Shown here in pieces: positions 1-28,167 of a stretch of DNA of 28,167 nt. The stretch covers positions 1 to 28,167 of IMG/VR virus record IMGVR_UViG_3300042564_005881. One strand, given 5' to 3'. The first letter of the stretch is position 1; each line of letters starts with the position of its first letter. A program made the translations under genes and the position numbers. The stretch is from a virus. The notes below the pieces were generated by a model. The model was not told the origin of the DNA and ran no database searches. It saw only the letters and a program-made list of their open reading frames with translations.

Positions 1-2
1 AT

Positions 3-86
3 TTAATGAATGGCAAACAATTCATAGAACGGTATGATACGCCATACTACTGTTCACCTTCCTCAGAATCTTATTGGAGTATGTAA
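3..86 (+). CDS. 3' end of an upstream phage gene (partial)
   Basis: The reading frame starting at base 3 is open from the window edge to a TAA at 84-86 and ends with residues CSPSSESYWSM. The ribosome binding site of the next gene (GGAG near 77-80) lies inside its last codons, the tight packing seen throughout the window. Only about 27 residues are visible. A methionine at base 6 could be an internal codon or a start, so the gene may begin outside the window. No function can be assigned. The call rests on the frame, the sensible amino-acid composition and the junction with the following gene. Confidence 0.4.
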   Translation, partial: LMNGKQFIERYDTPYYCSPSSESYWSM

Positions 87-88
87 TC

Positions 89-445
89 ATGGCATATATG
101 AATCAAGAAAAGAAAGCGGTTATTGCTGCCGCAATGAAACCAGTTTTGAAAAAATATGGCTTAAAGGCATCCTTGAGTGTACATAACCACTCCAGTATTT
201 CCGTGAATATTAAATCCGGACCAATTGACTTTGGCGGTGATAATGTTCAAGTGAATCCTTATTGGTTGGATGACCATTATAAAGATAAACCAAAAGCACT
301 TGCCGCTTTAAAAGAAATTAAAGAAGCATTGCTTGTTGCGGATTATTTTGATGAGTCGGATGCTCAGACTGATTATTTCCACACGGCATATTATTACCAT
401 ATCAATGTTGGAAAGTGGAACAAACCATATGTTATTAGCCAATAA
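89..445 (+). CDS. LPD29-like small phage protein
   Basis: A 118-residue soluble protein with the layout of the LPD29 family (large polyvalent protein-associated domain 29), small proteins found in phages and mobile elements. The visible hallmarks are an N-terminal MAYMNQ followed by a basic helix, a central segment SVHNHSSISVNIKSGPIDF, then VNPYW, and a C-terminal NVGKWNKPYV. The biochemical role of the family is unknown to me. I chose the ATG at 89 because GGAG sits about nine bases upstream. A TTG at 74 would add five residues but lacks a ribosome binding site. The gene overlaps the next one by 17 bases. Confidence 0.75.
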   Translation: MAYMNQEKKAVIAAAMKPVLKKYGLKASLSVHNHSSISVNIKSGPIDFGGDNVQVNPYWLDDHYKDKPKALAALKEIKEALLVADYFDESDAQTDYFHTAYYYHINVGKWNKPYVISQ

Positions 446-647
446 AATTAAATGGATTGCAACAGCAGTCACCCTTGGTGGTGCTCTGGCAACGACACTG
501 ATGCTGGATCCTATGAACATCTGGTTATTGAATCTTGGTGCCCTATTGTTTTTTGTATGGGGTTACATGATCCAGGATAAAGCAATTATGACCGTAAATT
601 TTGGTCTGATTATAATTTATGTTTTTGGTATTTTCTTTAGAATGTGA
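429..647 (+). CDS. small phage membrane protein
   Basis: A 72-residue hydrophobic protein with two to three predicted membrane helices (about residues 7-25, 28-45 and 52-70) and very short polar links. Small multi-helix inner-membrane proteins of this size are common accessory genes in T4-like phages; I recognise the type but not a function. The start at 429 overlaps the end of the preceding gene. Longer in-frame starts from 333 would be read through the preceding CDS and give an unlikely N terminus. There is no signal peptide or known motif. Confidence 0.6.
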   Translation: MLLANKIKWIATAVTLGGALATTLMLDPMNIWLLNLGALLFFVWGYMIQDKAIMTVNFGLIIIYVFGIFFRM

Positions 648-658
648 TGCAAGAATTG

Positions 659-678
659 CAAACGGCAAACACCGTTTG
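659..678 (+). terminator. short hairpin, possible weak terminator
   Basis: A perfect 7-bp inverted repeat (CAAACGG and CCGTTTG) with a 6-base loop lies between the membrane-protein gene and the next promoter. No run of T follows it, so efficient intrinsic termination is doubtful. It could instead be a transcript-end stabiliser. Confidence 0.25.
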
Positions 679-704
679 ATTCCTTGAAGTGAATACAATA
701 AGGC

Positions 705-733
705 TTGACAAGTGAAGCGAGAATCTATACAAT
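705..733 (+). promoter_or_regulatory. sigma70-type promoter
   Basis: TTGACA at 705-710, a 17-base spacer, and TACAAT at 728-733. The predicted transcript start is near 739-741, just ahead of the small basic ORF and its operon. It belongs to a recurring GCTTGACA promoter class in this window. Confidence 0.7.
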
Positions 734-756
734 GGCGGGTGTCCGGGCTGTGTGAT

Positions 757-876
757 ATAGCTAAACCTAGAAACCTTGTAGCTAAAGATTTACGAACACC
801 TAAGTATCGTATGAGAGTAGCTACCTCAAAGAAGGATTATAATCGCCAAATATTCAAAAAGGAAGAGTATGTCTAA
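757..876 (+). CDS. small basic phage protein, probable AUA start (ArfA-like motif)
   Basis: The frame encodes a highly basic protein of about 39 residues whose core reads NLVAKDLRTPKYRMRV followed by KKDYNR. This arrangement (basic, LR-x-P-x-YR-x-RV, then KK-x-Y-x-R) resembles small phage and bacterial proteins related to the N-terminal part of ArfA, the alternative ribosome-rescue factor. I recognise that likeness only loosely. The family-like N terminus (x-AKPRNLVAKDL) begins at an ATA codon at 757. There is no ATG before residue 19 of this frame. The alternative is a GTG at 739, which would place the start codon at the predicted transcript 5' end. No clear Shine-Dalgarno precedes either. 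The stop overlaps the next gene by 8 bases, as expected for a real gene. It could also be a gene that has lost its ATG. Confidence 0.5.
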   Translation: MAKPRNLVAKDLRTPKYRMRVATSKKDYNRQIFKKEEYV

Positions 877-1237
877 TAAAGAAACATTCGATGGTTTTTG
901 GTTCTTGCCATGTGATACTAATGGTTTGAAGCTTTCATTCTTTACCTTTAAGGAAGAGTATTCTGGAGGCACTACAATTGATAATAGCTCAAATGGAGAT
1001 ATGTATCATTTAGCTTTCTTTAAGGAGAATGAAGCGGGGATGCCAGAATTCAATGATTCGTTTGAAGCGATTCTTGGTGACCCACAGAACTATGTCAAAA
1101 ACTTAACTGGTACAGGACTATATGGTTGTGTTGTACGAAAAACAACAAAATCAGGTAAATGGTTTGAAGAGTACCTCACCTCGGTCACAGGTTCTGTTAT
1201 AATTGATGATCTGAAAAAAATTATTAATTCAAAATGA
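869..1237 (+). CDS. hypothetical phage protein, 122 aa
   Basis: The protein is soluble and slightly acidic, with many aromatic residues in the first half (FDGFWFLPC, FFTFKEEY) and no signal peptide or membrane helix. I do not recognise a family. GGAAGAG sits a few bases upstream of the ATG, inside the end of the preceding small gene, so the two are probably co-translated from the promoter at 705-733. The next gene follows after 10 bases. It looks like a typical single-domain phage accessory protein; nothing in it suggests a catalytic site. Confidence 0.7.
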   Translation: MSNKETFDGFWFLPCDTNGLKLSFFTFKEEYSGGTTIDNSSNGDMYHLAFFKENEAGMPEFNDSFEAILGDPQNYVKNLTGTGLYGCVVRKTTKSGKWFEEYLTSVTGSVIIDDLKKIINSK

Positions 1238-1247
1238 AGGAATAAAA

Positions 1248-1724
1248 ATGCCAAATTGGTGCAGTAATACAATTGAACTCAAAGGTGACAAGGAGTCTAT
1301 TGATGAATTTCAAAAGTTCCTTGATGAAAGCAATGGTAAAGATTGGTTTAATTTTTTCCTGCCAACTCCAGTTGAATTAAAAGAAGAAGGATGGTATGAT
1401 TGGAATGTTCAAAATTGGGGCTGCAAATGGAACTGTGATGCACAAGATTGGGAACTAAATGAAGACGGTACTTCCATATCATTCTGGTTTGATTCTCCAT
1501 GGGCACCGCCAATTGTTTTGTATGAGATGATTAGTGATAGTTACAATGTTGATGCACATTACCTTGAAGAGGGTATGGAGTTCGTTGGAAGATTCTGTGA
1601 AGGCTATGATGAATTTTACGAATACTCCGATGTGGATTCTTTAGATGATATTCCAGAAGAAATTCTTGAGCAATGGAATCTAAGGGAAAATTTAATGGAC
1701 CGAGAAGAGATGGAAGATGAATAA
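1248..1724 (+). CDS. Api92/YubB-like (DUF1281-type) protein
   Basis: A 158-residue acidic protein starting MPNWCSNTIELKGD, the signature of the Api92/YubB family with a ferredoxin-like fold found in phages and plasmids. The N-terminal half has NWCSN, a WFNFFLPTP segment and WNVQNWGCKWN. Then comes FWFDSPWAPP, where family members carry a similar SPWSPP motif. The C terminus (about 115-158) is a run of Glu and Asp. The molecular role of the family is not established. The protein shares the operon with the preceding gene, and its stop overlaps the next start by 8 bases. Confidence 0.75.
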   Translation: MPNWCSNTIELKGDKESIDEFQKFLDESNGKDWFNFFLPTPVELKEEGWYDWNVQNWGCKWNCDAQDWELNEDGTSISFWFDSPWAPPIVLYEMISDSYNVDAHYLEEGMEFVGRFCEGYDEFYEYSDVDSLDDIPEEILEQWNLRENLMDREEMEDE

Positions 1725-1914
1725 AATAGGTTTGTGGTTAATTCTGTTAGTTGCTATTGCAGCTCTTGGTCCGTTACTTGTAATTTGGTCTTTGAATACG
1801 ATTTTTGTGTTAGCAATTCCGTTCACATTAGAGGCTTGGGTGGCAGTAATCATTTTGGGTATGTTTTTACAGGGTAGTGGAATAAAATTTAATAGTGGAA
1901 AATCAAATGACTGA
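1717..1914 (+). CDS. two-helix phage membrane protein
   Basis: A 65-residue protein with two predicted membrane helices, about residues 5-25 and 38-56. It carries the segment GPLLVIWSLNTIF between them, which I recognise as a recurring feature of small T4-like phage membrane proteins of unknown function. The N terminus is short and the C-terminal tail is polar (SGIKFNSGKSND). The ATG lies inside the end of the upstream gene and the end overlaps the next start, consistent with translational coupling. Confidence 0.7.
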   Translation: MNKIGLWLILLVAIAALGPLLVIWSLNTIFVLAIPFTLEAWVAVIILGMFLQGSGIKFNSGKSND

Positions 1915-2209
1915 AAAAAAATTGACTTTTAGTACGAAAAGAGAAAAAGATTGGCTTCGGACTCTTCTGCACGAGAGTGTAGTTGGTATTACCTTCACCA
2001 AAAAAGATGGAAGTGAGCGCTTGATGAAGTGTACACTCTTGGAGTCAAAAATTCCAAGTGAATTTACACCCAAGGGATCGGAAAAAGCAAAATCTGATGA
2101 AGTTTTGCCGGTTTTTGATGTTGAAAATGACGGATGGCGAAGTTTCCGTTGGGATTCTATCACAAAAATTGAATTTTCTCTAGTTGGAGATGTTGGAGAT
2201 AAAAAATGA
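1907..2209 (+). CDS. small phage protein with SH3-like (DUF2693-type) pattern
   Basis: A 100-residue protein from the ATG at 1907; a GTG at 1895 would add four residues. The order of motifs, TFTKKDGSERLMKCTL, then PVFDVENDGWRSFRWDSI near the C terminus, is that of a common phage protein family with a small beta-barrel fold. I associate it with DUF2693-type proteins, whose role is unknown. The gene overlaps both neighbours and belongs to the run of short genes that starts at the 705 promoter. Confidence 0.65.
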   Translation: MTEKKLTFSTKREKDWLRTLLHESVVGITFTKKDGSERLMKCTLLESKIPSEFTPKGSEKAKSDEVLPVFDVENDGWRSFRWDSITKIEFSLVGDVGDKK

Positions 2210-2574
2210 GTAAAGACAAAGTTGAAAAAATGAAAAAAACAAAATTAGCTGCAATGAAGGCAACAAAAAAGTCAAAATTGAAGCGCTTTTCCGTGGAATC
2301 AGTAAGTTCATTTTATGAAGTGCATATTGTTCATGCAGAAAGCAAAGAACAGGCGAAGTTTATCGCCTCACAATCAGATTATAACGCATCAAAGTGGTTG
2401 GGGCAACAAACTTGCACAATTCGAGTGTGTGAAGATGCTGATTTGAGCCGTTTCAAAGAATTGGATGATTATTTCTTTGCCGGTTCAGCGACAGTTGATA
2501 CTGATGGTAACTTATACTACATGAAAGAAGATGGTAGTGTAAACGGCAACATGCCAATTACAAAAATATTTTAA
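2206..2574 (+). CDS. hypothetical phage protein with basic N-terminal tail
   Basis: A 122-residue protein. Residues 1-27 are almost all Lys, Met, Ala and Thr, a basic tail that could bind nucleic acid. The remainder is a compact domain with alternating hydrophobic residues (YEVHIVHAESKEQAKFIA, TCTIRVCEDA) that suggests an alpha/beta fold. I do not recognise the family. The start overlaps the stop of the preceding gene in an ATGA-type junction. The gene is the last of the operon before a new promoter and leader RNA. Confidence 0.6.
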   Translation: MSKDKVEKMKKTKLAAMKATKKSKLKRFSVESVSSFYEVHIVHAESKEQAKFIASQSDYNASKWLGQQTCTIRVCEDADLSRFKELDDYFFAGSATVDTDGNLYYMKEDGSVNGNMPITKIF

Positions 2575-2591
2575 TGTTGCCAAAATAGTGC

Positions 2592-2620
2592 TTGACTTTT
2601 ACTTAAAAAGCATATATAAT
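2592..2620 (+). promoter_or_regulatory. sigma70-type promoter of the leader RNA
   Basis: TTGACT at 2592-2597, a 17-base spacer, and a perfect TATAAT at 2615-2620. The upstream sequence CCAAAATAGTG is nearly repeated ahead of the promoter at 15114. The predicted transcript start is at about 2627, on the A of an ATG. Confidence 0.8.
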
Positions 2621-2626
2621 AGCAGC

Positions 2627-2752
2627 ATGAAAAATATTTATAAACATTTATCAACATCACTCTGTGTTAAGTTTGCAACAACATGGCCGGCGGATTATCG
2701 CTCACCAAGAAGTCAGACTCAAGCTTTTATTGTATTGGTAGGGGTTGTATAA
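2627..2752 (+). CDS. possible leader peptide, 41 aa
   Basis: The ATG lies six bases after the -10 box, so the message would be leaderless. The ORF runs 41 codons to a TAA at 2750-2752. Its stop comes immediately after the 5' arm (2740-2748) of the first hairpin of a downstream attenuator-like structure. That is where a terminating ribosome would block that arm. The peptide has no recognisable domain and ends in a hydrophobic stretch FIVLVGVV. It may be a regulatory peptide, or the whole region may be a non-coding leader; the sequence alone does not decide. Confidence 0.35.
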   Translation: MKNIYKHLSTSLCVKFATTWPADYRSPRSQTQAFIVLVGVV

Positions 2753-2814
2753 AGTTAGAATTTAGAAATCTAAAATTCAACAACCCCTAGTCCTAAAAGC
2801 TCTAGGGGTTTTTT
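2740..2814 (+). promoter_or_regulatory. attenuator-like pair of mutually exclusive hairpins with intrinsic terminator
   Basis: AGGGGTTGT (2740-2748) is perfectly complementary to ACAACCCCT (2780-2788). Between them is a second inverted repeat of GAATTTAGA type. CCCCTAG (2784-2790) is also complementary to CTAGGGG (2802-2808), which is followed by six Ts, a clear intrinsic terminator. Because CCCCTA can pair with either flanking TAGGGG copy, the two structures compete. This is the layout of transcription attenuators or riboswitch expression platforms. It precedes the DUF7448-like gene and the tRNA/SpeD region. Confidence 0.6.
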
Positions 2815-2870
2815 ATTGTTCTTTTACAATTTGAGCTCGCCGAATGTTTTAATGTTGTGAGGAAATAAAA

Positions 2871-3224
2871 ATGAATATAGAAAATATGGTTGGAAAGGTG
2901 TTCACTTCGGTGACACAAGATGGTTTTGAAATGGTGTTTGCGAATGCTACTGAAAAATTCTATTTCTTGCATTACCAAGATTGTTGTGAGTCAGTTTCGA
3001 TAGAAGATATCGTTGGCGAATTATCAGACTTAGAGGGTGAACCATTGCTGATTGCTGAAGAAGTATCAGGCGAAGCACCAGAAGAAGATTTAGACAATTA
3101 TGAGTCTCGTAGTTGGACATACTACAAATTTGCTACACGCAAAGGTTATGTTGATGTTCGTTGGTTAGGAGAATCAAATGGTTATTATTCCGAATCAGTA
3201 AATTTGAAACATGAGTTATTGTAA
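2871..3224 (+). CDS. DUF7448-like phage protein
   Basis: A 117-residue acidic protein with the motif order FLHYQDCCESVSIEDIVGEL, SWTYYKFATRKGYVDVRWLGESNGYYSESV, which I recognise as a widespread phage family (DUF7448). The function is unknown; the double Cys and the conserved aromatic strand suggest a small beta-rich fold. GAGGAAATAAAA precedes the ATG. It is the first gene after the attenuator-like leader, so its expression, and possibly that of the tRNAs just downstream, may depend on read-through there. The tRNA-Trp gene starts four bases after its stop. Confidence 0.75.
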   Translation: MNIENMVGKVFTSVTQDGFEMVFANATEKFYFLHYQDCCESVSIEDIVGELSDLEGEPLLIAEEVSGEAPEEDLDNYESRSWTYYKFATRKGYVDVRWLGESNGYYSESVNLKHELL

Positions 3225-3228
3225 GAAT

Positions 3229-3303
3229 ATGCCCTTGTTCTAATGGCAAGATGCGGGTCTCCAAAACCCTGCGATGGGAGTTCGAATCTCTCAGGTTATG
3301 CCA
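3229..3303 (+). tRNA. tRNA-Trp (CCA)
   Basis: The anticodon loop CTCCAAA gives anticodon CCA. The T arm GGGAG-TTCGAAT-CTCTC and the sequence around the anticodon closely match E. coli tRNA-Trp. Discriminator G and CCA are encoded. The acceptor stem (ATGCCCT with AGGTTAT) has one C-U mismatch and a G-U pair, the D stem is weak, and the base of the anticodon stem is mismatched, so the tRNA is somewhat degenerate. Confidence 0.85.
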
Positions 3304-3307
3304 ATGT

Positions 3308-3381
3308 GGGGTTAAAGCTTTAAGGTGAAGCAACGGACTTTTAATCCGTAGAAAAGGGATCGTTACCCTTTAGCCCTACCA
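3308..3381 (+). tRNA. tRNA-Lys (UUU)
   Basis: Acceptor GGGGTTA pairs with TAGCCCT. The anticodon stem ACGGA/TCCGT encloses CTTTTAA, so the anticodon is TTT. The T stem AAGGG/CCCTT has an unusual loop, ATCGTTA. Discriminator A and CCA are encoded. It starts four bases after tRNA-Trp. Confidence 0.9.
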
Positions 3382-3387
3382 AGTTTT

Positions 3388-3458
3388 TTCGGGTTAGTTT
3401 AATGGTAAAATTCATGCTTTGGGAGCATGTGTCGAAAGTTCGATTCTTTCACCCGAGA
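3388..3458 (+). tRNA. tRNA-Pro (UGG)
   Basis: Acceptor TTCGGGT pairs with ACCCGAG over 7 bp with a U1-G72 wobble. The anticodon stem CATGC/GCATG encloses TTTGGGA, so the anticodon is TGG. The T arm is GAAAG-TTCGATT-CTTTC. The discriminator is A. CCA is not encoded (CAC follows), so the tail would need to be added. Confidence 0.88.
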
Positions 3459-3478
3459 CACAAATAAGCAAAAAGTAC

Positions 3479-3552
3479 GCCCTTTTAGTTTAATGATAAA
3501 ACGACTGTTTTGTAATCAGTTGATGGCAGTTTGATTCTGTCAAGGGGCACCA
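3479..3552 (+). tRNA. tRNA-Thr (UGU)
   Basis: Acceptor GCCCTTT pairs with AAGGGGC. The anticodon loop TTTGTAA gives anticodon TGT, with surroundings like E. coli tRNA-Thr(UGU). The T stem is GGCAG/CTGTC. Discriminator A and CCA are encoded. Its 3' end plus eight downstream bases are duplicated at 4167-4183. Confidence 0.9.
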
Positions 3553-3560
3553 ATAATTAT
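3544..3560 (+). repeat. 17-bp direct repeat, left copy (tRNA-Thr 3' end)
   Basis: GGGGCACCAATAATTAT covers the acceptor strand and CCA of tRNA-Thr plus the following eight bases. An identical copy lies at 4167-4183. The two copies bracket the phosphoesterase gene. Confidence 0.85.
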
Positions 3561-3571
3561 AGGAGTTTATT

Positions 3572-4138
3572 ATGCCAAGTGTATATCTAGTATCTGATAC
3601 CCACTATGGGCATCTTGGTGTATGTAAATTCACAAGAAATGACGGAGTGACAAAATTAAGACCATGGGATAGTCCTGAAGAAATGGATGAAGAAATGGTT
3701 AAGAGATGGAACGAAACAGTTAAACCAAATGATAAAGTATATCATCTTGGGGATGTTGTTATTAACCGCAAGGCTATGGGGATTATGCGTAGACTGAACG
3801 GTGATAAAGTTTTGATTCGTGGTAACCATGATATCTTTCGTGATGATGAATACAGGGAACATTTTCGTGAGCTTCGTGCATATCATGTAATGAACGGAAT
3901 GATTCTGTCTCATATTCCAATTCATCCAGAAAGTCTTGGAAGATTTGGAACAAACATTCACGGACACACACATGCAAATCGTGTGATGAATGGTGAAGTA
4001 ATTGATGTTCGTTATCATTGTGTTTGTGTTGAACAAACAGATTTTAGACCTATTCTTTTTGAAGATGTCATTAAACTAATCAAAGAAGAAGGCGGTGAGG
4101 CTAATTTTCGTAATGGAAATGGACCGACAATTGATTGA
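3572..4138 (+). CDS. calcineurin-like metallophosphoesterase
   Basis: A 188-residue member of the metallophosphoesterase superfamily, binuclear-metal enzymes that hydrolyse phosphodiesters or phosphomonoesters. The metal-binding series is complete: D9 and H11 (SDTHYGH), D61 (LGD), N85-H86-D87 (RGNHD), H114 (LSHIP) and H132/H134 (HGHTH). The substrate cannot be read from the sequence; nucleic-acid or nucleotide substrates are common in phage members. AGGAG precedes the start. The gene sits alone inside the tRNA cluster between copies of the tRNA-Thr 3' end, which suggests it was inserted there as a unit. It is unrelated in length and surroundings to the second phosphoesterase at 8902-9846. Confidence 0.88.
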   Translation: MPSVYLVSDTHYGHLGVCKFTRNDGVTKLRPWDSPEEMDEEMVKRWNETVKPNDKVYHLGDVVINRKAMGIMRRLNGDKVLIRGNHDIFRDDEYREHFRELRAYHVMNGMILSHIPIHPESLGRFGTNIHGHTHANRVMNGEVIDVRYHCVCVEQTDFRPILFEDVIKLIKEEGGEANFRNGNGPTID

Positions 4139-4148
4139 TGCCTCCGAG

Positions 4149-4174
4149 AGTCCAAGAGTTTTGATTGGGGCACC
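4149..4174 (+). pseudogene. tRNA 3'-end relic
   Basis: AGTTTTGATT followed by GGGGCACCA aligns with the T loop and acceptor/CCA end of tRNA-Thr (AGTTTGATT ... GGGGCACCA), with the intervening T-stem and acceptor bases missing. No anticodon arm can be formed upstream. It appears to be the remnant left by a duplication or insertion event. Confidence 0.5.
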
Positions 4175-4183
4175 AATAATTAT
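4167..4183 (+). repeat. 17-bp direct repeat, right copy
   Basis: Identical to 3544-3560. The identity extends eight bases past the CCA, so it reflects duplication of DNA rather than conservation of a tRNA end. Confidence 0.85.
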
Positions 4184-4216
4184 TTTCGTAACATAACTTA
4201 AAAGGAGAAACAAACA

Positions 4217-4573
4217 ATGAACTACTGGGGTGAACATTTAATTTTGGATTGTGCTGGTGGAAATGATAACATCAAAGACCGTCAAAGTGTGTATAATTTC
4301 GTAAAGGAGTTAGTGCCTGCAATTGATATGAAGGCATTTGGTGAACCTTTGATCGAACACTTTGCTGCACATGCTGAAGACAAGGCAGGATTTTCTCTGG
4401 TGCAATTGATTGAGACTTCTTGCATTACTGCTCACTTTGTAAATTCCTGTGGTGATTTCTATCTGGATATTTTCTCATGCAAGCACGTTGATGAAAAGAT
4501 TGCCATTGAGATTGTCAACAAGTATTTTGCACCCAAGACAATCAAGAAGCACTTTCTAACACGACAAGCTTAG
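4217..4573 (+). CDS. speD: S-adenosylmethionine decarboxylase-like protein
   Basis: A 118-residue protein resembling the prokaryotic AdoMet decarboxylase proenzyme (SpeD), which self-cleaves to create a pyruvoyl group. It makes decarboxylated AdoMet, the aminopropyl donor for spermidine. Visible landmarks: N-terminal WGEHLILDC, the segment IETSCITAH, and LDIFSCK. Ser68, His73 and Cys88 keep the spacing of the processing Ser63, His68 and Cys83 of the Thermotoga enzyme. The usual His after the Ser is replaced by Cys69. Similar speD genes occur in cyanophages as auxiliary metabolic genes. AAGGAG precedes the ATG. The gene lies between tRNA genes. No spermidine synthase gene is visible here. Confidence 0.75.
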   Translation: MNYWGEHLILDCAGGNDNIKDRQSVYNFVKELVPAIDMKAFGEPLIEHFAAHAEDKAGFSLVQLIETSCITAHFVNSCGDFYLDIFSCKHVDEKIAIEIVNKYFAPKTIKKHFLTRQA

Positions 4574-4593
4574 TATAATCGATTTAGGTTTAC

Positions 4594-4667
4594 GCCCTCC
4601 TACTCCAATTGGTAGAGAGAACGGTCTTAGAAGCCGTGAAGTCTCAGTTCGAATCTGAGGGAGGGCA
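4594..4667 (+). tRNA. tRNA with anticodon UAG (Leu), short variable loop
   Basis: A perfect 7-bp acceptor (GCCCTCC/GGAGGGC). The anticodon stem ACGGT/GCCGT encloses CTTAGAA, so the anticodon is TAG, which reads Leu CUA/CUG codons. The T arm is CTCAG-TTCGAAT-CTGAG. The discriminator is A and CCA is not encoded. The variable region is only GAAGT, whereas bacterial Leu tRNAs normally carry a long variable arm, so the charged amino acid is uncertain. Confidence 0.8.
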
Positions 4668-4675
4668 TTAAATTT

Positions 4676-4750
4676 CTGGCGTTAGTATAATGGATAATAC
4701 CGTAGGTTTCTACCCTTCTAATGGGAGTTCGATTCTCTCACGCTGGACCA
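4676..4750 (+). tRNA. tRNA-Arg (UCU)
   Basis: Acceptor CTGGCGT pairs with ACGCTGG, including U2-G71 and G3-U70 wobbles. D stem GTAT/ATAC. The anticodon stem GTAGG/CCTTC has one mismatch and encloses TTTCTAC, so the anticodon is TCT. The T arm is GGGAG-TTCGATT-CTCTC. Discriminator A and CCA are encoded. Confidence 0.85.
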
Positions 4751-4897
4751 AATTTTATAATGTCATAAAAAACATGTAGCTGAGGATTCTCCGACAGCAG
4801 AACTAACTAAATATGCTAGTTATTGAATTATTTCATGGTTATTGATTGATTTTTGTGATGCAAGGGATTATACAAACAATCAAGGAAAAAAACAACC

Positions 4898-5374
4898 ATG
4901 AAAAAAATCTTAGCATTTGCCGCTATGATTTCGTTATGTGCATCAACATTGGCTCAAGCAGAGCCAATCGTTACTGATTCAACTTCCAGAAGTATAACCG
5001 ACTCTACGTCAAACAGCACAACAACAGTAAAGTCACCTCCACCAACAGCAGTTGCACCAGCAGTTACAATTATTAATTCGGATGTTTGTGCTGTTGGTAT
5101 ATCTGGTGCTGCTCAAACTCAAATTTTAGGTATCAGTTTTGCTGCTACCATGGTTGATAAAAACTGTGAAAGGCTTAAACTTGCTCGTGGCATTTACGAC
5201 ATGGGTATGAAAGTTGCCGCTGTTGCCGTTATGTGTCAGGATGAAAGAGTATTCTCTGCCATGATGAACGCAGGAACTCCATGTCCTATTGACGGTAAGA
5301 TAGGTGAAGCTGCTAAAGAAATTTGGGCAGCAGATCCTAAGCGTCAACCACAAAAAGTTAAAAGTCAGGAATAA
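4898..5374 (+). CDS. exported protein, first gene of an envelope cassette
   Basis: A 158-residue protein with a clear signal peptide (MKKILAFAAMISLCASTLAQA, cleavage about after residue 21). A low-complexity Ser/Thr stretch (about 25-45) and a PPP segment follow. The folded part (about 60-135) contains VCAVGISGAAQTQILGISF, NCERLKLARGIYDMGMKVAAVAVMCQD and GTPCP. Four Cys in the folded part may form disulfides. I have seen similar proteins in aquatic T4-like phages, but no function is established. The next gene begins three bases after the stop. The location is probably periplasmic or virion-associated. Confidence 0.65.
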   Translation: MKKILAFAAMISLCASTLAQAEPIVTDSTSRSITDSTSNSTTTVKSPPPTAVAPAVTIINSDVCAVGISGAAQTQILGISFAATMVDKNCERLKLARGIYDMGMKVAAVAVMCQDERVFSAMMNAGTPCPIDGKIGEAAKEIWAADPKRQPQKVKSQE

Positions 5375-5377
5375 TCA

Positions 5378-7207
5378 GTGAAGTTTTTGGTTTTTCTTTT
5401 GTTTAGTTGTTTAATGAGTATCTCAGTTGCACAAGCACAATTATTAATTCCAGGAACTAATCTAACTGTGATTACAGTTAATGGTGGAACAGGTAGTTTA
5501 GTATCAATTCCAATTCCTGGAGGATCTGGATTATCAATTTCAGTGGGTCAAGGCTCTGCTGCACTTCCACTTCAAAACATTAATAACATGACAGATTCCA
5601 CTTCCGCTCAACTTGGTGATGATGGGTGGAAAGATGTTCCACTATCATTTCAATTTCCATATTGGGGCCAGGCATTTAATCAATCCACAATGTATAGCAA
5701 TGGTGTTGTTCAGTTTGGTAGACCAATAGGCAATGGTTGGCCAGATTGGAATAATTCTTTCTGCTGTCATGGTTCAAATTTAACCACAAATACAAATACT
5801 GGTTATAATTATTCTATTATGTCACTATGGACAGACTTGGTTGATTTTGATGGCAACACTACTTACTATCGTGGAACAACAGACTCTATGACTTATGGAT
5901 GGTACAATCAAAGTCAGTATGGACAAATAAATAATAGAAACACTTTTGAATTAAAAATAAACAATACTGGTGCATTTGATGTTCGTTATGGCGGCACATT
6001 TGTTTCTTCAACTCAGGGCGTTACTATCGGCACGACTGGAGATTTATCACAAGGTCAATATGTGCAACTTTATAATGGAATGGGATTTACTGGTCCAACG
6101 GCTGGGTTTAGTTGGGAAGCTTCAAGTGGCACTAATGCTGTTGACCAATGTATTATTAATCCACTATCGTCACCTTCATGTTCAGGATACCAAGCAGCAT
6201 ATCTTACTCAACAATGCTCTATAAGTGCATTATTTGATTCGTCGTGTTCAGGATATCAAATTGCATACTTTAATCAACAATGCTCATTGAATACATTATA
6301 TAATTTGAGCTGTCCAGGCTATGCTTCTGCTTACTTAACACACCAATGTTCTGTAAATCCTCTATATTCAACTACATGTAATGGATACGGACAAGCATAC
6401 TTAAATTCTCGATGTATCATTGATTCATTATATAGCAACAGATGTGAAGGTTATGCTACTGCTTATGCTATCAAGTATCTAGTGCCTAACATTGATTCAA
6501 CTGCTGTCAATGCATCGTTATCAAACACAGCTGCAACAAGAGTTAATGATCCAGTAAATACTATTGTGGCCACAAATACTGCCAGTACAACAATCAGTAA
6601 TGACGGCACAGTTTCTACTGGAGTGTCAATCACTGGTGATACCAATGTAGATAGAGCAATTACTGTTAGAGCATCAACAGCTAATGTTGCAATTGCACCA
6701 GGTGCAGTTCAGTTGGTGCCACCGCCACCCCCACCACAACAACAGATGGCTCAAAATGAACCAAGGGGTGATAACAAACAAGAGGATAGAAAAGATGATA
6801 CTTCGAAAGGCTCTGGAGGCAGTTCTTCGTCACAGAATTCTAATAATTCTCAAGCGTCACCTGATAGATCAGCAGCACCAACGGCTCGACAAGCAATCCA
6901 AGAACGAAGAGAGGCTGCAGCACTAGCATCAGCCGTAGAAAAGGGTAAAGACCTTTCCAATGAAATGGGCAAAGCATCCGATTTAGAAGCACAAAAAGCA
7001 GTTCAGAATATTGTCATTCAGGCAATGGGCTTCACTTCTGGATTTGATGCTTATAGTACACAGCTAATCACGCAGCAACAATTCTATAAACCATATCAAG
7101 TTTATGGCAATCAAAAAACAGTTGATAATCGTGCCAATCTAAGAATGTTTGGTGGTACTGATAGATTACATAATGAAATGGTGGAGCAGCAATATGAAGG
7201 TAGATAA
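5378..7207 (+). CDS. large exported protein with Cys-rich tandem repeats
   Basis: A 609-residue protein from a GTG start, with AGGAAT upstream and a signal peptide to about residue 20. Residues 70-245 form a beta-rich domain whose pattern (DDGWKDVPLSFQFPYWG, YSNGVVQFG, SIMSLWTDLVDF) resembles nidogen (NIDO)-type extracellular domains; this assignment is tentative. Residues 257-366 are five 22-residue repeats of the form [QR]C-x9-C-x-GY-x2-AY. Then follow a Thr/Ser/Asn-rich stretch, PPPPPPQQQ, a charged disordered Ser-rich stretch and an Ala-rich helical region (about 505-560). It may be a surface or adhesive protein of the virion or the infected cell. It lies between a secreted and a membrane-anchored protein, suggesting a joint complex. 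Confidence 0.7.
   Translation: MKFLVFLLFSCLMSISVAQAQLLIPGTNLTVITVNGGTGSLVSIPIPGGSGLSISVGQGSAALPLQNINNMTDSTSAQLGDDGWKDVPLSFQFPYWGQAFNQSTMYSNGVVQFGRPIGNGWPDWNNSFCCHGSNLTTNTNTGYNYSIMSLWTDLVDFDGNTTYYRGTTDSMTYGWYNQSQYGQINNRNTFELKINNTGAFDVRYGGTFVSSTQGVTIGTTGDLSQGQYVQLYNGMGFTGPTAGFSWEASSGTNAVDQCIINPLSSPSCSGYQAAYLTQQCSISALFDSSCSGYQIAYFNQQCSLNTLYNLSCPGYASAYLTHQCSVNPLYSTTCNGYGQAYLNSRCIIDSLYSNRCEGYATAYAIKYLVPNIDSTAVNASLSNTAATRVNDPVNTIVATNTASTTISNDGTVSTGVSITGDTNVDRAITVRASTANVAIAPGAVQLVPPPPPPQQQMAQNEPRGDNKQEDRKDDTSKGSGGSSSSQNSNNSQASPDRSAAPTARQAIQERREAAALASAVEKGKDLSNEMGKASDLEAQKAVQNIVIQAMGFTSGFDAYSTQLITQQQFYKPYQVYGNQKTVDNRANLRMFGGTDRLHNEMVEQQYEGR
6146..6475 (+). repeat. five tandem 66-bp coding repeats
   Basis: Five consecutive units of 22 codons within the exported protein. 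Each has two Cys nine residues apart, a GY and an AY dipeptide. The units differ at most other positions and in their DNA, so the repeat is old and held by selection on the protein rather than a recent duplication. Confidence 0.8.
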
Positions 7208-7222
7208 TATAAGGAAAATAAA

Positions 7223-7699
7223 ATGACAGCAAATAATAAGAACCTTGATGAAAAGGTCGAGCAGCTAGAAGAGGCGGCAAAAAAATATGCAAGTAAATAT
7301 ACTGTCATCTCAATAGGAGGTTATGAATTTACTCCTGCGAAATTGATGATAGCATTCACATTAGTGTCATCTATGCTTGGTGGTCTATATGGTGCATTTG
7401 AAATTTATAAAGACTATCAAGGAATGAAGAAGAAGATTACTGAATACATCTCACCAGATTTATCCGTCTTTGATAAAAGATTAGCGGTGATTGAAGAAAA
7501 CAGCCAGAAAACTACCGATTACACAAGAGACATTAAGAATGATTTGAAGCAAGATTTGCGCCGTCTTGAAGTGGTTGTTGAACAGGTAGAGAGAACCACA
7601 AAGCAGGCACAACGTGAATCTGAAGATGATGTTCGCCAATTGAGAAAAGAACTTGATAGTAAAATACAAAAGGCTTTGGATAATCCACTATCAAGGTAA
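7223..7699 (+). CDS. membrane-anchored coiled-coil protein
   Basis: A 158-residue protein. The N terminus (1-25) is charged and helical. One membrane helix spans about residues 40-62 (LMIAFTLVSSMLGGLYGAF). The rest, about 85-150, is a long charged coiled coil with regular hydrophobic spacing (IKNDLKQDLRRLEVVVEQVE). TAAGGAAAATAAA precedes the start. It closes the three-gene cassette with the exported proteins upstream and is followed by a terminator. A spanin or baseplate role cannot be excluded; nothing in the sequence decides. There is no lipobox or enzymatic motif. Confidence 0.65.
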   Translation: MTANNKNLDEKVEQLEEAAKKYASKYTVISIGGYEFTPAKLMIAFTLVSSMLGGLYGAFEIYKDYQGMKKKITEYISPDLSVFDKRLAVIEENSQKTTDYTRDIKNDLKQDLRRLEVVVEQVERTTKQAQRESEDDVRQLRKELDSKIQKALDNPLSR

Positions 7700-7705
7700 A
7701 AAAGG

Positions 7706-7733
7706 CAACCATCGCAATGATGGTTGTTTTCTT
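7706..7733 (+). terminator. intrinsic terminator
   Basis: CAACCATC (7706-7713) and GATGGTTG (7719-7726) form an 8-bp stem with a 5-base loop, followed by TTTTCTT. It ends the exported/membrane cassette. Confidence 0.8.
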
Positions 7734-7756
7734 ACAATAGTTACCTTTTTTGCAGC

Positions 7757-7785
7757 TTGACAGGCGCCATAGGTTGTGATATAAT
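7757..7785 (+). promoter_or_regulatory. strong sigma70-type promoter
   Basis: TTGACA at 7757-7762, exactly 17 bases, then TATAAT at 7780-7785 with TG one base before it: both boxes match the consensus perfectly. It drives the operon starting at 7820. Confidence 0.85.
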
Positions 7786-7819
7786 GTGTATCTAAATCAA
7801 ATATTATGAGGGTTTTATA

Positions 7820-8905
7820 ATGGCAAGAGTGCTAGATGCTAACACACTTTATTCAGGTACTGAACCAAAAATTGTTGGTGATTTAACTCGTTTGCAGCTA
7901 ACGAAAGCCTTGAATTGGTATTCCCAAAACAAGGATGCCAAAGATGCCCTAAGATGGGCAAGTGAATATCTCAACAAAAAACTCAAATTAAAAATCTCTG
8001 AAGTAAACATTAAAAACCAAACCAGTTCATTTGGTTGGATTTGCCGTATTGTAAACAATGGCGGTATTCTACCCAAAGAGAATACAAATTGGTTGGGAGA
8101 TGAGATTGAAAAGTTGAAATTGGTAAAAGAACCAATTATTGACATTTCTTCAACAAAATCAGTTTCTATAATTCCATCAATTCAGGAAAGAATCAAAGAT
8201 TCCGCTTCTCGCATTATTGGTGAATTAGATGGATTTGTTGATGACTTTGTTTTGAATGGCTGTAAAGAGTCCAGTAAAACTCCTAGAGGTATGATGGTCG
8301 AATTGAAAGCAAAATTTGTCCACACTAAGGCGATTGTTGAACACTACAAAAAAGTCCGTGGAGAGATTGCAGAAGCTCTTGTTGGTGATGATGAGCAATT
8401 GACAGAGGGTTATTCTAATTTCAATAAAGTTGAATTGAAGCGATTTGAAGCATTTCTTTCAAAAATGATTGATGATGCTTTGATGTTGGAAGATGAATCT
8501 AAAAAGAATCGCACACCAAAAAAGAGAAAAGTTAAATCACCCGATGAATTGATTGTTAACCTAAAATATTGTATTGAAGATGAAGCGACTAAATTTAAGT
8601 CGGTAGATCCAAAATCAATCATCGGTGCTTCTGCTCTTTGGGTATATAATGCAAAGACTAGAAAACTTGGTTGTTACTTTGCTGATGATGCGGGTGGATT
8701 ATCAATTAAAGGCTCAACAGTTGTAAATTACACCGAAAGTAAATCGGTACAAAAGAAGTTGAGAAAACCAGAACAATTTATTTCAGAAGTCATTGGTGGC
8801 GGAAAAGTGTTTCTCAAAAATGTTATAGATAGTATTCAGACAGTAGAATCTCCTTTATCAGGAAGGATCAGCGCTGATACGGTATTGATTAGGATTATAA
8901 AATGA
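7820..8905 (+). CDS. conserved T4-like phage protein of unknown function, 361 aa
   Basis: A soluble protein with two parts. Residues 1-95 hold a helical segment LTRLQLTKALNWYSQNKDAKDALRWA, which I recognise from T4-like phages of aquatic hosts. Residues 110-240 are helical and charged, with a basic linker (KKNRTPKKRKVKS) near 230-242. The C-terminal part (245-361) is beta-rich (ALWVYNAKTRKLGCYFADDAGGLSI). The function is unknown. ATGAGGGTTTTATA precedes the start. It is the first gene after a consensus promoter, and its end overlaps the phosphoesterase start in an ATGA junction, so the two are probably coupled. Confidence 0.75.
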   Translation: MARVLDANTLYSGTEPKIVGDLTRLQLTKALNWYSQNKDAKDALRWASEYLNKKLKLKISEVNIKNQTSSFGWICRIVNNGGILPKENTNWLGDEIEKLKLVKEPIIDISSTKSVSIIPSIQERIKDSASRIIGELDGFVDDFVLNGCKESSKTPRGMMVELKAKFVHTKAIVEHYKKVRGEIAEALVGDDEQLTEGYSNFNKVELKRFEAFLSKMIDDALMLEDESKKNRTPKKRKVKSPDELIVNLKYCIEDEATKFKSVDPKSIIGASALWVYNAKTRKLGCYFADDAGGLSIKGSTVVNYTESKSVQKKLRKPEQFISEVIGGGKVFLKNVIDSIQTVESPLSGRISADTVLIRIIK

Positions 8906-9846
8906 AAATTGCAATATGCTCGGATATTCACCTGGAGTGGGGGGATATTAATTTACAGAATACAGAAAATGCCGATGTGTTAATACTCGGTGGTGATATT
9001 TGTTTGGCTGCCGATATTGGTCGACCAGACGAAAATAATATATTTGAAGGTGCAAGAAGTCATCGTGTTATCGATTTCTTTAAGCGTTGTTCCTTTCAGT
9101 TTCCACATGTGATTTATATTATGGGTAACCATGAACACTATAATGGTGATTTTGCCACAAGTGGAAACAAAATCAAATCAATGTTAGAATCTAATATGTT
9201 GAGCAATGTTTATTTTCTTGACAAAGAAGTTAAGATTATCGATGATGTAACCTTTGTTGGTGGAACTCTGTGGACTAATATGAACAATAGCGATGAAATG
9301 ACTATGAATCATGTTAGCCGTAGAATGAATGATTTTCAATGTGTTAAGAATAGTCTTCGTGTGATTTCTAGGAAAGTTCCAATCTATGAACTAAATCCCA
9401 ATTATACAGAAGATGGTGTAAATGGCGGTATGTACGCTACAAAAGAGAATGGTGCTTACACCGTAATTGGTCATAAGAGGAAAGAAGAGATTTCTCATTT
9501 TTCGCCAGAAGATTCTGTTGTTGATCACAAGAAAATGATTGAATACATTCAGACTGTGATTGAAGGTAAGTTTGACCAAAAGTTTGTTGTTGTTGGTCAT
9601 CATGCACCTAGTAAGTTGTCTACTCATGCTCGTTATAGGCATGACACATTAATGAATGGTGCATATAGCACTTCATTGGATGAATACATTATTGATCATC
9701 CACAAATTAAATTGTGGACTCATGGACATACACATGAAGATTTTGATTATATGCTTGGTTCTACTCGCATCGTTTGTAACCCCCGTGGTTATATTAACCA
9801 TGAGGAACGAGCGGATAGATTTGAATTAAAAACTGTGGAGATTTAA
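8902..9846 (+). CDS. calcineurin-like metallophosphoesterase
   Basis: A 314-residue metallophosphoesterase with a full metal-ligand set: D8 and H10 (SDIH), D32 (GGD), N76-H77-E78 (GNHEH, where E replaces the usual D), VVGHHAPS near residue 234 and THGHTH near 274, followed by NPRGY. These enzymes hydrolyse phosphate esters with two metal ions; the substrate cannot be inferred here. The NPRGY ending is usual in this subfamily. It starts inside the stop of the preceding gene and is followed at once by a tiny ORF. It differs from the tRNA-region phosphoesterase in size and subfamily. Confidence 0.87.
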   Translation: MKIAICSDIHLEWGDINLQNTENADVLILGGDICLAADIGRPDENNIFEGARSHRVIDFFKRCSFQFPHVIYIMGNHEHYNGDFATSGNKIKSMLESNMLSNVYFLDKEVKIIDDVTFVGGTLWTNMNNSDEMTMNHVSRRMNDFQCVKNSLRVISRKVPIYELNPNYTEDGVNGGMYATKENGAYTVIGHKRKEEISHFSPEDSVVDHKKMIEYIQTVIEGKFDQKFVVVGHHAPSKLSTHARYRHDTLMNGAYSTSLDEYIIDHPQIKLWTHGHTHEDFDYMLGSTRIVCNPRGYINHEERADRFELKTVEI

Positions 9847-9929
9847 TGATACAATTACTGATCTACCAAAATGGCCGTTTGCAACCAAAGATTAAACCAT
9901 CTTTGCCACATAACTACATAAAACTATAG
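9846..9929 (+). CDS. possible 27-aa small protein
   Basis: An ATG that shares its first base with the stop of the phosphoesterase gene (TAATG junction) opens 27 codons (MIQLLIYQNGRLQPKIKPSL...) ending at TAG 9927-9929. The overlap and sensible composition favour translation, but the length is too short for certainty. The remainder of the gap up to 9945 contains a TATAAT-like sequence (9930-9935) without a good -35 box. Confidence 0.35.
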   Translation: MIQLLIYQNGRLQPKIKPSLPHNYIKL

Positions 9930-9944
9930 TATAATGGCCTTATT

Positions 9945-10793
9945 ATGATAATCGTTGATTATAATCAAGTAGCAATCTCAAACTTAATGGAACAGATTGG
10001 CTCATCTAAAATTGCGGTAGATGAGACACTAGTTCGCCATATGATTTTGAATACCATTCGCACCTATGTGAAGAAGTATAAAGAGTCCCATGGGCCTGAG
10101 GTTGTTATTGCCTGTGATAGCAAAAACTATTGGCGCCGTAGTATCTTTCCTCAATACAAAGCAGGAAGAAAGAAGGCAAGAGAATCTTCTGGTCACGATT
10201 GGAATACTATCTTTGATTGTCTCAATAAAATCCGTGACGAGTTGAAATTACACTCGCCATATAAAGTGATTGAAATTGAAACGTGTGAAGCTGATGATAT
10301 CATTGCTGTTTTGACAATGAAGTTTGCTGCTACACAAAAGGTGATGATTCTTTCCTCAGATAAAGACTTTGCTCAATTGCAAAGATTCCCTAATGTTGAA
10401 CAATACTCACCAATTCTAAAGAAGGTAATCAAAGAACCATTACCTCTTGCACAACTGAAACAACTTATTATTCGTGGAGATAAAAGTGATGGTGTTCCTA
10501 ATATTCTTAGTGCTGATGATTGTTTTGTTACTGCTACGAGACAAAAACCGATAACAGAAGCTAAAATTATTGTTTGGATGAATCAAGAACCTTCAGAATT
10601 TTGTAATGATTTGATGTTGCGTAATTTCTCACGGAATGAAACACTAATCGACCTTACAAAAATACCTGAAAATCTGAAAGAATCTATACTACATACCTAT
10701 GAGAGCGCAAAAGGTAAAACTAAGCAAGAGTTTATGAACTACCTAATTGCGAACCGTCTCAAAAATCTATTTAACGTGATTGATGAATTCTAA
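9945..10793 (+). CDS. rnh: RNase H / flap endonuclease (T4 Rnh-like)
   Basis: A 282-residue homologue of T4 RNase H (305 residues), a FEN-type 5' nuclease that removes RNA primers and flaps during lagging-strand synthesis. The acidic metal-binding residues are in place: D5 (IIVDYNQ), D58 (IACDSKNYWR), E112/E115/D117/D118 (ETCEADD), D139/D141 (SSDKDF) and D179/D182 (GDKSDGVPN), the last being the helix-hairpin-helix entry of the family. The basic region FPQYKAGRKKAR is also conserved. In T4 rnh lies next to dsbA; here it is some 13 kb away, showing rearrangement. It overlaps the next gene by one base. Confidence 0.9.
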   Translation: MIIVDYNQVAISNLMEQIGSSKIAVDETLVRHMILNTIRTYVKKYKESHGPEVVIACDSKNYWRRSIFPQYKAGRKKARESSGHDWNTIFDCLNKIRDELKLHSPYKVIEIETCEADDIIAVLTMKFAATQKVMILSSDKDFAQLQRFPNVEQYSPILKKVIKEPLPLAQLKQLIIRGDKSDGVPNILSADDCFVTATRQKPITEAKIIVWMNQEPSEFCNDLMLRNFSRNETLIDLTKIPENLKESILHTYESAKGKTKQEFMNYLIANRLKNLFNVIDEF

Positions 10794-11233
10794 TGAGTGC
10801 AGAAAAACTATATTCCGAAATTCTTGAAGATTTTGAAGCAGCACCAGACAAAGCAGCTAAATTGAATGTGTTAAGAAAATACGACCATAAAATGTTTCGT
10901 GAATTCTTGGAAGCTTCTTTTAATCCTGATGTTGTGTTTGATGTTGAAGTGCCAAATTATAAACCAGATACTTCTCCTGCTGGCTTAAATATGACTTATT
11001 TGGATATGGAGATGAATAAAATTTATCGGTTTGTTAAGAATCATCCAAGACGAACAAATGTTGAACCTAAAAAGTTATCAAAATTGTTGGAAATTATTTT
11101 AGTGTCTCTACATAAAGATGAAGCTGAATTATTGGTTAAATGTATTCGAAGGGAAATAAAAATTCCTTTTCTAACACCAAAAATAATTAGAGAAGCTTAT
11201 AATGACAATAACATGTTAGGAAAAGCAAAATGA
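10793..11233 (+). CDS. DUF6433-like conserved T4-like phage protein
   Basis: A 146-residue protein with the pattern KYDHKMFREFLEASFNPDVVFDVEVPNY, MNKIYRFVKNHPRR and SLHKDEAELLVKCIRREIKIPFLTPKI. I recognise it as a family conserved in cyanophages and related T4-like phages (DUF6433 type). The role is unknown; the frequent position near replication and nucleotide genes suggests DNA metabolism, but this is inference. It starts at the last base of rnh and ends in an ATGA overlap with the glycosyltransferase. It lacks catalytic motifs and membrane segments. Confidence 0.7.
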   Translation: MSAEKLYSEILEDFEAAPDKAAKLNVLRKYDHKMFREFLEASFNPDVVFDVEVPNYKPDTSPAGLNMTYLDMEMNKIYRFVKNHPRRTNVEPKKLSKLLEIILVSLHKDEAELLVKCIRREIKIPFLTPKIIREAYNDNNMLGKAK

Positions 11234-12000
11234 AAGTTGCTGTTGTTACACCAACGATTGCTTCTGAACATTTACCAAAGTGTATTGATTCGGTAGATAA
11301 ACAAACATATGAAAATCTCACCCACTACATATTCATCGATGGTTGTCAGTATGAACCAAAGGCAAGAGAAATTCTTGTGGGTTCATCTAAGACCAGAATA
11401 ATTGAATTGGAAGAGAATGTTGGCAAAGGTTGGTATGGGCATAGAGTTTATGCAGCTTCTTCATTTTTAGTCAATGCAGATGTTATTTGTTATTTGGATG
11501 AAGACAACTGGTTTGAATCGGATCATATTGAAAAGATGGTGCGAAAATTAGAAGAAGGTTATGATTGGGTTTATTCTCTAAGGAACATACACGATGAAGA
11601 AGGAAAATTTCTCTGTGAAGACAATTGTGAATCGCTTGGCAAATGGCCTGTATATTTTAATCCTAAAGTACATCACATTGATACATCATGTTTTGCCATA
11701 CGGCGTGATGTTGCTGTTCGGATTGGTCATGCTTGGTACGGTCAATGGGGCGCAGATAGACAATTCTTTGATGCGCTGAAAACTGATTTTACAAATTATG
11801 GTTGTACGAATACAAACAGTGTTGCATATCGATTAAATGGAAATGCCAACTCCGTGACAGAAGAATTTTTCACAAAAGGTAATAAAATTAACAAAGAAAA
11901 ATACTTTGATCAATTTCCTTGGAAGAATGATACAAAACCAGCGACCATTCGCAAAGAAGAAAAAATTGAAGTTGGACCAGGAATAAAAATCATATTATGA
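11230..12000 (+). CDS. family 2 glycosyltransferase
   Basis: A 256-residue GT-A fold glycosyltransferase. The N terminus VAVVTPTIASEHLPKCIDSVDKQTY is the nucleotide-sugar-binding start of GT2 enzymes. YLDEDN (D90, D92) is the DxD-type metal site. The later WGADRQFFD near 173-181 fits the acceptor-side catalytic region. The protein transfers a sugar from a UDP-, GDP- or similar donor to an unknown acceptor. It overlaps a GalE-like epimerase gene by four bases, so the pair probably supplies and transfers a hexose, for example to phage DNA, a virion protein or a host surface glycan. It contains no membrane helix. Confidence 0.85.
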   Translation: MKVAVVTPTIASEHLPKCIDSVDKQTYENLTHYIFIDGCQYEPKAREILVGSSKTRIIELEENVGKGWYGHRVYAASSFLVNADVICYLDEDNWFESDHIEKMVRKLEEGYDWVYSLRNIHDEEGKFLCEDNCESLGKWPVYFNPKVHHIDTSCFAIRRDVAVRIGHAWYGQWGADRQFFDALKTDFTNYGCTNTNSVAYRLNGNANSVTEEFFTKGNKINKEKYFDQFPWKNDTKPATIRKEEKIEVGPGIKIIL

Positions 12001-12938
12001 AAACAGCATTGATAACAGGTGGCGCAGGCTACTTAGGTAGTCATCTAGCAAAAACATTAAAGAAGGGTGGTTGGAAAGTTGTTGGTCTAGGGCATAAGAG
12101 ACACACACTTAATCCTTATTTTGATACGATGCATTATGCAGATATCAGAGACCAAGATGCCTTACATGATTTGTTTAGTAAAATCAAATTTGATGTGGTT
12201 GTTCATTTGGCTGCTCGAATCGAAGCGGGCATTTCATTTCAGGAACCAACTGAGTTCTATTCAGTCAATACTGGTGGTACTTGTAATCTTATTAATGTAA
12301 TGTCTCATCATGGCGTAAAGAATCTTGTATTTTCATCCACCGCAGCAGTTTATAAAGCAAAAGATTCACCCATATTGGAAAGTGATGAAAAATTTAACAA
12401 TTCTCCATATGGTAATTCTAAACTGTGTGCCGAGCAGGCAATTGAAGCTTCTGGTTTGAATTATGTTATTTTTCGATATTTCAATTTGACTGGTGCCGAC
12501 CCTGATGGTGAATTTGGCGAAGCACATGAACCAGAGACACACTTGATTCCTCGATTGATAGAAAATATAAATAACTTTCAGTTAAACGGTAATGACTATA
12601 ATACACCAGATGGCACTTGTATTAGAGATTATGTTCATGTATCGGATGTTGCAGAAGCACACATCAATGCAGCCAATTACTTACTAGAAGGCAATAAATC
12701 AATCACAATGAATCTTGGTACAAACCGAGGTCATTCTATCCTTGAGATGATCACCGCACTGGAATCAATCATCAATCAAAAAGTTACCTATACAATCAAT
12801 CCTCGGCGTAGTGGTGATGCGGATAGTTTAGTTGCCGATAACACTATTGCTAAAGAAGTGTTGAAATATAATCCAAGGTATGATATAGTAGATATCTTAA
12901 AAACCGCATATGAATGGCATAATGGCAACAAAGGCTGA
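11997..12938 (+). CDS. galE: UDP-glucose 4-epimerase-like (GalE family) protein
   Basis: A 313-residue extended short-chain dehydrogenase/reductase. The Rossmann NAD motif is GGAGYLG (residues 8-14), the catalytic set is S113-S114-T115 with Y138 and K142 (YGNSK), and RYFNLTGADPDGEFGE and RDYVHVSDVAEAH are GalE-typical. It is slightly shorter than E. coli GalE (338). It probably interconverts UDP-glucose and UDP-galactose or the N-acetyl forms, using NAD. Coupled by ATGA overlap to the glycosyltransferase upstream, it likely sets that enzyme's donor. The substrate cannot be fixed from sequence. Confidence 0.87.
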   Translation: MKTALITGGAGYLGSHLAKTLKKGGWKVVGLGHKRHTLNPYFDTMHYADIRDQDALHDLFSKIKFDVVVHLAARIEAGISFQEPTEFYSVNTGGTCNLINVMSHHGVKNLVFSSTAAVYKAKDSPILESDEKFNNSPYGNSKLCAEQAIEASGLNYVIFRYFNLTGADPDGEFGEAHEPETHLIPRLIENINNFQLNGNDYNTPDGTCIRDYVHVSDVAEAHINAANYLLEGNKSITMNLGTNRGHSILEMITALESIINQKVTYTINPRRSGDADSLVADNTIAKEVLKYNPRYDIVDILKTAYEWHNGNKG

Positions 12939-13512
12939 CAAAAAAGAATTAGACGAAATAATGAGTGCAGCCGAGACGGTTAATCTTGGATTACTTTCTG
13001 CATCTTTTCATTATCTAGGTAATGATATTGATGAAGATAGCGTGTCAAGTGCTATCCGTTGGATAGTATATGAAAATCTCAAACCAGAGCCCGAGAAAAT
13101 ACTCACACTAATGATTAATTCAGTTGGTGGTGATTTGTCTCAGGCATTTGCTTTGATTGATATAATGAAGAACTCTAAGCATCCAATAAGAACAATTGGT
13201 GTTGGTTCTGTGATATCAGCAGCGTTTTTGATTTTTGCAAGTGGTGCAAAAGGTGAAAGATTCATTGCTAGAAATACTAGTATCATGTGTCACCAATATT
13301 ACTCTTCATCCGAAGGGAAACACCACGATCTTAAAGCCTATGGTAAGGAAATGGAATCAACAAACAAAAGAATGACTGATATTCTTAAAGAAGCAACAGA
13401 TTTAGATTTGAAGAAGATAAGATCAAAATTGTTACCACCGACAGATGTGTGGATGGCTCCTGGTGACCTTATTGCACTTGGCATAGCAGATAATTATTTG
13501 AGCTACACATAA
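12910..13512 (+). CDS. clpP: ClpP-like serine protease
   Basis: A 200-residue homologue of ClpP, the proteolytic chamber that works with ClpX or ClpA unfoldases. The catalytic triad aligns with E. coli ClpP: S103 (GVGSVISAAF, in place of GQAASMGAF), H128 (IMCHQY) and D140 (KHHDLK). The SVGGD strand and SGAKGERF are also conserved. The N terminus overlaps galE by 29 bases; a second in-frame ATG at 12922 would remove four residues, and neither has a strong ribosome binding site. No Clp ATPase gene is visible, so it would pair with a host unfoldase or act alone. ClpP genes occur in some T4-like phages, where a prohead-protease-like or host-modifying role has been suggested. Confidence 0.85.
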   Translation: MNGIMATKADKKELDEIMSAAETVNLGLLSASFHYLGNDIDEDSVSSAIRWIVYENLKPEPEKILTLMINSVGGDLSQAFALIDIMKNSKHPIRTIGVGSVISAAFLIFASGAKGERFIARNTSIMCHQYYSSSEGKHHDLKAYGKEMESTNKRMTDILKEATDLDLKKIRSKLLPPTDVWMAPGDLIALGIADNYLSYT

Positions 13513-13536
13513 AGAAAGGATGTATGGTATTATAAA

Positions 13537-13686
13537 ATGTTCACAAATAAGAATCATCAAAAATCGATTAAAATTAAATCGAAACGAACTGAAGAAGAGG
13601 GGTTTGTAAAAATAAAACAGCAACAAAAGAAGGACAAAAATGTTTGGAGATTGTTGCGACAAGAGGAAAAAGATTATGTCATATAG
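13537..13686 (+). CDS. small basic phage protein, 49 aa
   Basis: A highly charged protein, rich in Lys, Glu and Gln, with a conserved-looking C-terminal segment VWRLLRQEEKDY. There is no good ribosome binding site directly before the ATG, but AAAGGA occurs about 18 bases upstream. Its end overlaps the start of the next gene by 11 bases, and that gene's ribosome binding site (GAGGAAAA) lies within it, the usual junction in this genome. I do not recognise the family. Confidence rests on composition and junction. Confidence 0.5.
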   Translation: MFTNKNHQKSIKIKSKRTEEEGFVKIKQQQKKDKNVWRLLRQEEKDYVI

Positions 13687-13843
13687 AGACATCCTAGAAA
13701 AACAAATTGCAGATTTGGAACAACGAATAAAATCAACACAAGATGAAAAATCTGAGTTGAAAAAACAACTTAACAAATTAAAAGTAACAGAATTCGAAGA
13801 AGATATGGCTACTGAATCTACACAAATTCTGCTCAAGGGTTAG
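13676..13843 (+). CDS. small coiled-coil protein, 55 aa
   Basis: The protein starts MSYRDILEKQIADLEQ and is a single amphipathic coiled coil to about residue 38, followed by an acidic tail. I chose the ATG at 13676 because GAGGAAAA precedes it; an earlier in-frame ATG at 13640 would lie deep in the upstream gene. It is probably an oligomerising accessory protein; no function is known. A promoter and a new transcription unit follow within 80 bases. Confidence 0.6.
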   Translation: MSYRDILEKQIADLEQRIKSTQDEKSELKKQLNKLKVTEFEEDMATESTQILLKG

Positions 13844-13883
13844 TAACCACTAACTTAGTTGTTGCCTAAAGCAATATTAGGGC

Positions 13884-13912
13884 TTGACATTCATACCATA
13901 ATATGTTACTAT
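13884..13912 (+). promoter_or_regulatory. sigma70-type promoter with extended -10
   Basis: TTGACA at 13884-13889, a 17-base spacer, then TACTAT at 13907-13912 preceded by TGT (extended -10). The predicted transcript start is near 13919, the A of the next ATG. Confidence 0.6.
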
Positions 13913-13918
13913 ATGGGC

Positions 13919-14305
13919 ATGAGTGAAATTCTTAAAGAAACGACAGTGTGGGATTGTGATTTCCAGACAAACCATACTTATTTGCTTGACAATAAAGGCA
14001 AGATTATCGCCCATGCCGTTCACGGTGGGAATAAGATAATGATATCAAAATCTGGAAATATCAAATTGGACAAACGGTACAGAACCTTTGTTCGGTCAAG
14101 CCATTCAGGTTTGGCAAAACTACTAAAAACGGAAAAACCAGCATTTGGTGTCCGTGTCTTTTTAGTAAAATCCAAAGAAAAACAATATACCGTGGAATTA
14201 TCAAATTCTGCATATTCTTGCACCTGCACAGGTTACAATTTCCGCGGGAAATGTAAACATATTTCTGCTGTTGCAGAAAAACAACAGTCATCAATTAGTG
14301 CTTGA
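13919..14305 (+). CDS. SWIM zinc-finger protein
   Basis: A 128-residue protein starting MSEILKETTVWDCDF, with a C-terminal SWIM-type zinc-binding motif CxCx8CxH (CTCTGYNFRGKCKH, about residues 101-114). SWIM domains bind DNA or protein partners in transposases, helicases and plant regulators; in short phage proteins the role is unknown. The preceding 90 residues are beta-rich with many Lys. The ATG at 13919 (or 13913) is favoured because the promoter boxes occupy the sequence upstream, so a longer frame from 13859 is not transcribed as a start. The message would be leaderless. It is followed directly by another promoter. Confidence 0.65.
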   Translation: MSEILKETTVWDCDFQTNHTYLLDNKGKIIAHAVHGGNKIMISKSGNIKLDKRYRTFVRSSHSGLAKLLKTEKPAFGVRVFLVKSKEKQYTVELSNSAYSCTCTGYNFRGKCKHISAVAEKQQSSISA

Positions 14306-14330
14306 CACTATTGCCTTTTTGTGTTACAAT
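14302..14330 (+). promoter_or_regulatory. sigma70-type promoter
   Basis: TTGACA at 14302-14307 overlaps the end of the SWIM gene. The spacer is 17 bases and TACAAT lies at 14325-14330 with TG nearby. It drives the short genes from 14360. Confidence 0.75.
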
Positions 14331-14359
14331 GGTACATATAAATTGATTGTGGAGACTTA

Positions 14360-14554
14360 ATGAATAAATTAAATTCTTTTGTTGTAATTTCGGTTGCTGA
14401 TAATATCATCAAAATGAATGACACTGAATTAAACATGCTGGCAGAAATTCTTGCTGGTTCAGTTGGTGAAAGGCTATGCAATTTTCTCTCATTCGCTATT
14501 CAGGATACTGATTTAATGAGAAAAGAAATTTTTGAAGAAATGGAGTTGGTATGA
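14360..14554 (+). CDS. hypothetical phage protein, 64 aa
   Basis: A small acidic, mostly helical protein (NDTELNMLAEILAGSVGERLCNFLSFA) without signal peptide or motif. GGAGACTTA precedes the ATG. Its TGA overlaps the ATG of the next membrane-protein gene. I do not recognise the family. It may be a regulatory or anti-host factor, but nothing in the sequence shows this. Confidence 0.6.
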   Translation: MNKLNSFVVISVADNIIKMNDTELNMLAEILAGSVGERLCNFLSFAIQDTDLMRKEIFEEMELV

Positions 14555-14709
14555 TTAGAATAATTTTAGGTTTTTTCTTGGTGTTCGGTGCAGTCGGTGG
14601 TATGGAACACATGCCAGAGGCAACAATGCTTGAATCTACCGCACAGTTTTTGCTTGCTGTGTTAGGATTGACTTTGATGCATTTCGGTACAAAAAAGTAC
14701 ACCCAATAA
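14551..14709 (+). CDS. two-helix small membrane protein, 52 aa
   Basis: Starts at the ATGA overlap with the upstream gene. Two hydrophobic segments (about residues 3-17 and 33-46) flank a short polar loop with GGMEHMPEATMLE. Proteins beginning with MIR-x-ILGF and carrying GAVGG are, as I recall, common in T4-like phages of aquatic hosts. The function is unknown; presumably it lies in the inner membrane. Confidence 0.6.
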   Translation: MIRIILGFFLVFGAVGGMEHMPEATMLESTAQFLLAVLGLTLMHFGTKKYTQ

Positions 14710-14712
14710 ACA

Positions 14713-15057
14713 ATGCTAATTTATACTTACCAAAAATCTAAAAAGAAAAAAAAGACTAAACAAGAAGCTGCTGAATATCAGCAATGGCTTGATAGTATGA
14801 AAGCACAAACAACCAATTTTTCTGAAAAATACAAAGTAAAGTCAATTCAGGTTTCTAAGAAACCAATTGAGCAATATCATCGAGAAACTCCACATTATCC
14901 AAGCCGTAACACAGGCATTGGTAATGCAACAAAACCAATTTATGGAAAACAATACACAGGTGACAAAATACTTGGTATTGGTACTTTGCATAAATCAAAT
15001 GCTGTCCCAATTTTTTCGAAGGAAGAGGCAGTGGATCAAGCAAATATGCGAAGATGA
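14713..15057 (+). CDS. conserved phage protein with IGTLHKSNAVPIF motif
   Basis: A 114-residue very basic protein. The N terminus has YTYQKSKKKKKTK, the middle is Lys- and Ser-rich and likely disordered, and the C terminus holds TGDKILGIGTLHKSNAVPIFSKEEA. I recognise this C-terminal motif as conserved across many T4-like phages, with an unknown role. The start is three bases after the stop of the membrane-protein gene. No clear ribosome binding site is visible, suggesting coupling. Confidence 0.7.
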   Translation: MLIYTYQKSKKKKKTKQEAAEYQQWLDSMKAQTTNFSEKYKVKSIQVSKKPIEQYHRETPHYPSRNTGIGNATKPIYGKQYTGDKILGIGTLHKSNAVPIFSKEEAVDQANMRR

Positions 15058-15098
15058 GAGTGTTGTTTTTAAGCAATGAGTGTTGTTTTTAAACAACA
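15058..15098 (+). repeat. 15-bp direct repeat with palindrome before a promoter
   Basis: GAGTGTTGTTTTTAA occurs at 15058-15072 and again at 15078-15092, 20 bases apart. The second copy is part of an 8-bp inverted repeat (TGTTGTTT / AAACAACA, 15081-15098). It could be an operator or a weak terminator for the upstream operon. Confidence 0.5.
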
Positions 15099-15113
15099 AG
15101 TGCCAAATAGTGC

Positions 15114-15142
15114 TTGACCTTCTTACCTTATTGTGATACAAT
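15114..15142 (+). promoter_or_regulatory. sigma70-type promoter
   Basis: TTGACC at 15114-15119, a 17-base spacer, then TACAAT at 15137-15142 with TG upstream (extended -10). The preceding TGCCAAATAGTGC nearly repeats that at 2576-2591. Confidence 0.75.
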
Positions 15143-15175
15143 GGTTACATGATGATAAAAAAAGGCGATTGAATT

Positions 15176-15925
15176 ATGAATTTATTAACAGTTGGAAACC
15201 CTAAAGTGCTCAAGGGTATGAAGCAAGGTTATATGACCTACATTTTACACCTTGCACCTGCTTCATTGTCTGGTTATAATACTTGCCCCAAGGCAACTGC
15301 AGGTTGCAAATTTGCTTGCTTGAATACTGCAGGTCGTGGCGGTATGTTCAAAAAGGGTGAATCAACCAATGTTATTCAAAATGCCCGTATTCGTAAAACG
15401 AAAATGTTTTTTGAAAATCGTGATGAATTCATGGCAAGCCTAGTTAAAGACATTGAATTGGCAATTAAACAATCAATTAAAAAAGATTTGATTCCAGTTT
15501 TTCGTTTGAATGGCACTTCCGACATATCATGGGAAAAATACAAAGTAATTCGTAACGGTGTTGTTTACAGAAATATTTTTGATGCATTTTCTCAATTTCA
15601 ATTTTATGACTACACCAAAATTCTTGGTCGCAAAGTCGCTTTGAATGATAATTATGATTTGACTTTTTCTGCTGCTGACGGAAATGATGCTGATGTGCAA
15701 AAAGCAATATTACAAGGTTACAACATCGCTACTGTTTTCGGTGTTAAGAAAACCGAACCATTACCTAAAACCTACTTTTCTCGTACAGTGATTAATGGCG
15801 ATGATTCTGATTTGCGATTCCTTGACCGCCGTGGTGTTGTTGTTGGTTTATATGCTAAAGGTAAAGCAAAAAAAGATACCTCTGGTTTTGTGAAATATCC
15901 TACCGTTATGTTGAAGGTTGCTTAA
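15176..15925 (+). CDS. GP88-family protein (Cys-cluster phage protein)
   Basis: A 249-residue member of the phage 'gene product 88' family (PF17338 type). The N terminus LLTVGNPKVLKGMKQGYMTYILHLAPASLSGYN-type sequence leads to three cysteines C37, C44 and C48 (CPKATAGCKFACLNTAGRGG). Then come NARIRKTKMFF and SFSAADGND-like segments. The CX6CX3C cluster and TIM-barrel-like pattern have led to comparison with radical-SAM proteins, but the reaction is not known. The gene has its own promoter at 15114-15142 and AAAGGCG before the ATG. The next gene begins one base after its stop. Confidence 0.8.
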   Translation: MNLLTVGNPKVLKGMKQGYMTYILHLAPASLSGYNTCPKATAGCKFACLNTAGRGGMFKKGESTNVIQNARIRKTKMFFENRDEFMASLVKDIELAIKQSIKKDLIPVFRLNGTSDISWEKYKVIRNGVVYRNIFDAFSQFQFYDYTKILGRKVALNDNYDLTFSAADGNDADVQKAILQGYNIATVFGVKKTEPLPKTYFSRTVINGDDSDLRFLDRRGVVVGLYAKGKAKKDTSGFVKYPTVMLKVA

Positions 15926-15926
15926 T

Positions 15927-16142
15927 ATGATTCGTGAAAAACAAATTGCTGTAAATAATGTTATTGATTTGACTGGGCCTGAAGGCAATGCATATTGTCT
16001 AATGGGTTATGCAAAGAGATTTGCTCGCCAACTCAACCTTGATGGCACCAAAATTATTGAAGAAATGAAAAGTGGCGACTATGAAAACCTTGTCGCAACC
16101 TTTGACAAGTATTTTGGTGACTATGTTATTTTGGAGAGATAA
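15927..16142 (+). CDS. conserved phage protein, 71 aa
   Basis: Starts MIREKQIAVNNVIDLTGPEGNAYCLMGYA and ends SGDYENLVATFDKYFGDYVILER, a pattern I recognise from many phages of Gram-negative bacteria, function unknown. The ATG at 15927 has GAAGG at about ten bases. An upstream in-frame TTG at 15918 is less likely. It is probably co-transcribed with the GP88-like gene. It is followed by a tiny membrane-protein gene. Confidence 0.7.
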   Translation: MIREKQIAVNNVIDLTGPEGNAYCLMGYAKRFARQLNLDGTKIIEEMKSGDYENLVATFDKYFGDYVILER

Positions 16143-16143
16143 T

Positions 16144-16260
16144 ATGAAATTTATATTCAAGTATCCTTGGTTGTATAATCCGTTGACTGTTCAGGTATTT
16201 GATTTTTTTGTAGTTGTTGCTTTTTTAATTATTATGTTTGGAGTGAAAAATGGGAACTAG
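16144..16260 (+). CDS. single-helix membrane protein, 38 aa
   Basis: ATG at 16144 directly after GGAGAGATAAT. One hydrophobic helix covers about residues 17-33 (VFDFFVVVAFLIIMFGV), preceded by a basic aromatic N terminus. The stop overlaps the next start by 11 bases. It is a small inner-membrane protein of unknown role. Confidence 0.55.
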   Translation: MKFIFKYPWLYNPLTVQVFDFFVVVAFLIIMFGVKNGN

Positions 16261-16639
16261 AAGCTTAACTTATGTGTATGAAGACGAAACGCCTATCATT
16301 TGTATGTATCGCCAATTCGATGGTTATCCAAGTGGTCATGGTATTGGGTTGTCTGAATTTTTGACCAAACTGAAAATTGCCAACGGAATCTCTGGTTCAC
16401 CAGAATTGTTTAGTTTTGCAAATGGCATGGGTTGTCTTGCTGCTCAAATGATTGTGAATTTCAAAAAAGCACCTGGTGGATTTTATATCTATCCAGTTGA
16501 GATGAACCAAGATTGTTGTCAAGAATATGAGTACCATGTTTATGAAAATAAAGTGGTCGTGAAGGATCCTACAGAAGTGATTTTTGAAGGTTCTTATGAT
16601 GAATTTATGTCATTTTGCTACGTTGAAGAGACTGAATGA
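16250..16639 (+). CDS. conserved phage protein (MGTRSLT family)
   Basis: A 129-residue protein starting MGTRSLTYVYED with MYRQFDGYPSGHG, a signature found in many phage and some bacterial proteins of unknown function. The central LFSFANGMGCLAAQMIVNFK and YIYPVEMNQDCCQEYEYHVY complete the pattern. The fold is likely alpha/beta. GGAGTGAAAA lies upstream within the preceding small gene. Confidence 0.75.
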   Translation: MGTRSLTYVYEDETPIICMYRQFDGYPSGHGIGLSEFLTKLKIANGISGSPELFSFANGMGCLAAQMIVNFKKAPGGFYIYPVEMNQDCCQEYEYHVYENKVVVKDPTEVIFEGSYDEFMSFCYVEETE

Positions 16640-16660
16640 GGCAAACGCCGGCGATGCCTC
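16638..16660 (+). other. hairpin abutting a promoter
   Basis: GAGGCA (16638-16643) and TGCCTC (16655-16660) form a 6-bp stem over a GC-rich loop containing CGCCGGCG. It spans the stop of the upstream gene and touches the -35 box of the next promoter. It lacks a T run; it may be a weak terminator or an operator. Confidence 0.3.
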
Positions 16661-16689
16661 TTGACAAGTTCGCCTATATGTGTTATAAT
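16661..16689 (+). promoter_or_regulatory. strong sigma70-type promoter
   Basis: TTGACA at 16661-16666, 17 bases, TATAAT at 16684-16689 with TGT before it. Both boxes are consensus. Confidence 0.8.
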
Positions 16690-16720
16690 TGAAATTCTTA
16701 AATTGATAATGGAGAAATAA

Positions 16721-17119
16721 ATGGCAAAGTCCAAAGTAGTAAAGACACCTAAGGTGAAAACAGTACGATTGAATCACACACAAAAGCTTGTGACCGTAAT
16801 GATTTCAGGTAAGATTGTAACCAGAGATGAGATTGAAGCTCTCTTGGGTGACCAAATTCAAATGTATAAGTTGTCCACCTACATGTGGGCAATTAAAACA
16901 AAGATGAACGGCATAATTAAAGTTGTCAAAGACGGCCGCAAAGTTGCTGGTTATCAGTTGATTAATCCAAACGACCTTATTGCTGTTTCTAAGGTTAAAG
17001 AGTATTTGAAGCAAACTGGTGCCGTGACCAAGTTAAAGGATTTGGGTGCAACGGAAGTGAAGAGAGAAGTTTCAGAACCTGTTGTTGAAGAAATGACGGT
17101 GACAGAAGTTACCGCCTAA
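16721..17119 (+). CDS. basic phage protein, possible winged-helix, 132 aa
   Basis: The N terminus (1-20) is a Lys-rich tail. Residues 20-90 contain a helix-turn-helix-like order (VTRDEIEALLGDQIQMYKLSTYMWAIKTKMNGIIKVVKDGRKVAGYQLI) in which the last part could be a beta wing. The C terminus (100-132) is acidic and Val/Thr/Glu-rich. A DNA-binding role is plausible but inferred only from charge and helix spacing. TGGAGAAATAA precedes the ATG. The strong promoter upstream suggests abundant early expression. Confidence 0.6.
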   Translation: MAKSKVVKTPKVKTVRLNHTQKLVTVMISGKIVTRDEIEALLGDQIQMYKLSTYMWAIKTKMNGIIKVVKDGRKVAGYQLINPNDLIAVSKVKEYLKQTGAVTKLKDLGATEVKREVSEPVVEEMTVTEVTA

Positions 17120-17183
17120 TAAATTTGCTAACGGGAAAGTTGCAAGATTTGAATATTATTGTTCACCCTGATGTAGTTTATTG

Positions 17184-17909
17184 ATGAAAAAAACTTTGTT
17201 TTGTTTACTGATGATACCATTATTTGCCAGTGCCGAGAAAACTCTTGGTGTTGGTGAGTATCGGTATGGTCCGGACACTACACAAAACTTTGCATGTCAA
17301 GCAGCTGAAGAGAAAGCAAAAGAACATGCTATAACAAGATATGTTGGTGAGCAAATTGAATCACTTGCTTATGAAATATGCCAAAACGAATCTTGTGAAA
17401 TGCAGAAGAACACCCACAATAAAATTAAAGGTGAAATAAAAACCATAATTTCAAAAGATGTAAGTACGATAGAAAATCCAGGATACACATCTTGTATTGT
17501 TTCTATTGTTGCTGATGTACAGAAGATAAAGAACACAATTAACATTTCTCTAAATGAAGACTTCTTTAATTTACGAGAAAATGATGAAATTAAATTCAGA
17601 GGCACATCTAATCGAACTGGTTATTTGACCGCATTTAATTTTTACAATGGTGTTTACTCAAAGATTTATTCAGTAAAGATTGCCTCACATAACAAAGAAT
17701 TTGTGATACCATCTACCAATACTAATAAAATCATTGCAGTCTTGCCTGATGGGCAACAACAGTCAAAAGAAATGATAATGTTTTTATTTACCGAAAATGT
17801 GGTTGATATGCAGACTAGTTATTCACAAAATGAAATGCAAAGCCTAATATATTCTATACCATTTCAAAGCCGCAAAGTTGTAAATCGTGATGTTAATATT
17901 GTAAAGTGA
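17184..17909 (+). CDS. exported protein with DUF4384-like domain
   Basis: A 241-residue protein with a signal peptide (MKKTLFCLLMIPLFASA). Residues 20-110 resemble the N-terminal part of FlgT/LPP20-type envelope proteins: a helix with ACQAAEEKAKEHAITRYVGEQIES. Residues about 125-205 (LRENDEIKFRGTSNRTGYLTAFNFYNG...) match the pattern of DUF4384, a domain found in envelope proteins and kinases. Both assignments are from motif memory and are tentative. No clear ribosome binding site precedes the ATG. The lipoprotein gene follows after 12 bases, so the two probably form an envelope-located pair. Confidence 0.6.
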   Translation: MKKTLFCLLMIPLFASAEKTLGVGEYRYGPDTTQNFACQAAEEKAKEHAITRYVGEQIESLAYEICQNESCEMQKNTHNKIKGEIKTIISKDVSTIENPGYTSCIVSIVADVQKIKNTINISLNEDFFNLRENDEIKFRGTSNRTGYLTAFNFYNGVYSKIYSVKIASHNKEFVIPSTNTNKIIAVLPDGQQQSKEMIMFLFTENVVDMQTSYSQNEMQSLIYSIPFQSRKVVNRDVNIVK

Positions 17910-17921
17910 TAGGAAATTAAA

Positions 17922-18557
17922 ATGAAAAAGCATTTTGTTATGTTGCCGTTAGTTTTAGCGCTATCAGCCTGTGGTAGCATTAAGTATGGTGTTGAAGTTG
18001 AATCTAAGAATGTGTTTACACCTTCACCCAAACGAGGTGATGAAGTGAAATATCCTCCTTGGTACACTGAAAAGAATACAGATGGCGCTTTGTATGCTGT
18101 TGCCTCAGAGTATTCTAAAGATATGCAGTATGCTGTTGATAAAGCAACATTGTCTGCTAAACGACAACTTGCTTCCAATTTTTCGTCACATGTTAGTACG
18201 GTGATGAAAGACTATGCAGTAGAAGTTGGTGACGATTCTAGTGTCATGCGTGAAATTGACCGTACCACAAAATTGATTGTCAACAAAGTAAATTTGATCG
18301 GCATTCAAAATACTAATTTCAAAATTCAACATGAACACGAAGGATATAGAGCATGGATACAATTGCGTTATTCCGTAGATGACACCAACAAATTGTTAAT
18401 GGCTGAAATCAAACGAAATCGCCAATTAGAAACAAAATTATCGGCATCTAAAGCTTTCCGTGAATTAGAAAAAGAAATCAATTCAGAGAGAGTTGGTATT
18501 ACAAAAGTTGAACCAGAAGTTCAAAATCTTGTAATTGATGTAAGACCCGTACAATGA
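17922..18557 (+). CDS. LPP20-like lipoprotein
   Basis: A 211-residue protein with a lipoprotein signal peptide and lipobox LSAC (Cys17), so it should be lipid-anchored in the envelope. The body resembles LPP20-type lipoproteins: PPWY, then ALYAVASEYSKDMQYAVDKATLSAKRQLAS, followed by a helical and beta segment ending in a charged coiled coil (about 160-195). In bacteria such proteins accompany FlgT/FlgP-type flagellar envelope factors. In a phage the role is unknown; superinfection exclusion or envelope remodelling is possible. AGGAAATTAAA precedes the start and the end overlaps the next gene. Confidence 0.7.
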   Translation: MKKHFVMLPLVLALSACGSIKYGVEVESKNVFTPSPKRGDEVKYPPWYTEKNTDGALYAVASEYSKDMQYAVDKATLSAKRQLASNFSSHVSTVMKDYAVEVGDDSSVMREIDRTTKLIVNKVNLIGIQNTNFKIQHEHEGYRAWIQLRYSVDDTNKLLMAEIKRNRQLETKLSASKAFRELEKEINSERVGITKVEPEVQNLVIDVRPVQ

Positions 18558-18739
18558 TAAAAGGTTATATTAGATATAGTGGTGCAAGTGTAATATTTCA
18601 ATTAAACCCATTACATTGGAAAGTTTGGCCTTGGTTTAGAAATGAAACGAACAGTGAATGGGGTTCAGCAGAATACACTTGCAGCTTGACATTTTTGTTT
18701 TTAACTGTTAGAATGTGGATAGATAACGGAGAATGGTAA
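18554..18739 (+). CDS. small phage protein, 61 aa
   Basis: Starts at an ATGA overlap with the lipoprotein gene. The sequence is Trp-rich with YIRYSGASVIFQLNPLHWKVWPWFR and FLFLTVRMWIDNGEW, a pattern I recognise from several phage genomes, function unknown. The C-terminal hydrophobic segment could be membrane-associated. A promoter for the next gene lies inside its 3' half. Confidence 0.65.
   Translation: MIKGYIRYSGASVIFQLNPLHWKVWPWFRNETNSEWGSAEYTCSLTFLFLTVRMWIDNGEW
18686..18714 (+). promoter_or_regulatory. sigma70-type promoter inside a coding region
   Basis: TTGACA at 18686-18691, 17 bases, TAGAAT at 18709-18714. It lies in the end of the 61-aa gene and would start transcripts near 18721, just before GGAG and the next ATG. 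Confidence 0.65.
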
Positions 18740-19044
18740 TGAAATATTGGTCAGAATTAAATAGATTAGAGGAACAAATTATCCGGCTTGAAACGCTGCG
18801 GTCTTTGTTTAGTGTACTTGCAAGTGGCGCAGAAGAAAGTAGTGAAGAAGACATTCGTAATGCTTTGTGGCACGTTGAAGATTCTTTAAGTGACATCCAT
18901 GTGAATTTGCGAAGTGAATTTAATGATCTGTGGGATATCATTTCTAATGATGATCAAGAAAACAATGCCATTGAAGAAATTAACAAGAAACACAAGGGTG
19001 GCATGAAGAAAAAGAAGATGATGCTCAATGAGGAAATGCCATAA
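18739..19044 (+). CDS. helical phage protein, 101 aa
   Basis: A mostly helical acidic protein (residues 1-80) with a Lys/Met-rich C-terminal tail (KHKGGMKKKKMM). I chose the ATG at 18739, nine bases from the GGAG; an ATG at 18733 is too close to it. The stop TAA overlaps the ATA that begins the next gene (ATAA). I do not recognise a family. Confidence 0.65.
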   Translation: MKYWSELNRLEEQIIRLETLRSLFSVLASGAEESSEEDIRNALWHVEDSLSDIHVNLRSEFNDLWDIISNDDQENNAIEEINKKHKGGMKKKKMMLNEEMP

Positions 19045-19583
19045 ACATCTTTTACCTATCACACGACCCAAAAGAATGTGCCGAATGGCATATGGATCGT
19101 CATTCAGTTAAAATGATTTTAGAATATGCTCAATTACTTTCTACTGCCCATCGTGTGCTTGATGGTGTAGAACTTAGTGGTCTTTCTGCTACAGGAAGAA
19201 AAAAGAAATTCTGGACTTTATCAGATAGCCGTGAGCATATATTGTATAAGGCTACCCATATTCATCATCCTTCAGCAGTTTGGGTGAGACAGTCTGATGC
19301 AAATTATGCTTGGTTGTATCGGTTGTTTGGTGCATTGATGGATGAGTATACCTATCGTTATGGTAAAACTCATGCATGTGAAAAACTTTCTGATGCATTA
19401 AGTTATCGACCAAAGAATATTTTGAAAAGTGAATTTACTGAACCAACTCCTGCGATGCCTGATGAAGTGAAAGTTGCAGGTGATTCTATCAAGTCTTATC
19501 GTAACTACTATATAAACAACAAGATGCATTTAGCGTCATGGAAAAAGAGAAGCCCACCAGGATGGTACAATGCCAACTTATGA
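19041..19583 (+). CDS. conserved T4-like phage protein with AUA start
   Basis: The body (HMDRHSVKMILEYAQLLSTAHRVLDG, HIHHPSAVWVRQSDANYAWLY, YTYRYGK, EPTPAMPDE, SYRNYY) belongs to a family I know from cyanophages and other T4-like phages, function not firmly assigned. Family members begin MNIFYL-x-HDP. Here exactly that sequence, NIFYLSHDPKECAEWHMDRH, is encoded in frame, starting with ATA at 19041-19043 instead of ATG. GAGGA lies seven bases before, at ideal spacing. The ATA overlaps the upstream stop as ATAA, mirroring the ATGA junctions elsewhere. The first ATG (19092) would delete the conserved N terminus and has no ribosome binding site. The predicted protein is 180 residues. Confidence 0.75.
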   Translation: MNIFYLSHDPKECAEWHMDRHSVKMILEYAQLLSTAHRVLDGVELSGLSATGRKKKFWTLSDSREHILYKATHIHHPSAVWVRQSDANYAWLYRLFGALMDEYTYRYGKTHACEKLSDALSYRPKNILKSEFTEPTPAMPDEVKVAGDSIKSYRNYYINNKMHLASWKKRSPPGWYNANL

Positions 19584-19881
19584 ATTTTTAGATACGAAAA
19601 CAGATGAAATTTTTGAAACGATTATGAAGATTAGTGAGAGAGAAGAATTTCTTTTAAGCAATCCTCATATTCAACCGGTGATATCCACACCAATGCTAGT
19701 GTCAAGTGTATCAACAACAGGAAAAGTACCTGATGGTTTCAAAGAGGTGCTTTCTAAAATTGCTGAGAAATATCCAAATAGTTCTGTTGCAGATAGGCAT
19801 GGTAGACGGTCAGCAAAAGAAGCAAAGACAAGAGACATTGTAAAAAAGTATACCGACAAGATGACGAAAAATATTAAATGA
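19570..19881 (+). CDS. conserved phage protein starting MPTYEF
   Basis: A 103-residue protein beginning MPTYEFLDTKTDEIFETIMKISEREEFL, a layout resembling FmdB-type zinc-ribbon proteins but without any cysteine. Then follow NPHIQPV, the SVSTTGKVPDGFKEVLSKIAEKYPNS segment and a basic C-terminal helix. Similar cysteine-free forms are widespread in T4-like phages, with unknown role. The start overlaps the preceding gene by 14 bases; the end overlaps the nuclease gene in an ATGA junction. Confidence 0.7.
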   Translation: MPTYEFLDTKTDEIFETIMKISEREEFLLSNPHIQPVISTPMLVSSVSTTGKVPDGFKEVLSKIAEKYPNSSVADRHGRRSAKEAKTRDIVKKYTDKMTKNIK

Positions 19882-20555
19882 CCTTTAACTTTATAAAATT
19901 ACCGGAATTAGATTTTGACTTAAAAGCAGAAACTACTGAATCTGGAAGAAAGTATGTAACGCCAAATGGTGCAAGGTATCCTTCCGTTACTACTGTATTG
20001 TCTTCCTACAGTAAGAAAGCAATCATGGAATGGAGACAAAGAGTTGGTGCTGAAGAAGCAAATAAAATTGCAGGTCGTGCTTCTCGCCGTGGTACTCAAT
20101 TGCATTTTTTATGTGAGAAGTATATTCTTGGTGAATTGACTGAAATGAAACGGCAGACACTAATGCCGTTAGATAAAATGATGTTTGGTCAATTGAGACC
20201 AAAGTTAGATAAGCATGTTGGTGATGTATATTGCCTTGAGCAGGCATTGTATAGTAACAGTTTGAGATTGGCAGGTCGTGTTGACTTGATTGCAGAATGG
20301 GATGGTGAGTTGTCAGTGATTGACTTCAAATCTTCCACAAAGGAAAAACAAGAAGGTTACATTCGTAATTACTTCATGCAATGTTCAGCTTATGCTGAGA
20401 TGTTTGGTGAAATTACAAATAGACCAATCAATAAGATTGTGGTAGCAATTGCAACCGAAGAAGAAGTGCCACAAGTATTTGTGAAAGACAAGAAAGAATA
20501 TTTGCCAGAATTGAATCAATTCATTGATAAATACTGGCGTGATATTGCTGTATGA
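19878..20555 (+). CDS. PD-(D/E)XK nuclease (RecB/Cas4-like exonuclease)
   Basis: A 225-residue nuclease of the PD-(D/E)XK superfamily. A helix with ASRRGTQLHFLCEKYILGE (about residues 67-86, with H76 and E80) precedes the core. The metal-binding core is GRVDLIAEWDGELSVIDFKSS (D and D-x-K). QCSAYAEMFGE (about 168-178) supplies the Q-x3-Y motif of RecB-type nucleases. It probably degrades DNA ends or host DNA, or acts in recombination. It is coupled to the preceding gene. The acceptor piece of the tmRNA begins at or just after its stop, so both may be on one transcript. Confidence 0.82.
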   Translation: MTFNFIKLPELDFDLKAETTESGRKYVTPNGARYPSVTTVLSSYSKKAIMEWRQRVGAEEANKIAGRASRRGTQLHFLCEKYILGELTEMKRQTLMPLDKMMFGQLRPKLDKHVGDVYCLEQALYSNSLRLAGRVDLIAEWDGELSVIDFKSSTKEKQEGYIRNYFMQCSAYAEMFGEITNRPINKIVVAIATEEEVPQVFVKDKKEYLPELNQFIDKYWRDIAV

Positions 20556-20559
20556 AGTA

Positions 20560-20856
20560 AAGAGAAAAGTGTTCTGGACGGGGATGCAAATTCCCCCTCC
20601 TCCACCAAAAGCATGAGATTCAATCACGGCGCCATCTGTTGTAGCAGAAGTGTAACGGATCAATCATCTACAATGCTTTTGATGGGGGAGAATAGTTTCG
20701 ACAGGGCAAAGAGTAACAGAGCGGACAGCACGGTAGGCGATGACCGTTAATCAAGCAAAAAACGTAAATGCAAACGATAGCTCTTATGAGTACGCATTAG
20801 CAGCCTAACAGCCGCTTAGGGTTTTGGTTGGTTTCCTAGTAACAGAATAACCAACC
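20560..20856 (+). ncRNA. ssrA: permuted two-piece tmRNA
   Basis: Transfer-messenger RNA for ribosome rescue, in the circularly permuted order. The acceptor piece ends at 20607 with TGGACGGGGATGC..., T stem GGGGA/TCCCC, acceptor strand CTCCTCC and encoded A-CCA. The coding piece starts at 20684 with GGGGGAGAATAGTTTCGACAGGG, whose first seven bases pair with CTCCTCC including the alanine-specific G3-U70 wobble. The resume codon GCA (20770) opens the tag ANDSSYEYALAA with stop TAA at 20806-20808, preceded by a PK1-like hairpin (ACGGT/ACCGT). The 76-base spacer has AAAGCAT (20608-20614) pairing with ATGCTTT (20673-20679). The 5' boundary is approximate. An 8-bp hairpin with TTTT at 20826-20860 ends the gene. 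Confidence 0.92.
20770..20808 (+). other. tmRNA tag reading frame
   Basis: Codons GCA to GCC then TAA give ANDSSYEYALAA, starting AND and ending ALAA as in E. coli (ANDENYALAA). The C-terminal LAA is the ClpXP/ClpAP degron. Confidence 0.95.
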
Positions 20857-20860
20857 TTTT
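20826..20860 (+). terminator. terminator / last helix of tmRNA coding piece
   Basis: GGTTGGTT (20826-20833) and AACCAACC (20849-20856) form a perfect 8-bp stem over 15 bases, followed by TTTT. It may be the terminal tmRNA helix and also terminate transcription. Confidence 0.65.
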
Positions 20861-20881
20861 ATATTATGATGGAGTGATGTT

Positions 20882-21124
20882 GTGCCTTTGATTTTAGAAA
20901 ATGTTCGTATAGAACCAATTGAAGAAATTAAGATTGCGGCAGAACCAGCAATTACGAAGATTGAAAATTCTTCGATAAATGGTAATGAATTGCTGTTTAT
21001 ATTTTTATTATTTTGCATGTTGTATCTTTTCCGTATTCAATTGTTTTATCTATTGACATTGATTGCAAAAGTGTGTATAATGGCCTTGTTCGCCTATTCA
21101 ACATATATTCTATTTCTAAAGTAA
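20882..21124 (+). CDS. small membrane protein, 80 aa
   Basis: GTG start with GGAG seven bases upstream. The N-terminal half (1-35) is acidic and likely cytoplasmic; residues about 36-78 are two closely spaced membrane helices (ELLFIFLLFCMLYLF and LFYLLTLIAKVCIMALFAY). No family is recognised. A promoter for the next gene lies in its 3' part and the stop overlaps the next ATG by one base. Confidence 0.55.
   Translation: MPLILENVRIEPIEEIKIAAEPAITKIENSSINGNELLFIFLLFCMLYLFRIQLFYLLTLIAKVCIMALFAYSTYILFLK
21053..21081 (+). promoter_or_regulatory. strong sigma70-type promoter inside a coding region
   Basis: TTGACA at 21053-21058, 17 bases, TATAAT at 21076-21081, all consensus and preceded by TGTG. 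It drives the gene at 21124. Confidence 0.75.
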
Positions 21125-21273
21125 TGGCAAACTATAAAAGAAAAAAACCAAGAAGAAGTTGTAAATGTACCATGTGTACGCAGTTTAGATGGCTGGGTAA
21201 TTCAGCTGGAAGAAAAAGAATCTCTGATGTTCGTAATGACGATAAGTTTAAATCATACAAGGAAACAGAGTGA
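21124..21273 (+). CDS. small basic CxxC-type phage protein, 49 aa
   Basis: Starts MANYKRKKPRRSCKCTMCTQFRWLGN. The cysteine pattern CxCxxC in a very basic context suggests a metal-binding knuckle or nucleic-acid contact. I recognise this short protein from other T4-like phages, without a function. I chose the ATG at 21124 because the promoter and the preceding CDS lie upstream, so the longer frame from 21013 is unlikely. The stop overlaps the next GTG start. Confidence 0.65.
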   Translation: MANYKRKKPRRSCKCTMCTQFRWLGNSAGRKRISDVRNDDKFKSYKETE

Positions 21274-21941
21274 AAATTTATAAAAGTAATTACCGGCATC
21301 ATTGGGTATCACCATATGAGATTCTCAAAACAGTTTGTTTTTGGGAAAAAGATGAAGATGTATTTTATGACCTTGAAGACACTGGTACAGGAAAATATAT
21401 CAAATTGATTAATTTTTTAAACCCATTTTGTATCGCATGGCAAAAGTTTCTTGACTTTGTTCATCCACATATTAACTATGTGAAAATTGATCGATATGAT
21501 ACTTGGTCAATGGATCATACCTTAGCAGATATCATTTTGCCAATGTTGAACCAATTACAAAAAGATAAACATGGTGCACCTTTTGTTGATGATGAAGATG
21601 TACCAGAAGAGTTAAAATCTACATCAGCACCACCAAAAGAAAATGAGTGGGATATCGATGAGAATCATTTCAAAAGATGGGATTATGTTGTTGGTGAAAT
21701 GATTTTTGCTTTTGAATGTAAAGCTGATGATACATGGGAAGAAAAGTTTCGTTCTGGTGAATTTGATAAAAAGACAGTTGCTTGCAAATGGGATGAGAAT
21801 GGTAAAGCAACAATGTATCAATGGGTTGACGGACCAAAACATACCTATACATTAGATATTGATGGCATGCAAGAAGTACAAAAGCGAATTACAAATGGCT
21901 TTCGTTTGTTTGGTAAATATTACGAGGGCCTTTGGACCTAA
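21270..21941 (+). CDS. conserved T4-like phage protein, 223 aa
   Basis: GTG start in a GTGA overlap. Hallmarks are VKIDRYDTWSMDHTLADIILPMLNQL, KHGAPFVDDEDVPEEL, NEWDIDENHFKRWDYVVGEMIFAFE and the C-terminal RITNGFRLFGKYYEGLW. This protein is strongly conserved in many T4-like and other large phages, yet its role is unknown. Its acidic, His- and Trp-rich centre could bind metal. No signal peptide or membrane helix is seen (the hydrophobic segment at about 45-62 is too mixed). Confidence 0.8.
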   Translation: MKIYKSNYRHHWVSPYEILKTVCFWEKDEDVFYDLEDTGTGKYIKLINFLNPFCIAWQKFLDFVHPHINYVKIDRYDTWSMDHTLADIILPMLNQLQKDKHGAPFVDDEDVPEELKSTSAPPKENEWDIDENHFKRWDYVVGEMIFAFECKADDTWEEKFRSGEFDKKTVACKWDENGKATMYQWVDGPKHTYTLDIDGMQEVQKRITNGFRLFGKYYEGLWT

Positions 21942-21971
21942 GTTTTACAATTCCTATGAGATTAAATCGCT

Positions 21972-21979
21972 TATAAATA
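21972..21979 (+). promoter_or_regulatory. T4-type late promoter
   Basis: TATAAATA, the T4 late promoter -10 sequence recognised by gp55-RNA polymerase with gp33 and sliding clamp, lies 60 bases before the gene at 22039. It is the only clear + strand copy seen in the window. Confidence 0.6.
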
Positions 21980-22038
21980 AGTAACCAGCAATCACACAAA
22001 TCGCTGGTGACACACACTACACACACAGGAGAAACAAT

Positions 22039-22317
22039 ATGTCAAATCTAACACCGTTTGAAATCAGACTTGAGCTTTTAAAAATGTCCAAGGACATGCT
22101 TACCGAGGATTACTATGGTAAGCGAGAAGTAGTAAGCAACGACTGGGCAGCAAAGGTCGAAGCAATCAAAATCAATGGTGGAGTTATTCCGGATCATCCT
22201 GGATTTCCTCCATACCCACTGGAAAGTGAAATCATAGCAAAGGCAGCAACGCTCAATGGTTTCGTTTCTAATATAACACCCGATACAATCAAACTAAGCA
22301 AAAAGTCTACCACCTGA
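22039..22317 (+). CDS. conserved T4-like phage protein, 92 aa
   Basis: Starts MSNLTPFEIRLELLKMSKDMLTEDYY and contains PDHPGFPPYPLESEIIAKAATLNGFVS, a pattern conserved in cyanophages and related T4-like phages, function unknown. ACAGGAGAAACAAT precedes the ATG, which is downstream of a late promoter, so a late or virion-related role is plausible. An inverted repeat (CCAGC/GCTGG) lies in its leader. A hairpin ends the transcript. Confidence 0.75.
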   Translation: MSNLTPFEIRLELLKMSKDMLTEDYYGKREVVSNDWAAKVEAIKINGGVIPDHPGFPPYPLESEIIAKAATLNGFVSNITPDTIKLSKKSTT

Positions 22318-22324
22318 TGGGTGA

Positions 22325-22357
22325 GGAGATCGCACTGTTTTGAGTGCGCTCTCCTTT
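22325..22357 (+). terminator. hairpin terminator-like structure
   Basis: GGAGATCGCACT (22325-22336) and AGTGCGCTCTCC (22343-22354) pair in 11 of 12 positions around a 6-base loop, followed by only three Ts. It separates the late gene from the hydrolase gene. Confidence 0.6.
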
Positions 22358-22375
22358 CAACACAAAGGAGTAAGA

Positions 22376-22921
22376 ATGAAATCCAGTTTTTTAATTTGTA
22401 TTATCACTGTCATGGTGATACTTACAATAAGTTTTGGAATGGCATCACAGATAAGACATGACATGCCTTTTAAAACCAAATTCAACAGCTTGTCACCACA
22501 AGCAAAAGAAGAAGTTGAATGTCTAGCCGAAAACATTTACTTTGAATCTGCCCATGAACCAAAACAGGGGCAGATTGCTGTTGCGTTTGTTACCTTAAAC
22601 AGAGTTAATTCCGGTTTATTTAAAACAGATATCTGTGGCGTAGTGAAACAAAAAAATAGGAATGTTTGCCAGTTTTCTTGGTATTGCGAAGATAAACCTT
22701 ACCGCATTTCCACTGAAAAAAGCTTGACATCCACCCCCAATTTGTTGTATAATGGTATTAGAGAGTTAGCAGTAAGCATCTATATCAATTATGAACGAAT
22801 GATAGATCCATCCAATGGTGCTTTATTTTATCATGCTGACTATGTTAATCCTGGATGGAAAAACATGCGAACAACTGCCGTTATTGGTCGCCACATATTT
22901 TATACTAGAAGAGGAATGTAA
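22376..22921 (+). CDS. SleB-like cell-wall hydrolase
   Basis: A 181-residue protein of the Hydrolase_2 (SleB) family, which cleaves peptidoglycan glycan strands. An N-terminal hydrophobic segment (about 4-22) is a signal anchor or SAR-type export signal. The catalytic region reads LAENIYFESAHEPKQGQIAVAFVTLNRV with the catalytic Glu probably E57, followed by GVVKQKNRNVCQFSW and ALFYHADYVNPGW. The ATG at 22376 follows AAAGGAGTAAG; an upstream in-frame ATG at 22340 lies in the terminator hairpin. It may serve as the phage endolysin. A promoter for the next gene is embedded in the coding region. Confidence 0.85.
   Translation: MKSSFLICIITVMVILTISFGMASQIRHDMPFKTKFNSLSPQAKEEVECLAENIYFESAHEPKQGQIAVAFVTLNRVNSGLFKTDICGVVKQKNRNVCQFSWYCEDKPYRISTEKSLTSTPNLLYNGIRELAVSIYINYERMIDPSNGALFYHADYVNPGWKNMRTTAVIGRHIFYTRRGM
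22724..22753 (+). promoter_or_regulatory. sigma70-type promoter inside the hydrolase gene
   Basis: TTGACA at 22724-22729, an 18-base spacer, TATAAT at 22748-22753. It can transcribe the small genes and the dsbA-33-59 block downstream. Confidence 0.6.
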
Positions 22922-22923
22922 AA

Positions 22924-23187
22924 ATGCCAGCTAAATTAGGATACCCAACATCAACTACTGTATCATTGACATTCGTGTTATTGGCAGCAATATTTGGATT
23001 AGCTTATTACAATATAATCGATAGAAGTCTCATGGCACAGAACATTGATGTTGCAATTACAAAAGGCATTGACCCATTATCAGTAAGATGCTCATATGCA
23101 AAGAGTGATGATATTATTTGTGTGGTTTTTGCTTCATCAGCACAATTTCACAATGCAGGTGTTACAGGTGTAACAATTAAGAAATAA
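22924..23187 (+). CDS. small membrane protein, 87 aa
   Basis: One membrane helix at about residues 10-30 (TVSLTFVLLAAIFGLAYY), followed by a soluble domain with AQNIDVAITKGIDPLSVRCSYAKSDDIICVVFA. I recognise the KGIDP-x-x-VRCSYA pattern from many phage proteins of unknown function. It starts two bases after the hydrolase gene. The two Cys in the soluble part could be disulfide-bonded if the domain faces the periplasm. Confidence 0.65.
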   Translation: MPAKLGYPTSTTVSLTFVLLAAIFGLAYYNIIDRSLMAQNIDVAITKGIDPLSVRCSYAKSDDIICVVFASSAQFHNAGVTGVTIKK

Positions 23188-23205
23188 TTTTTTTAGGAGT
23201 ATATT

Positions 23206-23478
23206 ATGGCTATTCAGCAAATGAGTGTTAATGAAATTTCAAATCCAGCAGACCGTGAAAAGTTGTTGAAAGTAATCCGTGAGGTGTCCGATTCAATGGC
23301 ACGATCTCAGAGTGAGAAAGATTATATCCGTGAAGCAATTGCGGACATTAGTAAACAGTTACAATTACCAAAGAAGATTGTAGCTAAAATGGCAAAGGTG
23401 TATTTTAAACAGAACTATGATGAAGAGGTTGCTGTGCAAGACCAATTTGAAACTCTATATGAAACGATTGTAAAATGA
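23206..23478 (+). CDS. dsbA: DsbA-like late-transcription dsDNA-binding protein
   Basis: A 90-residue protein, nearly the length of T4 DsbA (89), which binds double-stranded DNA near late promoters. It is helical and charged and ends FETLYETIVK, comparable with the VVELYDTVFSK end of T4 DsbA. Identity is low overall, but the order dsbA, small protein, 33, 59, 32 is the T4 order, which supports the call. TTTTTAGGAGTATATT precedes the ATG. It overlaps the following gene in an ATGA junction. Confidence 0.75.
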   Translation: MAIQQMSVNEISNPADREKLLKVIREVSDSMARSQSEKDYIREAIADISKQLQLPKKIVAKMAKVYFKQNYDEEVAVQDQFETLYETIVK

Positions 23479-23963
23479 AATATATTTTTAAACAAATAGA
23501 CAATGTTTCTGGCCGTAATGCAGAAACTACTTTTGAATTTAGTACAAATTCGCTTCCTGATATTCTGGATCAATTTCAAATGTTTCTCCGTGGTTCAGGT
23601 TTTTATCCATCAGGTGTTTTAGACTTTGTGGATGAAGATGCTTGTGGACCAGAATGGTATAATGAAGAGTTTGATGTATCACCAGAAGAATCAACTATTC
23701 AAGATACGCAATCTGATCCAGAGTGGCATCCTAACTGGCCATTTCCAAGAAGTAGTTCAACTGAAGAGGTAAATGAATTGAGTGAAGAATCATATAATTT
23801 TGCACCATCTGTCGGAATGCAATGGACAGTGAATGAATTGATGAAAGGTCCAATGACTGTTCAATCAATTGAGGATTGTTCAGTTTGCGGTATTAATTTA
23901 GATAAAATGAAATATCAAACCTGCTGGAATGTTAAGTGTGCAATAGGCAACGATGCCTACTAA
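23475..23963 (+). CDS. phage protein with C-terminal zinc-ribbon-like motif
   Basis: A 162-residue acidic protein. The N-terminal third is a beta-rich segment (MKYIFKQIDNVSGRNAETTFEF), the middle is Glu/Asp/Ser-rich and disordered, and the last 30 residues carry CSVCGINLDKMKYQTCWNVKC, a CxxC plus two further Cys pattern. Similar Cys-ended proteins occur in other phages. The role is unknown. It lies between dsbA and 33, so a link to late transcription is possible by position only. Confidence 0.65.
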   Translation: MKYIFKQIDNVSGRNAETTFEFSTNSLPDILDQFQMFLRGSGFYPSGVLDFVDEDACGPEWYNEEFDVSPEESTIQDTQSDPEWHPNWPFPRSSSTEEVNELSEESYNFAPSVGMQWTVNELMKGPMTVQSIEDCSVCGINLDKMKYQTCWNVKCAIGNDAY

Positions 23964-24177
23964 AGATGAGATGTTAAAATTTGCTAAGTCAATAGAGCAC
24001 CTTGTTGCAAATACTGATTACAATTACATAGAAGCAATTGTTGACCACTGTAAGACAACTGGTCTTGAAATTGAAGTAGCTGCAACATTGATTAACTCTA
24101 ACCTTAAATCAAAAATTGAAGCTAACGCAATGGATAATAATATGCTAAAAGACAAGGGTGCTAGATTGCCCATATGA
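23953..24177 (+). CDS. 33: late transcription coactivator gp33-like
   Basis: A 74-residue protein with the form of cyanophage-type gp33: a helix EMLKFAKSIEHLVANTDYNYIEAIVDHCKTTGLEIEVAATLI, then NSNLKSKIEANAM and a short C terminus ending ARLPI. In T4, gp33 (112 residues) bridges RNA polymerase and the gp45 clamp at late promoters, and the short C-terminal motif contacts the clamp. Position just upstream of gene 59 matches T4. It overlaps the preceding gene by 11 bases and the next by four. Confidence 0.78.
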   Translation: MPTKDEMLKFAKSIEHLVANTDYNYIEAIVDHCKTTGLEIEVAATLINSNLKSKIEANAMDNNMLKDKGARLPI

Positions 24178-24770
24178 CAGGCTATCAAACATTTGAAATT
24201 TATCAGGCACTCAAGTTACACTTTACATCGGATTCTTACGACTATTTGAAATATAATGGCAAGACCAATGTTAGTGTAACCGCTTTTGAAAATAGAAAAG
24301 ATAAGTATTTTTTTTACAAACTTTCTCGTAAATGTAATAACAAAGATGATTTAATTAATTTTGTTGTTGCCAATTTTGTAGAAGATGAAAAGTCTTGGGT
24401 GGGTAACCTATTGATGGAAGAAGCAGATATGAATTACCGAAAACGACAAAAGGTAATTCAATCGCTGTCGTATACATTTGAGAATGATTTAACAAAGGTA
24501 TTTGATGGTTGTTCTAACCCTAATGACTTGATTGTTGTGCATGATGGTGACTATCCTAGTCTATTGACAAAGACTTTACAGAGAGATATACAGATTGAAA
24601 CCTTGTGTATTCTTAATGACATTCTTGGATTCTTTCCTATGTGGTCTAAGAAGATAACAGACAATATTCGGTGGCCAGAATACAGGCGAAAATGCACCAA
24701 GTATGCCACATTTCTCCCCAAGGATAGTGTAAAATATAAACTTATATTGAAGAAGGTGATTGATGATTAA
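24174..24770 (+). CDS. 59: helicase loader gp59-like
   Basis: A 198-residue homologue of T4 gp59 (217), which loads the gp41 helicase onto forked, gp32-coated DNA. The segment NRKDKYFFYKLSRKCNNKDDLINFVVANFVEDEKSWVGNL aligns with T4 RRDKYFFQKLSEK...LVANQDAWIGD, the best-conserved part. A later KTLQRDIQIETLCILNDIL matches the C-terminal domain. It directly precedes gene 32, its partner, as in T4. Confidence 0.87.
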   Translation: MTGYQTFEIYQALKLHFTSDSYDYLKYNGKTNVSVTAFENRKDKYFFYKLSRKCNNKDDLINFVVANFVEDEKSWVGNLLMEEADMNYRKRQKVIQSLSYTFENDLTKVFDGCSNPNDLIVVHDGDYPSLLTKTLQRDIQIETLCILNDILGFFPMWSKKITDNIRWPEYRRKCTKYATFLPKDSVKYKLILKKVIDD

Positions 24771-24779
24771 GAAGGTGTA

Positions 24780-24845
24780 ATTGTTGCCTTCAACAAGACA
24801 GGTGGCATCGGTATACTTCACACAAATATCGGTGAAACTGTGTAA
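24780..24845 (+). pseudogene. possible coding relic or tiny ORF after gene 59
   Basis: In frame with gene 59 after its stop, the codons read VIVAFNKTGGIGILHTNIGETV and then a TAA. This looks like protein rather than random translation, and no ATG, GTG or TTG starts it. It may be a degraded gene start or a tiny ORF beginning at ATT (24780). Confidence 0.3.
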
Positions 24846-24861
24846 AAATTAAATAGTCTGC

Positions 24862-24891
24862 TTGCAAAGCAACTAAATAATTTGATATAAT
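24862..24891 (+). promoter_or_regulatory. sigma70-type promoter of gene 32
   Basis: TTGCAA at 24862-24867, 18 bases, TATAAT at 24886-24891 with TGA before it (extended -10). A TAGTCTGCTTG sequence recalls the conserved TAGTGCTTG box of the other promoters. Confidence 0.65.
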
Positions 24892-24947
24892 GATACTGTG
24901 AACAAAACGCTATACAAAAATATACATTTTATACAAGGAAATAATAT

Positions 24948-25850
24948 ATGAGTTCTTTCGCAAACCTCAAACGCAGTCGCAATGATTTGGATAAACTAAC
25001 CAAAGCAATTGAAGACTCCGCATCCCCCGCTTCTAAAGAAGCTGGATCAAAAGATGATACCAGACTCTGGCAACCTACTGTTGATAAAGCAGGCAATGGC
25101 ATGGCAGTTATTCGCTTTCTTCCAGCACCTGCGGTAGACGGTGATGATGCACTACCTTGGGTTCGTAGATTTGACCATGGATTTCAAGGTCCAGGCGGTT
25201 GGTACATTGAAAACTCTCTGACAACTCTCAATCAAAAAGATCCAGTATCAGAGTATAACACTACATTATGGAATTCTGGCATCGAAGCAAACAAAGAAAT
25301 TGCACGGAAACAAAAACGCCGTTTGCATTACATTGCTAACATTCTGGTTGTATCAGACCCAAGTAATCCATCAAACGAAGGTCAAATCAAACTGTTTAAG
25401 TTTGGTAAGAAAATCTTTGATAAGCTTACAGAGGCGATGAATCCCGAGTTTGCTGATGAAACACCAATCAACCCATTTGATATGTGGGAAGGTGCTAACT
25501 TCAAGTTGAAGATTCGTAATGTTGAAGGCTATCGCAACTATGATAAATCAGAATTTGCTGATAAGTCTGCATTACTTGATGGTGATGATGAGAAACTTGA
25601 AACGCTCTGGAAGAAAGAATACTCTCTAAAGGAATTTACCGATCCATCTAACTTCAAGTCATATGAAGTATTGAAGGCAAAGCTTGATAAGGTTTTGGGT
25701 TTTGATGGTGGTTCTTTTGTAAAGACTAAGGCAGAAGATGCAGTCTTTAAAAAGTTTGATGATGACGATGTTTCAGTAATCGATAAAAAGATTGTTGAAC
25801 ATGATGACGAAGACTTGGATTACTTTAAGTCTTTAGCAGAAAAAGAGTAA
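24948..25850 (+). CDS. 32: single-stranded DNA-binding protein gp32
   Basis: A 300-residue protein, the length of T4 gp32 (301), which coats single-stranded DNA and organises replication, recombination and repair. The N-terminal basic part (SSFANLKRSRNDLDKL) matches the LAST-like cooperativity region. The core has DDTRLWQPTVDKAGNGMAVIRFLPAP, WVRRFDHGFQGPGGWYIENSLTT and GQIKLFKFGKKIFDKL. The C terminus (about 265-300) is acidic, the partner-binding tail. It contains no cysteine, so the zinc site of T4 gp32 (three Cys, one His) is missing, as in some other T4-like gp32. ACAAGGAAATAATAT precedes the ATG. Confidence 0.92.
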   Translation: MSSFANLKRSRNDLDKLTKAIEDSASPASKEAGSKDDTRLWQPTVDKAGNGMAVIRFLPAPAVDGDDALPWVRRFDHGFQGPGGWYIENSLTTLNQKDPVSEYNTTLWNSGIEANKEIARKQKRRLHYIANILVVSDPSNPSNEGQIKLFKFGKKIFDKLTEAMNPEFADETPINPFDMWEGANFKLKIRNVEGYRNYDKSEFADKSALLDGDDEKLETLWKKEYSLKEFTDPSNFKSYEVLKAKLDKVLGFDGGSFVKTKAEDAVFKKFDDDDVSVIDKKIVEHDDEDLDYFKSLAEKE

Positions 25851-25867
25851 AATCTTTTGTGCAAATT

Positions 25868-25894
25868 AAACCCCGCCTTGTGCGGGGTTTTTTT
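25868..25894. terminator. bidirectional intrinsic terminator
   Basis: AAACCCCGC and GCGGGGTTT form a 9-bp stem with a 5-base loop, flanked by T-rich sequence on the + side and, read on the minus strand, by an equivalent TTT. It separates gene 32 from the converging minus-strand gene. Confidence 0.85.
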
Positions 25895-25895
25895 A

Positions 25896-28167
25896 TTATG
25901 TAACTGGTCTTAACAGATACTTCATCATATCTGTATTATAAGGCGTAGCAGAACCTGAACCACCGCCACCACCATTTTGAGCAATATTGGTAACTGGTGC
26001 ATTAACAACTGTTGAACCTCCACCTTGCTTCATAGAATCTTCTTTATATTTTGTGTAACCAGCAAAAATATCCAACAAAGCATTTCCAGTATTTGGCGCA
26101 GACGCTAATGCTGTTGCAGCTGCAGGCATCGCACCACCACCTCCGCCTCCACGATACATGTTCTCAGCAAAAACAGTTTGTCCTATTTGTTTACCGCCAC
26201 CAGCTTGTAATTTATCTAACCATGCAATACTAGTTCCTGGGCCATATGCGTTTCTATTTGCAGCTGAAAATGAATCTAAGCTTTTAGATATGCCAGGTAA
26301 AGAAGAAGCACTTTCGTTAATCATTGCGGCTGATTTTTCATTTGGGCCTCGAATAAAGTTTGGGCTAGGTTGATGTCCGTTTTTACTCGTGCCTGTTACT
26401 GCTTGAAATGCATTTCGTTCACTCAATGTGTCAATGATAGTTCCGCCATTTTTTCTAGTTCTATTCAAAATAACTGCCATTACATTGGCATATTCATTTT
26501 TATTTGCACTTGCTTCTGCATAAACAGCTCGCATTAACATATCATGCTCTTGATCATTAATTTTACGACCCAAATAGTCTTCTATTGCTGTTCTTGAATC
26601 ACCAGAAGCTGGTGATGGTGATGTTGAAGCTAAAGCTGCGCCACCAGCATTTCTAGTTGGTGTTCTTGAAACTGAAGCTGCACCACCAGTATTTGACACT
26701 TGAGTTGCAGTTGATGATGGTGTAATTGCAGTTGCAGATTCTTCTCTAATTATTGCAGAATTTTTTTCATCTTCATCCATTTCTTTTTCTAAAGCAACAA
26801 AAAAATCATAGATTTGATAAACATCATAAACAAGTAATAATGCACCCAACGCAGAAACTAATAGAGAAAAACCAGCGGAAAATGGCGCAGCAGCAACACC
26901 AGCTACAACAGTTGCAAATTTAGCACCAGCCCAAAAACCAAACTTAGCTGAAAACTTTGAAACCATGCTTACTGATGCACCTTTTTGTACAACTTTAGTA
27001 ATAACATCAATAATTTTTTTCCATAGACCTTTATTTTTAGTCATCTCTCTATTTTCACCAACAGTGCCAAAACTGCTGAGTGATTTTCCAGCTGCTGTTG
27101 GTGATGTTGATGCTGCTCCACCAGGCAATGGTCTTATCATAGAAGCTGCAAACGCAGTCTGCAATCCTAAACTTGCAGCTGTTCCAACTTTTTCAGCAGT
27201 TGATGTTTGTGATACTGATTCTGAAGTTGGCGCTGCACCTGGAGCACCTAAAGTTTCACCACCCGTGATCTTCTCCCCTAGTGCATCTTCTGCTTGTTCT
27301 TTGCCACCAAACATCTCATAGATTTGAACTGTTGTTAAACCAGCGCCCAATAATAGTGCAAATTTACCAGCACCACCAAATTTTCCGCCTTTTTTTCCAC
27401 CTGCGGCACCAGCACCACCGCCTGGTGCTCCGGCTGCAAATGCGAACATCTTTCTAGTTGCAGCTGCAATAGCAAGTTCGAATATAACAAAACCAGCTTT
27501 AATTGCTAAAATTGCACCGCCAAGAATTTTAGCGCCATCTAAAATATTTTTTTTATAGTCTTCACCAAATATAGTTGTGAATATACTGTTTAGCATATTA
27601 TCCACACTCTTTTTAAATTCACCACCCTCAAAATACTTACCTATAGATGCTAATAAACCAGTTAATAAACCAGCTTTAAGTACAAATTTAAACAAATCAA
27701 AAATACCTCCGCCCTCTTTTTTACTACTATCAACTGGTGTTGGCGCTAATGCACCACTATTTTTTTTGTATTGCCCCTCATACTGCGCTTCTCTATCACC
27801 GGCTCTTTTAAAGAACATGTCTGCTGATTTTGTTGGACTGCCACCAGCCAACTTAACCAACTTTTGCATATTCAACCGCATGACATTGATATCTCTTGCC
27901 ATTGCAGGGAAAACAACACTATTTTTTGCCATTATCTTCATATCAAAACCAAGGCGAGTAAGCTTCTCTTCCATTGATTTTGACATATCACTATCATACC
28001 CACCTCCAGTGCTTCTTACACCACCTCCAGATGCACCATATCGATATTTTTTACCAAACATTTTTTCAAATGCGGCTCCACTAATGCCAGTTTGTGGTAA
28101 CATACCTCTAATGTCCGTTTTTTCTCTAATTCTTGCGCCAGAAGCGGATATAAAAGCCCCAAGAAAG
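25896..28167 (-). CDS. large tail/baseplate-type structural protein with SleB-like hydrolase domain (partial)
   Basis: The minus-strand frame is open from the stop at 25896 to the right edge; the first internal ATG at 28103 is preceded in frame by at least 21 sense codons, so the true start lies outside. Counted from that ATG (735 residues): hydrophobic/Gly-Ala segments near 145-165, 190-260 and 385-430, which suggest membrane-active or tape-measure-like helices. Low-complexity Ser/Thr/Ala linkers follow. A SleB (Hydrolase_2)-like domain spans about 508-650 (AVYAEASANKNEYANVMAVILNRT, FQAVTG, PNAYGPG-like). A Gly-rich tail ends the protein. It is probably a virion protein that opens peptidoglycan at DNA entry; the exact tail position is unknown. 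Confidence 0.78.
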   Translation of the reverse strand, partial: FLGAFISASGARIREKTDIRGMLPQTGISGAAFEKMFGKKYRYGASGGGVRSTGGGYDSDMSKSMEEKLTRLGFDMKIMAKNSVVFPAMARDINVMRLNMQKLVKLAGGSPTKSADMFFKRAGDREAQYEGQYKKNSGALAPTPVDSSKKEGGGIFDLFKFVLKAGLLTGLLASIGKYFEGGEFKKSVDNMLNSIFTTIFGEDYKKNILDGAKILGGAILAIKAGFVIFELAIAAATRKMFAFAAGAPGGGAGAAGGKKGGKFGGAGKFALLLGAGLTTVQIYEMFGGKEQAEDALGEKITGGETLGAPGAAPTSESVSQTSTAEKVGTAASLGLQTAFAASMIRPLPGGAASTSPTAAGKSLSSFGTVGENREMTKNKGLWKKIIDVITKVVQKGASVSMVSKFSAKFGFWAGAKFATVVAGVAAAPFSAGFSLLVSALGALLLVYDVYQIYDFFVALEKEMDEDEKNSAIIREESATAITPSSTATQVSNTGGAASVSRTPTRNAGGAALASTSPSPASGDSRTAIEDYLGRKINDQEHDMLMRAVYAEASANKNEYANVMAVILNRTRKNGGTIIDTLSERNAFQAVTGTSKNGHQPSPNFIRGPNEKSAAMINESASSLPGISKSLDSFSAANRNAYGPGTSIAWLDKLQAGGGKQIGQTVFAENMYRGGGGGGAMPAAATALASAPNTGNALLDIFAGYTKYKEDSMKQGGGSTVVNAPVTNIAQNGGGGGSGSATPYNTDMMKYLLRPVT

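Follow-up and report, generated by a model that had tools for sequence, protein, structure and literature searches.

tmRNA rescues stalled ribosomes and marks their incomplete proteins for destruction. Among phage tmRNAs, two-piece (permuted) forms account for 53 of 133 distinct examples, 50 of the 53 being marine or aquatic (PMC9004378); 79 from phages are listed in a paper on the tmRNA database. In the Rfam consensus sequences, the pair formed between D-loop and T-loop is A18/G55 in alphaproteobacterial and G18/U55 in betaproteobacterial tmRNAs. The initial annotation of the DNA described here regarded a permuted tmRNA as unusual for a phage, a view that the 53 published two-piece genes and two pattern scans of IMG/VR, each with at least 120 such stretches, do not bear out. 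The kind is already known and common in aquatic phages, and the present gene is a further member; a nucleotide search with it against annotated phages gave no match.

The window, i.e. the whole stretch of 28,167 bases that was analysed (IMG/VR record IMGVR_UViG_3300042564_005881), is a linear fragment from an uncultivated T4-like phage. Its genes include gp32, gp59, a DsbA-like regulator and an endolysin, and the gp32 protein shares 63-66% identity with those of cyanophage S-CREM1 and Pelagibacter phage HTVC008M. A PHROG transcriptional regulator occupies the gp33 position and is followed by a PD-(D/E)XK exonuclease and then directly by the tmRNA gene. Six tRNA genes (Trp, Lys, Pro, Thr, Leu, Arg) lie in two clusters at 3229-4750, and the sole long minus-strand ORF (735 aa, 25896-28103) has no match in PHROG, Pfam or NCBIfam.

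From the letters, the initial annotation had read a permuted phage tmRNA with its own tag and proposed a covariance-model search as a check; this reading has held up, and by ARAGORN, Rfam and comparison with relatives the gene is structurally complete and conserved. ARAGORN places a permuted tmRNA with the tag ANDSSYEYALAA at 20515-20899. The Rfam model RF04321 (tmRNA_permuted) matches end to end at 20546-20808 with 136.9 bits (E=4.4e-27; gathering cut-off 47 bits), and RF01850 (beta_tmRNA), which outscores the other two older lineage models and is the clan winner, gives 94.8 bits against a cut-off of 84. In keeping with RF04321, the acceptor piece precedes the coding piece, the acceptor stem has 7 bp with G3-U70, CCA stands in its proper position, and the tag frame ANDSSYEYALAA* has a stop codon and a Clp-type C-terminus. 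Direct reading confirms the 7-bp pairing, G3-U70 and the encoded CCA, all of them noted before, as were the tag in frame after a GCA resume codon (ORF 20770-20808) and the complementary linker ends AAAGCAT and ATGCTTT (20608-20614 and 20673-20679). The D-loop/T-loop pair is A18/G55 instead of the G18/U55 of the beta consensus, and the RNA is therefore called beta-like in structure, with no bacterial lineage assigned. The earlier limits of the gene, 20560 to 20856, were right at the 3' end, where the pseudoknot finishes, and too short at the 5' end, since Rfam alignment, cofolding and covariation place a strand of the P2 helix at 20546-20551. The parts of the locus are as follows.

19878-20555, plus strand: PD-(D/E)XK exonuclease (phrog_298, PF12705); its 3' end overlaps the tmRNA and the promoter-like box
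20502-20507, plus strand: weak -35-like TTGCCA, upstream of GATAAATA
20526-20533, plus strand: promoter-like box GATAAATA, differing from the T4 late box TATAAATA at one position, within the last exonuclease codons
20546-20551, plus strand: 5' strand of the P2 helix, UGCUGU, in the acceptor piece and overlapping the end of the exonuclease ORF (Rfam alignment, cofold, covariation)
20569-20607, plus strand: acceptor piece (ARAGORN, Rfam, direct reading)
20580-20596, plus strand: T-arm within the acceptor piece, loop UGCAAAU, G55 = 20586
20597-20603, plus strand: acceptor 3' strand CTCCTCC, U70 = 20601
20604 and 20605-20607, plus strand: A73 and the encoded CCA (direct reading)
20608-20683, plus strand: intervening linker of 76 nt, with 20608-20614 pairing to 20673-20679
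20684-20690, plus strand: acceptor 5' strand GGGGGAG, the 5' end of the coding piece, G3 = 20686, pairing with 20597-20603
20691-20702, plus strand: D-loop region AAUAGUUUCGAC, A18 = 20694, G19 = 20695
20725-20730, plus strand: 3' strand of the P2 helix, ACAGCA, pairing with 20546-20551 (Rfam alignment, cofold, covariation)
20770-20808, plus strand: tag frame ANDSSYEYALAA* with resume codon GCA (ARAGORN)
20816-20856, plus strand: 3' pseudoknot (read by eye and aligned by Rfam beta_tmRNA; relatives have compensated stem variants)
20816-20820 and 20835-20839, plus strand: pseudoknot stem UUAGG/CCUAG
20826-20833 and 20849-20856, plus strand: crossing pseudoknot stem GGUUGGUU/AACCAACC

The strongest evidence comes from related phage copies. 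Across 79 exonuclease-encoding loci in IMG/VR, every contig of the window's clade that is long enough has a permuted tmRNA directly behind the exonuclease, and most of the remaining loci have one nearby. The linker ranges from 25 to 196 nt in length, and its 8-bp helix is paired in 90.8% of cells over 69 copies chosen to differ; when one strand is shuffled among the sequences the mean falls to 57.4% (maximum 63%), and slid registers reach at most 52%. No search pattern fixed this helix. Some acceptor positions, and in two scans UGAU, were fixed by the patterns and are therefore not counted as evidence in that sample. T-arm and acceptor pairs show two-sided changes with pairing retained among relatives, and in two pairs of loci (L036/L037 and L038/L040) a common linker and coding piece is combined with acceptor strands that both differ, together and with pairing kept. 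P2 covaries as well (0.764 paired versus 0.451 when shuffled, maximum 0.567, with some copies misplaced by the regular expressions), its variants in relatives including TGCTG/CAGCA, GGTTG/CAACC, GTAAC/GTTAC and GACTG/CAGTC. Because linker, acceptor, T-arm and P2 covary across divergent phage copies, the gene is very probably functional; it has been maintained in evolution. One relative (G014) has a weak second RF04321 match of 20.7 bits, which was discarded because it overlaps genes for ordinary tRNA-Tyr and tRNA-Ile.

Loop positions 18 and 55 are coupled. All 70 copies with U55 have G18, and the combination of A18 with U55 occurs in none; 22 of these copies print as 'AGG' in the script output since an A precedes GG, and they are counted as G18. 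Of 163 copies with G55, 146 carry A18 and 17 read AGG, where the register is ambiguous. A switch from G18-U55 to A18-G55 as a novelty of phages was considered and rejected, and the pair is treated as a lineage signature, since A18/G55 is already the Rfam alphaproteobacterial consensus.

The same relatives bear on whether the gene is a host ssrA copy or fragment, left by transduction or integration and functionless in the phage. There is precedent for such remnants, as integration often targets ssrA and fragments of the gene can occur in prophages (PMC9004378). The window gene, however, is complete, lies within a T4-like replication and transcription module, is common to many related phages, and covaries at several helices, which already disfavours this origin. 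Moreover, a degenerate-codon search for its tag ANDSSYEYALAA gave 0 hits in 84,980 species genomes. A host remnant is thus highly improbable, and the absence from these genomes makes the tag appear to be the phage's own. Two further searches add little: a strict beta-type pattern found no matches in the genomes and was probably too strict to say much, and a plasmid search without a match carries no weight, its 97-nt query having been a generic tmRNA-like string, not window sequence. Distinct permuted tags have a variable middle and end in LAA in 121 of 145 cases. The tags of loci L041 and L044 end in RIAA (ANDSQFRIAA and ANDESYRIAA), which resembles the outcome of paired +1/-1 indels in an ALAA end with the stop codon kept; these two loci also have in common a 3' pseudoknot unlike that of the others, which suggests module exchange within the gene.

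Upstream, the tmRNA gene is intertwined with the exonuclease ORF. The last 11 exonuclease codons (9 of them degenerate) show no synonymous change in 13 relatives (permutation p = 0.0008, kinship ignored) versus 54% of all degenerate exonuclease codons varying in the same comparison, and this invariant end contains GATAAATA and then the P2 strand. In a sister clade the exonuclease is without the C-terminal extension, the tmRNA lies 2 kb further on, and P2 begins just past another stop codon. Of the regions upstream of 188 divergent phage tmRNAs, 74 have an ATAAATA box in the slot from -50 to -28, where shuffling gives 2.3 on average and 7 at most; among background windows of the same contigs the figure is 15 of 1722 (0.9%); 48 of the 74 box-carrying regions also have a TTGACA-like -35. 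The window is not an independent test of the box, which was noticed there first and tested afterwards. Within the window, ATAAATA occurs 5 times against 10.9 expected, and a copy of TATAAATA stands at 21972, ahead of the endolysin cluster. A perfect sigma-70 consensus, TTGACA-N17-TATAAT, is seen at 21053-21081, downstream of the tmRNA and inside small ORFs.

From this recurrence we infer that the tmRNA has a promoter of its own, which would set the 5' end of the acceptor piece. The window box is one base off consensus and has a poor -35, which makes it no more than a putative promoter, of unproven early or late timing. Box-carrying contigs do not have T4-type marker genes more often than the others, and the box was therefore not accepted as evidence of T4 late transcription; where TTGACA accompanies the box, an ordinary sigma-70 promoter is an equally good fit. 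The chances seem about even that phage permuted tmRNAs are often stand-alone units behind an ATAAATA-type box, many with a sigma-70 -35 and possibly readable both early and late, in which the transcript starts just before P2, the acceptor piece needs no 5' trimming, and the overlap in the window's clade places the exonuclease end under a double constraint. The competing idea that the tmRNA is made only as the tail of a gp33-exonuclease operon has a corollary: the P2 strand overlaps the last exonuclease codons and the exonuclease stop codon lies inside the acceptor piece, so excision of that piece would remove the stop and leave a nonstop mRNA, itself a tmRNA substrate, in a feedback loop. It is nonetheless unlikely, given a promoter-like box just 5' of P2 that recurs at the same slot in unrelated contexts, and for the same reason a separate primary transcript is the simpler reading.

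On this simpler reading, transcription would probably start at about 20539, from the box in the exonuclease gene end, and the start site would itself form the 5' end of the acceptor piece. The precursor is predicted to be a single long hairpin composed of the acceptor stem, CCA opposite UGAU, and the linker helix that covariation supports. The last four linker bases, UGAU (20680-20683), lie opposite ACCA with a single C74.A mismatch. As pairing between leader and RCCA slows RNase P (PMC9433436), this mismatch may matter for cleavage. UGAU precedes G1 in 35 of 49 copies from a less constrained sampling. Host tRNA-processing enzymes would excise the linker, leaving ends at 20607 (CCA) and G20684, and the acceptor stem, P2 and contacts between D- and T-loops would hold the two pieces together. 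General tmRNA biology suggests charging by the host AlaRS through G3-U70, this determinant being the only feature seen that bears on alanine, followed by delivery to stalled ribosomes by host SmpB; the ALAA-ending tag would then direct the products to Clp-type proteolysis. In infected cells this would most likely serve to keep ribosomes free.

SmpB was detected in none of the 49 viral contigs by a search whose control worked, an absence that is not final because the contigs are fragments; with no phage SmpB found, the RNA would have to work with that of the host. This dependence also suits an RNA that acts mainly as a competitor, occupying host SmpB or ribosomes and damping host trans-translation. 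Inhibition of an endogenous tmRNA by a phage one is on record, and the CDS-less tmRNA of phage DS6A is reported to act in this way (cited in PMC11915505). A pure competitor would have no need of a tag frame, yet the phage copies retain a complete one whose LAA end is conserved, and this role is accordingly quite improbable. A ClpP-family protease is encoded at 12910-13512 (PF00574, E=3e-30), and by eye its catalytic Ser, His and Asp appear intact. Its gene lies away from any recognised head gene and overlaps the end of a galE-like gene, and the family is present in 16 of 36 related contigs, mainly in the clade with beta-type tmRNA; that the protease has anything to do with the tag is no more than possible. 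Overall, we give a probability of roughly 0.85 to a permuted ssrA that is functional, is maintained by its T4-like phage and in structure comes closest to the betaproteobacterial type, with promoter, processing, host charging and delivery as proposed.

The window thus adds a well-supported clade to the known two-piece tmRNAs of phages and indicates that such genes are common among viral metagenome contigs. Covariation of linker and P2, the promoter slot common to many copies and the overlap with the exonuclease ORF were not found in the literature searched and may have been reported; the promoter slot and the overlap raise the testable question of whether phages schedule trans-translation with their own tags during infection. 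The closest cultured counterpart is Melnitz (Methylophilales phage EXVC044M, MZ577097; PMC9004378), likewise a T4-like phage (Kyanoviridae) with a two-piece tmRNA. Its ssrA also encodes CCA and has UGAU before G1, its tag is ANDNYVPVDYALAA, and its neighbourhood is similar: a PD-(D/E)XK nuclease lies upstream, and downstream come a late-transcription coactivator, a gp41-helicase loader and an ssDNA-binding protein. Unlike the window gene, the Melnitz tmRNA is related to alphaproteobacterial ones, and a glutamine riboswitch is reported (PMC9004378); two small genes separate nuclease and ssrA, so that there is no overlap, and its box has a full TTGACA -35, a perfect TTGACA-N17-TATAAATA preceding ssrA, which its authors place behind an early promoter. 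Betaproteobacterial tmRNA (RF01850) shares with the window the order of the pieces and the 3' pseudoknot after the tag, whereas the model consensus has ACCc where the phage gene encodes CCA, and its loops pair as G18/U55 instead of A18/G55. The A18/G55 pair itself is shared with alphaproteobacterial tmRNA (RF01849), but the alpha T-loop is GGCgGUA as opposed to UGCAAAU in the window, and for the remainder of the window RNA the beta model gives the higher score.
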